NCBI GenBank assembly: GCA_020850225.1
Contig: JADZFD010000026.1
Location: forward strand, 1 to 64,000
DNA: 64,000 nt
Direction of reading: 5' to 3'
Source: Saprospiraceae bacterium
Lineage (GTDB): Bacteria; Bacteroidota; Bacteroidia; Chitinophagales; Saprospiraceae
Positions 1-64,000 of this stretch are shown here, in pieces; position 1 is the first letter of the stretch, and each line of letters starts with the position of its first letter. Both the position numbers and the translations under genes were made by a program. The notes beneath the pieces are model-generated. The model made no database searches and was not told the DNA's origin. It saw only the letters and a list, made by a program, of their open reading frames with translations.

Positions 1-204
1 AATCGTTTTAACAGAACAATTATTCTTGTGAGCTAACTGCAAATAGGTCTGTTTACCACTTTTGTATTCTTCCCATATTTGCTCATTATTGATGCGTTGC
101 CCACCTAAAAATTGTTTATTACAGCAGATACATTTATATCGCTGTTTACCTTTTACTAACCCATTTTTCTTAGTAACAGAACTACCGCAGTAAAAGCACT
201 TTTT
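1..204 (-). pseudogene. N-terminal part of IS transposase with CxxC zinc ribbon (InsA-like), cut by window edge, frame broken at A7 tract
   Basis: Minus-strand translation KKCFYCGSSVTKKNGLVKGKQRYKCICCNKQFLGGQRINNEQIWEEYKSGKQTYLQLAHKNNCSVKTI; CxxC...CxxC ribbon. The nearest ATG (210-212) is out of frame by one base because the poly-A tract has 7 A's; TAA lies in frame at 205-207. Not in the supplied ORF track. Confidence 0.6.
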
Positions 205-529
205 TTATTCATAACCTTTGATTGTCCTCAAAGCTAATAATATTAAGCTTTCCAGACGATTTTAGCATCATTTTTGTCCATTAAGCCGATTTTTAGAATA
301 TAGTTTAATTTTATAAATATTTGACATTCAATACATTGTAAAATATTTATATTTTTGTAAACGATTAGATACGTTTGTACACGTAAGTAAACGTATATTA
401 AACGGTTTGTGATATTCGATGCCTCCATCTTTGCAGTGTCAATCGATCGGAAGATCAAAATTTTGTTTCATCCGTCCGCGTTTCTGACATAATATGCAAA
501 CAGATACACGGACACAAATTTTCAATATC

Positions 530-898
530 ATGTTACACAATGTAAAAAATTTAGTACAAATCGTAGGTCATGCAGGTAAAGATGTAGTCCTGACACAATT
601 TGAAAACGGCAATAAGAAAGCCACAGCTGTCATTGCTACCAATGACAATTACAAAGACAAAAACGGTGCATCCGTTAAACGTACAGAATGGCATAAGGTC
701 GTCGCCTGGGGAAAAATGGCGGATGACTTAGCTGCAAGTATCCAAAAAGGGAATGAAGTGGCAATCCACGGTAAATTATCATACCGTACCTATGTGGATG
801 GTAACGGTACATCCAGGTATATCACAGAAATCGTGGTAAATGAGTTTTACAAGATAGCCAGAGTTACAGCAAATGTTGCTGAAGCCATACCTTTTTAA
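530..898 (+). CDS. ssb: Single-stranded DNA-binding protein (start moved to MLHNVKNLVQ; ORF opens at 494)
   Basis: OB-fold SSB signature (VQIVGHAGKDV...KRTEWHKVVAWGKMAD...GKLSYRTY); C-term ends AEAIPF. Confidence 0.85.
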   Translation: MLHNVKNLVQIVGHAGKDVVLTQFENGNKKATAVIATNDNYKDKNGASVKRTEWHKVVAWGKMADDLAASIQKGNEVAIHGKLSYRTYVDGNGTSRYITEIVVNEFYKIARVTANVAEAIPF

Positions 899-968
899 TT
901 TTCCATTTATTTAGTTCTACTTTAAATTTTTATTCATTTTTTTATTAAATTTTCAAAAAACAAATATC

Positions 969-1298
969 ATGTCAAATACACTTAGAAATTCAGTTCAGCT
1001 TATTGGTAATGTAGGAAAGGAAATAGCTGTTATGTCCTTCGAATCTGGTAGCAAAAAAGCATCTATTGTACTCGCCACCAATGAATATTATACCAATAAC
1101 AAAGGTGAAAAGGTAAAGCAAACCGAATGGCACAACCTGACAGCATGGGGGAAGACGGCGGAATTAATGGCGGAATCCCTAACGGTAGGTTCGCAGGTAG
1201 CCATACAAGGTAAACTGACTAATCGCAGTTATCAGGATAAGGACGGCATCACAAAATACGTCACAGAAGTGATTGTCAATGAGTTCTTCAAACTATAA
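969..1298 (+). CDS. ssb: Second SSB paralog, short, no C-terminal tip
   Basis: NSVQLIGNVGKEI...TEWHNLTAWGKTAE...GKLTNRSYQDKDG; ends at FFKL directly after the OB fold. Confidence 0.85.
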   Translation: MSNTLRNSVQLIGNVGKEIAVMSFESGSKKASIVLATNEYYTNNKGEKVKQTEWHNLTAWGKTAELMAESLTVGSQVAIQGKLTNRSYQDKDGITKYVTEVIVNEFFKL

Positions 1299-1481
1299 CA
1301 ATGCAATGAATGTAGCATTTGAGAGATCATAATCCACGATAGAAAAGGATATATCGTAAATAGAAGTATAGATGATTGGGTATCTTTTTAACATGCAGAA
1401 CAAGCTATAAAGGATGTCCGATCATCTAATGCTATTAGCCCAACAATAACTACTGTTATTCATTAAAATACTATCTATTGC

Positions 1482-1665
1482 GAAAAGTGAAAAGTGAATT
1501 TCCCATTACTAATTGCATATTGCCAATACGAATTGCAAATTACATATTGCGAATTGCAAATTTGCCCATTGCCCATTGCCCATTGCCCATTGCCCATTTC
1601 AAATTGCCCATTTCAAATTGCCCATTGCGAATTGCATATTGCCCATTGCATATTACGAATTGCCC
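1482..1665. repeat. Degenerate 7-bp tandem array (ATTGCCC / ATTGCGA / ATTGCAT / ATTGCAA / ATTACGA / ATTTCAA), ~24 ATT-anchored units plus GAAAAGT x2 lead-in
   Basis: Direct read: 1568-1595 is ATTGCCC x4; 1596-1665 = ATTTCAA ATTGCCC ATTTCAA ATTGCCC ATTGCGA ATTGCAT ATTGCCC ATTGCAT ATTACGA ATTGCCC in perfect 7-nt phase. Confidence 0.95.
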
Positions 1666-1736
1666 ACCATTCAAATAAAGTATAAAAACCATCAAAACTA
1701 TTTTATCTTTACAAATCTAATCAGATATCAATATCC

Positions 1737-4700
1737 ATGGATAAACGGGAGCATATAGCGGAAATATATAATGAGGTAAAGAAAACAGATTTGCAGAATG
1801 ACTGGAGTTCAAATCAAAAGAGCAAAATATGGTTTGATTTATTCAATCAGATACTTGAACAGTCAACGAAGGAAGCCAATCTGTATTTTACTACTATATT
1901 TTCAAAACTTGCATATGTTGGTACTAAGTACAGACTCAATAGCAGGATTATGCATTTGAGTCATTTGTTTAGAAAAGGACATCAGCAGGATCTCATAAAA
2001 GAGCATGTTGTCGAAAAATATGCTGTACTGGGCAGATATGTTTGTTGCATATTGCTCAAAGAAGTACATAAAGTAGATGTAGAAGACCATTTGTTGAGCA
2101 TTGATGAAGATGTTTTGAATTTTTTCAATGAGAAAAAGGTGAAGGTAAGTAGTTTCAGGTCTGTGGTTGAAGCTGTTGTTTTTGAGGTAGATACGGATCA
2201 ACAAACCCTCCATTTTTATGAAGAAAATGATCCATCTGTTCCCAAAACTGCCAAATATAATGTCCATAATAAAAACGAATTGTTTACGCCAAATATTGAA
2301 TCTATTACCAAAACATTTCAACTACCGTTGGATGTAAACTTTATTGATACGGATATCGGTGAAGATGGTATATACTATCCGACAGGTTTGGTCATTCAGC
2401 CTGACAGGCTAATGGATGTTACATCTGTCTCATCCTGTTTTAATGATTATGGAGCAGAGCCATTTCTGTATCTTATCAATAAGTTTAAAGCAATTGAAGC
2501 AACGATCCCCATTCTGACGGGTAATCTTGTAAACTACATCCTGGACGAACTGGTTAATGATCCCGCAATAAGTTTTAAAGAAATGGTGCCTAAGTTATTC
2601 AGGTATAATCCATTAGGATTTGCTGTACTGGATGACGACCAGGTTAGATCAGTGCTTTCATCACTTCATGCACAATACAGGCAGTTATTGTATACAGTAC
2701 AAAGTGATTTCAGAAACAAGGAGATAGATAGGGAAAGGATTTTTCTGGAGCCTTCATTTTATTCACGGGATTATGGTATTCAGGGACGATTAGACTTGTT
2801 GCATGTACATAAGGACAGCTCAAGTTCATACGATATTATAGAGTTGAAAAGTGGAAAAACGTTCAGGAAGAATGTGTATGGTATCAATGCAAGTCATTAT
2901 ATACAGACTTTACTGTATGATCTGATGGTCAAATCTGCTTTTCAGCCTAAAACTAAGTCTTTCAATTATATTCTTTACAGTAAGGAAGAGAAAAATTCAT
3001 TGCGATTTGCACCACCGGTACGTACTCAGCAGTATGAAGCACTGAAACTTAGAAATGACCTGATAGCCATAGAATACAAACTTACTGCTGTTCATACCGA
3101 CAACCGTATTTTCGAGTATATAAAACCCGAAAACTTTGAACTATTAAAAGGATTCAATAAAGACGATGTCATCAGTTTCCATAAGATTTATTCAAGCTTA
3201 AATACCTTGCAAAGCAGTTTTTTTAATTATTATACAGCATTTGTTGCAAGGGAGCATTATTTGGCAAAAATCGGTGGAATCAGGGCTGATAAGCAAAATG
3301 GACATGCTGCACTGTGGTTGGAAACAAGAGATGAAAAGGCAGACAGGTTCTCGATTATGGACAAGTTACAGATTCAGGATAACAGGACGAATGACGATCA
3401 TGCGCTAATTACATTTTTAAGATCAGACCAACTTAGTAATCTTGTGGATTTCAGGGTAGGGGATATTGTCGTTCTGTATATCTCTGATGAAAAAACAGTG
3501 AGAGCTGTATTAAAAAATCAGATATTTAAATGTACCATTATCGAACTGAATCAAAATACAGTAACAGTCAAACTCAGAAATAAACAATATAACCAAAGTT
3601 TGTTTACAGGAGATAAAAGGTGGGCACTGGAACCTGATTCGCTGGACTCAGGATTCAATGGTATGTATAAAAATCTATATTCCTGGGCTGCTTCTTCACC
3701 TCACTACAAAGATTTGTATATGGGATTAAGACCACCAGCTTTCGATAACGATAAAAATGAAATTGACTTTTCTGACGGAGTTACGACTAATCAGGGCAGA
3801 TTACTGAATAAAATGTTGCGCGCTAAGGATTACTTCATTTTATGGGGACCTCCGGGTACAGGTAAAACCAGTATGATTTTAAAAAACCTGACGAAATATT
3901 TACATGAAAATACGGAAGAAAATGTCCTGTTACTTGCTTATACCAACAGAGCTGTAGATGAAATATGTGAAGCAGTTTGTAGTATTCACCCCGATTATAT
4001 CCGGTATTTTGTACGTTTGGGATCAAGGAATGCAACTTCACCCAAATTTACACACAATCTTATAGATGAACTTATGGCTGATTTACAATCCCGCAAAGAA
4101 ATTATTGACCAGCTTTCACAGAAACGGATATTTATATCAACAGTAAGCAGCATATTTTCTAAGCCGGAACTATTGAAGCTAAAAAAATTTGACACAGCAA
4201 TCATAGATGAAGCGTCGCAGATACTTGAGCCGATGTTGTGTGGATTACTGTCGAATTTCAGGAGGTTTTTGCTCATAGGTGATCATAAGCAGTTGCCGGC
4301 AGTTGTGGTACAGGATGCTGACCAAAGTACCATAGCTGATGCTGAACTGCAATCGAATGGTTTTTATAATACAAGAGTGTCCATGTTCGAAAGGTTGTAT
4401 ATGCAGTGTGTACAAAAAGGATGGATGGATGCGTACAGTATACTGGATGAACAGGGAAGAATGCATACAGATCTGATGGCTTTCCCCAATTTATATTTTT
4501 ATGATAATCAGTTGCAAGCATTACAGGCTGTAGATAGACTGTATGAATCAGGCTTTTTTAAAAAAATACCAAAGAAATATAACTATTTACAACATAGAAC
4601 AATATTTATAGATACACCCGCAGACAATTCCGTCAATTGGAAGACAAATCATTTTGAAGCCCAAAAATGTATTGAGTTAATCTCAGTTTTAATGGAAACA

Positions 4701-5102
4701 TTCAATATGAATAATAAAGAGATAAATGAAATGTCGGTAGGAATCATTACACCTTATCGTGCACAAATCGCTTTGATTCGTCAGTATCTTGAAAAACATT
4801 TACCGGATATGTTGCCTTTAATTACAGTTGACACTGTGGAACGATATCAGGGAGGAGCCAGAGACATTATTATTATTTCCATGTGTATCAATAAATTAAG
4901 TCAACTGGACAATATGGTTTCATTGTCACAGGAAGGTGTTGACAGGAAGTTGAATGTGGCGCTTACCCGGGCAAAAGAACAGATTGTAATTATAGGAAAC
5001 GAGGACTTATTAAGTAATAATGTTATGTATAATAAATTGATAAACAGCTATCATAAACTTGATTATTATTACTTGAATACACCTTTAACCGTCGAATCAT
5101 AA
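1737..5102 (+). CDS. Dna2-like protein: Cas4/PD-(D/E)XK nuclease domain fused to UPF1-type SF1 helicase
   Basis: GRLDLL...DIIELKSGK...YIQTLLYDLM nuclease motifs; GPPGTGKTSMI Walker A; DEASQ motif II; GDHKQLPAVV; TVERYQGGARDIIIIS; NVALTRAKEQ. Confidence 0.85.
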   Translation: MDKREHIAEIYNEVKKTDLQNDWSSNQKSKIWFDLFNQILEQSTKEANLYFTTIFSKLAYVGTKYRLNSRIMHLSHLFRKGHQQDLIKEHVVEKYAVLGRYVCCILLKEVHKVDVEDHLLSIDEDVLNFFNEKKVKVSSFRSVVEAVVFEVDTDQQTLHFYEENDPSVPKTAKYNVHNKNELFTPNIESITKTFQLPLDVNFIDTDIGEDGIYYPTGLVIQPDRLMDVTSVSSCFNDYGAEPFLYLINKFKAIEATIPILTGNLVNYILDELVNDPAISFKEMVPKLFRYNPLGFAVLDDDQVRSVLSSLHAQYRQLLYTVQSDFRNKEIDRERIFLEPSFYSRDYGIQGRLDLLHVHKDSSSSYDIIELKSGKTFRKNVYGINASHYIQTLLYDLMVKSAFQPKTKSFNYILYSKEEKNSLRFAPPVRTQQYEALKLRNDLIAIEYKLTAVHTDNRIFEYIKPENFELLKGFNKDDVISFHKIYSSLNTLQSSFFNYYTAFVAREHYLAKIGGIRADKQNGHAALWLETRDEKADRFSIMDKLQIQDNRTNDDHALITFLRSDQLSNLVDFRVGDIVVLYISDEKTVRAVLKNQIFKCTIIELNQNTVTVKLRNKQYNQSLFTGDKRWALEPDSLDSGFNGMYKNLYSWAASSPHYKDLYMGLRPPAFDNDKNEIDFSDGVTTNQGRLLNKMLRAKDYFILWGPPGTGKTSMILKNLTKYLHENTEENVLLLAYTNRAVDEICEAVCSIHPDYIRYFVRLGSRNATSPKFTHNLIDELMADLQSRKEIIDQLSQKRIFISTVSSIFSKPELLKLKKFDTAIIDEASQILEPMLCGLLSNFRRFLLIGDHKQLPAVVVQDADQSTIADAELQSNGFYNTRVSMFERLYMQCVQKGWMDAYSILDEQGRMHTDLMAFPNLYFYDNQLQALQAVDRLYESGFFKKIPKKYNYLQHRTIFIDTPADNSVNWKTNHFEAQKCIELISVLMETFNMNNKEINEMSVGIITPYRAQIALIRQYLEKHLPDMLPLITVDTVERYQGGARDIIIISMCINKLSQLDNMVSLSQEGVDRKLNVALTRAKEQIVIIGNEDLLSNNVMYNKLINSYHKLDYYYLNTPLTVES

Positions 5103-5171
5103 TCTGTAATTATTCAACCTATACAAAAGTTTAGGATTCAGTCATATGGGAGGAAAATAAATATATTAAAC

Positions 5172-6131
5172 ATGAATAGAAATTATTACAAAATGTCCCT
5201 ACTGTACAAAGTTTTACATAATTTTGTACTGACAACGTTTCAGCCTTTTGTTATGTCCAGGTTTGTTTATGTTTTTATGGTATGCCTGAGTGTTACAGGT
5301 ACGGTTGCTCAACTTCCTGTTTCTGACTTGTATCTGGCACAGTTGAGTATGGACGAAGGTATTATTTCTATCAATAGGATATCTTATCTGAGTGCATTCA
5401 ATAACGGTGGTTATAATAATCAGGGTTATTATTTTGATGATGATGAATTGTATATTACATCTGCATTTAAAAATGATTCTTTTACGGATATTCTGGCATT
5501 AAATCCTGAAAGAGGTACATTTTATAAAGTGACTGATACAGAAAGAATAAGTGAATTTTCCCCCAAACTGATTCCGGAAACACAGGACTTCTCTACAGTA
5601 AGAATCGAGAAAGATGGTAAAGATCAAAGTCTTTGGCGTTATCCGCTTTCCCGTGAAAATTATGGATACAGATTGTTTCCAAATCTGAAAAATGTTGGGT
5701 ATTATTGTTGGTTGGATGCTTCCAGGGTAGCGATGTTTTTGGTAGGTAAACCTCATGAATTGGTAATTGGTGATATTGGTACGTCAACGGTACAGCATAT
5801 AGTTTCCAATCCTGGTCGTTGCTTCGTATCAGATAAAAAAGATTTGTTGTATTTTGTGGAGAAGATAAGCCCGGATCTGTGGATACTTAAGTCCTTTAAT
5901 ATCAGAACGAAGGACACATATTCTATAACCAAAATGCCTAAGGATGTTGAAGATTTTGATATATTGAAGGATGGTTCCTTCATCTGTCCGACAAAAAGTA
6001 CATTACGGATATTTAATCCCGATTCTGATTTGAAATGGCGGATAGTAGCTGACCTGTCTTATCTGGGTATCAACAATATAAATCGGACTGTATTGAAGGG
6101 CAACCAGTTAATTTTTGTCAATATTAAATAA
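5172..6131 (+). CDS. Hypothetical secreted protein, possible beta-propeller
   Basis: Long ORF with hydrophobic N-terminus (VYVFMVCLSVTGTVAQ); no recognised family. Confidence 0.55.
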   Translation: MNRNYYKMSLLYKVLHNFVLTTFQPFVMSRFVYVFMVCLSVTGTVAQLPVSDLYLAQLSMDEGIISINRISYLSAFNNGGYNNQGYYFDDDELYITSAFKNDSFTDILALNPERGTFYKVTDTERISEFSPKLIPETQDFSTVRIEKDGKDQSLWRYPLSRENYGYRLFPNLKNVGYYCWLDASRVAMFLVGKPHELVIGDIGTSTVQHIVSNPGRCFVSDKKDLLYFVEKISPDLWILKSFNIRTKDTYSITKMPKDVEDFDILKDGSFICPTKSTLRIFNPDSDLKWRIVADLSYLGINNINRTVLKGNQLIFVNIK

Positions 6132-6132
6132 A

Positions 6133-6789
6133 ATGAAACTCAGAAATAATAGCTTTTTAAATCATTATCTTGTTTGGTTTTCATGCTTATCCATCATATT
6201 AATGTCTTGTTTAGCTTCAAAAAATAAATTGAGCTACAATGACGCATTACTACAATACAGAAAAACATATAAGCAGTCATTTTTGGATGATGAACGCGCA
6301 CCTTTGAAGGAAGAAGATTTGGTTCATCTTAATTTTTTTGAACCTGATCCTTCCTGGCGAATGGAATGTACCTGTCAACGTGTACATGATGCAGTGCCCT
6401 TTGAAATGCCTTTGTACAGTAATATTACAAGAACATATATAGTATACAGTATACTGCATTGTAATCATAGGGGACAAAAAATAAGTTTGCATACATACAA
6501 ATCTATAGCACAGCCGTCAAATCCCTTGTACAGTCAGTACCTTTTTCTGCCTTTTAAAGATAATACGAATGGCGAAGAAACTTATGGAGGTGGCAGATAT
6601 ATTGATTTAAAAATTTCGGATATTGTCAACGATAAGGTGATAATAGATTTTAATCATAGCTATAATCCATGGTGTGCTTACAGTGATGGCTACAACTGTC
6701 CTATTCCACCTGTTGAAAATCATTTGTCCATACCTGTCCGTGCAGGTGAGAAAATGTACACAGGCACCTATAAGGAACGAAGCAAATAA
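6133..6789 (+). CDS. DUF1684 family lipoprotein
   Basis: Lipobox-like ILMSCLAS; FLPFKDNTNGEETYGGGRYIDL...DFNHSYNPWCAYSDGYNCPIPPVENHLSIPVRAGE typical of DUF1684. Confidence 0.75.
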   Translation: MKLRNNSFLNHYLVWFSCLSIILMSCLASKNKLSYNDALLQYRKTYKQSFLDDERAPLKEEDLVHLNFFEPDPSWRMECTCQRVHDAVPFEMPLYSNITRTYIVYSILHCNHRGQKISLHTYKSIAQPSNPLYSQYLFLPFKDNTNGEETYGGGRYIDLKISDIVNDKVIIDFNHSYNPWCAYSDGYNCPIPPVENHLSIPVRAGEKMYTGTYKERSK

Positions 6790-6855
6790 TACGATTGAAT
6801 TTATGCAGAACTGAATCTCTTAAGTGTAAATTGTTTCAAAATCAGATTAATCGTT

Positions 6856-7770
6856 CTATTCTAATTTTTGTTGCATATATGTCAGGCCATTTTTTCCCTG
6901 TAACCCGCCGGTATGAATATAAACGATATTACTTCCTTCGGTAAAGTAATTTTTTTCTATAAGATCCATTAATCCATACATCGCTTTACCATTGTATACA
7001 TGGTCAAGTGGTATATTGGTTTCTGTTTCAAACTGGTCGATAAAAGCACATAATTCGGCATTCCATTTTGCATAACCTCCGAAATGATAATCATGATTTA
7101 CAATAAGCAGATGTTCATTCCTGTTATGTGCCAAACGGAGTATTTCATGCTGAAGATGATCACTTTTAAGTGCTGAGAAGCAAATAACTTTAGAAGCAAG
7201 ATTGTCTGAATTCAGTAGTCCTGCCGTTGTACCACCAGTACCGCCGGCTAATACAAAATAATCCGGAGTTGGTATAGGTTCCATAATTATTTCATCCAGA
7301 ATTTCGCCGACACCATACAATGCTAACTCATTCGTACCACCTTCAGGTATGACGGCAGCGCCCGGATATAGATCTATGATCCGCTGTACTTCCAGTGATT
7401 TTTCTTTTAATCTGTAAGCACCTCTTGTTACAGGAATCAGAATCATCCCTGCCTCCGTACAGTATTTCAATGTAGGATTGTTCAAATCCAGTTCACCACG
7501 GATAATACCTATTGCCTGAATTTGAGTATATTGACATGCAGCGGCCAGAGCATGAATATGATTGGAAAAGGCACCGCCGAAAGATATGACCTGAAGAATA
7601 CCTTCACTTTTTAATTTCGTCAGATTATACTTTAATTTTCTGTATTTATTGCCGGAAACCTTATCGTGGATGAGGTCATCACGCTTGATAAACAGATGTA
7701 TGTTCTTTTGCTTTAAAAGTCCATGACTTACTGACTGTAACGGACTGGGTAGTTGTTCTTCAATATCCAT
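6856..7770 (-). CDS. PLP-dependent ACC deaminase / D-cysteine desulfhydrase family protein
   Basis: FIKRDDLIHDKVSGNKYRKLKYNL, SFGGAFSNHIHALAAA, PEGGTNELALYG. Confidence 0.85.
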   Translation of the reverse strand: MDIEEQLPSPLQSVSHGLLKQKNIHLFIKRDDLIHDKVSGNKYRKLKYNLTKLKSEGILQVISFGGAFSNHIHALAAACQYTQIQAIGIIRGELDLNNPTLKYCTEAGMILIPVTRGAYRLKEKSLEVQRIIDLYPGAAVIPEGGTNELALYGVGEILDEIIMEPIPTPDYFVLAGGTGGTTAGLLNSDNLASKVICFSALKSDHLQHEILRLAHNRNEHLLIVNHDYHFGGYAKWNAELCAFIDQFETETNIPLDHVYNGKAMYGLMDLIEKNYFTEGSNIVYIHTGGLQGKNGLTYMQQKLE

Positions 7771-7772
7771 AG

Positions 7773-9539
7773 TTATTGATATTTAATGCGTATAATTACT
7801 GACATTCCTTTTCCGGGTTCACTCTCAGTTTGCATAGTGCCATGAATGAAATTTACTCGTGTTTTGATATTATCCATTCCCATACCTTTTTTTTGCATAC
7901 TGACCTGATCAAAACCTACGCCATCGTCTTCATATTGTATGACAAGTTCATTATCTTCTGAGTTCAGCTGTATCAATATTTCATTGGCATGAGCATGTTT
8001 TAAACTGTTGTTGAGTAGTTCCTGTATGATTCTGTATACGGTTAATGCCATCATCTTGTCCATTTTTTCAGGCATAGCATAGTATTGAAAATCTATATCC
8101 GGATAGTTTTCTCCTTTGAATCTGTTGATTAAATCCTTGATGGCAGGTACCAATCCGAGATTCTGAAGTGAACTCGGTTGCAGGTTTCTGGAGATGGTCC
8201 TTACTTCCGATACGGCAGTATCCAGCAAAGTATGAGCCTGTGTGTAGACCCTTTGATTACTGAGTTGCTGATTGACAGAACCTAGATAATCAAATTGTAA
8301 TTTTATGGCACTGAGTAATCCTCCGAGACTATCATGCAGATCTTTGGCAATCCGTTCTCTTTCGATCTCCTGACCTTCTATCATGGAGCGCATGGAATTA
8401 ATCTTCATATTATCCTCTAATTCCCTGATTTTCTGATGATTGATTTCTTCTTTTTGCTCGTTGATGATCTTGGCAGTCGATATCTGCTGATTATAGAATT
8501 TAACAATAAAATAAACGGACAATAATACTATAAATAGTCCAAAAGCCAGAATATACAGCGAACGACGCTGCATGATATTTTTATTTACCTCATATTCTTT
8601 CTCAATTTTAAGCAACTCGATACTTGTTTGTTTCTCTTTGGTACCATATTTCAGTGCCAGATTATTGAAAGACTCAATTCTGTTTTTGTTAACAATGCTG
8701 TCATTGAGCTGAATGTATTTATATAAATAGTTGTATGCTTCCTGAGGATGTTTGTTGTTGAAATATACTTCAGCGAGCTCTTTATACATTTTCTTTCTCA
8801 ATTCACTGAATGACTGAAAGGGTAATATCAGCAAACTTTTGGAAATATATTTCTCTGCCTTGTAGTAATCACCTTTCTTTTTATTGATGTATCCGATATA
8901 GAATAAACTCTGTGCTACATATTCCTGATTGCGGATTATAGTACTCAGATCGAAGGCCTTAAAAGCCATCACCAATGCACTGTCACTTTCATAAACAGAT
9001 TCATAGGCATCGATTTTTGAAAATAAAATCTTTAGTCCAAGCAGGGTATCCTTCTGTATATAATTAGTATTGCCGGCTTTATTCAGATAATTTAAAGCAA
9101 GATGAAATTCTCCGGATTTAAAGTAGGTCAGATTCAGGTCGTACCAGACTTGTGTAAGTTCTTTAATATGCTTGTCATCCGAATACGCTTCTTCAAGATT
9201 GAGTAAAATTTGGAGTGCATCCCTGTACAAGCCAGCGTCGCGGTATCTGTTGGCTATGGCATGATTGGCTCTCAGGATACCATCATTGTCTTTTAAAGCC
9301 TTAAAATGCGTAATCGCATAATTGTAATATTTCAGTGACTTGTCATATTCTGCAAAATAATCTCCTTCGTAATCACCAAGCAAAATGTATACTTCAGCAA
9401 GTGTCTCATTGTCATTATTACTCCTTGCCAGTTCAAGGATATTGTTAAGCTCCTGGTATGTATATTTTTTATGTCTGTCAAACTCTCCGAAGACAATACA
9501 GTATATTAGTAAACAACATATAGTAAGTATTTTTTTCAA
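7773..9539 (-). CDS. TPR-repeat sensor histidine kinase (HisKA_3/NarX type)
   Basis: TPR-like N-term, one TM segment, ERERIAKDLHDSLGGLLSAIK H-box, ELLNNSLKHAHA N-box, DDGVGFD G-box. Confidence 0.88.
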   Translation of the reverse strand: MKKILTICCLLIYCIVFGEFDRHKKYTYQELNNILELARSNNDNETLAEVYILLGDYEGDYFAEYDKSLKYYNYAITHFKALKDNDGILRANHAIANRYRDAGLYRDALQILLNLEEAYSDDKHIKELTQVWYDLNLTYFKSGEFHLALNYLNKAGNTNYIQKDTLLGLKILFSKIDAYESVYESDSALVMAFKAFDLSTIIRNQEYVAQSLFYIGYINKKKGDYYKAEKYISKSLLILPFQSFSELRKKMYKELAEVYFNNKHPQEAYNYLYKYIQLNDSIVNKNRIESFNNLALKYGTKEKQTSIELLKIEKEYEVNKNIMQRRSLYILAFGLFIVLLSVYFIVKFYNQQISTAKIINEQKEEINHQKIRELEDNMKINSMRSMIEGQEIERERIAKDLHDSLGGLLSAIKLQFDYLGSVNQQLSNQRVYTQAHTLLDTAVSEVRTISRNLQPSSLQNLGLVPAIKDLINRFKGENYPDIDFQYYAMPEKMDKMMALTVYRIIQELLNNSLKHAHANEILIQLNSEDNELVIQYEDDGVGFDQVSMQKKGMGMDNIKTRVNFIHGTMQTESEPGKGMSVIIRIKYQ

Positions 9540-9689
9540 AACAATCTGTCAGCTAATTTTTTTTGTATTTGGCAAAATTAGAATATTCTGTATTAAAATT
9601 TGCATAATCCATAAAAGCAGTATTGTATTTTTTAATTTATAATATTTGATAAATAACATAACTAATTAAATATGAATGAGTATCAAAAT

Positions 9690-9722
9690 AAAAAAGCTCC
9701 CAACTTTTTGAGAGCCTTTTTA
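9690..9722. terminator. Imperfect hairpin with T-rich flanks
   Basis: aaaaaagctcccaactttttgagagccttttt. Confidence 0.5.
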
Positions 9723-9961
9723 TGCAACAGTCAAATCCCAATGAGTATTTACATCTTTAATACACATTAATTTATATATATAATAGTATGTATTGTCAAT
9801 CGTTATATATCAGGTTTTGCATCATCGAGTCAATAATTGAGTTGGGTTAGCAGAGGCGTTATTCTTGATTTAACCAGACATTCCTATACTTTTTTAACCC
9901 CTTGTTATTCTAACCCAACCCACTTATTGCTCATTCCGTAAACCTAAAAGAGAAAATTTTA

Positions 9962-10231
9962 TCAAGGCTGTTCTTTAACCGCCTGAGTTGAAATATGCAA
10001 AACTAATTTCTTCCTTAAATCATAATGTTGTGTCTCACAATCTGTTATGATATTGTCACCTTCCGGTGTAATCATAATCTTATCCTTTTTCAATGACTTT
10101 TCATTGATGAAGAGTAGATTTTGGACTTCAGTTCTTTTATTATTTAATGTGGAGTACTTGTCTCCAAAAAAACAAACAACAACCAAGACAACTGTAAGAA
10201 ACAATCTGAAATCCAAAATCTTTGTCTTCAT
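9962..10231 (-). CDS. Small hypothetical protein with N-terminal hydrophobic segment
   Basis: 89-aa ORF, RLFLTVVLVVVCFF; no family recognised. Confidence 0.35.
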   Translation of the reverse strand: MKTKILDFRLFLTVVLVVVCFFGDKYSTLNNKRTEVQNLLFINEKSLKKDKIMITPEGDNIITDCETQHYDLRKKLVLHISTQAVKEQP

Positions 10232-10421
10232 CCGGAACTCTTTTGTGGAAACTCAATCTTAATTATTTTATCAACTTTTGATAGTACAAAGATCGTATGT
10301 CTGACTTTAGTGGGCATCAATGGAAACACGGAAATTAATTTTTCAGGGTTTACCCGAGTTTTTGTAGGTAAATTCTGTGTAATTTTGTCATTGGAATTGC
10401 TTCATTATCAATCATTATAAT

Positions 10422-11081
10422 ATGACAACAGAAATAAATATATTAATAGCAGATGATCACACCATGTTTGTAGATGGAATGGATTCAATCCTGAGCGGTG
10501 AAGCAGATTTTGTTGTCGTAGGTAGAAGCTATGATGGCCCGTCTGTACTGGATTTTCTCAGAAATCACAAAGTCGACCTCGTTTTACTGGATGTCAATCT
10601 TCCGGGTATGAATGGTATAGAAGTATGTAAGGAGATTACGTCACAGTATCCCGATGTCAAAGTGCTGGCTATTTCCATGTTTAATGAGGAAAGTTTTGTT
10701 TCCGAAATTCTTAATAATGGTGCCAAAGGCTATATCCTGAAGAATACAGGCAGAGAAGAATTGCTAAAAGCTATCAGAACTGTTGCAGGAGGCAACTCAT
10801 ATTTTTCGGATGAAGTCACCGAAATAATAATGAAGGGACTGATGAATAAACGCAAATCTTCAGCGCGAACCGGATCATTCATACCCAGGCTGTCAAGAAG
10901 AGAGAAGGAAGTTCTTAAACTTATAACCCGGGAATTTACAACACAGGAGATCGCTGATAACCTTTTTATAAGCCTGAAAACCGTGGAATCACACAGAGCC
11001 AGCCTGCTTTCTAAATTGAATGCCCGAAACAGTGCCGGATTAGTCAGGATTGCTATGGAAAATCACTTGCTGGATGATTGA
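10422..11081 (+). CDS. NarL/LuxR-type response regulator
   Basis: NILIADDHTMFVDGM, LLDVNLPGMNG, C-term LSRREKEVLKLITREFTTQEIADNLFISLKTVESHRASLLSKL. Confidence 0.92.
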   Translation: MTTEINILIADDHTMFVDGMDSILSGEADFVVVGRSYDGPSVLDFLRNHKVDLVLLDVNLPGMNGIEVCKEITSQYPDVKVLAISMFNEESFVSEILNNGAKGYILKNTGREELLKAIRTVAGGNSYFSDEVTEIIMKGLMNKRKSSARTGSFIPRLSRREKEVLKLITREFTTQEIADNLFISLKTVESHRASLLSKLNARNSAGLVRIAMENHLLDD

Positions 11082-11223
11082 TTTGCTAATCTGAAAATAC
11101 AATATGTAAAATCTATACATTGAAGAAAATTCAACACTCTTTCATGTACAGGAAGTTTACATATACTTAACGATTTCAGATCAGTTGTACTAAAGATATA
11201 ATGTGAATTCCGTATATCCTAAC

Positions 11224-11751
11224 TTAGTCTTCATTCAGAATTTTTGCTTTCTCAGAATCAAATTCTTTCTGTGTGATGATGTTTTCATCCAGCAACTGTT
11301 TTAATTCTCTGAGTCTTTCTGTTTTGGATTTTACTTGATTATGTACTGACTTCTTATTTATAGCAGGGTTGTCAGGAATTGTGTTTTCATTTAAAGCAGT
11401 AGCAGCAACCAATTCAAAATTATGTGTGTCCTTATATTTCATAGTCCATAAAAATGGAATCAATAAGAAAATGCCACCTATTATGGCTCCAACATCTGCT
11501 TCTTCATCTCTTGAAAATGATGAATTTAATGGTGCATAACCTTCTTTTTCAAGTTTGACAGTAGTTGTACTTCCAACTATTTTGGTATCTCTGTGCCTGT
11601 ATGGCGTTGTACCGACATGTTCACCGTTAAGATATAATTTTGCTCCACTTGGATCAGACAGAATCAATGTAGAACTCGAACAACTTGTAAAAAAGACTGC
11701 AACAGCCATTAAAAGTGCCATTGATTTTTTGACAGTATGATTGTTTCTCAT
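11224..11751 (-). CDS. PEGA-domain lipoprotein with C-terminal SHOCT-like motif (ORF opens at 11814; start MRNNHTVKK preferred)
   Basis: FFTSCSSS lipobox; DPSGAKLYLNGEHVGTTPYRHRDTK; RLRELKQLLDENIITQKEFDSEKAKIL. Confidence 0.75.
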   Translation of the reverse strand: MRNNHTVKKSMALLMAVAVFFTSCSSSTLILSDPSGAKLYLNGEHVGTTPYRHRDTKIVGSTTTVKLEKEGYAPLNSSFSRDEEADVGAIIGGIFLLIPFLWTMKYKDTHNFELVAATALNENTIPDNPAINKKSVHNQVKSKTERLRELKQLLDENIITQKEFDSEKAKILNED

Positions 11752-11933
11752 GATAAGTATAGTATATAGGTGATTTTGTATTGTAATGTTTCGTCGTTTT
11801 TTCTGATGAGCCACTTGATTGATTTTAGAAAATCTTGAATTTTAATTTAATAGTCAGCATCTGTATATGCTCTGTTAAAGGTAGTTCCTTTTAATGAATT
11901 ACCTTGTTTTTTGAATAGTTTAAAATAAATAAT

Positions 11934-12956
11934 TTATTTAAAATAGGAATCTGACTTGAAAATCACGCCATCATCCTTGTTTGATTTTACTGCATAATTG
12001 AATCCAGGTTGTATGGCATATGCACCATATTCTCCCTGTTTGTTTAATGCTAGAAATCCTACCTGAAACAAACGTGCTTTTTCCGGATTGATTAGTACGA
12101 TGCGTTCAACAGCAATTCTGCACGCCTCTTCGGGGGATTTACCCAAGCGCATCATCTCTACGACCGTATGCGTACCACAGATTCGGATGACCTCCTCACC
12201 CTGACCGGAAGAAGTGGCAGCTCCAATTGCATTATCTACATACAATCCGGCACCTATGATAGGTGAATCGCCAACTCTGCCATGCATCTTAAAGCCCATA
12301 CCACTGGTAGTACACGCACCTGATAAATCCCCGTTTTGATCCATAGCAACTATACCCATTGTATCGTGATTGTATGATCCATCCTGTAGCCTGGCAGGCA
12401 CTTTGGATTTGGATGATTGTGTTTGTTCGATATTGACAGTTGGTTTGTACTGAGACGTTTTCAACCAGTTTTTATATTCCTTTTGCGCCTGTTTTGACAG
12501 TCTTTTTCCTTCAATTTTAAAACCTTGAGACAATGCAAATTTTTTTGCTCCATCACCAACCAGCATAACATGTGGTGTTGTTTCCATTATTTTTCTTGCT
12601 ACGCTTATAGGATTACGGATGTTTTGCAAGAATGCGACACTGCCGCAATTATATTTATCATCCATGATGCAGGCATCTAAAGTTACAAATCCATCTCTGT
12701 CGGGATTGCCGCCTAATCCCACACAACAATTTATAGTATTTTCAATAAAATTAGCTCCTTTCTCTACAGCATCTATAGCTTTTCCACCATCACTCAGTAC
12801 AGTCCATGCTGCTTCATTAACTTCTACACCTGAGTCCCAGGTAGCAATCGTAATCGGTTTTGTAGCACTTTTGTCCTTAAATTCTAAGATTTTCCAAACT
12901 GGAATGACGGGTACAAGCATGGCCAATTGTTGGATAAAGGTTCTTCTTTTGCTCAT
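11934..12956 (-). CDS. N4-(beta-N-acetylglucosaminyl)-L-asparaginase family Ntn-hydrolase
   Basis: HDTMGIVAMDQNGDLSGACTTSGMGFKMHGRVGDSPIIGAGLYVDN around the nucleophilic Thr; signal-like N-terminus. Confidence 0.88.
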   Translation of the reverse strand: MSKRRTFIQQLAMLVPVIPVWKILEFKDKSATKPITIATWDSGVEVNEAAWTVLSDGGKAIDAVEKGANFIENTINCCVGLGGNPDRDGFVTLDACIMDDKYNCGSVAFLQNIRNPISVARKIMETTPHVMLVGDGAKKFALSQGFKIEGKRLSKQAQKEYKNWLKTSQYKPTVNIEQTQSSKSKVPARLQDGSYNHDTMGIVAMDQNGDLSGACTTSGMGFKMHGRVGDSPIIGAGLYVDNAIGAATSSGQGEEVIRICGTHTVVEMMRLGKSPEEACRIAVERIVLINPEKARLFQVGFLALNKQGEYGAYAIQPGFNYAVKSNKDDGVIFKSDSYFK

Positions 12957-13210
12957 AATATAACATTTAAATACTTGTAAAATTAATTAATAATCGTATG
13001 TTTATTGTAAAATCTAAACAAAAAATATTTTTATTAATTTGGATACTGAATTGAGGATATTCTTATGGATGTAATATTTTGCAATGTCCTTGTAATATAT
13101 GTATTATGAACTACTTATTTTGTATACAGTAAATAACAATTGTAATTTAATGAGAAGTATTCTGGGGAAAATTATGTTTTCAGATGTATCTTTGCGAAAA
13201 AATATAAAGC

Positions 13211-14551
13211 ATGTTTGAAAATCTAAGTGAAAAACTGGAATCAGCATTAAAAACGCTGAAAGGAGACAGTAAATTAACGGAGCTCAATATAGCCAATTCC
13301 ATTAAAGAAATCAGAAGGGCTTTGGTAGCTGCTGACGTTAACTATAAGATTGCCAAAGAATTTACAGATAAAATCAAGGATAAGGCGTTAGGTACTGAGA
13401 ATGTATTGAATGCAGTAAAACCAGGAGAATTAATGGTTAAAATCGTTCAGGATGAAATGACTGAATTGATGGGCGGCCAGGCTTCAGGTATCAATATCAA
13501 AGGTAATCCGGGTGTTGTTCTTGTATCGGGTCTTCAGGGTTCAGGTAAAACCACTTTTTCTGGTAAGCTCGCCAAATTTCTAAAGGACAAGAAAGCAAAA
13601 AAACCATTATTGGTGGCATGTGATGTTTACAGACCTGCAGCGATTGATCAGTTAACTGTACTTGCTGAACAGATAGGTGTGCCTATCTATAAAGAGACTG
13701 AAAACAAAAATCCTGTCGAAATATCTAAAAATGCTGTCAATTTCGCTAAAACCAACCACCATGATGTAGTCATCATCGATACAGCCGGACGATTGTCTGT
13801 TGATGAACAGATGATGAAGGAGATTGAAGATATTAAAAATTCGATCCAGCCTACAGAGACATTGTTTGTAGTTGATTCCATGACCGGGCAGGATGCAGTG
13901 AATACTGCCGCTGTCTTTAATGAACGATTGAATTTTGATGGAGTTGTACTAACAAAGCTCGATGGTGATACGAGAGGTGGTGCCGCACTGTCAATAAAAT
14001 ACGCTGTTGGAAAGCCGATAAAGTTCGTCAGTTCAGGTGAAAAACTAGAAACACTCGATGTTTTTTATCCCGACAGGATGGCGCAAAGAATTTTGGGAAT
14101 GGGAGATATCGTGTCTTTTGTAGAAAGGGCACAGGAACAATTTGACGAAAAAGAAGCAGAAAGACTTGAAAAGAAAATCAAAAAGAACAAATTTGATTTC
14201 AATGACTTTTTAGGTCAGCTCAATCAGATTAAGAGGATGGGTGATATTAAGTCACTTATGAACATGATACCAGGTATGTCCAAGCTTACGAAAGACATCA
14301 ATATAGATGACAAGGCTTTTGTGAAAGTGGAAGCAATCATACATTCGATGACAAAAGCTGAACGCGGAAATCCTGACATCCTGAATATGTCCAGAAAGAA
14401 AAGGATAGCTTCCGGAAGCGGACATAATATCCATGAAATCAATATGTTTATCAAGCAATTTGATCAGATGCGCAGTATGATGCAGATGATGAGCAAAGGT
14501 AAAGGAATGGATAAATTCATGCAGGGAATGCCTAATAAACCACGCAGATAG
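13211..14551 (+). CDS. ffh: Signal recognition particle protein Ffh
   Basis: GLQGSGKTTFSGKLA, DTAGRLSVDEQMM, TKLDGDTRGGAALS, Met-rich M domain. Confidence 0.97.
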   Translation: MFENLSEKLESALKTLKGDSKLTELNIANSIKEIRRALVAADVNYKIAKEFTDKIKDKALGTENVLNAVKPGELMVKIVQDEMTELMGGQASGINIKGNPGVVLVSGLQGSGKTTFSGKLAKFLKDKKAKKPLLVACDVYRPAAIDQLTVLAEQIGVPIYKETENKNPVEISKNAVNFAKTNHHDVVIIDTAGRLSVDEQMMKEIEDIKNSIQPTETLFVVDSMTGQDAVNTAAVFNERLNFDGVVLTKLDGDTRGGAALSIKYAVGKPIKFVSSGEKLETLDVFYPDRMAQRILGMGDIVSFVERAQEQFDEKEAERLEKKIKKNKFDFNDFLGQLNQIKRMGDIKSLMNMIPGMSKLTKDINIDDKAFVKVEAIIHSMTKAERGNPDILNMSRKKRIASGSGHNIHEINMFIKQFDQMRSMMQMMSKGKGMDKFMQGMPNKPRR

Positions 14552-14669
14552 TCAAATGTGGTAAATATGTGTGATTATTTATAAAAAAATAATTATATAT
14601 ACTATTGATGTTTTAATAAATTGTTAATTTTAGGCCTAATTTTTAACAACCACCTTAATTAATTTTTTT

Positions 14670-17342
14670 ATGAAACAATTTTTACTCTCGGTAGCAGTAT
14701 TTTTATTCGCATTCAATTCTGCTCAAAGTCAATTGTCTAGTGGTAGCCCTGCACCCGCTTTTACGGTTACTGATTTAGATGGTAACACACATGACTTATA
14801 CAGTTATCTGAATAGTGGTGTAAGTGTTATTATCGATGTATCCGCTACCTGGTGTGGCCCGTGCTGGAGTTATCACAATAGCGGAACCCTGGAAAATATT
14901 TACAATTCATACGGTCCCGGAGGTACGGGTGAATGTATGGTTATATTTATGGAAGGAGATGCAAATACGAATTTAGCCTGCCTTTATGGCCCTTCCGGTT
15001 GTGTAGGAGGTACACAGGGCAACTGGGTTGCAGGTACTCCTTATCCGATAGTTCATGAGGAAGGACCTTCTGTAAGGGCATCTTATCAGGTGAACGCTTA
15101 TCCTACTATTTTTATGATATCAGCAGCCAATAAAAAATCCTATACCAATGGTGGTGGAGGACCTTCTCAAACATATATTGAAAGATATCTGCTTCAATCT
15201 TTCAGAATGACAGCAACGCCTAATGTTACGGATGCAACCTGTGGTGGTGACGGAGCAATAGAACTGGATGTACAGTATGGTTATGGAACACTTACATACG
15301 CTTGGAGTAATGGAGCTACATCCAAAAACCTGGCTAATGTATTGCCTGGAGTATATACTTGTACTATTACAGATGCTAATGGTCACGATATTGTTACAGA
15401 TCCGATAACTGTTGGTGGAATCGTTACACCATTGGAAGCAATACCAACATCCACTACAGATCCAAGTTGCTTTGGCGGAACTAATGGCTCGGCTACTTTT
15501 TCAGCTTTTGGCGGCAATCCCGATTATACATATCTTTGGGATGATGGACAAACAGGACCAACAAAAAACAATTGTGGTGCTGGAGAGCATCACCTTCTTG
15601 TTACAGATGCTTTGGGATGTACTTTTGAAAATTTTGTAGTATTAAGTGAGCCTGATCAGGTAGAAGTAGCTGTTTCAGCACCTCCTGTTCCTTGCGGAGT
15701 TACAAAAGGAACGATAACATTGGCAGCATCAGGTGGTACTCCGCCTTTTACATATAATTTAGGTGCTGGTCCGCAGTCATCCGGTATCTTTACAGATAAA
15801 GAACCGGGTACCTACAATTATACTGTTTTGGATAATAAGAACTGTACTGTATCGGATCAGGTAACATTAACGGCGATTCAGGGACCTCTGGCAACCGCTC
15901 AGGCACTGGATAGTCTGACATGTACAAAATCAGAAGTGGAAGTTTCAGGTGTCGGTTCTTCAACGGGTAGTGATGTGACTTATAACTGGAAAACATCAGA
16001 TGGCGTAATCGTTTCCGGTCAGGATAGTATCGTAGCTACTGTTAGTGCAGGTGGTATTTATATTCTTGAAGTTACAAATACAGGCAATGGATGTGTTTCT
16101 ACGGATACTGTTCAGGTAAAGCAATCCACTGATGTACCACAATTAAGTATTGCTGTTCCGGGTGAAATAACATGTCTTGTTTCCTCTGTTCAGTTGACTG
16201 GACAACTCAATGGTGATCCTGCAGATTTTACAATTTTGTGGTCAACTACTGATGGTAATATTGTATCAGGAGGCAATACACTGAATCCTGTTGTAAATGA
16301 AGCAGGGACATATCAGGTGAATGTTGTATCCAATCTTAATGGCTGTGAAGTCAATAAGAGTACACTTGTTGTAGAAAATATCAATATTCCTACTGCCGAT
16401 TATACATACACTTTTGATCAGGGTACATTTACAGGACATCCTCAAACACAATCAGATAACAATACTTTTTCATGGGATTTCGGAAATGGATCAACAAGCA
16501 GTGAAAAAGAACCGACTGTCACTTTAGGTGAAGGAACATTTAATGTTTGTCTTACAGTTTCCAATGAATGTGATACTGTTTCACATTGTACTTTAGTTTC
16601 CAACCTTGCGGTTTTATCTGTAAGTACTACTACAGTTAATATTGCCTGTAACGGACAAACCAATGGTAGTATTTCATTGGGCGTTACCGGTGGAGCACAA
16701 CCTTATACTTATAACTGGACAGGACCTAATGGTTTCGCTTCATCCGAGTCTTCACTTACTAATTTAAGCGCTGGTATTTATTATGTGACTGTAACGGATG
16801 CTAATAATAGTTCCGTAACTGCAACATCAGAGATTACAGAGCCTAAAGCTATAGTAACTAATTCTGTCAATATTATCAATGACAACAACGGCAAAGGTGA
16901 AGGTTCAATAACTCTGGATATCAGTGGTGGAACTGGTTCTTTATCTTACTTATGGTCAAACGGAGCCACTACTTCGTCTATCTCTAAATTGAATGCAGGA
17001 AGTTATACCTGTACAGTCACAGATGCCAACGGATGCCAAAAGGTAGTTGGACCGCTGGTAGTTGAAAATACAACGTCTACAGATGAGGCACGTTATGTAT
17101 CATTGTTGAATATTTTCCCGAATCCTGCATCCAATGCAATAAACATCGATGTTGAATTTATCAATAGTGAAAATGTAATACTTGAATTAAACAACAGTCT
17201 GGGACATGTTAATTTTATCAGAAATTATGCAGGTAACATCAATACTACTTTGGATATCTCTGAGTTGCCTTCCGGAGTTTACTACATGGCATTAACAGGG
17301 AAAGAATTTAAGATTACAAAAAGAGTTATCGTAATCAGATAA
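14670..17342 (+). CDS. Secreted multidomain protein: thioredoxin-like domain, SprB-type repeats, PKD-like domain, T9SS type A sorting domain
   Basis: Signal peptide; ATWCGPCWSYH; repeated GGTPPFTY/YTCTITDANG; FSWDFGNGSTSSEKEPTV; C-term NIFPNPASNAINI...ELPSGVYYMALTGKEFKITKRVIVIR. Confidence 0.88.
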   Translation: MKQFLLSVAVFLFAFNSAQSQLSSGSPAPAFTVTDLDGNTHDLYSYLNSGVSVIIDVSATWCGPCWSYHNSGTLENIYNSYGPGGTGECMVIFMEGDANTNLACLYGPSGCVGGTQGNWVAGTPYPIVHEEGPSVRASYQVNAYPTIFMISAANKKSYTNGGGGPSQTYIERYLLQSFRMTATPNVTDATCGGDGAIELDVQYGYGTLTYAWSNGATSKNLANVLPGVYTCTITDANGHDIVTDPITVGGIVTPLEAIPTSTTDPSCFGGTNGSATFSAFGGNPDYTYLWDDGQTGPTKNNCGAGEHHLLVTDALGCTFENFVVLSEPDQVEVAVSAPPVPCGVTKGTITLAASGGTPPFTYNLGAGPQSSGIFTDKEPGTYNYTVLDNKNCTVSDQVTLTAIQGPLATAQALDSLTCTKSEVEVSGVGSSTGSDVTYNWKTSDGVIVSGQDSIVATVSAGGIYILEVTNTGNGCVSTDTVQVKQSTDVPQLSIAVPGEITCLVSSVQLTGQLNGDPADFTILWSTTDGNIVSGGNTLNPVVNEAGTYQVNVVSNLNGCEVNKSTLVVENINIPTADYTYTFDQGTFTGHPQTQSDNNTFSWDFGNGSTSSEKEPTVTLGEGTFNVCLTVSNECDTVSHCTLVSNLAVLSVSTTTVNIACNGQTNGSISLGVTGGAQPYTYNWTGPNGFASSESSLTNLSAGIYYVTVTDANNSSVTATSEITEPKAIVTNSVNIINDNNGKGEGSITLDISGGTGSLSYLWSNGATTSSISKLNAGSYTCTVTDANGCQKVVGPLVVENTTSTDEARYVSLLNIFPNPASNAINIDVEFINSENVILELNNSLGHVNFIRNYAGNINTTLDISELPSGVYYMALTGKEFKITKRVIVIR

Positions 17343-17377
17343 TATCTTTCTAAGTAAATTATTTAAATGATTTATAT

Positions 17378-17409
17378 AAGGGGATGCAGCAATGCTTCCC
17401 CTTTTTTTT
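17378..17409 (+). terminator. Rho-independent terminator
   Basis: aaggggatgcagcaatgcttcccctttttttt. Confidence 0.8.
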
Positions 17410-17434
17410 ATCTTTGTAGTAAATCATTCTGACA

Positions 17435-17935
17435 ATGACCATATTTCTGATAGGAATGCCCGGATGTGGGAAAACAACGATAGGGAAACTGCTTGCTGAA
17501 TCGCTGCAAATTTCCTTCTTCGATACCGATACTATAATCAGTTCTCTTGAAGAAATGACAATCTCCGAAATTTTTGTAAGACATGGTGAAGCTTATTTCA
17601 GGAAACTGGAAACAGACCTTTTGAGCAACTGGAAACTACATAATGCTGTAATTGCAACCGGAGGTGGACTTCCATGTCATGATAATCTGATAGAACGGAT
17701 AAATGAAATCGGAACATCAGTATGGCTAAAAGTACCTGTCGCTATCCTTGAACAAAGATTGAACATGGAAGCTACAACGCGTCCTCTGATTGAAAATAAG
17801 GATAATGTAACTAAATGGTTAAAAGAATCGTTACGATTAAGGAGTCCTTTTTACAGTGATGCAAAAATCCGTATTAATGCGAATGAACATCCGGATATTA
17901 TTACGAAAAGGATTTTAAGACAATTGTATACATAA
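17435..17935 (+). CDS. aroK: Shikimate kinase
   Basis: FLIGMPGCGKTTIGKLLAE, DTDTIIS, RKLETDLL, ATGGGLPCH, RPLI. Confidence 0.88.
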   Translation: MTIFLIGMPGCGKTTIGKLLAESLQISFFDTDTIISSLEEMTISEIFVRHGEAYFRKLETDLLSNWKLHNAVIATGGGLPCHDNLIERINEIGTSVWLKVPVAILEQRLNMEATTRPLIENKDNVTKWLKESLRLRSPFYSDAKIRINANEHPDIITKRILRQLYT

Positions 17936-18009
17936 GGTGTATTTTTTTTAAAATTTCAGCTACTTTAGCATTATTAGTATTATCTTTGTTATAACAAAAA
18001 TTAATTTTT

Positions 18010-18438
18010 ATGAAAAACAATATTCTTATTTTCCTGGGTTTTGTATCTTTTATGTTATTGGCAGTATCGTTTACACCAGGTATTCAATCCAATGAATATG
18101 ATATGCAGGTTATGCAGCAACCTAAAAACCTTAAAATCCTCCCTAAGGATATAAATCCTGAGGAATTGAAAGCAATCATGAAATCATTCAATGAGTCTTT
18201 AGGTGTAAAATGCGGCTTTTGCCATGTTCCGAGTGCAGATGGTCAGGGATTGGATTTTGCCAGCGATGAAAATATGCATAAAGAAATAGCAAGAGGAATG
18301 ATGGTGATGACAAAAGAAATTAACCAAAAATATTTCGATATGTATCCTCATGAAGGTTTCGTAAATCAAATTAGTTGTATGACTTGTCATAACGGACAAA
18401 AAGAAGCATATCATTATAAGAAGGAAGTCGAAAAGTAG
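18010..18438 (+). CDS. c-type cytochrome, reaction-centre-cytochrome-like, two CXXCH motifs
   Basis: CGFCH and CMTCH motifs; LKILPKDINPEELKAIMKSFNESLGVKCGFCHVP. Confidence 0.8.
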   Translation: MKNNILIFLGFVSFMLLAVSFTPGIQSNEYDMQVMQQPKNLKILPKDINPEELKAIMKSFNESLGVKCGFCHVPSADGQGLDFASDENMHKEIARGMMVMTKEINQKYFDMYPHEGFVNQISCMTCHNGQKEAYHYKKEVEK

Positions 18439-18575
18439 GGTAAGTTGCACTTCCGATGTTATTTTGTTTACTTATAACATAAAGTTTGACATTTACCATT
18501 TACTGATATTCAATTCAGGGACAATAGCATGATCTGAAAAATAGATTTAGAGCATTATTGTACTATGTAAACGGG

Positions 18576-19325
18576 TTACAGATATACGGCATTTGTTTGA
18601 AAGGTGCCGTTTTCAGAAATCGTTATATTGCGATACCCATAGTAGGCAGGCATTATCTGAAAGTCTTCTTTTTCAGGATTAATCTGGAGATATGTCGATG
18701 GTGATATGTAGATGTGAAGATTGTTTTGTACTATTGTTTTTTCCATATGATAATGTCCTGTAGTTATAAAAAATGTTTTCTCCGGATATTGCTGACATAA
18801 CTGTTGGAATCTACCCATTTCACGAAACATATACTTGGGCTCCATGTGTTTTGATCCGCTTATAACAGGTGGATGATGCATGAAAATATAAACATATCTC
18901 TCTGATTTCAGAATATATTCTTCTAACCAATTCCATTGCGGATCATTGAATACACCTAAGGAACTGTCAAGCATACACATATTGATGTTTCTGATTCCAA
19001 CCTGGTAATAAAGGTTTCCATCCCGTAGATTTTCGTTGAGTCCGAATACCTTTGACAGTAAAATAGAAGAATCATGATTTCCCGGTATGGGATATACAGT
19101 AAGGTTGTGCTCTTCGAACAGGTCTTTAATCCAATGATAGATGTCAGTATCACCTGTTGCATTGCACAAATCACCTCCCAGGATGATACAGTCAAATGAT
19201 CTTTCAGATATATGTTGTATAACTTCCAAAAGTTGCCTGCGTGTATCCCTGCCAGACAATATAACGCCTGGATTGTCAATGTGCAGATCGGTAATAAATG
19301 CGATTTTTACAGGATGAATATCCAT
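18576..19325 (-). CDS. Metallophosphoesterase (CpdA-like)
   Basis: FITDLHID, GGDLCN, PGNHD, FMHHPP, TGHYH motifs. Confidence 0.88.
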   Translation of the reverse strand: MDIHPVKIAFITDLHIDNPGVILSGRDTRRQLLEVIQHISERSFDCIILGGDLCNATGDTDIYHWIKDLFEEHNLTVYPIPGNHDSSILLSKVFGLNENLRDGNLYYQVGIRNINMCMLDSSLGVFNDPQWNWLEEYILKSERYVYIFMHHPPVISGSKHMEPKYMFREMGRFQQLCQQYPEKTFFITTGHYHMEKTIVQNNLHIYISPSTYLQINPEKEDFQIMPAYYGYRNITISENGTFQTNAVYL

Positions 19326-19327
19326 AA

Positions 19328-21634
19328 TCAGCTGATTTTAAAATCGATTCTCAATCCGATATTGCGGGTAGGTTCCAATAGTGCCGGTCTTAAGGTATAT
19401 TCTTTATTCAGAATATTGTTGATCAGGAAGGAAAATTTCCATTTTTCCAATTCATATGAAATACGGGTATCCAGCAGATGGTATCCCTTGTGTGTATTTC
19501 TGAACGCCTGTATGCCGAATAAATCGGGATTCTGCAGCAATCCTGGCAAGGGTTCTTCAAAAGCACGGTCGATATTGATAAATTCACTGGCATACTGATG
19601 TGAGATACCCCATTTGAATTTGCCAAACTTGGCTTCAACATCCATTTTTACCTGATGTTTGGATCTGTATTTCAATATATTTATGGAATCTGCATGTTCT
19701 GATATGGTGGATTGTATCAATTTGGAAGTAGAGAAATTTTTATAAACCGGATTGATGTAGGTATATCCACCAAATATGGTAACAGGTACAGAACCAATAT
19801 TAAGTTGGCCGGCAACACCGATTTCATATCCGGTTATGCGTGTATCACCTATATTGAGGGGTTTGAATCCAAATGCCGGAATTCCCAGATCTTTTGGCCC
19901 TAGAAATGTAAATTCAATCATATCACTGTATTCCGATACAAAGGTGGATAAGTCAACAAACCCCTTGAAACTTCCCAAAGCAAAACCCTGTTTGTAACCC
20001 AACTCTGCAGACCAGCCTGTTTCCGGATGTAACTGAGGATTGGCAAAAATGTTGAATATACCAAAAGTTGTAGTTACAAACCGCTCTGTTAGTGAAGGAT
20101 ATCTGTAGCCCTGACCATAAGATGCTCTGAGAGACGAATAGGATGCAAGCTGATAATTGGCAGATAAGCGGGCTATAAGCTGGTCATCCTTAACTTTACC
20201 ACCCGGGATGGTGTCTTTAAAGTAGATCTCAGGACTGTTCTGCTGAACATATTCATACCGTAATCCACCAGAAATCACCAAATTGGTAAACAGGTTTTTA
20301 TCTGCCTGAATATAAACAGCATGATTTTGTCCTGTAAATGTAGTATCACCAAGAAGTTGGGAATTAGTCCTGCTCCACTGTCCTACGATTCCTGTAGTCA
20401 TGTACAGACCTATATTTTCAAAGTTCCTTTGAAATTGATACTCTACATAATGATTGACAGAATGGTTGGATTGATTACTGTCATTGTCATTGTTGATTAA
20501 CATGGTTCTGGCCATGAGGCGATGTTTGTTCTGGTATCGGTCAAAATATGTCACACCGGGATCTATATAAATGCGATTGGCTTTTCTGAAAGAAGTAGTA
20601 CCCATAAATGCCTGCATGGCACCACTTTCTCCGTTTTTCCAAAGAAAGAAACTGCTGTTCTCGCCTGCATTGATTAATCCGCCTACATTGAAAATGAGAT
20701 TTTCGTGCAGCCGGTATCTTACCTGTACATTTCCACGACCACGTGTATAATACGTAAATTGATTCGGACTTTGATTTTTATTATAAAAGCCACTGAGTAT
20801 AATATCAAATTTGTCTATTTTCTGTTTGTGTGAAAATGAAACATTGTATTCATAACGGGTTGTATCGCCCCACCATTTTTTTGTTTTGTCAGCTGGTGCA
20901 GTAAAAATGGTGCCACCTGTGGAAACCTGTGTCTCTGGTGTCGATTTGGCATAAGCAGACCTGAAATTGATTATCCCATTTAAGGCAGCCGACCCGTACA
21001 GCGTCGAAGCTGCTCCCTTGAGAATCTCTATCTGAGACAGATTTTCTATCGGGATATCACTCCAGTTGGGAAATCCTGCATCCGGTTGCAATGCCGGAAT
21101 ATCATCCATCAGTAACATGACACGGCTACCCGCACCGTATGAATAGCCGGAGCCACCTCTGATATTGGCCTGACCATCCAAAATCTGAACGCCAGGAATC
21201 TTGTTTAACACTTCATCGGCACTGGTTGAATTGATACTTTGAACCAGGTCTGTTTTTATGACATCCATACTGACCGTAGACCGAACAATGTTTTGCTCGT
21301 ATTTTGAACCGGTAACAACTACTGCATCGAGGATGGTTGATTTTTCATCCATCCGTATTTCAGATGGAATATCAGCAGGAATACTGAATTCCAGCGTCTG
21401 AGATTGATATCCGACATAGCTTATTTTTAAGGTGACAGGTAATATAGATATATCCAAACTGAAATTGCCATTCTGATCTGTTAATGCACTCTGGTTGTTT
21501 CCCGGATTATAGATACTGACACCTATCAAGGGGTCTTTTTTGTCATTACTTCGGATAGTGATTGTTTTATTTTGAGCCTGTAATACAAACGTCAGAAATA
21601 CCAGGGCTACCGAGATTTTTAAATGCCATTTCAT
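19328..21634 (-). CDS. TonB-dependent receptor with carboxypeptidase-like N-domain (ORF opens at 21682)
   Basis: IGVSIYNPGNNQSALTDQNGNFSL; plug domain VLNKIPGVQILDGQANIRGGSGYSYG; C-terminal beta strand ending GLRIDFKIS. Confidence 0.9.
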   Translation of the reverse strand: MKWHLKISVALVFLTFVLQAQNKTITIRSNDKKDPLIGVSIYNPGNNQSALTDQNGNFSLDISILPVTLKISYVGYQSQTLEFSIPADIPSEIRMDEKSTILDAVVVTGSKYEQNIVRSTVSMDVIKTDLVQSINSTSADEVLNKIPGVQILDGQANIRGGSGYSYGAGSRVMLLMDDIPALQPDAGFPNWSDIPIENLSQIEILKGAASTLYGSAALNGIINFRSAYAKSTPETQVSTGGTIFTAPADKTKKWWGDTTRYEYNVSFSHKQKIDKFDIILSGFYNKNQSPNQFTYYTRGRGNVQVRYRLHENLIFNVGGLINAGENSSFFLWKNGESGAMQAFMGTTSFRKANRIYIDPGVTYFDRYQNKHRLMARTMLINNDNDSNQSNHSVNHYVEYQFQRNFENIGLYMTTGIVGQWSRTNSQLLGDTTFTGQNHAVYIQADKNLFTNLVISGGLRYEYVQQNSPEIYFKDTIPGGKVKDDQLIARLSANYQLASYSSLRASYGQGYRYPSLTERFVTTTFGIFNIFANPQLHPETGWSAELGYKQGFALGSFKGFVDLSTFVSEYSDMIEFTFLGPKDLGIPAFGFKPLNIGDTRITGYEIGVAGQLNIGSVPVTIFGGYTYINPVYKNFSTSKLIQSTISEHADSINILKYRSKHQVKMDVEAKFGKFKWGISHQYASEFINIDRAFEEPLPGLLQNPDLFGIQAFRNTHKGYHLLDTRISYELEKWKFSFLINNILNKEYTLRPALLEPTRNIGLRIDFKIS

Positions 21635-21716
21635 AAGATTGCTATTTGATTGGATAAAGTTAAAACCTTTTTGATAATCCAAAAAAATATTTTACAAAAT
21701 TACAGAGATTGAGAAT

Positions 21717-22310
21717 CTATTTTGTCAGCTGCTGATGTATATACCAAACCTGATGGATAACTGATTGGGTGTCATCATTGTTGATGATATAGTCGGCGTA
21801 TCGTATCTTTTCTTCTTCAGGTAGCTGGTTGTCTATTTTTCTTTTCACTGCTTCATAAGACAATCCGTCTCTTTTCATAACTCTTTTAATTCTGATTTCT
21901 TCCGGACAGGTAACGACTATTAATTTGTCCAATGATTTGTAACTACCGGTTTCGATCAGCAGTGCTGCTTCTTTGATGATGTAAGGTACGTCTTTTTCTT
22001 TTTTATGTTCCTCTATCCAGCGGAGGGAATCACTCAATACAGCTGGATGTACGATGTCGTTTATCTCTTTCAATAATTGCTTGTTGTTGAATATTTTGGC
22101 AGATACATGGTCTTTATTGATTTTTCCGTTTTTGTGGTACGCTTCACTGCCTAACAGTGATTTTATTTTACTTTTAACGGATAAATCTGTAATCATTATA
22201 CTTTTAGCTCTGGTATCAGCATCATAGATAGGTATACCCAATATCTCAAAAACCCTGCATGCTGTTGTTTTTCCTGAACCTATTCCACCTGTAATTCCAA
22301 TTTTTCTCAT
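21717..22310 (-). CDS. coaE: Dephospho-CoA kinase (ORF opens at 22340)
   Basis: MRKIGITGGIGSGKTTACRVFEILGIPIYDADTRAK; EAALLIETG. Confidence 0.93.
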   Translation of the reverse strand: MRKIGITGGIGSGKTTACRVFEILGIPIYDADTRAKSIMITDLSVKSKIKSLLGSEAYHKNGKINKDHVSAKIFNNKQLLKEINDIVHPAVLSDSLRWIEEHKKEKDVPYIIKEAALLIETGSYKSLDKLIVVTCPEEIRIKRVMKRDGLSYEAVKRKIDNQLPEEEKIRYADYIINNDDTQSVIHQVWYIHQQLTK

Positions 22311-22329
22311 TTTTTTCTGTTTTAATTTG

Positions 22330-22677
22330 TTATTTGGCAACCAGTTTCCGGGTCCAGTGTCCTGTCAGACCTGCTAATCCTGCCGTAAAACCACCGATGA
22401 ATCCTGTTAGCCAGAATATACTGTTTGGTGTGATATCGCCCATTAATTTTCCCAAAAGATGTGAAACTGGCTGGTCAAAATGCCTGTCACTGATATAGGC
22501 CTGGAAATACCAAATCAGAAACAACGTTATGAATGATGTAGCAAATGCTGTAAAAAATCCCGGTTTTAAAATGTAGCATATTATAAAACACGCAATACCT
22601 CCGAACCACCATGGCATAAAAAATGAAATGGGATAAACGATAACTGCTGTCAGTAATATTAAAAATAATTGTTTCAT
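22330..22677 (-). CDS. Small integral membrane protein
   Basis: Three hydrophobic segments; overlaps upstream gene end by 4 nt. Confidence 0.6.
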   Translation of the reverse strand: MKQLFLILLTAVIVYPISFFMPWWFGGIACFIICYILKPGFFTAFATSFITLFLIWYFQAYISDRHFDQPVSHLLGKLMGDITPNSIFWLTGFIGGFTAGLAGLTGHWTRKLVAK

Positions 22678-25142
22678 GATTCAGGGATTAATTGTAATAC
22701 TGATGATGAAGATTTTCTAAACTCCTCCTTACTCCTGTGAATATGGAGAGGATAATACTGACCTTTAAGCCATGCTTCGAGCTTGTTTTTGTAGTATTTA
22801 CTGGTAGGATTGCCGGATTGACCTCCCGGATATACGCCAATGCCATGTACCTTATCATCCAAACTGATTATCATACGCCAGCTAGGACCGAATGAGACTC
22901 CAACGGCATTGATGGCATCTACACATCCATCAGCATGTACATCCAGTTCTGATAGAGCAGGAATGCGCGTCATATGAAAAAAGTTTAAGGGTTTATATGC
23001 ACCCCAGGCCATATTTTTACCATTATTTTTACTTGTCAGAAATTTATCTAAAGCCTGATTTATGGATACGATGACAATATCTTTTGCATTTTCTTTGTGA
23101 GAAGTATTTCTAATATCAAAGTATTTGTTGTCCGGATCTGAATTTATCAATTCGAGCAATCTCCAATCCTCGGGATAATTTACATCTGCTGTTTCCTTCA
23201 GTTTGCTGATCTCATCCCAGGTGTTCTCTTCCAAAGCATCGCTGAACAATTCAAACAAAACAGGTATATCATAAGATGCCTTATAGTGACAGTCCCATTT
23301 CAATAGCTTGTCATAAGTATCCCTGAATTTAGCATTTATATCCTGTAATGTTACGATGTTTTGCAACATTTGTATAAAATCGTATGCTTTGGATGAGTAG
23401 GTGTCAAATTGCATTGCTTTCATATCTTCAACGGTAGCATGTTCAGTATTTTCCAGCTTTGAATTGATTGTTTTGTTCCTGTAACGTTCAAAACGTCCGG
23501 TATAGTAATATGGATAGGTTTTGTCTGTACTAACCTGGTTAGCGGATGCAATGAATCCCCGTTTCGGATTGATACTTTGCGGTATCTGGTTTTGCGGAAT
23601 CCAGGCTTGCCAGTTGTTTTTTTGTGAAGCGTATTCTACAAAACGTCCATCCTGATCAAATTTAGCAGGAAATCTTCCGTTGACACGTAATCCTATGTTC
23701 CCTTTTTTATCTGCAAAACCAAAATTTTGTGCCGGACTTATATAATGATGTATGTTTTCAAGGTATTCATCCGTATTTTTGCATGACATGGCTTTTATAA
23801 ATACGTTAAATTCGTCTGTATCAGGTTCGTCATGACAGATCCAGCGCATAGCGAGATCCGTTTTAAAATCATCGGAAGTATAATAAACCGGACCTAAAAT
23901 GGTGTATTTGACGGTGTCGATATAGTCCTTTTTACCCTTTATCCGGATGGTTTCTATTCTGTCAGAAGCCTTGTATTCCTTGCCATCCATCCGATACCGG
24001 ATTCTGTTTTTATCGACCCAATCCATTACAAATAAATCTTCGACATCCTGACCGACATTGGTTTCGCCCCATGCCATATTTTCATTGAAACCTATCATTA
24101 TTCCTGGAAATCCCGGAAAGGAAACTCCGTATGCATTGAATTCGGGTGTCTGTATATGTTCTTCTATCCATATAGAAGGCAGACCTAAACTTAGATGTGG
24201 ATCGTTGCAGAAGATGGGTTTGCCACTTTGGGTTTTACGACCAGCAAGTCCCCAGGAATTGCTGCCTATGCCTTTTTCCCGACGTGTAAAATTGGTCTTT
24301 AAAACAGGTTTTTTATAATAGGCAGAAGTATCCTGACGTATACCTGCAATTGTATCAAATACATAGGGGTGCTCTGTTGGAATAACTGCATTCTCTGTTT
24401 GCTGATGCTCCGGATACAGATAATCATAATCAGTCTTGCCTAAATAATACAGGAGATTGGTATTCTGTATATCATCATTACGCCCTGCCAGAGTCAGGGA
24501 CATCTGCTTGAATATCAATGCAGATTTTAAGGGTGTCCAGGTCTCTGGCCTGATGTCAAAAAGCTTGTATTCAATTGGATAATCCTTGGCATCGATTGAA
24601 CTTATATAAGCATTGATACCGTCTATATAACTGGATATTTTGTAATAGTCCGGTTGTTTTTTCCATCCTTTTACAGCATTCTCGGCAGCATATTTCATGC
24701 CCATTCTTCTCCTTTCCAGGTCTATTTTCAATGTTTTTTCTCCAAAAATGGAAGACAATTCACCTGCTGCAGCCCTGGCAAGAAACTCCATCTGAAATAG
24801 CCGGTTCTGTGCTTCTACATAACCTTGCGCAAAAAGTGCATCTTCCAGATTTTGTGCAAATATGTGCGGAACATGCATATCGTCATAATATATTTCAATC
24901 CTGTCTTTTATACCTTTAAGTACAATGGTCGATTGCTGACTTTCTGATCTGGAATCTGAAGTCCATACACCATAAAATGGATTCAGAAACTTACCCAACG
25001 GTGGAAGCGGATCCTTAGTCAACTGTAAGTTGCCATTTAAAAACAGGTATAAAAAGACCGTTAGAACAAATGTAAAAAAAAAGAAAATTTTTTGTATCAT
25101 ATTTGTTTGCCTTTTAGTAATTCTGATTTTTGTTCTAATCAA
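22674..25142 (-). CDS. Penicillin acylase family protein
   Basis: DDMHVPHIFAQNLEDALFAQGYVEAQNRLFQMEFLARAAAGELSSIFG; GSNSWGLAGRKTQSGKPIFCNDPHL (catalytic Ser). Confidence 0.9.
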   Translation of the reverse strand: MIRTKIRITKRQTNMIQKIFFFFTFVLTVFLYLFLNGNLQLTKDPLPPLGKFLNPFYGVWTSDSRSESQQSTIVLKGIKDRIEIYYDDMHVPHIFAQNLEDALFAQGYVEAQNRLFQMEFLARAAAGELSSIFGEKTLKIDLERRRMGMKYAAENAVKGWKKQPDYYKISSYIDGINAYISSIDAKDYPIEYKLFDIRPETWTPLKSALIFKQMSLTLAGRNDDIQNTNLLYYLGKTDYDYLYPEHQQTENAVIPTEHPYVFDTIAGIRQDTSAYYKKPVLKTNFTRREKGIGSNSWGLAGRKTQSGKPIFCNDPHLSLGLPSIWIEEHIQTPEFNAYGVSFPGFPGIMIGFNENMAWGETNVGQDVEDLFVMDWVDKNRIRYRMDGKEYKASDRIETIRIKGKKDYIDTVKYTILGPVYYTSDDFKTDLAMRWICHDEPDTDEFNVFIKAMSCKNTDEYLENIHHYISPAQNFGFADKKGNIGLRVNGRFPAKFDQDGRFVEYASQKNNWQAWIPQNQIPQSINPKRGFIASANQVSTDKTYPYYYTGRFERYRNKTINSKLENTEHATVEDMKAMQFDTYSSKAYDFIQMLQNIVTLQDINAKFRDTYDKLLKWDCHYKASYDIPVLFELFSDALEENTWDEISKLKETADVNYPEDWRLLELINSDPDNKYFDIRNTSHKENAKDIVIVSINQALDKFLTSKNNGKNMAWGAYKPLNFFHMTRIPALSELDVHADGCVDAINAVGVSFGPSWRMIISLDDKVHGIGVYPGGQSGNPTSKYYKNKLEAWLKGQYYPLHIHRSKEEFRKSSSSVLQLIPES

Positions 25143-25412
25143 AGATTACAATAGAAAGCAAATATACAATATTAATTATTGAAAGGAAATATAATCCAAA
25201 ATTAATATAAATACGGGTTAGTGTAACAGCATATTTATTTAATAAATATTGTAGCGGATTACTTTAAGGTTTAGTTGAAATTGAACTTATATAATATTAA
25301 TACCATTTATGTTGAAATGTAAGGGTAATAAATATAATCAGAATGCTTTAAATAAGTTAAGGCATATAGATTAAAAATGTAACGATCTGTAAATAAAATA
25401 GTTATCTAATCG

Positions 25413-26021
25413 CTACTTGGTTTCATCTCCTCCATTTCCATCCCATTCCTTTTCTGCTGGTTTTTCCGGATAAGTGGCACGACGGAATAATTTTACCTGC
25501 ATACTATTATCCTGATAAGTTGCCTGCCCGACCAGTACAAGCGCATCATTATTATATTTTACTTCAAATTCCTGAGGTTTAAATCGTTGGTCATCATCCA
25601 GTAGAAGGATAAGATTATTTTCAGTTGTGTATACATACCTGCCAGTTCCGTAAGTCTTGTCATAGCTACCATAACTATACTTGTTACCTTCATTGAAATC
25701 AAGCCAAAAACCTACAGCATCAGCACCGAATTTCATCTCATTCCCTCGCAGAAATGCATCGATATGCCAGTAATCCTTGATTAATACATTCGTCATATTC
25801 GGGTCTGTATTTTTTATTCTTTGTTCCATGATACTCCTCGCAGCGCTCCTTTGTTGCTGGTACAAACTGTCATTTTTTGCAAACTGATTGTGTATTATAT
25901 ATTGCTCTTCTACAGGCATACTTCCTGCAATTTCATTATTGTTAACTGACGCACTGTCTGATTGTTTACAAGAAACAAAAGCTATTGATAGAATGAATAA
26001 AAACTGAATAAATAATTTCAT
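25413..26021 (-). CDS. Hypothetical lipoprotein
   Basis: Signal with lipobox (FVSCKQSD). Confidence 0.6.
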   Translation of the reverse strand: MKLFIQFLFILSIAFVSCKQSDSASVNNNEIAGSMPVEEQYIIHNQFAKNDSLYQQQRSAARSIMEQRIKNTDPNMTNVLIKDYWHIDAFLRGNEMKFGADAVGFWLDFNEGNKYSYGSYDKTYGTGRYVYTTENNLILLLDDDQRFKPQEFEVKYNNDALVLVGQATYQDNSMQVKLFRRATYPEKPAEKEWDGNGGDETK

Positions 26022-26155
26022 ATTTAATTTATTTATAATATGTAATAATTAAAAATTTCAAAATGTATGATACAACAACGGTAATTCGTTGTATTTTTGT
26101 CGGATCGGGACAGGATATCTTTTCCTGGTTTCATCGTTTAAAAAATGCAAAAGTA

Positions 26156-27478
26156 ATGCTTAATAAGTTTTTATCATATATAGAAGATAAAAAATTAATT
26201 CTACCCGGCTCTGTAACCTTGTTGTCTGTATCAGGAGGTAAGGATTCCATGGTTCTGACAGATTTGATGTTAAAAGCAGGAATGCCCATTATGGTCGGTC
26301 ATATCAATCACCATCTCAGAGGCGCTGAATCGGAAGAAGATGCCCTTTTTATCAAAAACTACTGTCTGGAACATGACTTACCTTACCATCAATATGATAT
26401 AGATCCGTATCTGCTTTCCACAGGTAATCTGCAGAATAAAGCAAGGCTGATACGCTATAATCAATTGCAAAAGTGGGCAACTGAATACGGATGCAGGCAG
26501 ATAGCTACAGCCCATCACCTGGATGACCGTATCGAAACCTTTCTGATGAATATCATGAGAGGTACAGGAATGAACGGTATGACAAGTATTTTACCCCGAT
26601 ATGAAAATATTATTCGTCCTCTGCTTTGGGCTACTACCGACGAAATCATGAGGTACGTCAGGGACAATTCGATACTTTACAGAGAGGATTCAAGCAATGC
26701 GTCGGACAAATATCTGCGTAATCAGGTGCGGCATCATATTTTGCCAGCTATGATTCAGGCTGACAACAGGTCGTATGCAGGACTCAGACAAACGATTCGG
26801 AACATGGAGTCGACAGTGACGGTTTTTGATTATCTCATGGAAAATTTTCGCCATACAGTAGTATCTGATTCAGCCGGCAAAAAGGTTGTTGATTTAAGCC
26901 ATTTACTTAATCAGCCTTTTGCGTCAGATGTGTTGTATCAGATTATTCGGATTTATGGCTTTAATCTATTACAGTGCGCTGATATGATTCAGAGCCAGCA
27001 GGGAAGATATTATTCGAACTCACATGAAGCCATAGTCCATCAGCAAAAAGTGCTGATCAGAGTAATAGCAGCTGAACATGAATCTGTGATACATATTATG
27101 GATGCTATGCCTTTTGAATTACAGTCCGGAGATATCCATATTTCAATGGAAGTATCACAGGATGTGGAACAAAATTTTGATAATAACCAATTCTTTTTGG
27201 ACGCTGATGTTATTAGCTGGCCTATAACAATAAGATCAAGAAAACCCGGCGATGTTTTTGAGCCTTACGGTATGCATGGAAAAAAGCAAAAAGTTAAAAA
27301 GTATCTGACCAACAGAAAATTATCACCTTTTGAAAAGGAGAATATACGTATTGTTGAGGATAAAAAACGGATATTGGCAGTTCTTCCTTGCACGATTGCC
27401 AATGCTGTACAGGTTACTTCTGAATCTGAAAATATAGCAGTAATCCACTTTAAGATTGACAATAAAAATGCTATTTAA
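26156..27478 (+). CDS. tilS: tRNA(Ile)-lysidine synthase (ORF opens at 26063)
   Basis: SVSGGKDSMVLTDLM PP-loop; GHINHHLRGAESEEDALF; TAHHLDDRIETFLMN. Confidence 0.92.
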   Translation: MLNKFLSYIEDKKLILPGSVTLLSVSGGKDSMVLTDLMLKAGMPIMVGHINHHLRGAESEEDALFIKNYCLEHDLPYHQYDIDPYLLSTGNLQNKARLIRYNQLQKWATEYGCRQIATAHHLDDRIETFLMNIMRGTGMNGMTSILPRYENIIRPLLWATTDEIMRYVRDNSILYREDSSNASDKYLRNQVRHHILPAMIQADNRSYAGLRQTIRNMESTVTVFDYLMENFRHTVVSDSAGKKVVDLSHLLNQPFASDVLYQIIRIYGFNLLQCADMIQSQQGRYYSNSHEAIVHQQKVLIRVIAAEHESVIHIMDAMPFELQSGDIHISMEVSQDVEQNFDNNQFFLDADVISWPITIRSRKPGDVFEPYGMHGKKQKVKKYLTNRKLSPFEKENIRIVEDKKRILAVLPCTIANAVQVTSESENIAVIHFKIDNKNAI

Positions 27479-27783
27479 GGGTATTTCATATATTCCTTAA
27501 AGAATTCGAATTAAAATCCTATAGATATCCTATTGAAAAAATGGTTTCTACTAAAACCAGAAATATTTAAAATTAATCCACTTGAATTCAAAAATAAAAT
27601 ACTAAATTTGAACAAAAATAATCTCAACTTTCATCAACAACCTTGTGAAACTTGACAAGTAAGCAAAGTAGAATTAACCCAAACGTGGAACAGGACACAC
27701 TGTCAGATACAGAAATTAATTGAAATTTGAAAAATAGATAAACGTATTTTGATATATTTGTAACCATTCAAAAGTTCCTTACA

Positions 27784-29079
27784 TCAACTCAGATATTTAA
27801 TCTGGTTATAGTACTCAGCTATTCTTTCATCAATGAAGATGTCTCTCGCAGTTACGGGATTAGTAAGTATGATACCGCCAAGGGTTCTGCAACGGCTTAG
27901 TGCCACATAGGTCTGTCCGCTTTCAAAGGCGCCTCTCCCCAGATCAATGATAACTCTTTCAAAGGTCTTTCCCTGACTTTTGTGGATGGTGATAGCCCAG
28001 GCAAGTTTTAGTGGATATTGTGTAAAAGCACCTACAGTCTTGGAAGATATCTGTTGTGGATCGTTGGGATTAATTTCATAGCGGATGACTTCCCATTCCT
28101 GTTTTTCAACAGTAACTGTTTTCTCGTCGAGATTATTATCCAGTACCTTGACGCGGATGATTTCTTCTGTTACTTCCTCGACAATACCTATAGTACCATT
28201 AACGAATTGCTTTTGGGGATCATTTTTAACAAACATTACCTGCGCTCCGGTTTTCAATATAAGGATGAGATCGGCAGGGTAGAGCTGTGGGTTAAATTCA
28301 CCTGTGACCGTTGCTTGAAACTGAACCTGTGGTTCTGTTATAGCCCGGAGCTCAGCATCGTTAATTCTGGTTGCAATATCATTTCTAGCTGAAAGCGTTA
28401 TATAAAATGACCTGTCTTCAGGTATGGGCTGATGTCTCTCATTCAGATAGAGCATGTCGTCGTAGTCCATCTGGTTCAGTCTGATGTTGTCCAGCAGTTG
28501 GATAAAACTTCTTTCTTCCTGTCGGAATACTTCAGAAAGTTCAATCATTTTTAACGTTATCTCATGAAGTGCATAGGATGAAAAAAAATAGGGTGAGGTA
28601 TAATATGAATTGAAGTATTGTTTTTCGGGAGCAGTAGATACAACTGGAGGCAGTTGAAACAAGTCTCCAAAAAAAACCATCTGTACACCTCCGAACGGCA
28701 ATTTATTTTGTCGGTTAATCTTTAGAAAGTAATTGATGTTGTCCAGCATATCAGCACGCACCATAGATATTTCATCAATGATGATCATGTCCAGATTCTG
28801 ATATATCCTGTAATTACTTCGCCGGTGAATTTCCTTATGCGTTATTATTTTGGGTGGAAATCCGAAGAAGGAATGAATCGTTTGACCACGAACGTTCAAT
28901 GCTGCCACCCCTGTGGGAGCGAGTACGGCAACTCTCTTTTTGGTTGTATTGCGAAACACCTGGAGTAGGGTGGACTTTCCGGTACCGGCACGACCTGTTA
29001 TAAACAGATGGTCAGATGTGTATTCCAACTGATCCAGTATGGCCTTGAATTCTTCATTGAGTGTCAAGGGTGTTAGCAT
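27784..29079 (-). CDS. Pif1/RecD-like SF1 helicase (ORF opens at 29136)
   Basis: FITGRAGTGKSTLLQVFRN, VLAPTGVAALNVRGQTIHSFF, IIDEISMVRADMLD, FFGDLFQLPPV, WAITIHKSQGKTFERVI. Confidence 0.9.
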   Translation of the reverse strand: MLTPLTLNEEFKAILDQLEYTSDHLFITGRAGTGKSTLLQVFRNTTKKRVAVLAPTGVAALNVRGQTIHSFFGFPPKIITHKEIHRRSNYRIYQNLDMIIIDEISMVRADMLDNINYFLKINRQNKLPFGGVQMVFFGDLFQLPPVVSTAPEKQYFNSYYTSPYFFSSYALHEITLKMIELSEVFRQEERSFIQLLDNIRLNQMDYDDMLYLNERHQPIPEDRSFYITLSARNDIATRINDAELRAITEPQVQFQATVTGEFNPQLYPADLILILKTGAQVMFVKNDPQKQFVNGTIGIVEEVTEEIIRVKVLDNNLDEKTVTVEKQEWEVIRYEINPNDPQQISSKTVGAFTQYPLKLAWAITIHKSQGKTFERVIIDLGRGAFESGQTYVALSRCRTLGGIILTNPVTARDIFIDERIAEYYNQIKYLS

Positions 29080-29095
29080 GGTAAGACGTTGTAAA

Positions 29096-29806
29096 TTATC
29101 TTCTCCTGCCGCTCGTATAATCCGGACTGAAGCCAAGCCTTACAGTAAACTGAAGCTGCCGCTGATTGACTGGGACAACGCCGGTATGTTCAATTATATA
29201 TACGGGCACACCATCCCAGGTGATTTTTGTATGGAAATAGTATGACAGGATTGGTGTTATGGTAAAAAGATCACTGAAACCAATGTCCATTCCCAAGCCT
29301 ATTCCGCCCCGAAATACTATGCCTTCGTCTGCTTCATAATGGGCTGCTCCTCCATTTGTTTTTGCATCGAATTGATAATATCCGATACCTGGTGTAAAAT
29401 GAAAAAATAGTCCTTTATTGATAGAAGGTCCCTGCTTAGAAAATGTGGGACAATTGCAGTCACCTTCCATATCAAGAGCATAAAAATGGGTATGAAAATT
29501 AAAATTATAACCAGTGTAATTGATATTGTCAAGCCCACGATCAGCGTTTACTCCGGTAACTGCATAGCTGTATGCCAGTTCAGGCATAAACTCAACCCGA
29601 CGTTTTTTTAATCTGAACCAGTAATCGATTCCACCCTCAAATCCGGATTTAAATACTTGCTTGTCAGTAGAAAACTGAGTATTAATAGTTCTGTCGAGAT
29701 TATCAAATCCATTGTTATTGTACTTGAGACGAACACCAAATTGCCCGTAACTTTGATTAAAACTCAACAAAAATACTATGGTCAATAAATGAATTGGGTA
29801 TTTCAT
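29096..29806 (-). CDS. Predicted outer-membrane beta-barrel protein
   Basis: Signal peptide and alternating aromatic strands ending QLQFTVRLGF. Confidence 0.55.
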   Translation of the reverse strand: MKYPIHLLTIVFLLSFNQSYGQFGVRLKYNNNGFDNLDRTINTQFSTDKQVFKSGFEGGIDYWFRLKKRRVEFMPELAYSYAVTGVNADRGLDNINYTGYNFNFHTHFYALDMEGDCNCPTFSKQGPSINKGLFFHFTPGIGYYQFDAKTNGGAAHYEADEGIVFRGGIGLGMDIGFSDLFTITPILSYYFHTKITWDGVPVYIIEHTGVVPVNQRQLQFTVRLGFSPDYTSGRRR

Positions 29807-29954
29807 ACTTTTCGTAATAAAAATTAAGATATGAAAGGCAAATATATGTATTTTTTGTGATAAAGTAATGTTTATGTCTCGACAGCAAATTCATATTGAG
29901 CTGTTATATGGATTATCCGAGTGAATAAGCATTTCTTTTCTTTTATCAGTTTTT

Positions 29955-30281
29955 TTAACTTCCTGCAAGTGGTGAACCGAATATTCCTACTGCAAGTTCG
30001 GCCCACACAAGTATAAAGGTAAGCAATACAATACCACAAAGAATAATTCTTCCATTTTTGCTTTCAACATTTTTGAAAACAATAGTGCAAAGCACCCCTG
30101 CACCGGATAATAATATGCCCATAAATACGAAATCTGCAATACTCCAGTTAATAATATTGCTGAATTGCATAGCCAATAATGTAATGAAAAGTAGTAGCGG
30201 AATGATTGAAAACCATCTGTAATGCATTGTTGATATTTTCTGTATTAACGAAGATCTTATCGAATTATTTTTGGAATACAA
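29955..30281 (-). CDS. Small membrane protein, hypothetical
   Basis: Three hydrophobic helices. Confidence 0.45.
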   Translation of the reverse strand: MYSKNNSIRSSLIQKISTMHYRWFSIIPLLLFITLLAMQFSNIINWSIADFVFMGILLSGAGVLCTIVFKNVESKNGRIILCGIVLLTFILVWAELAVGIFGSPLAGS

Positions 30282-30430
30282 TGCGAATGATTTTTTCTGT
30301 ATGTTATATCTATATTATTGATAATTTTTAACTAATTCTTCAGTAATTTGTATTAAAATATTTTAGAAAAAAATAAATTTCTGAAATACCATGTTCTTTA
30401 ATAATAGACAAAATCTATTCATAAGAGATT

Positions 30431-31297
30431 TTAATAGGTTTTAGTCATATCTGCAGGTAATACAATTGAAAAAGTGGTTTTTACAAAATCTTTGGGTAAG
30501 GGCAAATTGATATCTTCACTTTCTGTAAGTGAAATAACAGCAATTTTCAAATTGGGATTTGCGTCTTTCAGATACCAGTATATTCCACCGAATTCCTTAC
30601 TGTGAAAATCACCATGATAATGTAAAAACAGTCTGCCAGGTTGCCAAAAAGCTAAGATAGACTCTGCCATTGTTGCGTCTTTTATGGCTTGCGCAGCTAC
30701 AAAATTCATGGCTTTGCTGCCGGCATGGTCGCCCATCATATTTTTCATCTCCACATAACCGGGTGTTTCCAAAGTTACCTTATAGGGCAATTTTACAACC
30801 CATGGTATATCTTCATTGCTCAGAACCAGACTATCTTGACCTTTTTTAGCGACTTCAGATGCAAATCTTCGTGGTACGTTGGTCGCCACCATTGCTAACT
30901 TATGATCTTTAGCAAAGTCAAGTAGCGGTTTGTAATCTGTATTGTGATTCTTCCATAGACGGGCATCTTTCTCCAGCGTCTTATGATCTGATTCTCCACT
31001 CAGATATTGGTTGATAGCTGACTGGTTGTCCCGTTCAAACATTTCGGCACCCAGAATAAGTTTGTTACCGACCTTATCATATAGAGCTTGTGTAGTCTTT
31101 AATTCGAGCCAATGTACTATGGAGTTATTGTGGTATTCGCCAAAAAGCACCACATCATATTTTTCAAGATGCTTTATCATCTTCCCGAAATGTATGCTTT
31201 TGCCTTTTTCATTGTATATTTGAAAAGACTTAAGTTCCTGACCTCTAATACTTAAGGATGTTGAGAACATAATGAGAAGAATAAGGATGTTTTTCAT
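30431..31297 (-). CDS. ChaN-family lipoprotein
   Basis: VVLFGEYHNNSIVHWLELK; LILGAEMFERDNQ; FLHYHGDFHSKEFGGI. Confidence 0.8.
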   Translation of the reverse strand: MKNILILLIMFSTSLSIRGQELKSFQIYNEKGKSIHFGKMIKHLEKYDVVLFGEYHNNSIVHWLELKTTQALYDKVGNKLILGAEMFERDNQSAINQYLSGESDHKTLEKDARLWKNHNTDYKPLLDFAKDHKLAMVATNVPRRFASEVAKKGQDSLVLSNEDIPWVVKLPYKVTLETPGYVEMKNMMGDHAGSKAMNFVAAQAIKDATMAESILAFWQPGRLFLHYHGDFHSKEFGGIYWYLKDANPNLKIAVISLTESEDINLPLPKDFVKTTFSIVLPADMTKTY

Positions 31298-31335
31298 TTA
31301 TATGAATTTTAATATAATGATTAACCCATCATCAG

Positions 31336-31866
31336 TTAGTTTGTATACTGTATTAGTTGATTCTTTAAATGCAAATGTAAATAAAAATAATACAACCAGA
31401 TAGAAATAAAGATTTTATAAAAAGTCTTAAATTCAAGTAGTAGTGGCTGCTCTTGCATATTTGTCTGCTTTTTAGTTGTAGGTTGCTTACTTTCTATTTC
31501 GGCATCTTTTAGCTGAGATTCTAACGCTGCTATCCTCTTTTTCAATTGAAGCATTTCAAAATCTTCGGTTAGAGTATCTGGGTTTTTTGTCTTTTTAGGC
31601 ATAATAATAGTATTGTTGGTTGCAAAATTAGGTCTTCTGGTTTTAACAGGAGCATCGTAGCCTAATTGTCTCATCCAGCAGAGCAACTGATCGTGTTCAT
31701 AGAGCTGACCTGTGTATTTTTTCCACATCTCCTGCTTGGTACAACCCGAACTTATCAATTTCTGAACAATGTGGTGTTTTTCGGAATCTGTAAAATATTT
31801 ATTCGGCTTTTGAATGATGATTTTTCCAGTTTTTAGTCCTGAAATGACTTTACTTTTTTTGTCCAT
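31336..31866 (-). pseudogene. IS3-type OrfA-like remnant (HTH + coiled coil); no OrfB present
   Basis: YFTDSEKHHIVQKLISSGCTKQEMWKKYTG... LKKRIAALESQLKDAEIES, then an unrelated-looking tail; no DDE orf nearby. Confidence 0.5.
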
Positions 31867-31867
31867 T

Positions 31868-31887
31868 TTTACACGTTTTAGTGTAAA
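31868..31887. repeat. Perfect 7-bp stem hairpin at the left end of the IS remnant
   Basis: TTTACAC gtttta GTGTAAA. Confidence 0.8.
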
Positions 31888-32178
31888 CCTATTTTAGGAC
31901 AAGACAAAAGTGCTAAAATGTGCGATGGCTTTCAGTATGACACAAAACCGATGTTATAGCCAGTGGTTCTGTCTGTTAGTCCTTGCAAACCATTGTCAAT
32001 ACTACGTTTCTCTGTCTTTGTTGTGTCGGGTTGTGCGGTTGCGTATTTTTTATTTTTGAAGGAAGGATTTTTTTAATTCAATTTTTGTCAGCGGAGGAAA
32101 GGTGTAAGCTCTTTTGCAATTTTTGGTCTGTGCGTTGGCTTGTGCGAATTGCAAATGTGCTTACACCTGTGTGTTGGC

Positions 32179-32619
32179 TTACATATAAATCACTTTTATT
32201 TTAATTTCTTTGTCTTGAAATAGATCAAAACTTGCTTTTTTGAAATTTGGTCGGTTGGTTAAACCAATAGATGAATAATTAGAAAAGCCAATACCTTCTT
32301 TGGGTAAAATTAAACCTTTGTCAATCTTGCCGTTATTGTTTTCATCGTGTAAAATGTTTACCGCATATTTCCCTTTTGGTAGGTTTTTAAATATGATTTT
32401 ACTTTTACCATTTGTAATTTGGGCAGTTTCTATTTTGAAATAGTTTTTGTAGTTTTCATCAGGTATTGAGCCGTCTTTGTTATATAAAGCTACTTGTAAA
32501 ACGCCTTTTGAATTGCGTAAATTCTCAACTTCAATAGTCAAACTGTATTCTTCTGTTTTAGTCTGAGCGACTATGTTTAAAACGAATACAGACATCACAA
32601 CAAGCAATATCACTCTCAT
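32179..32619 (-). CDS. DUF2141 family protein
   Basis: LTIEVENLRNSKGVLQVALYNKDGSIPDENY...LPKGKYAVNILHDENNNGKIDKG. Confidence 0.82.
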   Translation of the reverse strand: MRVILLVVMSVFVLNIVAQTKTEEYSLTIEVENLRNSKGVLQVALYNKDGSIPDENYKNYFKIETAQITNGKSKIIFKNLPKGKYAVNILHDENNNGKIDKGLILPKEGIGFSNYSSIGLTNRPNFKKASFDLFQDKEIKIKVIYM

Positions 32620-32654
32620 ATCTTTAATCTTTAATTTTTAATTCTTAATTTCTC
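32620..32654. repeat. 7-bp array: ATCTTTA ATCTTTA ATTTTTA ATTCTTA ATTTCTC
   Basis: Direct read; contains the stop codon of the RND gene. Confidence 0.85.
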
Positions 32655-35600
32655 CTTCACTCTATCCACTCCGTAATACACCATTGGCACTAAGAATACA
32701 GTCAATACTAATGAAGAAAGTAAGCCTCCAATAATTACCCAAGCCAAACCGTTTTTCCATTCTGCTGATGTTCCTGTGGCTAATGCAATGGGTAACATTC
32801 CAATTGCCATTGATAAAGTTGTCATTAAAATTGGCCGCATTCTGCCTTTGCTTGCTTCGATAATGGCTTGACGATAAGGTTTTCCTTCTGCTTTTAATTG
32901 ATTGGTAAAATCAACAATCAAAATTGAGTTTTTGGTAACTAATCCCATTAACATAATCAAACCTAATAAAGCAAATAAACTTAAATGACTTAACGATAAG
33001 TTCAAGGCTAAAAAAGCTCCAATGGCTGCAACCGGAATAGCAAATAAAGCTACAAACGGATAGATATAGCTATCATATAAAGCAACCATAATGAGGTAAA
33101 TCAAAATGAATGAAATAATCAGCACAGAACCCAATGCACCAAAACTGTCGTTTTGCCTTTTAATGTCGCTTCCCCAAGTCATTTCAATACCATTTGGTAA
33201 AGGATTGTTTTTCACATAAGCCACCACTTCATCGGCAACTGTTCCTGATGGACGCCCCAAAGCATCGGCAGTTAAGGTAACGGCTGGCTGTCGGTCTTTT
33301 CGTTCTAATAAAGAGGGTGAATTGTCTTTTTCAATAGAAGCAAATTGCGATACTTCAATGGGAACTCCCATAGGGTTGACAATGTTCAAGTTATTAATGT
33401 CATCATAATTTTGCCGATTGAACTTATCTAACCAAATACGAACAGGATATTCTGTTCCATTTTCAGTTAGCGAAGCATCATCATTTCCAGAAAAAGCAGT
33501 ACGCAAATTCATTCCTACATAAGCGGTGTTTAATCCTAAGCGTTGCATTTTGTCTCTATCCGGAATTACTTTTAGCTCCGGACTTCCTGCCTCAACAGAT
33601 AAACGAACATTATCTGCTCCGGGTATTTTTTCAATAACCGTTTTTAAATTTTGTGCCGTTTGTATTACCAAGTTTAACTCTGAACCACTCAATGTAATTT
33701 CGATGGGTGCTGTTTTTGGAATTAAACCTAATCCACTAATGGAATAATTAATACCAGAGAATTTTGTTTGTAAATCCTCTCGCAAATCAGTCATAAATTT
33801 TTCAGTAGAAAGATTATTGATTTCCTTTTTTGGTTTTAATTGAATAGTAAACTCCGATTTATTTGCAGAGCCAACACCCAAACTTCCAATACCTGTACTT
33901 GGTCCGCCAACATTACTAAACAAAGTTGCTACTTCGGGTTGTTGCAATATGTAGGTTTCAATCTTTTCTGAAATCAAATTATTATGTTGAATGGAAGTAT
34001 TTTTATCAAATTCTAATCCTAAGCGGAATTTGCCTTGGTCGCCAGTTGCAATGAGTTCTTTACCGATAATTCCTTGTTTCATCATTACTGCTGTTCCAAT
34101 AAAAAGAAAAATCACAAAGCCTGTAAATAGAAGTTTATGTCTTAAAACCCAATCTAATTTACCGCCATACCAAGCAATGAATTTGTCTAATTGATGTTCA
34201 AACCAAAGTAAAAAACGGTTAAAGAAATTGGTAGGTTGAAGATTCTCTTTTTCTCCAATTCGTGAAGCTAACCAAGGTGTAAGTGTAAACCCGACTAACA
34301 AACTTGTCAATACCGTTACAATAATTACCACAGAAAACTGCTTCAACATATCTGCCACAAAAACCTGTAGAAATAAGATAGGAACAAAAACAACGACATC
34401 CACCAAAGTAATGGAAACCGCAGAATAGCCAATTTCCATACGTCCATCCATTGCTGCTTTTCGCTTGTCTTTCCCCATATCCAAATGGCGTTGGATATTT
34501 TCTAAAACCACAGTCGCATCGTCCACCAAAACACCAATTACTAAAGACATCGCCAAAAGTGTCATCAAGTTAAGCGTGTAACCCAACAACCACATAGTTC
34601 CAAAAGCAGTGATTAGCGAAGTAGGAATGGCAACAGCAACAATCAAAGAATTTCGATAGCTTCTTAAAAACAAAAGCATTACAATAGAAACTAAAATAAC
34701 AGCCAAAATTAAATCGACAACTACTGAATTAACGGCTGCAATAGTATTATCGGTACTGTCATCTGTCACTACAAATTTTACATTATTGGAAGCATTGTGC
34801 TTTTCAATAGTTTGAAATTGCTCTTTAATTAATTTAGAAACATCAACGGCATTACCATCGCTTTGTTTTTTGATCAAAAGTCCAATACCATTTTTCCCGT
34901 TGTATCTACTAATAGAACTTGTTTCTTTAATTCCGTCCACCACTTCTGCAATGTCTTTCACATAAACAGGACTACCGGGCATTGGCATTGCAACTTGCAC
35001 ATTTTGAATACTACTAAGGTCATTGAATTTCCCCACCAAACGTACTGAACTATTTTCTTGGTCGGTCTGAACTTTCCCGGCAGGTAAATCAATTCCCGAG
35101 CGGTTAATGGCTTCTACCACTTGATACAAAGAAATTTTATAGAGTTTCAATTTATCTTTGTCCACCTTTACCTGGATTTCTCGTTCTTCTCCACCAAGGA
35201 CTGTAATTTCTGCTACTCCTTTCAATTTCTGAATTTGAGGAAGATAATCATCCTTCATTTTTTGATAAAACTCAGTAGGGCTTAAATCGCTGGTTGCACT
35301 TACCGACATAATAGGCAAATCATTGGGCGAAACCTTACTCATTACAGGATTTTGAATATCTTTTGGCAAATCCTTTTTGATATTGTCAATGTAGCGTTGT
35401 GCATCCTGCATTGTTTTGTCCAAATCTGTTCCATATTTCAAATTGGCAATAATGATGGAAGCATTTGGTAAAGACTTCGTTACCAAATAATCTACACCCT
35501 CCAAGTTAGAAAGTGCATCTTCAATTTTTCGAGAAACAGAGGTTTCTACTTCATTGGGTTCTGCACCGGGATAAACTGTTTTTATTACAACTACTGGTTG

Positions 35601-35723
35601 GTTAAAATCGGGCATTAATTCATAGCTCAAATTTTTAAAACCAATGATTCCCAATAGAGTAAACACGCTGAAAAGCACGATAATCAGCGAAGGGCGTTTG
35701 ATTGATATTTCTGTAATATTCAT
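32631..35723 (-). CDS. RND efflux transporter permease (HAE1-like); ORF opens at a TTG at 35732, ATG at 35723 preferred
   Basis: MNITEISIKRPSLIIVLFSVFTLLGI; VYPGAEPNEVETSVSRKIEDAL; DDATVVLENIQRH; multi-TM. Confidence 0.95.
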   Translation of the reverse strand: MNITEISIKRPSLIIVLFSVFTLLGIIGFKNLSYELMPDFNQPVVVIKTVYPGAEPNEVETSVSRKIEDALSNLEGVDYLVTKSLPNASIIIANLKYGTDLDKTMQDAQRYIDNIKKDLPKDIQNPVMSKVSPNDLPIMSVSATSDLSPTEFYQKMKDDYLPQIQKLKGVAEITVLGGEEREIQVKVDKDKLKLYKISLYQVVEAINRSGIDLPAGKVQTDQENSSVRLVGKFNDLSSIQNVQVAMPMPGSPVYVKDIAEVVDGIKETSSISRYNGKNGIGLLIKKQSDGNAVDVSKLIKEQFQTIEKHNASNNVKFVVTDDSTDNTIAAVNSVVVDLILAVILVSIVMLLFLRSYRNSLIVAVAIPTSLITAFGTMWLLGYTLNLMTLLAMSLVIGVLVDDATVVLENIQRHLDMGKDKRKAAMDGRMEIGYSAVSITLVDVVVFVPILFLQVFVADMLKQFSVVIIVTVLTSLLVGFTLTPWLASRIGEKENLQPTNFFNRFLLWFEHQLDKFIAWYGGKLDWVLRHKLLFTGFVIFLFIGTAVMMKQGIIGKELIATGDQGKFRLGLEFDKNTSIQHNNLISEKIETYILQQPEVATLFSNVGGPSTGIGSLGVGSANKSEFTIQLKPKKEINNLSTEKFMTDLREDLQTKFSGINYSISGLGLIPKTAPIEITLSGSELNLVIQTAQNLKTVIEKIPGADNVRLSVEAGSPELKVIPDRDKMQRLGLNTAYVGMNLRTAFSGNDDASLTENGTEYPVRIWLDKFNRQNYDDINNLNIVNPMGVPIEVSQFASIEKDNSPSLLERKDRQPAVTLTADALGRPSGTVADEVVAYVKNNPLPNGIEMTWGSDIKRQNDSFGALGSVLIISFILIYLIMVALYDSYIYPFVALFAIPVAAIGAFLALNLSLSHLSLFALLGLIMLMGLVTKNSILIVDFTNQLKAEGKPYRQAIIEASKGRMRPILMTTLSMAIGMLPIALATGTSAEWKNGLAWVIIGGLLSSLVLTVFLVPMVYYGVDRVKEKLRIKN

Positions 35724-35731
35724 TTTGTTCA

Positions 35732-35759
35732 ATTACGAATTAATAATTACGAATTACGA
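35732..35759. repeat. 7-bp array: ATTACGA ATTAATA ATTACGA ATTACGA (inverted relative to 36111-36145)
   Basis: Direct read. Confidence 0.85.
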
Positions 35760-36103
35760 GATTTCAAAGTGATTTGAATTTTCGCTAATATTTTACATAT
35801 TTCCTCTGCGTCATTGTGAAGAGAGTCGAATTCCTTTTTAGAAATATATTGAGTAGCATTTAGCAATTTCAACCAATAAATTGTTTCCCTTGCTTCTTTG
35901 TAAGAGATGGTTAACTTATGTAAGAAATCCTTTTCAGAAGCTCCTCCGATAGATTCTTCAATGTTTGCTCCTATGCTCGTACCTGAACGTAAAATCTGTT
36001 TGGATAAGACAAATTCTTTCTTTTCAGATTGCAAGTATTTATACAATTCAACAATACGAATTGCAAAAGCGAAACTCTTTTGTTGTACAATATTCTCTTT
36101 CAT
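35747..36103 (-). CDS. Four-helix-bundle protein, S23/23S rRNA intervening-sequence (IVS) family
   Basis: FAIRIVELYKYLQSEKKEFVLSKQILRSGTSIGANIEESIGGASEKDFLHKLTISYKEARETIYWLKLL. Confidence 0.88.
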   Translation of the reverse strand: MKENIVQQKSFAFAIRIVELYKYLQSEKKEFVLSKQILRSGTSIGANIEESIGGASEKDFLHKLTISYKEARETIYWLKLLNATQYISKKEFDSLHNDAEEICKILAKIQITLKSRNS

Positions 36104-36110
36104 ATTCTTG

Positions 36111-36145
36111 ATTTTTAATTCGTAATTGTTAATTTTTAATTATCA
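36111..36145. repeat. 7-bp array: ATTTTTA ATTCGTA ATTGTTA ATTTTTA ATTATCA
   Basis: Direct read; contains the stop and last codons of the adaptor gene. Confidence 0.85.
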
Positions 36146-37181
36146 CATTTGCTCCATCAAATAGATTGATAAATCCGTTTGTAACAATTATATCTCCCTC
36201 TTTTAATCCGTTTATAACTACAGTTTTATTACTTGTATTCTTAGAAGTTGTAATGGTTTGTAAAATAGCCTTTCCATTTTTTACTATATAAACTTTTGCT
36301 ATTCCATTTTCTTCAATAATGGAAGATGACGGAATGAATATGCCTTGTTCTTGCGAAGTAGAAGAAAGCTTTACTTTCCCAAACATTCCCGATTTTATAG
36401 ATAATTGTTTGGTGTTTTCAACTTGGAATTGAACCGGAAAACTATTGCCCATATTCGCTTTACTTCCTGTCATTATTATTTTTCCGGGAAGTGGAATTTC
36501 AGGATAAACATCTGAATTGATGTTATAAATTTTGTTGGCTTGAAACTGTACCAAATCTTTTTCAGGAACATTTACCGTAAAACGTAACGAATTGATGTCT
36601 GTGATTTGCAGTAACGGAATTCCCGGTGCAGCAAAACCGCCTTCTTCGTTGAGTTTAGCCGTCACAACGCCGTTGAAAGGTGCTTTAATACTTGTTTTGC
36701 TAATTTGCTCCAACAAAGTTGCTCGTTGAACTTTAGCCGATTTAAGACCTAATTTTGCTTTCTCTAATTGAACGCCTTGAATGGCATCGGCTTCCGTTAA
36801 AATTGTATATCGTTTTACATCATCTTCCAATCCTTCAATTTGTACTTCTATTGTTTGCAATTGTAACTTTAACAACGAATTATCCAACTGTATAAGCGTT
36901 TGACCTTTGGAAACAGTACTTCCAACATCTACCAAAACGGCATTGATTTTTCCTTGAATATCCGCACTGATTTTTGTTTCCTTATTTGGTTCAAAAGTCC
37001 CTGTATAGTTGTTTGCATCAACAATGTTTTGTAGTCGAATGGTATCAACACTTACGGTAATCGGTTTTTCTTTATCGTATTGATATACTCTATTTTCAGT
37101 TGTTTTTTTGTTGCTTAAAAGTTTGAACATCATCAAACCAACCACCGCAACACCTGCTATTATCCAAATTATCTTTTTCAT
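36129..37181 (-). CDS. RND efflux periplasmic adaptor (MFP/HlyD family)
   Basis: KISADIQGKINAVLVDVGSTVSKGQTLIQLDNS; IKAPFNGVVTAKLNEEGGFAAPG. Confidence 0.92.
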   Translation of the reverse strand: MKKIIWIIAGVAVVGLMMFKLLSNKKTTENRVYQYDKEKPITVSVDTIRLQNIVDANNYTGTFEPNKETKISADIQGKINAVLVDVGSTVSKGQTLIQLDNSLLKLQLQTIEVQIEGLEDDVKRYTILTEADAIQGVQLEKAKLGLKSAKVQRATLLEQISKTSIKAPFNGVVTAKLNEEGGFAAPGIPLLQITDINSLRFTVNVPEKDLVQFQANKIYNINSDVYPEIPLPGKIIMTGSKANMGNSFPVQFQVENTKQLSIKSGMFGKVKLSSTSQEQGIFIPSSSIIEENGIAKVYIVKNGKAILQTITTSKNTSNKTVVINGLKEGDIIVTNGFINLFDGANVIIKN

Positions 37182-37191
37182 TATCTCCTTG

Positions 37192-37247
37192 ATTTTTAAT
37201 TCTTAATTTTTAATTCTTAATTTTTAATTCTTAATTGTCAATTGACC
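37192..37247. repeat. 7-bp array: (ATTTTTA ATTCTTA)x3 ATTGTCA ATTGACC
   Basis: Direct read; perfect 14-mer alternation, runs into the last codons of the TolC gene. Confidence 0.9.
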
Positions 37248-38555
37248 CGTTACTTTTTTTAGTTCTAAATCAGCTTTCAAATAATCTATTACTGCTGATA
37301 AATAATTTTGCTGTGCTTCACGCAGTGCGTTGTCTGCCAATAAAACATCGGTTAGGCTTGCTGTTCCTTGTTTCTGTTGAATAATAGTTTGATCATAAAT
37401 GGTTTGTGCTAAAGCGATTTGCTTTTCGGTGTTCAATACCGTTTGTTGGGCTACATTTTTCTGCCTTGTGCTATTTTCAATTTCCATTTTATTTTTATCG
37501 TTCATTAATTGAACTTGTAATTCATTATTGGTTATTTCCAACCTCTTCTGGTTGATTTTTCGTAGTGTAACCGTTCCATTAAAAAGAGGATAAGAAAGCT
37601 GTATTCCTGCAAAACTGATAGGGTAGAATTTCAAGAAATCATTAGGTGTTTTATCATAACCGAAACCTGTTGTTCCGTAGGAAGCAATCAAGTTTAAAGA
37701 AGGCAAAAAGCGAGATTTGTTCAGCGTACTTAATTCAGCATTTAAAAATCTATTTTGCGCTTGAATGAGTTGAATATCCAAGGTTGTTTTTGAAGTGTAA
37801 TCCAATGTTGTTTGAAAAGAAATTGCACTTTCGATGTTAATTTGGTTTTCTAAAGCAACGCCCATATTTAGCTTTAGTGCATTCAGAATAGAAATGTATT
37901 TGTTATTCACATTTTCTTTTTGAGTAGCTAATTGTTCCGCTTGTAATTGCACTTTATTTACATCTGTTCCCTTTGCCAAAAGTTGTTCTTTTAGCAATTG
38001 CATATTTTTTAATAGTTTGTTTGTGTTCTCTAAATTAGTTTCTAAAAACTCCAATTGGTGTTTTAAGATTTGAGCATTGTAATAAAGTGTTGTAATATCA
38101 TACAAAACCTGTTCTTCCGATTTTTGATATTGAAGTTGGGTGAGTTCATTTGCAATTTTTGTATTTTGAATTGCTCCGTAAACCTGTGGATTGTAGAGTG
38201 GCATTGCCAATTGAATATTCGCGTTGATATTATGAGGAACACCAAATTGCAAATCTCTAAACTGTCCTTCGGGCGCTTGCGGATTAAGTGCATTCATCGG
38301 CATTAGTTGTGTGGGCAACTCCATAAAATATTTGTAGTCGGCGTTTGCCGTAATTTTTGGAATAAGGTTAGCTTGTGCTTCTTTTTTCCGCTGCTCACTA
38401 ATGGCAATGTTGTTGCGATTGATTTGCAATGTTTTGTTATGCACTCTTGCTGTGTCAATACATTGTTTTAGTGTCCAAACTTCTTGGGCTTGAACCGCAT
38501 TCCATCCGATAAGCACTATCGAAAAGAAAAAAAGTTTGCGAGTATTCACTAACAT
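37224..38555 (-). CDS. TolC-family outer-membrane efflux protein
   Basis: VWTLKQCIDTARVHNKTLQINRNNIAISEQRKKEAQANLIPKI; coiled-coil repeats. Confidence 0.92.
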   Translation of the reverse strand: MLVNTRKLFFFSIVLIGWNAVQAQEVWTLKQCIDTARVHNKTLQINRNNIAISEQRKKEAQANLIPKITANADYKYFMELPTQLMPMNALNPQAPEGQFRDLQFGVPHNINANIQLAMPLYNPQVYGAIQNTKIANELTQLQYQKSEEQVLYDITTLYYNAQILKHQLEFLETNLENTNKLLKNMQLLKEQLLAKGTDVNKVQLQAEQLATQKENVNNKYISILNALKLNMGVALENQINIESAISFQTTLDYTSKTTLDIQLIQAQNRFLNAELSTLNKSRFLPSLNLIASYGTTGFGYDKTPNDFLKFYPISFAGIQLSYPLFNGTVTLRKINQKRLEITNNELQVQLMNDKNKMEIENSTRQKNVAQQTVLNTEKQIALAQTIYDQTIIQQKQGTASLTDVLLADNALREAQQNYLSAVIDYLKADLELKKVTGQLTIKN

Positions 38556-38589
38556 ATTAGGGTAAATTTTTTTAGTTTGTTATCCGTAT

Positions 38590-38919
38590 TTAATTTTCTT
38601 GTTTTATCATTGTCAGCAACATTTTAAAGCGTTCAATTCCATTTAAAGAATGAGGAATATTTGCTGGCATAATGATGCAATCACCCTTTTTAAAGTTGTG
38701 AGTTTTACTGTTAATCGTTATTTCTGCTTCACCATCTAAAATTTGAACAATCGCATCATAAGAAGTTTTATGCTCCGAAAGCCCCTGTTCTTTGTCAAAC
38801 GAAAATAAAGTTAGGTTTCCACCTTTGCTTTTAGTTATCTGTTTGCTAATAACTCCACCGCTTGTATATTCAATTGAATTCTCAAGGTTGAATATATTTT
38901 CTTTTTCAAAAGTTGCCAT
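38590..38919 (-). CDS. Cupin-domain protein
   Basis: GLSEHKTSYDAIVQILDGEAEITINSKTHNFKKGDCIIMPANIPHSL. Confidence 0.85.
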   Translation of the reverse strand: MATFEKENIFNLENSIEYTSGGVISKQITKSKGGNLTLFSFDKEQGLSEHKTSYDAIVQILDGEAEITINSKTHNFKKGDCIIMPANIPHSLNGIERFKMLLTMIKQEN

Positions 38920-38934
38920 ACTATATATATTTAC

Positions 38935-38984
38935 GTTAGTTAGTATTCACTCACAAAAGTAAAGTAAGTTTTTCAATTGGCAAA
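38935..38984 (-). promoter_or_regulatory. Promoter TTTG-N19-TACTTTTG plus operator GAGTGAATACTAACTAAC, upstream of cupin/efflux operon
   Basis: Near-identical to 42144-42193 upstream of tetR; fits Bacteroidota -33 TTG / -7 TAnnTTTG. Confidence 0.75.
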
Positions 38985-39180
38985 TTTTTTTTGAAAAAAA
39001 TCACAATCTTTTTTTTCTCCTCATCTATTTATAGCCTTCAAACCATAAAACTGTAATAAAAGCAATCAAAACGGCTATTCCTAAATCCCTCTCTTTCTCG
39101 ACAAATTTCAAAAAAACACGAAACTTCTTTTTTTAGTTTAATTCTTTATCGTAATATTGTAATATACAAATAAAGAAATA

Positions 39181-39507
39181 ATGGGTGCGACAAAAACAGA
39201 TCATTTTACGGATGAACAAAACCAAATAGCAAGCATTGCAAAAGCGATAGGGCATCCTGCAAGGGTAGCTATCATTGAACATTTATTGAAAGTGAATGCT
39301 TGTATTTGCGGAGATATTGTGAGCGAATTGCCACTTTCACAACCGACAGTTTCACAACATTTAAAGGAACTTAAAAGTGCCGGACTGATTAAGGGCAATA
39401 TAGAAGGTAATGCAATTTGCTATTGTATAGATGAAAAGGGGTTTGAAGTGCTGAAAAATTATTTTTCAAAAATCATTACAACAGTAAACAAGCAAAACTG
39501 CTGTTAA
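39181..39507 (+). CDS. arsR: ArsR/SmtB-family metalloregulator
   Basis: IASIAKAIGHPARVAIIEHLLKVNACICGDIVSELPLSQPTVSQHLKELKSAGLIKG. Confidence 0.88.
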   Translation: MGATKTDHFTDEQNQIASIAKAIGHPARVAIIEHLLKVNACICGDIVSELPLSQPTVSQHLKELKSAGLIKGNIEGNAICYCIDEKGFEVLKNYFSKIITTVNKQNCC

Positions 39508-39538
39508 TCAATTAATAATTCTATTAAATATAAATACA

Positions 39539-40378
39539 ATGAACACAGAAAAAGAAATCAAAGAAATGGTAAGGCAAAAATATAGTGAAATAGCCTTACA
39601 AGACAAAGAAACGAATGCTTCATCTTGTTGTGGTGCAGGTGGTTGCAGTACCGAGGTTTATAACATCATGAGTGAAGAATACAAAGACCTTAAAGGATAT
39701 AATCCGGATGCTGATTTAGGTTTGGGCTGCGGTTTGCCAACTGAATTTGCCAAAATCAAAAAGGGAGATACTGTTATTGATTTGGGGAGTGGAGCAGGTA
39801 ATGACTGTTTTGTTGCAAGAGCAGAAACAGGCGAAACTGGGAAAGTAATTGGAATTGACTTCACGGAGGCAATGATTGACAAAGCACGAAATAACGCTGA
39901 AAAATTAGGGTTCAACAATGTTGAGTTTAGACAAGGTGATATTGAAAAAATGCCTGTAACTGCTAATGTGGCTGATGTGATTGTGAGTAACTGTGTTTTA
40001 AACCTTGTACCGAATAAACAAGCTGTTTTTGCGGAGATGTTCCGAGTGTTAAAACCAGGTGGACATTTTAGCATTTCTGATATTGTCTTGACGGGTGAAT
40101 TGCCTGAAAAAATAAAAAATGCAGCAGAAATGTATGCCGGTTGTGTGGCAAGTGCTATTGACAAAAACGAATATTTGAGTTATGTAAGTAAAGTGGGTTT
40201 TGTGAATATGCAAATTCAAAAAGACAAACCTATTATTGTGCCTGACGATATTCTGAAAAATTATTTGAATGAGGAAGAAATTGCTCAGTATAAAATGAAC
40301 GAAACCATCATTAGAAGCATTACTGTTTATGCAGAAAAACCTGCAGATTGTTGTGTACCAAGTTCAGGATGCTGTTAA
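39539..40378 (+). CDS. arsM: Arsenite S-adenosylmethionine methyltransferase
   Basis: YNPDADLGLGCGLPTEFAKIKKGDTVIDLGSGAGNDCFVAR; SNCVLNLVPNK; FSISDIVLTGELPE; C-term Cys cluster CCVPSSGCC. Confidence 0.92.
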   Translation: MNTEKEIKEMVRQKYSEIALQDKETNASSCCGAGGCSTEVYNIMSEEYKDLKGYNPDADLGLGCGLPTEFAKIKKGDTVIDLGSGAGNDCFVARAETGETGKVIGIDFTEAMIDKARNNAEKLGFNNVEFRQGDIEKMPVTANVADVIVSNCVLNLVPNKQAVFAEMFRVLKPGGHFSISDIVLTGELPEKIKNAAEMYAGCVASAIDKNEYLSYVSKVGFVNMQIQKDKPIIVPDDILKNYLNEEEIAQYKMNETIIRSITVYAEKPADCCVPSSGCC

Positions 40379-40433
40379 AAATATAATTATGGAATATCGG
40401 ATTGAGGCTTCATCCGTATCAAAAAATGATGCG

Positions 40434-40483
40434 ATACTCTTAACCTGAGTTCGATTATTCTATTGAACTCAGGTTAAGAGTAT
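40434..40483. terminator. Bidirectional terminator, perfect 19-bp stem, 12-nt loop
   Basis: atactcttaacctgagttc gattattctatt gaactcaggttaagagtat, between convergent genes. Confidence 0.85.
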
Positions 40484-40485
40484 TT

Positions 40486-41046
40486 TTAATCTCCTCCAAT
40501 CATTTTAGAAGTAATTCCTTTTTTGCTTGACAATTCAGCTAATACAATTCCTACTAAATGCAGTAGAATGAAAATAGGAAACCAGTAAATTCCCCATTTA
40601 TGTACGGCTTCAATTTGCTCATGGTAAGTAGAGAATAATTCTTTTTCAATACAAACGCCTGTGAATGCAGAAACGAAAACAAACAGATAAAAGTAAACAT
40701 AAGTAAAACCCTGTAAACGTTCTTTCAATGGTTGAGTGCTCTTGAAAGGATTGGGGAAACGAATGCCTTTTACAAGCATATAAATAATCCGTGCCAAAAA
40801 CGAAAAAATCATTACGTGAGCAAAAAGTTCGTGCCATTGCCACATAGGCTCCCTCAACGCTTTATAAACAGCTTTCGCTTGTTCTTTAGTTGCCTCAACA
40901 CCGTGAGAAGCAATAGCATCAGCAACCGCTTGTTTACCCATCCAATACATTCTCAAAAAACCTGTAATGAATAAAATAGGCATTGCAATTGCCATTATCC
41001 AGTGCAGAAGTCTGTGAAAAGCTGTAAATTTTTGTTGGAATTTCAT
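40486..41046 (-). CDS. Cytochrome b561/Ni-Fe-hydrogenase-type cytochrome b domain protein
   Basis: FTAFHRLLHWIMAIAMPILFITGFLRMYWM; WQWHELFAHVMIFSFLARI; VHKWGIYWFPIFILLHLVGIVLAEL (His ligands). Confidence 0.8.
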   Translation of the reverse strand: MKFQQKFTAFHRLLHWIMAIAMPILFITGFLRMYWMGKQAVADAIASHGVEATKEQAKAVYKALREPMWQWHELFAHVMIFSFLARIIYMLVKGIRFPNPFKSTQPLKERLQGFTYVYFYLFVFVSAFTGVCIEKELFSTYHEQIEAVHKWGIYWFPIFILLHLVGIVLAELSSKKGITSKMIGGD

Positions 41047-41058
41047 CTCAATTATTAT

Positions 41059-41514
41059 TTAGTTAAAATACTGGTGATATTGCTGATATGACTGTTGTAG
41101 TTGCAAAAGAATTTCATTTGCTTTTGTTGCATCGGCTTCATCTTCTAATGATTTGACAATTTCAAGATGTGGGTGCAGCCATTTGTGTAATTCATCGTGG
41201 CTTTTCCCATCCATCGTACAGCTTTTTATGAGCTGGTCATTCTGCTCTTTTAATTGTTGAGATAATGCTTTATAATCTGTCTGATTATTCTGAATATAAG
41301 AATTTACCAATTCTTCTCCTTTCACTACAAAAGGCTTCATTTCTTCATTCACCAACCACTTTTCGCCATTGTTGAGTTCAATCGCTTCAGAACTTTCTTC
41401 GTGTTGATGTTCTGCGTGGTTTTCTGTCTCCTGCTTTTCTGTTGATTTTTCAGTGGAATTATTACAACTCCACAAAAGCATAACACTCATTCCTAATACA
41501 AATACGTTCTTCAT
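41059..41514 (-). CDS. Hypothetical His/Glu-rich lipoprotein (ORF opens at 41553; start MKNVFVLG at 41514 preferred)
   Basis: MKNVFVLGMSVMLLWSCNN lipobox; HAEHQHEESSEA; the 13 extra N-terminal residues of the ORF-track call are translated 7-bp repeat. Confidence 0.7.
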   Translation of the reverse strand: MKNVFVLGMSVMLLWSCNNSTEKSTEKQETENHAEHQHEESSEAIELNNGEKWLVNEEMKPFVVKGEELVNSYIQNNQTDYKALSQQLKEQNDQLIKSCTMDGKSHDELHKWLHPHLEIVKSLEDEADATKANEILLQLQQSYQQYHQYFN

Positions 41515-41549
41515 ATTTTTAATTTTTAATTCGTAATTTTTAATTTTTC
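41515..41549. repeat. 7-bp array: ATTTTTA ATTTTTA ATTCGTA ATTTTTA ATTTTTC
   Basis: Direct read; contains stop of tetR. Confidence 0.85.
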
Positions 41550-42130
41550 TCAATCATTTTTAATATTCCATCTAAGACCGTTCTTCCGTCCTTAACAAGG
41601 TTTGACTTATGCCCTGATAATTTCCATTTTAATACAGTCATTCTCATTCCTCCAATAACAATGGTGGTAAGTGTAGAACTACCAATTAGTTTATTGTATT
41701 GCCCCTTTTCTTGTCCTTTTGTAATGTTTGTCTTCACATAATCCTGCATCATATCCATAATTTCTGCTACTTTATTACTCAAACTCTCATCAAAATGAAA
41801 AATACTTTCAGCAAAAATCACACTTACAATAGCCGGTTTATTTGTGAAAGTATGTAGTTGGGAATTGAAAATTGCTCTTAATTCGTCTGCGGTAGTGTCG
41901 CTAGGTTTAAAAGAAATAGACTGAATACGAGTTTTCATTTCTGTTTTAAAATACTCTAATAGGCTCAACAATATTTCATTTTTACTTTTGAAATGTCTAT
42001 ACAACGCTGGTTCAGACAAGCCAATGTCTTCAGCTAAAGTTTTAATCGTCAGATTTTGAATGCCGTATTTTGAAATTCGGTTGGTAGCCGCTTCCATTAT
42101 TTCTATTTGTCTGTCTGTAAATTGTTGCAT
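41540..42130 (-). CDS. TetR/AcrR-family regulator
   Basis: IMEAATNRISKYGIQNLTIKTLAEDIGLSEPALYRHFKSKNEILLSLLEYF. Confidence 0.92.
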   Translation of the reverse strand: MQQFTDRQIEIMEAATNRISKYGIQNLTIKTLAEDIGLSEPALYRHFKSKNEILLSLLEYFKTEMKTRIQSISFKPSDTTADELRAIFNSQLHTFTNKPAIVSVIFAESIFHFDESLSNKVAEIMDMMQDYVKTNITKGQEKGQYNKLIGSSTLTTIVIGGMRMTVLKWKLSGHKSNLVKDGRTVLDGILKMIEKN

Positions 42131-42143
42131 ACTTTTTTTTAAT

Positions 42144-42193
42144 GTTAGTTAGTATTCACTCGCAAAAGTAAACATAGTTTTTTAATTGACAAA
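42144..42193 (-). promoter_or_regulatory. tetR promoter/operator, same architecture as 38935-38984
   Basis: TTTG-N19-TACTTTTG then GAGTGAATACTAACTAAC on minus strand. Confidence 0.75.
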
Positions 42194-42853
42194 TAAAAAG
42201 CACAAAAAAGTTTTGATTTGTTGTTTGTTCTTACCGTGCGTAGGCAAAAAAGTGGCTCTTTTGTTTTTCTAAGGGTTGGCTTTGTGTGTCGGGGCAATAC
42301 CAAATGTGCCACTTGTGCGGCTGGCTAAAATTGAATTAAAAAAAACGTGCGGTGGGGAAAATAAAAAATACAGAAGGGTAGGCAATGAGTGTCGGCTTAC
42401 TCGTTGTCCGTTTGCAATATGGTCTGTATGTTGTTCGCCTGTCAAAATGGTTTGTCAATTTTTTAAAGTTCAAATTTTGGTTGTCTGTGTCAAGGTTGCA
42501 TTGTCGCTTTACGATTGGCTATAACGTCTATATATCCGCAATCTTGCGCATAAATTCCATATGTATACTGTGTTATATTCCTTACAAAGGTATATTGTCA
42601 TTTTGTTAAGTCCAAATTACCCGAAGAAAAATTTATATTTTTTTATAGGGTAGGCTATGTGGATATATATTGCATTATACGATCTAAGTGATTTATTTGA
42701 ACATCTTTAAAGTCGCAGACGCATTATATTTATTCAATTAGTATTAAGACCAGATCTTTTTTTAATTAACATATAAGACTATAATGTCTTAAATACAAAT
42801 AATATCACTAATTTTGTGCATTCTTAATAATGAGTTAATCAATATAAATTATC

Positions 42854-43087
42854 GTGGAGGATTTGATACTACAAACGCAAGCATTACCATTGGGAACCTA
42901 TCTGTATCTGGCTATGGGAGATTGTGACGGACATAAGGTTGTCATGGCTGTGGGATATACGCCCGAATACGCTAATAAAAAGGCCAGACAATTTGAAGAG
43001 AAAATGAATGGACAAATCATATATAAAGATATTTCAGTCATCAAAACAGGAGAAAAAACCAAATGCAACACCTTGAAGAGGTTTTGA
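42854..43087 (+). CDS. Small hypothetical protein (GTG start)
   Basis: 77 aa; preceded by agttaatcaatataaattatc and followed by a plausible terminator. Confidence 0.45.
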   Translation: MEDLILQTQALPLGTYLYLAMGDCDGHKVVMAVGYTPEYANKKARQFEEKMNGQIIYKDISVIKTGEKTKCNTLKRF

Positions 43088-43220
43088 GTTTCAGCATCAT
43101 TATGAATCCGGTATGCTGTAATCTGATTTTACGATAGGTCTGTTTGTAATAAGTACTATTGATTGAATACAACGATTCAAGCATGGATGTGAAGTGATTT
43201 CTACCGGTAGGTCTTTCAAT

Positions 43221-43247
43221 ACCTGATTTTTTTTCAGGTTTTTTTAC
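43221..43247 (+). terminator. Short hairpin with T tract
   Basis: ACCTGA tttttt TCAGGT tttttt. Confidence 0.6.
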
Positions 43248-43294
43248 TGTTAATGAATCTTTCAGCTTAGATTTGGGGTTCAGATACGAACTGT

Positions 43295-45118
43295 ATGGAA
43301 AATTATCCGGGAAATACTGTTTTTCAGCATCTACCTTTCAATGAACCACCTCTATGGGCAAGAGAAGCGATATGGTATCAGATATTGGTCGAGCGATTTC
43401 GCAATGGCAATCCGCTCAATAATCCTACCCGACAGACTTGTGACAATGCGCTCATCGATCCTGTTCCGGATGACTGGACAATTACCGAATGGGGACACAA
43501 CTGGTATCGTCAGGAAGCCTGGGCATTAAAGACCGGACTTGATTTTTACAGAACGGTTCAGATGCGCCGCTATGGAGGAGACCTGGATGGTGTATTGCAA
43601 AAAATTCCCTACCTTAAAGAATTAGGTATTACAGCTGTTTATTTTAATCCGCTGAACGATGCTCCTTCACTGCATAAGTACGATGCACGGTATTACCATC
43701 ATATCGATGTCACCTTAGGTGATGATCCGGAGGGCGATATGGTGCTGATACAGTCAGAAAGGCCGGAAGATTCCGCAACATGGGCGTGGACAACAGCGGA
43801 TCTGAAATTTTTAAAAGTAGTTCAGACAATGCATCTGAATGGTATTCGTGTTATTCTAGATTTTTCCTGGAATCATACCGGAACGAATTTCTGGGCTTTT
43901 AAGGATATTATCGAAAACATGGATGCATCACCTTTTAAAGACTGGTATCAGGTTGAGTTTAGATCAGATCCTTTACAGAATGCAAAATCAATGCATTACA
44001 ATGGTTGGGCAGGCATTACCAGTCTACCGGAATTCAGTAAAATACGTCCCGGCACAGGAAATGTACACGTAAATCATGAAGGCGACATACATGGATCGGT
44101 TAAGGCGCATATATTTGAAGTGACGCGAAGATGGATGGACCCGTATGGTAACGGAGATTTCTCCTGTGGTATAGATGGAATGCGGTTGGATGTGGCAGAG
44201 CATATACCGTTTGGGTTTTGGCGGGATTTCAGAAGATATACCCGATCGCTCAATCCTGATTTCTACCTGATAGGTGAATGCTGGTGGGAAGAGTGGCCGG
44301 ACAAGTTGATGAACCCACAACCCTGGTTAAGAGGCGATGCCTTCGATGCCGTCATGCATTATCAATGGTATAAGATTGCGAGAGGATATTTTGCAGAACC
44401 CAATGATAGTGTCAGTCTGAAGGAATTTAAAGTACAAATGACGGATATATTTAGTAAGTATCCGGCATATACACAACAGGCGATGATGAATCTGGCTTCT
44501 TCACATGATTCTCCGAGAGTGCTTTCTGCATTTTTTAATGTGAATAAATATAAGTTCAGGTGTAAGCCGAATGAAGATGCAAATTACAGAACCGATCAGC
44601 CCGGAGAGATGACTTATAAGAGAGTCCGGTTATTCCTGCTGCATCAGTTTACATTTGTAGGTGCTCCGCATATCTGGAATGGTGATGAAATGGGCATGAC
44701 GGGTGCTGATGACCCGGACAACAGAAAGCCTATGGTATGGCCTGATATGCATTTTGAACCGGAAACCCAGTCGAATTTTTCGGACTATAAATATACATAT
44801 CAGCCTGAGTTTGACAAGGAAATGTACGAATACTATAAAGCATTAATCCGCTTGCGTAAATCAGACAAAGCATTTGCTTACGGAGATTTTACGATGCAGC
44901 ATGTATCACATAATGATAAAATACTCGCTTATGTGCGGGAAAATATCAAATCAGAATATTGGATCCTTTTCAATGTACATATTGAATACAATGAAGCACA
45001 TTTACCTTTCGAAAAGGGTAATATTATTTTCCAGATACATGCTGAACATATGAATTATGAAAATGTATTGCTCATGCCCCCGTACAGTGGTGTTGTCATA
45101 CAAAGAATCAAACAGTAA
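43295..45118 (+). CDS. GH13 alpha-amylase-family glycosidase (neopullulanase/cyclomaltodextrinase-like)
   Basis: EAIWYQILVERFRNGNP; VILDFSWNHTG; CGIDGMRLDVAEHI; LIGECWWEEW; NLASSHDSPR. Confidence 0.9.
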   Translation: MENYPGNTVFQHLPFNEPPLWAREAIWYQILVERFRNGNPLNNPTRQTCDNALIDPVPDDWTITEWGHNWYRQEAWALKTGLDFYRTVQMRRYGGDLDGVLQKIPYLKELGITAVYFNPLNDAPSLHKYDARYYHHIDVTLGDDPEGDMVLIQSERPEDSATWAWTTADLKFLKVVQTMHLNGIRVILDFSWNHTGTNFWAFKDIIENMDASPFKDWYQVEFRSDPLQNAKSMHYNGWAGITSLPEFSKIRPGTGNVHVNHEGDIHGSVKAHIFEVTRRWMDPYGNGDFSCGIDGMRLDVAEHIPFGFWRDFRRYTRSLNPDFYLIGECWWEEWPDKLMNPQPWLRGDAFDAVMHYQWYKIARGYFAEPNDSVSLKEFKVQMTDIFSKYPAYTQQAMMNLASSHDSPRVLSAFFNVNKYKFRCKPNEDANYRTDQPGEMTYKRVRLFLLHQFTFVGAPHIWNGDEMGMTGADDPDNRKPMVWPDMHFEPETQSNFSDYKYTYQPEFDKEMYEYYKALIRLRKSDKAFAYGDFTMQHVSHNDKILAYVRENIKSEYWILFNVHIEYNEAHLPFEKGNIIFQIHAEHMNYENVLLMPPYSGVVIQRIKQ

Positions 45119-45165
45119 TATTTATATAAAAACCTATTATTTCTACCATTCCTGTCGGAAAAGAT

Positions 45166-45197
45166 AAAGGCTGTTCAATATTTAGAACAGCCCTTTT
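45166..45197. terminator. Bidirectional terminator
   Basis: GGCTGTTC aatattta GAACAGCC with A/T flanks. Confidence 0.85.
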
Positions 45198-45201
45198 AAG
45201 A

Positions 45202-47295
45202 TTACCAGATTCGAACTCTTTCCTCTGGTTTTTTGTAGAGTTTGTCTCCTTCTTTGACATCGAATGCTTTATACCAGGCATCTGTATTGACTAAAGGTAC
45301 AAAAGCACGGTAATAACCGGGAGAATGCTCATTCGTTTTGATTTGATTGATAAGTGCTTCTTCCTTCTGTATTGTTCTCCAGACGGTAGCCCAGCTCATA
45401 AAAAACCGCTGACTTTGGGTATAACCGTTGATAGCACCCGGATCTCCGTGGTCTGTGAGATACAGTTGCAGTGCATCGTATGCAATATTCACACCGCCCA
45501 GGTCAGCTATATTTTCACCATTGGTAAATTTTCCATTGATAAATACGCCTTTAACAGGCTCGTATTTACTGTATTGCTCTGCCAGTTTATCGGTTACGTT
45601 TTCAAAATTGGTTTTATCTTCTGCTGCCCACCAGTCTGTAAGGTTTCCGTCTGCGTCAAACTGTGCTCCTGAATCGTCAAATCCGTGGGTAATTTCGTGA
45701 CCTATAACCGCACCAATACCTCCGAAATTAACTGCAGCATCCGCATTGGCATTAAAAAACGGAGATTGCAGGATAGCTGCAGGGAATACGATCTCATTGT
45801 TCAACGGATTGTAGTAGGCGTTCACTGTCTGAGGTGTCATGCCCCATTCCATTTTATCTACCGGTTTGCCTATTTTATTCAGATCTTCATTATATCTCCA
45901 CAGTGAGATGTTTTGCATATTTTTATAGAGGCTGCCTCCTTGTTTTTCAGACTGAATGGATAAAGCGGAATAGTCTTTCCATTTATCCGGATAAGCCACT
46001 TTTACAGTAAATTTATTAAGCTTTTCAAGTGCTTTTTGCTTGGTGACGTCGGACATCCAGCTCAGGTTGCTGATATGGATGGCAAAGCTCTTTTTCAGGT
46101 AGTCTATGAGTTCTACCATTTTGGCCTTAGATTCGGCAGGAAAATATTTTTCAACATATAATTTTCCAAATGCTTCTCCTATGTTTCTGTTGATGACCTC
46201 ATAAGCCCGCTTATTCATTGCCCTTTGTTCCTGCTGTCCATTTAAATATTTTCCATAAAAATTAAATCTCCTGTCATCAATTGTCTTTGAAAGATATCCT
46301 GCATTACCGGAGATCAGATGAAATTTGAGGTAATTTTTAATGGTAGGAAGGTTCTTTTCATTTAAAAATTTATCCACATCTTCAAAAAATTTGATTTCCC
46401 CAATGATAACCTTGTCGGTATGTACACCGGATTTGGTAAGATAATCTACCCAATTGATATTTTTTGATAATGTTTTGAGCTCAATCATGGTTTTGGGATT
46501 ATATTGTTTGGTTATATCCCTGATTTCTTCATTGGTAAGTAAATGTTGAGCTATACCTGTTTCCAGATACGCAACATCTCTTGCTGCTCTCAACGGATTG
46601 GGTACTTCCAGATAATACAACATGTCTGCCATATACTCGATGTATTTGCCAATAGTAGCCGTATTTTTATCATTTATCTTCTGATAGTAATCTCTTCCCA
46701 GACCTAATTGCGGTTCACTCAAGTAGATCGCATTAGTTTTACTGTCTTTCAGGTCAGCATACACACTCCAGCCATACAGACTATTTTGACCTGCCAGGGT
46801 TGCTTCAATTAGATATTTTTGCAAATCTTTAAGGTCTTTTATAGCATCGATCTTTGCTAAGTCTGACTTAATGGGCTGGATACCGTCCTGATTTCTTTTA
46901 TCGATATCCATATAAGTTTGATACAAGTTCTGAATTTTTTCTCCCTCACTTCCTGCAGGATAATGTTCGTTCAATAAAGAATTAAGGATGGTCATGGCAT
47001 TGTTATCGGTTTCTTCTGCCAGTTCGTTGAAACTGCCCCATCTGGATTTATCAGCCGGAATCTGTGCCGTTTTCATCCAGCTTCCGTTTACGTAATTATA
47101 AAAATCATCCTGTGGACGTACACTGGTATCCATATTTTCAAGTTTCAGACCGGGATCGGATATCACTTTTTTTTCGGGTGTTGTTGTGGTTTTCACTGTC
47201 TCCGGAGTTTTAGATGTGGTTTTTTTTGAGGTACTGCATGCATTTAAAACAATAAATCCCATAAAAGCAGGGAAGAGCCATTTAAATCTGAACAT
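45202..47295 (-). CDS. M13 (neprilysin/PepO) family metallopeptidase
   Basis: GAVIGHEITHGFDDSGAQFDADGN; NAYYNPLNNEIVFPAAILQ; GENIADLGGV; lipoprotein signal. Confidence 0.95.
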   Translation of the reverse strand: MFRFKWLFPAFMGFIVLNACSTSKKTTSKTPETVKTTTTPEKKVISDPGLKLENMDTSVRPQDDFYNYVNGSWMKTAQIPADKSRWGSFNELAEETDNNAMTILNSLLNEHYPAGSEGEKIQNLYQTYMDIDKRNQDGIQPIKSDLAKIDAIKDLKDLQKYLIEATLAGQNSLYGWSVYADLKDSKTNAIYLSEPQLGLGRDYYQKINDKNTATIGKYIEYMADMLYYLEVPNPLRAARDVAYLETGIAQHLLTNEEIRDITKQYNPKTMIELKTLSKNINWVDYLTKSGVHTDKVIIGEIKFFEDVDKFLNEKNLPTIKNYLKFHLISGNAGYLSKTIDDRRFNFYGKYLNGQQEQRAMNKRAYEVINRNIGEAFGKLYVEKYFPAESKAKMVELIDYLKKSFAIHISNLSWMSDVTKQKALEKLNKFTVKVAYPDKWKDYSALSIQSEKQGGSLYKNMQNISLWRYNEDLNKIGKPVDKMEWGMTPQTVNAYYNPLNNEIVFPAAILQSPFFNANADAAVNFGGIGAVIGHEITHGFDDSGAQFDADGNLTDWWAAEDKTNFENVTDKLAEQYSKYEPVKGVFINGKFTNGENIADLGGVNIAYDALQLYLTDHGDPGAINGYTQSQRFFMSWATVWRTIQKEEALINQIKTNEHSPGYYRAFVPLVNTDAWYKAFDVKEGDKLYKKPEERVRIW

Positions 47296-47424
47296 AGAAT
47301 TGAATTACGTTAAAAAAAATAAAGTGCAAAGATACACAATGTATTGTTTAATAACTGAATATCAGCCTACTCTATTGTAGTTATTTTCTCATTATTTTGT
47401 AAAAACTACTTTAACTCTCATTCT

Positions 47425-48408
47425 TTAATCCATAAGCAGAACTACCTTGCCAAAATGGTTACCGGAATCCAGAAAAACATGTGCATCAGCAGCTTCTGAT
47501 AGCGGATATGTTGCACATACTACCGGTTTGACTTTTCCGGTAGCAATCCATGGAAAGACATGTTTTTGTAAACCGTCTATAATTTTCATTTTTTCTTCCG
47601 GAGACTGGCTGCGCAGTGTAGCGCCCATGTGCTTCAGCCGTTTAGCCAGCATCAAAAACAGGTTCATATCATGCGGATTACCCTGTAACATACCAATCTG
47701 TACGATTGAGCCGTACATAGCTGCTGCCTTGTAATTGCGGGTTACATAATCACCACCTACAATGTCCAGAATATAATCCACTCCTTTACCGTCTGTGTGA
47801 GCAAGGATTTCCGAAACGTAGTCATAAGTCCTGTAGTTGATTGCTGCATCAGCTCCGGTATTTCTGCTTTTTTGCTGGTTCTCGCTACAGGATACCGTTG
47901 TGTAGACGGCAGAAGCACCCCATGCGCGTGTCAGCATTGTAGCGGTTGTACCTATACCGGATGCGCCACCGTGTATCAGTATGGATTTGCCGGGACTGAA
48001 TCCTGCCATCTGAAACAAATGCCCCCATACGGTCATAAATGTTTCCATCATGGCGGCACCTTCCCTGAGTGTCAATCCTTCAGGCAAATGCACCGTTGTC
48101 AGTGCGTTGGCAATTACATATTCGGCATATCCACCACCCTGTACAAGGGCACAAACCGTGTCACCCGGTTTGAAATGAGTGATATTATTTCCGGTCTCGA
48201 TAACAGATCCGGATACTTCCAGACCAGGGATCAGGGTAACGCCAGCTGGAGGATTGTATTTACCTTCCCGTTGCAGTATATCCGGTCGGTTGATGCCGGC
48301 AGCATATACTTTTATGAGTACTTCATTTGCAGCAGGCTTTGGTTCAGGCATATCTGCAATCCGGATGACTTCAGGGCCGCCAGGTTGTTGGAATATTACT
48401 GCTTTCAT
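47425..48408 (-). CDS. Quinone oxidoreductase, zinc-less MDR family (PIG3/TP53I3-like); ORF opens at 48543
   Basis: MKAVIFQQPGGPEVIRI; AAGINRPDILQREGKYNPPAG; HGGASGIGTTATML. Confidence 0.9.
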   Translation of the reverse strand: MKAVIFQQPGGPEVIRIADMPEPKPAANEVLIKVYAAGINRPDILQREGKYNPPAGVTLIPGLEVSGSVIETGNNITHFKPGDTVCALVQGGGYAEYVIANALTTVHLPEGLTLREGAAMMETFMTVWGHLFQMAGFSPGKSILIHGGASGIGTTATMLTRAWGASAVYTTVSCSENQQKSRNTGADAAINYRTYDYVSEILAHTDGKGVDYILDIVGGDYVTRNYKAAAMYGSIVQIGMLQGNPHDMNLFLMLAKRLKHMGATLRSQSPEEKMKIIDGLQKHVFPWIATGKVKPVVCATYPLSEAADAHVFLDSGNHFGKVVLLMD

Positions 48409-48775
48409 TTGTTTTATTATTTGAGTATGCACGTAAAGGTAATCAAAGACATGGATATTCATATGTAAAAAGATTAGACACCTGAATGTATATGCAGGAA
48501 GCAGGTTATGAATGCTGTGGGTTTTAAAGTAGCGTTTCCGCAATCTGGACTTGCAAAAACATTTATTTAAAAAATATAATCAATAAGATTAATATCATGT
48601 GCAGTTCGGGCTTTTAAGTTGTCAGAAATTTATTAAATTTGCAGGGAACAATTCTGATTGATTATTGTTAGAATGATATATTATTTTATGATACGAATTA
48701 ATGACATCAATCAATGTTGAGAATTATTTAAATTTTTGAATTTAATTTTGTCAAATACCTAAATTGTGTGATTTT

Positions 48776-51550
48776 ATGAGCTATTCAAAAGCTAAATCTA
48801 AAAAAGAAATTGCTGTAAATGGTAAAAAATACCAGTACAGTTCATTGAAAGACCTGCATAAGAACATAGAGCATCTTCCGTTTAGTATCCGTATTTTGCT
48901 TGAAAATGTTCTCAGGAATTATGATGATTTCAGTATTACGGATGAACATGTAGATACATTACTTAATTGGACACCACAACCCTTGGACAAGGATATACCA
49001 TTTAAACCGGCAAGAATTCTGATGCAGGATTTTACGGGTGTACCTGCTGTGGTAGATATGGCATCCCTGCGTGCTGAATTTGTCAGACATGGAAAAAATG
49101 GTGATAAAATAAACCCGGCCATTCCTGTTGATTTAGTGATTGACCACTCCGTACAGGTAGACTATTACGGTACAGATTATTCCTATGACAAGAACGTAGA
49201 ACTTGAATTTGACAGAAACCAGGAGCGCTACGAACTATTAAAGTGGGCACAGCAAGGATTGAAGAATTTTACGGTAGTACCACCGGGAATGGGTATTTGT
49301 CATCAGGTGAATCTGGAATATCTGTGTAAAGGGATTACATCCCGGGACGGATGGTTATTTCCTGATACGCTGGTAGGTACGGACTCACATACGCCTATGG
49401 TCAATGGTATAGGTGTGGTAGCATGGGGTGTAGGTGGTATAGAAGCTGAAGCAGCCATGCTGGGACAACCCATTTTCTTTACATGTCCTGAAGTAGTAGG
49501 ACTTAAACTTACAGGCAAGATTCCGGATCATTGTACGGCAACTGATATGGTACTATCCATTACCAAGCTGCTGAGAGATACGAAGGTAGTTGGTAAGTTT
49601 GTAGAAGTATTTGGCGATGGCCTGAATAATCTCTCCGTTACGGATCGTGCCACTATAGGCAATATGTCTCCTGAATTCGGTTGTACCATTACCTACTTCC
49701 CGATAGATGACCGTACATTGGAATATATGCGGGCGACTAACAGAAGTGAAGAACAGATAGAGATCGTTGAAGCATATTGTAAGGAAAATCTGCTGTGGCG
49801 TACGGGTAACGAGAATATTCAGTACTCTCAGGTAGTAGAATTGGATTTGTCTACGCTGGAACCTACTGTTTCCGGGCCGAAGCGACCTCAGGATAAGATT
49901 CTTGTAAGAGAATTGTCAGATAAATTTTGCGAAATTCTTAAAACGGAATTCAACCGCGAGTATGAGGCAAAGGATAAAAGGAGAGAAAGTGCATGGATCA
50001 TGGAAGGTGGTTCAGGTACGGAATTTGTTTCCGGGAAAGTGCCTATTCATGGGGAAAGTCATTCAGAAGTCATTGTCGATAATAAGCTGCATACGGTTCG
50101 GATCAAGGATAAAAATAAAGAATTTCTGCTTAGCGACGGAAGTATCGTGATAGCTGCAATCACCAGCTGTACCAATACATCCAATCCTGCTGTTATGATA
50201 GGAGCAGGATTGCTTGCACGCAATGCCGTTGAGAGAGGACTCAGAACCAAGTCCTGGGTCAAAACTTCTCTCGCTCCAGGTTCAAAAGTAGTAACCAAAT
50301 ATCTGGAAAGGTCAGGCCTCAACGTAGATTTGGATGCACTCAGATTCCATACAGTAGGTTATGGGTGTACTTCGTGTATAGGAAATTCAGGTCCATTGCC
50401 ACCTGCTATAGCTACTGCTGTAGATCAGTCTGAACTGGTAGTGGCATCGGTACTTTCAGGTAACAGAAACTTTGAAGCCCGTGTACATCCACAGGTGAAA
50501 ATGAATTTTCTGATGTCTCCAATGCTTGTAGTAGCATATGCGCTTGCAGGAAGGGTAGATATCAACCTTTTAAACGACCCGATTGACTACGATCCGAATG
50601 GTGAGCCAGTTTTTCTCAAGGATATCTGGCCATCCCGTGATGAAATCCAGCAGACCATCAATGAATGTATGAAGCAGGATGACTTCAGGGAAGTGTATGA
50701 TGTTATTTTTGACGGATCGACTGACTGGCAGCAACTGGAAGTAGGTTTAGGTCAGAATTTTGAATGGAATCAGTCCTCAACCTATATCAAAGAAGCACCC
50801 TTCTTCGAAAATCTAAAGCCGACACCTGATCCGGTAACAGATATCAAAGGTGCTAAGGTATTGCTCTATTTAGGAGACTCAGTCACTACCGACCATATTT
50901 CACCGGCAGGTTCATTCAGGGAGGATTCTGCTGCTGGCAGGTATCTGACAGATCACGGCATTAGCCGTCCTGACTTCAACTCCTACGGATCACGAAGGGG
51001 AAATCATGAGGTTATGATGCGGGGAACTTTTGCTAACGTGCGTATCAAGAATAAGATTGCAGACAAGGAAGGCGGATTCAGTCGCTACCTGCCAACAGGA
51101 GAGGTCATGACCGTCTTTGATACAGCTATGCGTTATCAGCAGGACAGCACACCATTGATCATACTGGCAGGAAAAGAATATGGCTCGGGTTCAAGCCGTG
51201 ACTGGGCAGCCAAAGGTACATATCTGCTGGGTGTTAAGGCTGTGATTGCAGAGAGTTACGAGCGGATTCACAGAAGCAATCTGGTAGGGATGGGCGTGGC
51301 ACCTTTGGTGTTTGTCAATGGTGAAAATGCCGTGTCACTTGGGTTGGATGGTACCGAAACATACCATATTGAAGGATTGGAAGATAATCTGACTCCACAC
51401 AAGATACTGCATGTCACTGCAGTTCACCCCTCAGGGAAGGAGACTCAATTCAAGGCAGAAGCAAGATTGGATTCAGCCATAGAGATAGAGTACTATAAAA
51501 ACCAGGGCATCCTGCAGTATGTATTGCGCGATTATCTAAAAAATAATTAA
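48776..51550 (+). CDS. acnA: Aconitate hydratase AcnA (ORF opens at a TTG at 48764)
   Basis: VPAVVDMASLRAE; GTDSHTPMVNGIGVVAWGVGGIEAEAAMLGQP; AITSCTNTSNP; GCTSCIGNSGPL; GSSRDWAAKGT. Confidence 0.96.
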   Translation: MSYSKAKSKKEIAVNGKKYQYSSLKDLHKNIEHLPFSIRILLENVLRNYDDFSITDEHVDTLLNWTPQPLDKDIPFKPARILMQDFTGVPAVVDMASLRAEFVRHGKNGDKINPAIPVDLVIDHSVQVDYYGTDYSYDKNVELEFDRNQERYELLKWAQQGLKNFTVVPPGMGICHQVNLEYLCKGITSRDGWLFPDTLVGTDSHTPMVNGIGVVAWGVGGIEAEAAMLGQPIFFTCPEVVGLKLTGKIPDHCTATDMVLSITKLLRDTKVVGKFVEVFGDGLNNLSVTDRATIGNMSPEFGCTITYFPIDDRTLEYMRATNRSEEQIEIVEAYCKENLLWRTGNENIQYSQVVELDLSTLEPTVSGPKRPQDKILVRELSDKFCEILKTEFNREYEAKDKRRESAWIMEGGSGTEFVSGKVPIHGESHSEVIVDNKLHTVRIKDKNKEFLLSDGSIVIAAITSCTNTSNPAVMIGAGLLARNAVERGLRTKSWVKTSLAPGSKVVTKYLERSGLNVDLDALRFHTVGYGCTSCIGNSGPLPPAIATAVDQSELVVASVLSGNRNFEARVHPQVKMNFLMSPMLVVAYALAGRVDINLLNDPIDYDPNGEPVFLKDIWPSRDEIQQTINECMKQDDFREVYDVIFDGSTDWQQLEVGLGQNFEWNQSSTYIKEAPFFENLKPTPDPVTDIKGAKVLLYLGDSVTTDHISPAGSFREDSAAGRYLTDHGISRPDFNSYGSRRGNHEVMMRGTFANVRIKNKIADKEGGFSRYLPTGEVMTVFDTAMRYQQDSTPLIILAGKEYGSGSSRDWAAKGTYLLGVKAVIAESYERIHRSNLVGMGVAPLVFVNGENAVSLGLDGTETYHIEGLEDNLTPHKILHVTAVHPSGKETQFKAEARLDSAIEIEYYKNQGILQYVLRDYLKNN

Positions 51551-51597
51551 CCGTACTGAGTATAGTTTTAAACTGAATATAGGTTAATCTTAAATAT

Positions 51598-51635
51598 AAA
51601 ATCCCCACATTTCCGGCTACGGGTGTGGGGATTTT
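51598..51635. terminator. Strong hairpin terminator downstream of acnA
   Basis: AAAATCCCCACA ... TGTGGGGATTTT. Confidence 0.9.
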
Positions 51636-52148
51636 TTGTGTACCTGGATATAGATTTGTATGATAAAATCTTATTTAACCAGATGAATATTTTTACAACT
51701 ACCTTCAATACTATAACTTTAGCCTCGGGATCAGTACATAAACTGCATTATAAACTCTACTCCGATATTAAATGTAATAATCACATAAGGTTTGGATATG
51801 AACATGTGCTGATCGCTACTAAGGTAATAAGGTTAATTTTATATTATGTGTTAGGAAAGTTTCAACCATATTACCTTAGCGATTCTTATCATAAACAATA
51901 CCTGAGCAGGACATGTAAGTATGATCTGTTTCAGTATTGTACATTGATTTCCCCATAAATCTAATGTATTGTGAAATTATTAATAATTCCCTTACAAAAG
52001 CAGAATATAAAAAAAACCGGATCAACTTAAGAGTGAACCGGATTTAACAACACATTTGATTAACTCAAATCGTATTTTAAAAAAAATGAAGAAGTCTATT
52101 ATTTTACTTTTACCTTTATTATCTGATTAATCAATTTAATATAATGCG

Positions 52149-54800
52149 TTAGAATTCAATGATAAGACCACTGTTGATCTGACGGAAGCCAACAGGTATG
52201 ATTCCGGACTGACCTCTGTTTAGTCTGGAACCTACTTCTACCTGATTTCCAAGATTTTTACCAGCTACAAAGAAATTCATCCTTGTTGTTTTTACATTGA
52301 AATCTATACTTGCATTGGCATCGAATGTCGAATATCCCTTGATTTGACCTAACCCTCCATCTCCGGATACATTGGTGAAGTTGGCAAATTCACCATACTG
52401 ATCACCTACATAATTGTATGAAAAACCAAAATTAAACTGCTCATATCCATAATTGAGACCAATATTGTAGGATAATTTTGGAGAATAAGGTGTTTCACCG
52501 TTTTGTATTCCATCACCACCAAATTTATAGACTGTTTTAACTACCTTATCCAAATCTCCTACTGCAACAGGTGTCTGCAACTGGACTTCCTTGCCATTGG
52601 CATCTTTAACATATAATGCATATCCGCCAGGCAGTGCGTTAACTTTATCAGCCATTTCCTGTTTAGTTGCTTGTGTATGTTTAATAAGCGTAAAGAGTTG
52701 CCTGTCAACCAATTCTCCTGACAATACTTTTGTGTTAAGTAGTGTTACGTTCGGTAAAATACTTAGTCTGTGTTTGCTTGTTTCAGGTAATACTTCTATG
52801 CGTAATGCAATCTCAGCTCCCTGGATATTGATGGTTGCGAGTTTGTCAAAGAATTCATTCCAACCTGCCAGGTAGAAATTGCCAATGCGGTTGTTGTAGA
52901 CAGCAAGCTGTCCCCATACTATATTTTTGACTAATTCACCCCGTACACCCAATTCGGTATTGACACTCGTTTCAGGTTTGATATTACTCAGGTCACTGTG
53001 CGATACCGGAGGTACCAGTATGCCATCGCGCTCTACCAGGAAACCGTAATATTTTGAAGGAGCGATATATCCCTTGTAAATACTTCCAAAAACCTTGGCA
53101 CCACCCATTTTGTAACCCAATGTGATACCCGGCTGGAATATGGTATAATTATTAACCCTTTCATTTCCTTCATCTGAAGTCAGATCCGGATTGTTGGCAT
53201 TGGCGATATTATCAGTTCTGTCCATCCATACTTTTTCTAGTCTGAATATAGGCGTGATATCGAAATTCTTATATGAAAACTGGTTTCTTACATATCCTGA
53301 TATCGATGACAGAGCATATTGCAGGTCGGTTGTTACTCTTCCCGTTCTTGCCCACCTGGACGAATCCTGCGCTAAAACACGATCTATATACGTCTCATGA
53401 TAGAATTTTGCCTGTACTTCGGTCTTGTTGACCCAGTCATCTCCCAGGATGCTGTGTTCGTATGTTTCATCTAAGGACGTAACCGTAAAATTCCATCTGC
53501 TGTCTGTTGTAGCTTCACGCCCCTTGCTGTTGATTTTTCCTACACGGACATAATCGTCATCTCTGGGCGTGTGATTATCGAGATAGGTATATTTCTGAGA
53601 GAAGATATCTTCGCCCACATAGCTTCTTACATCTTTGGCTTTGATGACTACGTTTTCCTGTCTCCACCAGTCACGTGCAAAGTCAGAAGCAAAAAACCGG
53701 GTAGTGAATGCGGATGCCTCATCGGGTGTATACTTATGGATAAGGTCTAATCCGTATCTGTGCATAGTAAACCTGTCGGCATCAAACGGACTTTTGGTTG
53801 GATCAATACTGAAAGTATAAGGCGTGATAGAGCTCAAAGTAGCCTGATTGTCTTCCAGTTGACCGCTTATTTTAAAGAAAAGGGATTGCTTGTCTGTCAG
53901 TTCAGCAAATATTTTGGCATTTACGTTAAAATTTTTAACGGAAGAGTTTTCAGTGAATCCGTCAAATTGTTTGTACACACCTTCTATCAGAGCGCCTACT
54001 TTATTCCAGGTACCACCGTAGGACATCAGTCCGGACATATATCCTCTTTGACCACCTGTCAGCTTGGCCTTCAAGGTAGGCTTCTGAGGTGGCTTGGGTG
54101 TGTTGTAATTGATGATACCAAACATATTATTGGGACCATATCTCAACAAATCTGCGCCTGTAATGACCTCAATACCGGATATCCTGTCACTGATGGGATT
54201 GTAGTATACACCGGGAGCAGTATATGGTGCAGGAGAAATAGGTGCGCCATCTTCCATAATGAGGATTTTTTCAGATCTTCTTCCCCATGATCCACGGATA
54301 CTTACGTTGAGTCTGTTGGATAATCCCATATCGCCCAGTACATTGACGCCGGGCAATGTCTTTAGAGCTTCTTCGGTAGAAATAGGTTGGATATGCTTCA
54401 AAGCAATCGGATTGATATAGTAATTGCTACCCTGATAGTTTTCCTTATACATCAGAGGTGTCGTTGTTACATTGACCTCTTTAAGGATGGTGCCACTTTC
54501 CTTCATCATGATGGTACCCAAATCGTTGATTCCGGCAATTGTCTTTAATGAAATAATAGTATCGATCATCCCTAAGGATATGAATGTGATCTTAGTATTT
54601 CCGGGAACTGTGCTGATTGAAAAATTACCTCTTTCATCGCTGTACACCTGATTGTTGCCGATAGAAACAGCCACACCCGTTAATATTTGACTATAGGAGT
54701 CAGTGACTTTTCCTTTTACTGTTGAGGTAGTTTGTGTCATAGCCGGTATGGTGAATCCCAATACCAAAAGGATTAAAATGCTTCTTAAAAATATTTTCAT
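52149..54800 (-). CDS. TonB-dependent receptor, FecA-like (ORF opens at 54851)
   Basis: STVKGKVTDSYSQILTGVAVSIG; EEALKTLPGVNVLGDMGLSNRLNVSIRG; C-terminal strand ending QINSGLIIEF. Confidence 0.9.
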   Translation of the reverse strand: MKIFLRSILILLVLGFTIPAMTQTTSTVKGKVTDSYSQILTGVAVSIGNNQVYSDERGNFSISTVPGNTKITFISLGMIDTIISLKTIAGINDLGTIMMKESGTILKEVNVTTTPLMYKENYQGSNYYINPIALKHIQPISTEEALKTLPGVNVLGDMGLSNRLNVSIRGSWGRRSEKILIMEDGAPISPAPYTAPGVYYNPISDRISGIEVITGADLLRYGPNNMFGIINYNTPKPPQKPTLKAKLTGGQRGYMSGLMSYGGTWNKVGALIEGVYKQFDGFTENSSVKNFNVNAKIFAELTDKQSLFFKISGQLEDNQATLSSITPYTFSIDPTKSPFDADRFTMHRYGLDLIHKYTPDEASAFTTRFFASDFARDWWRQENVVIKAKDVRSYVGEDIFSQKYTYLDNHTPRDDDYVRVGKINSKGREATTDSRWNFTVTSLDETYEHSILGDDWVNKTEVQAKFYHETYIDRVLAQDSSRWARTGRVTTDLQYALSSISGYVRNQFSYKNFDITPIFRLEKVWMDRTDNIANANNPDLTSDEGNERVNNYTIFQPGITLGYKMGGAKVFGSIYKGYIAPSKYYGFLVERDGILVPPVSHSDLSNIKPETSVNTELGVRGELVKNIVWGQLAVYNNRIGNFYLAGWNEFFDKLATINIQGAEIALRIEVLPETSKHRLSILPNVTLLNTKVLSGELVDRQLFTLIKHTQATKQEMADKVNALPGGYALYVKDANGKEVQLQTPVAVGDLDKVVKTVYKFGGDGIQNGETPYSPKLSYNIGLNYGYEQFNFGFSYNYVGDQYGEFANFTNVSGDGGLGQIKGYSTFDANASIDFNVKTTRMNFFVAGKNLGNQVEVGSRLNRGQSGIIPVGFRQINSGLIIEF

Positions 54801-55092
54801 AATCTCTGAAAATTTATAAAATGAAATAATAGTATTTATTTGATAGGGCAAAATTAAATATATAAAAATTATTAATAAGCATATAAAAATTAGAAAAAAC
54901 TTAGAATTTGTTCCGGTATGAAAAATTATATTTTATCAGTATTCTGATTATCCTGATTGTACTTACATTTATTTATATGTAAGATAAATTATTCCGGCAA
55001 ACTTGTATATTTTGTACCTGAATGTCGGATATTTTTAGCAAAGTGCCCGTAATTTTCATAAATTTGCAATCTGTAACATAAGCAGTATATTA

Positions 55093-55875
55093 ATGGAGCA
55101 CTCAATTGAGATATCAAGGAAGAATAAGCTGGAAGCATTCGGAAGACTATTGGATATTATGGATGATTTAAGGTCTCAGTGTCCTTGGGATATGAAACAA
55201 ACATTTGAGACACTGCGGATTCTGACCATTGAAGAGACCTATGAACTCGCCGATGCCATTTTGGAAAAAGATCTGGATGGTATCAAGGAAGAAATTGGAG
55301 ATTTAATGTTGCACATGGTATTTTATGCCAAAATTGGTTCAGAAACGGGTAATTTCGACATTGCTGATGCATTAAATACTATATGTGACAAACTGATAAA
55401 ACGGCATCCGCACATTTACGGTGATATAAAGGTAGAGAATGAAGCTGATGTCAAACGCAACTGGGAACAAATCAAGCTAGCTGAAGGCAAAAGATCTGTA
55501 TTGGGAGGCGTACCCAACAGTTTGCCTGCCATGGTTAAAGCTTATCGCATGCAGGAAAAGACGGGGCAATATGGTTTTCAATGGGATAATAAAGAAGATG
55601 TCTGGAATAAAGTAGAAGAAGAAATCAATGAATTTAAAGAGGTTGCAGAGTCACAAGACAGGGACAAAATGGAAGAGGAATTCGGTGACATCCTGTTTTC
55701 ATTGATTAATTATGCGCGTTATGAAGGATTGAACCCCGAATCAGCACTCGAAAGAGTCAACAAAAAATTCAAGAAAAGATTTGAATACATTGAGGAAAAT
55801 ACCAGTAAACCGCTCAATGAGATGCGTCTGGATGAAATGGATGCACTGTGGAATGAAGCAAAGACAAAAATATAA
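55093..55875 (+). CDS. mazG: Nucleoside triphosphate pyrophosphohydrolase MazG
   Basis: FGRLLDIMDDLRSQCPWDMKQTFETLRILTIEETYELADAI; EEIGDLMLHMVFYAKI; MEEEFGDILFSLINYAR. Confidence 0.95.
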   Translation: MEHSIEISRKNKLEAFGRLLDIMDDLRSQCPWDMKQTFETLRILTIEETYELADAILEKDLDGIKEEIGDLMLHMVFYAKIGSETGNFDIADALNTICDKLIKRHPHIYGDIKVENEADVKRNWEQIKLAEGKRSVLGGVPNSLPAMVKAYRMQEKTGQYGFQWDNKEDVWNKVEEEINEFKEVAESQDRDKMEEEFGDILFSLINYARYEGLNPESALERVNKKFKKRFEYIEENTSKPLNEMRLDEMDALWNEAKTKI

Positions 55876-55885
55876 TTGATGTAGA

Positions 55886-56302
55886 TTAGCAGTGTCTCAG
55901 GAGATAATTCAATAAATCGGTCGTTGTAATAATACCAACAAGTTTATCGTCTTCATCCGTGACAGGTAGTGCATTGTAGGAACAATGACTGATGACTTCG
56001 GCAGCATATTTTATGGAATCACCTGACTCTATAGTACGTACATTTTTGGTCATCATCTGTTCCACATGCAGGTTTTGTATGATTTTCTCATTCATGTCGT
56101 TGTTTTTATGACGTGGTTTGAATTTGTCAACATCATTTTTACTGATGATTCCTGCTAGTTGACCAGCTTCATTTCTTACAATCAGATGTCGGATATCATT
56201 TTCAGCCATTAGATCGATAGCATCTCTGATATTCTGATCTTGTCGGACATAATGAATATTTTTGGTCATTATAGTTTCTACTTTATCGGCTCCTAATGTC
56301 AT
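55886..56302 (-). CDS. Tandem CBS-domain protein
   Basis: VETIMTKNIHYVRQDQNIRDAIDLMAENDIRHLIVRNE; second CBS ending GIITTTDLLNYLL. Confidence 0.88.
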   Translation of the reverse strand: MTLGADKVETIMTKNIHYVRQDQNIRDAIDLMAENDIRHLIVRNEAGQLAGIISKNDVDKFKPRHKNNDMNEKIIQNLHVEQMMTKNVRTIESGDSIKYAAEVISHCSYNALPVTDEDDKLVGIITTTDLLNYLLRHC

Positions 56303-56358
56303 TGCAAATGAAAATTTATTTGAAATAGTATATTCTTAATATTCGTATTCAGCATTTG

Positions 56359-57403
56359 TTACTGAGGCATATTGCGCAATTTTTCAATATTGAGCAATTC
56401 TATCTTATTGTCGTCGATAGCAATTAGTCCTTCGCTTTTAAAATCGGACAAGGTCCTGATGGTCGTTTCTTTGGCTGTACCAGCGAGATTGGCGATGTCG
56501 TCCCGTAATATGGACATAGTCCGTGTATTCTTGGATTCACTGAATTTGAGTAATGCGTTAGCAACACGTTTTCTTACCGAACTGTAAGCAAGTTCCAGCA
56601 GTTGTTTTTCAGATTCTTCGGATTGGTTTGCCAGTATTTTGATAAATTTGGCAGCAAACTCCTTGTTATTATATAGTAATAAGGTGAAGTCCTCCACGGG
56701 AATCAGTTTGAGTTCGCAATCATCTATTACAGAAACGGATGCATGGTATTTTTCATTTTTAAGTAGCGGAATATACCCAAAAAACTCATTTGAACTATAG
56801 ATATTTGTTGTGTATTCCTTTCCAAAATCATTGATTTGATAGGATTTTACATTTCCGCTTACAATATAATAAAGCCATTTTGGATATTGTCCGGCTTCAT
56901 ATATTATCTTTTTTACTATACCTTCTGATTTCTCTGTTTTCTAGGAGTTTTTCAAATTCTTTCTGAGCCTTTGACTCATCAAAAAAACGTTGCAATCCCT
57001 GACTGGTTTCGCCGAATGAACTTTTTAACCGCTCGGATTTTTTGAGTCTCAACTCTATGGTATCCAGTAAATCAACATCATCGAAGGGTTTGGTAATGTA
57101 ATCATCTGCTCCTAATCCCATGCCTTTTCTGAAATCATCCTTTTCTGCTTTGGCAGTCAGAAATATAAAGGGAATATTCATCGTTGTCACATTATTGGAA
57201 AGAATGCGCAGTACACCGTATCCATCCAACTCAGGCATCATGATATCGCATAATATCAGGTCGGGTATCACTTCCAGTGCTTTGTTAATGCCGTCTTTAC
57301 CGTTTTCAGCTGTTGACACCTTGTATCCACTCAATTGGAGCAACTCTTCCAGGTTTTCCCTAACGTCGATGTTGTCCTCTATTACTAATATTTTGGTACT
57401 CAT
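56359..57403 (-). pseudogene. REC-Crp/Fnr-type regulator interrupted by a frameshift near 56900-56915 (REC part 56897-57403; Crp part 56359-56940)
   Basis: REC ORF ends ...EKLLENREIRRYSKKDNI*, which resembles a Crp N-terminus; the +1 frame continues ...KKIIYEAGQYPKWLYYIVSGNVKSYQINDFGKEYTTNIYSSNEFFGYIPLL... into the 56359-56697 HTH ORF, with no good start codon of its own. Confidence 0.7.
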
Positions 57404-57425
57404 ATCAGATGTTCTTGTATTAATA

Positions 57426-58724
57426 TTAATAGGTTGTATTTCCTGATTTGGTAGGTAATCTAACTTTAAATTCTGTACCTACCAGATGTTCACTCTCAAA
57501 GGTAATATTTCCATTCAGCATTTCAACATATTTCTTAACAATATTTAGCCCCAGGCCTGTTCCTTCTATATTTATGGCATTGCTTGCTCTGAAGAATCGC
57601 TGAAAAAGATGTTTTTGATCTTCTTTAGGAATACCCATGCCATTATCTTTTATGGAAATGGTAAATATATTATCCTGATAATCCAGGGTACATCTGATTT
57701 CGCCTTTTTCACCACTGTATTTTATAGCATTTGAAATGAGATTGATGATTATATTTTTTAATATTTTTTTATCGGATATTATCCAGGCTCTTTCTATGTT
57801 GATTGTATTTATTAGTTTTTGATCAGCCTTGAGAATGGTATACATCTCATCTATGACATTGTTCCATATATCAATCACATCTACTGTTTCAAAATGGGTA
57901 TCTACCTTACCTTCTTCCAGCTTGTTCATAGACAGAAAATCATTGAGAATCCCTGTCAGATGTACCACAGAAGCCTTTATTTTATCGATGTGTTTATCCC
58001 GGTTGGGTTGTTGTTCACCTTCAGTATATCTTGCTATTAGTGATACTGATGACAGAATTGTAGAGAGTGGTGTTCTGAATTCGTGACTTGCCATAGACAC
58101 AAAGCGGGATTTTAATTCACCAAGTTCCCGTTCTTTTGCCAATCCGAGTTCCAGGTCTGCTTCCCGTTCCTTAAGTTGCTTCTGTATTCTGATTTTGTTG
58201 GAGATTTCATCTTCCAGTTGTTTGTTGAGTGAGAGTAGTTGATTGACTGCATTTTCAAGTTCATATGTTCTTTCGATGACCTTTTTTTCCAGCTCTTCAT
58301 TCAGGGTCATCAGTCGGGTTTCAGCATGTTTTATTTCGGATAAGTCGTGGACAAATCCCGTAAATATCGACCTGTCGGCTAATTTTACTTCACTTACTGC
58401 CAACCAGAACGGGAACTCACTACCATCCTTTTTTCGTCCTGTCACTTCTCTGCCGATACCGATTATTTTAGCATTTCTGCTCGACAGATAGTTATCTATA
58501 TATTCATCGTGTTTTACAGCAAATTGATGTGGCATAAGCATATTGACATTGTTGCCGATCATTTCATCTTCGTTGTATCCAAATAGCTTTTGCGTTGCCG
58601 GATTTACTTCTTCAATAATTCCCCTGGTATTAATAATAATAATGCCGTCAACAGCTGAGTCAAAAATAGATTGAAGTCTTATAACAGCATCATGATATGG
58701 CTTTAACATATGAAAGGTCTGCAA
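57426..58724 (-). CDS. PAS-domain sensor histidine kinase (FixL-like)
   Basis: FDSAVDGIIIINTRGIIEEVNPATQKLFGYNEDEMIGNNVNMLMP; FVSMASHEFRTPLSTILSS; NLISNAIKYS; GTGLGLNIV. Confidence 0.93.
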   Translation of the reverse strand: MQTFHMLKPYHDAVIRLQSIFDSAVDGIIIINTRGIIEEVNPATQKLFGYNEDEMIGNNVNMLMPHQFAVKHDEYIDNYLSSRNAKIIGIGREVTGRKKDGSEFPFWLAVSEVKLADRSIFTGFVHDLSEIKHAETRLMTLNEELEKKVIERTYELENAVNQLLSLNKQLEDEISNKIRIQKQLKEREADLELGLAKERELGELKSRFVSMASHEFRTPLSTILSSVSLIARYTEGEQQPNRDKHIDKIKASVVHLTGILNDFLSMNKLEEGKVDTHFETVDVIDIWNNVIDEMYTILKADQKLINTINIERAWIISDKKILKNIIINLISNAIKYSGEKGEIRCTLDYQDNIFTISIKDNGMGIPKEDQKHLFQRFFRASNAINIEGTGLGLNIVKKYVEMLNGNITFESEHLVGTEFKVRLPTKSGNTTY

Positions 58725-58803
58725 TTTAGGTTTACAACTAAATAATAATCAAAGGTCTCTAAATAATATAGTAGCATGTTTAAACAAATATCATAAAAGA
58801 TAA

Positions 58804-58815
58804 TGATTTAAATCA
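58804..58815. promoter_or_regulatory. FNR/CRP-like palindrome in divergent promoter
   Basis: TGATTTAAATCA, perfect 12-bp dyad (a-TGAT-TTAA-ATCA-t). Confidence 0.55.
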
Positions 58816-58868
58816 TATTTGCTATGCTCAAAATGATGCAACTTTGAGACAAATTTAAAACAAATTTT

Positions 58869-59306
58869 ATGAATCTTTTGAATCCTGTTTCAACTATTAT
58901 GACACCCAATCCGATTTGTGTTGGTGAAAACGAATCATTGGTAGCCATTGATAAATTATTTAAACAACACAGAATCCATCATTTACCTGTTATTGCTGAA
59001 GGTAAACTGACAGGTATAGTGAGTAAATCTGATTTTTTATTTTTCCGTAGAGGTTTTTTGACAGACAAAGAAGAAAAACTGGAAGATGAGGTCAGATTGA
59101 ATAACTATGTTGCCAAAGATATAATGACAACCAAGCTGGCTAAAATGGAGCCGGATGAAAAAATCAATGTTGCACTTGAAGTGTTCAGAGAGAATCTTTT
59201 TCATGCTATTCCTGTAGTTAAGGACGAAAGGATAGTAGGTATTCTGACTACTTTCGACATTATCCTGCAATTAGCCAACGAAGGAAAAGCATCATCTGAA
59301 TACTAA
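58869..59306 (+). CDS. Tandem CBS-domain protein
   Basis: VSTIMTPNPICVGENESLVAIDKLFKQHRIHHLPVIAEGKLTGIVSKSDF. Confidence 0.88.
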   Translation: MNLLNPVSTIMTPNPICVGENESLVAIDKLFKQHRIHHLPVIAEGKLTGIVSKSDFLFFRRGFLTDKEEKLEDEVRLNNYVAKDIMTTKLAKMEPDEKINVALEVFRENLFHAIPVVKDERIVGILTTFDIILQLANEGKASSEY

Positions 59307-59391
59307 TAATATTTTTTTTTATTGAATATTATTGATTGAACAGTTTATTGATATCTATCTACATTACAGGGATTTTATTAATCAGTATAAA

Positions 59392-60489
59392 ATGTTGAAA
59401 ATAAAAATTTATGGAACTGAGTCACCAAGCTATCAGTTGGTAAAGACAAAGCTCAAAACATTTTTAGATAATGCAAACATATCCTATGAGTTGCAGGAGG
59501 TTATCCGTATACCGGAAATAATGGAAGACAATATAGCTTCTGTTCCTGCCGTTAAGGTAAATGATGATTTGTTATTTGAAATTAAACCCAATGGCAAGTT
59601 TAATGTTTCATTAAGAGAAACAATTCAAGGTATTTTACAACTTCAAAATTATGGTATCATGACAAAAATAATAGTTCCAACTGATTTTTCTGAAGCATCA
59701 TTAAATGCATATAATTTTGCGCACCGACTTGCCAAAAAATTATCAGGTGTAATAAAACTCACACATATATATTATCCTACAGCTACAGATGTCAATCAGT
59801 TTGTGGTCGTCAATGATGAGGTAGAAAAGATTCATAAGGAGAAGCTGGAAGAATATGTCAGGTCATTTAATCAGGACTGGATTGGTAATTTTGTCGAAGA
59901 ACCCATGGTTGAAGGAGTATTTAAAGTTGGTTTTCCTGTAATGGAACTGAAAGAAATGTCCAAAGAGAAGGATACCATTCTCGTGATGGGTACGACGGGT
60001 GAAGGCGGAGCTTTTAAAAAAATATTTGGTTCGATATCACTGGATATGATAGAAAAAGCTCATTGTCCATTATTTCTGATTCCACCCGATGCCGGAACTT
60101 CAGGTATTAATAAAATTACATTTTTATCTGAAGATGTGGATCAGGATGCAGTCCATTTAGGTATGGCTTTGAAGTTATGTGACAGTGGGCAATCACAATT
60201 TGGTATAGTTCATTTTAAACAAAATGATAGTGACCACGTTGATGAGGCATCCATCAGATCTATTGCCGACAAACACATGAATGGTGTGCAATATCAGGTT
60301 GAAATTATCTCTAATAAAGATGTTTTTGATGGTATCAGGGAAGTCATCACCAGAGATGTCAATGAATTGGTGGTATTGTCTACCAAACACAGAAATCTTT
60401 TCCAGAATCTTTTCCATAAAAGTGTAACCGAATTTGCTGCCTTACATAGTATATCTCCATTGCTCATATTAACTGATAAGGTTTCATAA
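59392..60489 (+). CDS. Thioredoxin/glutaredoxin-fold N-domain fused to universal stress protein domains (ORF opens at a TTG at 59332)
   Basis: MLKIKIYGTESPSYQLVKTKLKTFLDNANISYELQEV...SVPAVKVNDDLLFE then MTKIIVPTDFSEASLNAYNFAHRLA...ILVMGTTGEGG (UspA). Confidence 0.8.
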   Translation: MLKIKIYGTESPSYQLVKTKLKTFLDNANISYELQEVIRIPEIMEDNIASVPAVKVNDDLLFEIKPNGKFNVSLRETIQGILQLQNYGIMTKIIVPTDFSEASLNAYNFAHRLAKKLSGVIKLTHIYYPTATDVNQFVVVNDEVEKIHKEKLEEYVRSFNQDWIGNFVEEPMVEGVFKVGFPVMELKEMSKEKDTILVMGTTGEGGAFKKIFGSISLDMIEKAHCPLFLIPPDAGTSGINKITFLSEDVDQDAVHLGMALKLCDSGQSQFGIVHFKQNDSDHVDEASIRSIADKHMNGVQYQVEIISNKDVFDGIREVITRDVNELVVLSTKHRNLFQNLFHKSVTEFAALHSISPLLILTDKVS

Positions 60490-60572
60490 TACCTTTATTA
60501 TCCATATTTGAGTAACCGATTATCAACTTATTGTGTCTGTATATGTTAGCTATACCGACAAAATATTAAGGC

Positions 60573-61295
60573 ATGAAAAAAAAGAAGGTAATTATACATC
60601 CCGACACAGAGTTTCTATCCGGACCTAACAGCAGAGGCAAGGAGTTTTTGTTTTTATTGCGTGTTTTCTGGCAATTTCTGAATGGATTCAGAAAGCTTCA
60701 TTTTGTCGGACCATGTATTACTGTATTCGGATCTGCCCGTTTTACAGAAGAAAACGAACACTATCAAAATGCCCGAACGCTTGGAAGAAAATTGTCAGAG
60801 ATGGGCTTTGCAGTGATGACCGGTGGAGGCCCTGGTATAATGGAAGCAGCCAACAGAGGTGCTCATGAAGCAGGTGGCAAATCAATAGGTTGCAGTATTG
60901 AATTGCCGCATGAGCAAAAAACCAATCCTTATGTAACCAGAGAAGTAAAATTTAAATACTTCTTTATCAGAAAAGTATTGCTGATAAAATATTCATATGC
61001 ATTCATCGTAATGCCCGGAGGGTTTGGTACTTTAGATGAATTGTTCGAAACCATCACACTTATACAAACCGGAATATTAAATGATTTTCCTGTCGTAATG
61101 ATAGGTAAAGAATATTATAAGGATATCAATGAAATGGTAGACAAAATGATTATTGAAAAAACTATTTCTGAAAAAGATAAAGATCTGCTTCATTTTACAG
61201 ATGATTTGGATGAAGCTACTGAATATATCAGGCAGTTTATCCACAATAACTATAAAGTCAAGCGTAAATCATCCTGGATACTGGGTGAAAATTAG
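60573..61295 (+). CDS. TIGR00730/LOG-family Rossmann-fold protein
   Basis: TGGGPGIMEAANRGAHEAGG; VMPGGFGTLDELFETITLIQTG. Confidence 0.9.
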   Translation: MKKKKVIIHPDTEFLSGPNSRGKEFLFLLRVFWQFLNGFRKLHFVGPCITVFGSARFTEENEHYQNARTLGRKLSEMGFAVMTGGGPGIMEAANRGAHEAGGKSIGCSIELPHEQKTNPYVTREVKFKYFFIRKVLLIKYSYAFIVMPGGFGTLDELFETITLIQTGILNDFPVVMIGKEYYKDINEMVDKMIIEKTISEKDKDLLHFTDDLDEATEYIRQFIHNNYKVKRKSSWILGEN

Positions 61296-62620
61296 GACTT
61301 TCTTCTTTCTTTTATTAATTTATAAACCGGATAGCTCACAGCCAGAAAAATCAAGGCATATTTACTGCTGTTAAGATCACTGTAAACAGCACCAACAAGG
61401 AATAGACAGGACACTGCAATAAGTATATACGGTAGTACAGGGAACATTGGTGCTTTATACGGTCTGTCAAGTTCAGGTTCCTTATAACGCATTTGTATAA
61501 GTGCGGCAAACCCTGCTATATAACTCATCACAAAGAAAAAAGTAGCAATATCCGAAAGTATACTACATGTATCCTTCCCACTAAGTATTAGAAGAACTGA
61601 TAGGGAAACCGTTATCAATGTAGCCAGATATGGGTTGCCTTTAAGATTAACTATGGTACTTATTTTGAAAAACAAATTATCTCTTCCCATACTGTAGATA
61701 ATTCGTGGTGCAAACATAATCTGGGCATTTGTGATACTCAAAATGGACACCATCAGAAAGATGGTAATTAATTTACCATATCCGGGTCCAAAAATATAAG
61801 TTATTGTATCTGCTGCAGCGAGTTTGGATTGTGTCAGCAAGTCCATAGGTAATACATAAAGAATAGCAGAATTTATCAGTAAATACATTGTAATAATCAG
61901 AATAACACCCGTTTTCATGGATTTGGGAAGTGTTTTGGAAGGATCTGTATTCTCTTCTGTAAAATAGGAAGCAGTATGCCAACCATCGTAAGTATAGAAG
62001 ATAGCCTGGAGGGAAGTTATAACGCCTATAATCGTTATGGATCCTGAAGTGGATTCAACTGTATTTCTGACAGCTTGTGCTGTAGGTGCCTGTCCGAATA
62101 CAAAACAGATACCGACAAATATTAGCAGACTTATAGCATTGGTAACAGTAATAACTTCTTGAGAATATCCGGATACCTTAGTGCCAAAAAGATGAAAAAC
62201 CATCAATAATAGCAAGAGACCAATGGCTATAACCCGTAGCATTGTATCTGTCTCAGGTATGATTAAAGCAACGTATTCACTAAAGGTGTATGCTCCGAAT
62301 CCCAGGGCGGCCACTGTACCCAGCCAACTGGTGATGCCCGTAACAAATCCGATATAGTCTCCGAATGCCCTTCTTGCATAAACATACCAGGAGCCGGCCT
62401 GTGGCATGGAAACGGATAGCTCAATGACACATAATACGCCCAAAAAGGCGTAAATTCCAACAACTAACCATAACAAAAGAATCATCCATGGATTTCCAAT
62501 CATAGATGCTATTAAGCCCGGTTTTCTAAGTATTCCGGTACCAATCGTACCGCCAACCGTTATAGCTATTCCAAATCCCAATCCCAATAACTTCAATAAA
62601 TGGTGCTGTTTCTGGCTCAT
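61292..62620 (-). CDS. APC-family amino acid permease
   Basis: GFGIAITVGGTIGTGILRKPG; ~12 TM segments; FYTYDGWHTASYFTEE. Confidence 0.92.
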   Translation of the reverse strand: MSQKQHHLLKLLGLGFGIAITVGGTIGTGILRKPGLIASMIGNPWMILLLWLVVGIYAFLGVLCVIELSVSMPQAGSWYVYARRAFGDYIGFVTGITSWLGTVAALGFGAYTFSEYVALIIPETDTMLRVIAIGLLLLLMVFHLFGTKVSGYSQEVITVTNAISLLIFVGICFVFGQAPTAQAVRNTVESTSGSITIIGVITSLQAIFYTYDGWHTASYFTEENTDPSKTLPKSMKTGVILIITMYLLINSAILYVLPMDLLTQSKLAAADTITYIFGPGYGKLITIFLMVSILSITNAQIMFAPRIIYSMGRDNLFFKISTIVNLKGNPYLATLITVSLSVLLILSGKDTCSILSDIATFFFVMSYIAGFAALIQMRYKEPELDRPYKAPMFPVLPYILIAVSCLFLVGAVYSDLNSSKYALIFLAVSYPVYKLIKERRKS

Positions 62621-62738
62621 ATTATATATTTAGGGTAAATTTAATATGAATATACCATAACATGTACGGTTATTACCTGTCTTTTTTATAGAAAAAGTAA
62701 ATACTGACTAACCTGAAAAAATATATATCAAACCAAAA

Positions 62739-63467
62739 CTATTGTAGCCACTTACGCATTTGGTTGATGACAGCCGAAATATCCTTAGGTACGTCACAGT
62801 TGATTTCAATATTTTTACCTGTTACAGCATGTTTAAAACAGAGTCTGTGTGCATGTAGTGGCTGTCGGCTAAGTAAGGGTAGTTCATCTTTATATTTACT
62901 GAGATTCATTTTCTTATGCTTTATCTCAGACAAGTAAAAGGCTTCGCGGTTTCCATAGAGTGAATCTACTATCAAAGGATGACCCAGATACTGCATATGT
63001 ACCCGTACCTGATGCATCCTGCCTGTACGTATACGAATATGAAGCAGAGAGTATTGTCCGTAGGAATGCATAATTTTATAATCCGTGATGGATGCTTTTC
63101 CTCTTTTATGGACGAGCATTTTACCTCTTGTGATGGTTGATTCAGTGATCGGTACATCTATGCGGCCTGATTCAGGATATGGAATGCCATCTACAATAGC
63201 GGTATAGTATTTCTCTACTTTATGCGATTGAAAAAGCTCAGACATCCAATAATGGCTTTCTGCATTTTTTGCAAACAGATTGATACCACTCGTAAATTTG
63301 TCAATACGATGCACAGGTATGATATCCGGATATACTGGTTTAAGCATAGCCATCAGATTGGGTATTTCAGGATTGAAACGATCGGGTATAGTGAGTACAC
63401 CGGCAGGTTTGTTTATGGCAATCAGATATTCATCCTCGAACAGGATTTCGGGCATATTTTTTTTCAA
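62739..63467 (-). CDS. RluA-family RNA pseudouridine synthase
   Basis: VHRIDKFTSGINLFAKN; RIRTGRMHQVRVHMQYLGHPLIVDSLYG. Confidence 0.9.
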   Translation of the reverse strand: MKKNMPEILFEDEYLIAINKPAGVLTIPDRFNPEIPNLMAMLKPVYPDIIPVHRIDKFTSGINLFAKNAESHYWMSELFQSHKVEKYYTAIVDGIPYPESGRIDVPITESTITRGKMLVHKRGKASITDYKIMHSYGQYSLLHIRIRTGRMHQVRVHMQYLGHPLIVDSLYGNREAFYLSEIKHKKMNLSKYKDELPLLSRQPLHAHRLCFKHAVTGKNIEINCDVPKDISAVINQMRKWLQ

Positions 63468-63471
63468 GCAC

Positions 63472-64000
63472 TTAAAATTTTAATTGGCTGAATTTTTTTC
63501 TGCCTTCTACAAAATATTTATATACGATAGAACCGTAGTATTTACCATTATTATTAGGAGCGTCAATTTTTACTTTTCTTATACATTGATATTCCTTATT
63601 ACGTCTTTCAATTACCAATGGCAGATGTATATAAAATGACATATGTGCCCGTATTACAGCCAGTGTAGATTTTGGTTTTTTATCGGTCAGAAATTTTAAT
63701 CCGGCTATACCATCCAGTATCAACCGTATAGGAATTAACCACAGCAGGGATGTAAGGTTTACATTTTTAGTAACCAGATACAGGTTGTTTCTGAAATTGA
63801 GAAAATCTTTTCGGGGATTCTGATAATCCAGCGTACTGCCACCGAGGTGATATACAACACTGGAAGGAAGGCAATGTATACTGAAGCCAGCCTGTTTCAT
63901 CCTCCAGCAAAGGTCTATTTCTTCCTGATGTGCAAAAAAACCGCCATCAAAACCTTCCAGATCTTTAAATAATTTAGTTCTTGTTACCATGGCAGCACCA
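63472..64000 (-). CDS. Family 2 glycosyltransferase, C-terminal part; runs off the window
   Basis: LFKDLEGFDGGFFAHQEEIDLCWRMKQAGFSIHCLPSSVVYHLGGSTL. Confidence 0.8.
   Translation of the reverse strand, partial: GAAMVTRTKLFKDLEGFDGGFFAHQEEIDLCWRMKQAGFSIHCLPSSVVYHLGGSTLDYQNPRKDFLNFRNNLYLVTKNVNLTSLLWLIPIRLILDGIAGLKFLTDKKPKSTLAVIRAHMSFYIHLPLVIERRNKEYQCIRKVKIDAPNNNGKYYGSIVYKYFVEGRKKFSQLKF

Follow-up and report, generated by a model that had tools for sequence, protein, structure and literature searches.

The gene of the S23/IVS family lying between the adaptor and pump genes of an RND operon in a 64,000-nucleotide stretch of Saprospiraceae DNA (the whole stretch analysed, hereafter the window) is best read as the only gene of a minimal mobile element of ~0.4 kb, in which inverted arrays of a 7-bp repeat (the arms) act as terminal inverted repeats. 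We consider this reading likely, with a probability of roughly 0.7; the binding of the heptads by the S23 protein and the existence of an enzyme acting in trans are inferred parts of it. Our comparisons show that S23 units are distributed over many bacterial phyla, that their two arms match each other within a locus, and that sites conserved in other respects may hold or lack the unit. The genome from which the window originates amounts to 3.25 Mb in 113 contigs, and the features of the window on which the argument relies are as follows:

36129-37181, minus strand: RND adaptor (HlyD/CusB type), host gene upstream of the element, identified by profile match
36111-36141, minus strand: 5' arm, upstream of the S23 gene, heptad array AATTAAAAATTAACAATTACGAATTAAAAAT, which also encodes the last codons and the stop of the adaptor
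35747-36103, minus strand: S23/IVS four-helix-bundle gene (PF05635), 118 aa, the only gene of the element
35731-35759, minus strand: 3' arm, heptad array TCGTAATTCGTAATTATTAATTCGTAATT, which also encodes the last codons and the stop of S23
35724-36144, minus strand: entire inserted element, ~420 bp, delimited by comparison with the empty sites of G007 and G052, ends approximate
32631-35723, minus strand: RND pump (AcrB type), host gene downstream of the element; its open reading frame reaches 35732, with a natural ATG at 35723 (MNITEISI)
37188-37243: satellite heptad array without S23, in the gap between the TolC-type and adaptor genes (TRF)
32623-32651: satellite heptad array without S23, past the pump gene (TRF)
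41515-41548: satellite heptad array lacking S23, at a distance of 5.4 kb from the S23 gene (TRF)

The operon is encoded on the minus strand in the order TolC, adaptor, pump, with the S23 gene between the last two. The S23 product matches the PF05635 profile with 110 bits (cut-off 33.8) over positions 1-105 of 106, so that family membership is met, and it is related in sequence to the solved structure 2RLD (an entry with five chains). The S23 protein of locus L003 is 75% identical to that of the window. No other profile matches this product, which is devoid of an HUH/Y1 tyrosine transposase, and S23 is the sole gene between the arms, where no transposase is encoded. Over 26 nt (35731-35756 vs. 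36116-36141), the arms are complementary at 23 positions (88%), and a period of 7 bp was detected by TRF in the arrays on both sides of the gene. When both 160-bp flanks were submitted to dinucleotide-preserving shuffles, the match had a p-value of ~0.003, and it was equalled by none of 3000 shuffles (0/3000) once the array-encoded last codons of S23 were counted in. An earlier note, made from the sequence alone, had described an IVS-family gene between adaptor and pump, bordered by inverted arrays and without any enzyme in the cassette; all of this held. The unit is not located inside an rRNA gene, since RND genes stand on both sides, and no Rfam match was found in the region 32000-39000 of the window. 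The genome as a whole has five matches to PF05635, of which four lie above the cut-off; a remote relative of 196 aa that falls below it (L005, G000:C93:26166) ends without arrays.

Heptad arrays devoid of S23 are also found in nearby operon gaps, and the window alone therefore cannot prove a link between S23 and the arrays; that link is established only by the comparison of hundreds of other S23 genes. Much farther away in the window (1503-1666, i.e., 34 kb from the S23 gene), there is an AATTGCC-type array of up to ~22 units, with no S23 gene seen alongside.

In seven relatives, the adaptor and the pump are present and the S23 gene is absent. In two of them, a genus-mate (G007, adaptor 73% identical) and a more divergent genome (G052, 65%), 12 bases separate the adaptor stop from the pump ATG, and these empty sites contain neither S23 nor arrays, while the S23 gene is likewise missing from the RND operon of five further, more distant relatives. 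Gene and arrays were therefore gained or lost together. The satellite array of 37188-37243 is also missing from the equivalent gap of G007. No target duplication can be read for the window copy, as protein identity with the empty-site relatives is only 65-73%. The earlier note had held that conservation of the gene at this operon position over long evolutionary distances would refute mobility; a conserved S23 site in this RND operon was considered and rejected, given the seven empty relatives. It had also proposed to define the insertion ends from orthologous operons, by which the ends of the window copy stay approximate, exact insertions being provided instead by cyanobacterial plasmids (see below). 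The estimated size of the window element (~420 bp) is nonetheless in line with the 414-428 bp of exactly bounded copies.

To generalize beyond this locus, the 160-bp upstream flank of each S23 gene was compared with the reverse complement of its downstream flank, using a score of at least 14 as threshold. In the genus and family of the window, inverted flanks were found for 61% of 108 S23 genes vs. 1.3% of 150 other genes from the same loci (p = 4e-24), and mispaired S23 flanks of the same set reached the threshold in 0.7% of cases. A multi-phylum set was then drawn from a scan of GTDB genomes, of which the best 80 loci (among them loci of Proteobacteria, Acidobacteria, Planctomycetes, Clostridia, Cyanobacteria, Fibrobacteres, Spirochaetes, candidate phyla and Bacteroidota) yielded 76 usable S23 genes and 99 controls. 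Here, the flanks were inverted for 64% of the S23 genes vs. 1% of the controls, and direct repeats were observed for 7%. The earlier note had named S23 homologs mostly lacking such flanks as a refutation; the opposite was found (59–64% flanked vs. ~1% of other genes). Over all 208 usable S23 genes, 59% have inverted flanks, and one or more of three signals can be seen in 77%; the ~40% below the inverted threshold include genes with direct arms (17% of all) and genes with none of the three signals (23%). In L257, L259 and L261, the polarity of the upstream arm is flipped with respect to sister elements, which makes the arms direct rather than inverted.

Among ~249 control genes, three reached the inverted-flank score, one of them RAYT-like with REP-type flanks and the two others flanked by S23-type arrays. 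The RAYT-like hit amounts to a natural positive control for the assay; this RAYT-like transposase gene (L081:8210-8663, minus strand), whose REP-type flanks are inverted, is the lone hit that is neither S23 nor heptad-based.

The period of the arrays is apparent in the multi-phylum set, where the mean score is 20.6 at lag 7, 17.9 at lag 14 and 15.2 at lag 21, vs. 4–6 at other lags. A strict tandem test restricted to lag 7 is weak in the family of the window (25% of S23 genes vs. 7% at the chosen cut), because the arrays are short and degenerate there, and the inverted-arm test is far sharper. The arms have a polarity, the upstream one being G-rich on the coding strand in 79/85 cases, and their consensus is AGT followed by four variable bases (AGT-N4). 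Mismatches between arms are G-U-compatible in 94 cases vs. 93 mirror cases; without any G-U bias, RNA pairing alone therefore does not explain the identity of the arms. Between co-directional genes, the S23 gene is in sense orientation in 75 cases and in antisense orientation in 10, a bias that could arise because antisense copies are selected against, because the gene is expressed from host promoters, or simply from normal operon order. In one Bacteroidota group, a motif made of TGTAAGG, ~16 bases and GGTT/GGTC occurs 27-41 bases before the S23 ATG (11/28 genes, one being doubtful, vs. 1/208 other S23 genes; named loci, all upstream of S23: L248, L249, L253-L255, L257, L259-L261, L265). As it resembles an ECF-type promoter, those units might carry a promoter of their own.

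The sequence of the arrays varies by locus, yet it follows the S23 clade and not the genome. The proportion of S23 pairs with similar arms rises from 0.4% below 35% protein identity to 41% at 60–70% and 67% at 70–80%, and above 80% the arms are similar in 3/3 pairs, while arms compared at opposite polarity practically never match. Restricting the comparison to non-homologous insertion sites, arm similarity still climbs from 0.3% to 29% with S23 relatedness, which indicates that the unit travels as one piece. For example, a clade distributed over four genera (L034, L040, L041, L047), with proteins 64–72% identical, shares AGGGGTC-type heptads in the absence of detectable flank homology. Conversely, unrelated S23 genes within one genome share arms in 1/34 pairs, vs. 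28% for related S23 genes in different genomes.

Direct evidence for insertion comes from S23 genes on cyanobacterial plasmids, for which filled and empty sites were compared one by one (sites A to G). At site A, in a conjugation operon, the unit is present in Trichormus variabilis and Scytonema, in flanks 97–98% identical to the empty sites of Fremyella, Nostoc linckia and Nostoc carneum (sequences compared), further plasmids with an empty site being found in the search. The empty site reads AAAAAGTAATTAACAAATA and the filled site AAAAAGTAAT, 423 bp, GTAATTAACAAATA, i.e., a 5-bp target duplication (GTAAT) for an insert of 428 bp in total; the Scytonema copy, shorter by two repeat units, is 414 bp long. 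The same site houses a decayed S23 remnant in Nostoc C052 and, in Brasilonema (pBOCT2, L291), a ~70-bp hairpin that is built from the same heptads and lacks S23, which might be a MITE-like derivative of the S23 unit. Presence/absence comparisons were obtained for six other plasmid sites. The junctions fit a TTCTA duplication at site D (Nostoc) and a TTAGT/TTAGC duplication at site G (ribonucleotide reductase genes), both being read from the junctions with a lower flank identity, whereas site F has no target duplication and a small loss of target. At sites B (cmr2-S23-cmr3), C (cas6-S23-cas4) and E (integrase), presence/absence was seen and the exact ends are unresolved; for site C (Anabaena 90), an empty relative was found, the boundary being blurred by long additional arrays. 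In all, one site gives a clear target duplication, and two others support one. For the sufA-S23-sufB arrangement of Riemerella, no empty relative was found within the plasmid set.

Two of these plasmids, from Picosynechococcus PCC 7003 (L294) and Anabaena sp. 90 (L295), have S23 units within CRISPR operons (cmr2-S23-cmr3 and cas6-S23-cas4, respectively). The 23S rRNA IVP has been listed as newly associated with CRISPR adaptation modules (PMC10910872), an association that insertion might explain without any CRISPR function.

Arrays without a gene are concentrated around S23 genes. In the genome of the window, arrays of at least four AATT heptads occur in few places, nine of which are not S23 arms, and 5/9 of these extra arrays are found no more than 6 kb away from one of three S23 genes, in stretches representing ~1% of the genome. 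Likewise, the surroundings of 74 loci contain copies of their own arms at 0.048 per kb vs. 0.002 for foreign arms, the density being highest at less than 1 kb. Not all copies are recent: 18 S23 genes share a common position in a fadJ/fadA-type thiolase operon across Bacteroidota families. Position conservation over long distances does therefore occur outside the RND operon, and residence can be long. On the S23 tree, this position requires four changes vs. 9.6 with shuffled labels, and these copies are likely long residents, even if repeated insertion is not excluded. The heptads differ between thiolase-operon loci, yet in most of these loci the two arms have remained matched to each other, and some process renews or maintains the match over long times; in two close species (L133 vs. 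L134), the arms vary separately by point changes, so that any arm copying must be rare. Irregular units that are identical, as seen in L042, would be expected from such copying.

In the mechanism that we propose, the S23 protein, which is small, helical and slightly basic, and whose solved relatives (2GSC and 2RLD) both comprise five chains, would bind as a pentamer the heptads of its own element. This is inferred, without binding data, and it is proposed as the cause of the coupling between protein and arrays. Inverted ends and a 5-bp duplication suggest that DNA is cut and joined by an enzyme acting in trans; this enzyme, inferred to be encoded elsewhere, would act with a 5-bp stagger, and the lone arrays nearby would be by-products of the same activity. 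The element, mostly in sense between co-directional genes, would be read as part of the host operon, and the same kind of unit in ribosomal RNA would be the classical IVS, removed from the transcript by RNase III. Several points speak against this reading: the enzyme is absent from the element and none has been identified elsewhere, ~40% of S23 genes stay below the inverted threshold, a target duplication is clear at a single plasmid site only, the thiolase-operon copies are likely long residents, and the sense bias (75 to 10) is equally expected of an ordinary operon gene. The candidate mobile cassette mobilised in trans, as put forward by the earlier note, is thus supported, its enzyme remaining inferred. 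A bolder reading, which we would be as ready to doubt as to defend, is that S23 units form a mobile-element class of their own, present in many phyla and among the smallest with a conserved non-catalytic protein. The pentamer would recognise fast-evolving heptads at both ends and recruit a cellular enzyme, array and protein would co-evolve, the arms changing together and satellites being seeded, and rRNA IVSs as well as STRR heptamers would be included.

The least unlikely of the alternatives is that S23 is merely a passenger, the arrays being recognised by an unknown transposase or recombinase and the coupling reflecting the common descent of the unit. Some observations favour it: a helical bundle of 118 aa has no catalytic motif, S23-less arrays are common, and, in the Brasilonema plasmid, the very site of an S23 unit is occupied by an S23-less hairpin of the same heptads. 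However, the cargo belongs to the same protein family in every phylum sampled (a weak argument, as sampling began from S23), the scoring controls, apart from the RAYT-like gene, have S23-type arrays, and cargo swaps would be expected more often. A unit acting at the RNA level, the arms of which would pair in the transcript and enclose the S23 message, with RNase III excising it from the host mRNA and selection on pairing keeping the arms alike, appears unlikely. The transcript of the window element is predicted to fold with a terminal stem (z = -3.0), the IVS of Coxiella has a 28-bp stem cut by RNase III (PMC4990558), and the sense bias would also fit. Against this, the lack of a G-U preference is as expected if identity is kept in DNA, and the arms are direct in ~17% of S23 genes, in some through a flipped upstream arm. 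This evidence does not exclude that RNA processing may additionally occur.

Retro-mobility, in which a reverse transcriptase would copy the sense transcript in trans, with S23 acting like the Avd protein of diversity-generating retroelements, is very unlikely. In its favour are the sense bias, the kinship of S23 and Avd, for which we have the statement of the earlier note only, and the presence of one RVT_1 gene in the genome of the window. Yet this sole match (L235, G000:C65:27645-28271) is on another contig and not near any S23 gene, no link having been shown, and it is all the evidence bearing on the retroelement connection that the earlier note had drawn; moreover, a clean 5-bp duplication and inverted ends look like DNA cut-and-join. 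Finally, coincidence, i.e., an ordinary small gene caught by chance between two arrays in genomes rich in intergenic heptads, could be invoked since neighbouring gaps hold arrays without S23. It is all but excluded: the controls already contradict it, such flanks being found in only 1–1.3% of the non-S23 genes of these loci, the extra arrays are concentrated around S23 genes, and empty sites lack the gene and the arrays alike. Having weighed these alternatives, we retain the minimal mobile element as the preferred reading.

IVSs were recognised in rRNA genes decades ago, with open questions as to where they come from, how they move and what their protein is for (PMC4990558). Finding the same unit in numerous operons of different phyla, along with exact insertions and the correspondence between protein and repeats, makes these questions testable. 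It is suggested that the rRNA “intervening sequences” are one special case of a much larger, overlooked family of insertion elements, which would connect rRNA fragmentation and the S23 “ribosomal” proteins with the heptads repeated in Cyanobacteria and Bacteroidota. Insertion also offers a simple reason for the location of S23 genes beside unrelated genes, and a small “four helix bundle protein” gene in an operon should be annotated as an insertion before any role there is assigned to it.

In the literature searched, no link of non-rRNA S23 genes to heptad arrays was found; subscription journals and preprints were mostly uncovered, so that a prior description is not excluded. Intergenic 7-bp tandem arrays, patchy across species, have been reported as the STRR heptamers of Cyanobacteria (PMC2670836) and the TAACTGA heptamers of Beggiatoaceae (PMC4679880), and they are not tied to S23 genes in the passages of these papers bearing on them. 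The reverse complement of TAACTGA, TCAGTTA, resembles some S23 arms, and it has been proposed that a repeat-binding protein might itself be a mobile element in Beggiatoaceae (PMC4679880). By analogy, both heptamers might be parts of the S23-array phenomenon.

Avd is a small pentameric four-helix bundle; unlike diversity-generating retroelements, the window unit has no linked reverse transcriptase, template repeat or variable repeat. With MITEs and small insertion sequences, S23 units share terminal inverted repeats, a size of 0.1-0.5 kb, target duplication and an S23-less derivative (L291), but they differ by a conserved non-transposase gene and by array ends that vary by locus. Presence/absence combined with target duplication, the criterion for an insertion element, is met for the plasmid relatives, whereas the window copy can be compared with diverged empty sites only. 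As in RAYT/REP systems, a gene lies inside inverted short repeats that track the protein clade and also occur singly at other places in the genome; in contrast to them, there is no HUH/Y1 transposase, the repeats are heptad arrays rather than REP hairpins, and the extra copies are mainly nearby, so that the S23 unit works like these systems without being a member of them.

The closest known system is the IVS of the 23S rRNA of Coxiella burnetii, which is 428 nt long and cut by RNase III, and which has an S23 ORF, inverted ends of ~28 bp and two to three GACAGAT heptamers upstream (PMC4990558). No 23S motif was found near the S23 loci covered by this check, and, in the absence of any S23 gene within 23S rRNA among these loci, the link to IVSs therefore rests on this published description. 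The window unit shares with rRNA IVSs the S23 ORF, inverted repeats able to form a stem and tandem heptamers, and the distribution of IVSs is scattered as well. It differs from them in lying between protein genes, in being multi-copy, in having arrays on both sides and in occupying different insertion sites, as shown by empty relatives. It is thus a relative of the rRNA IVS rather than an rRNA IVS, with the same anatomy in a different location.
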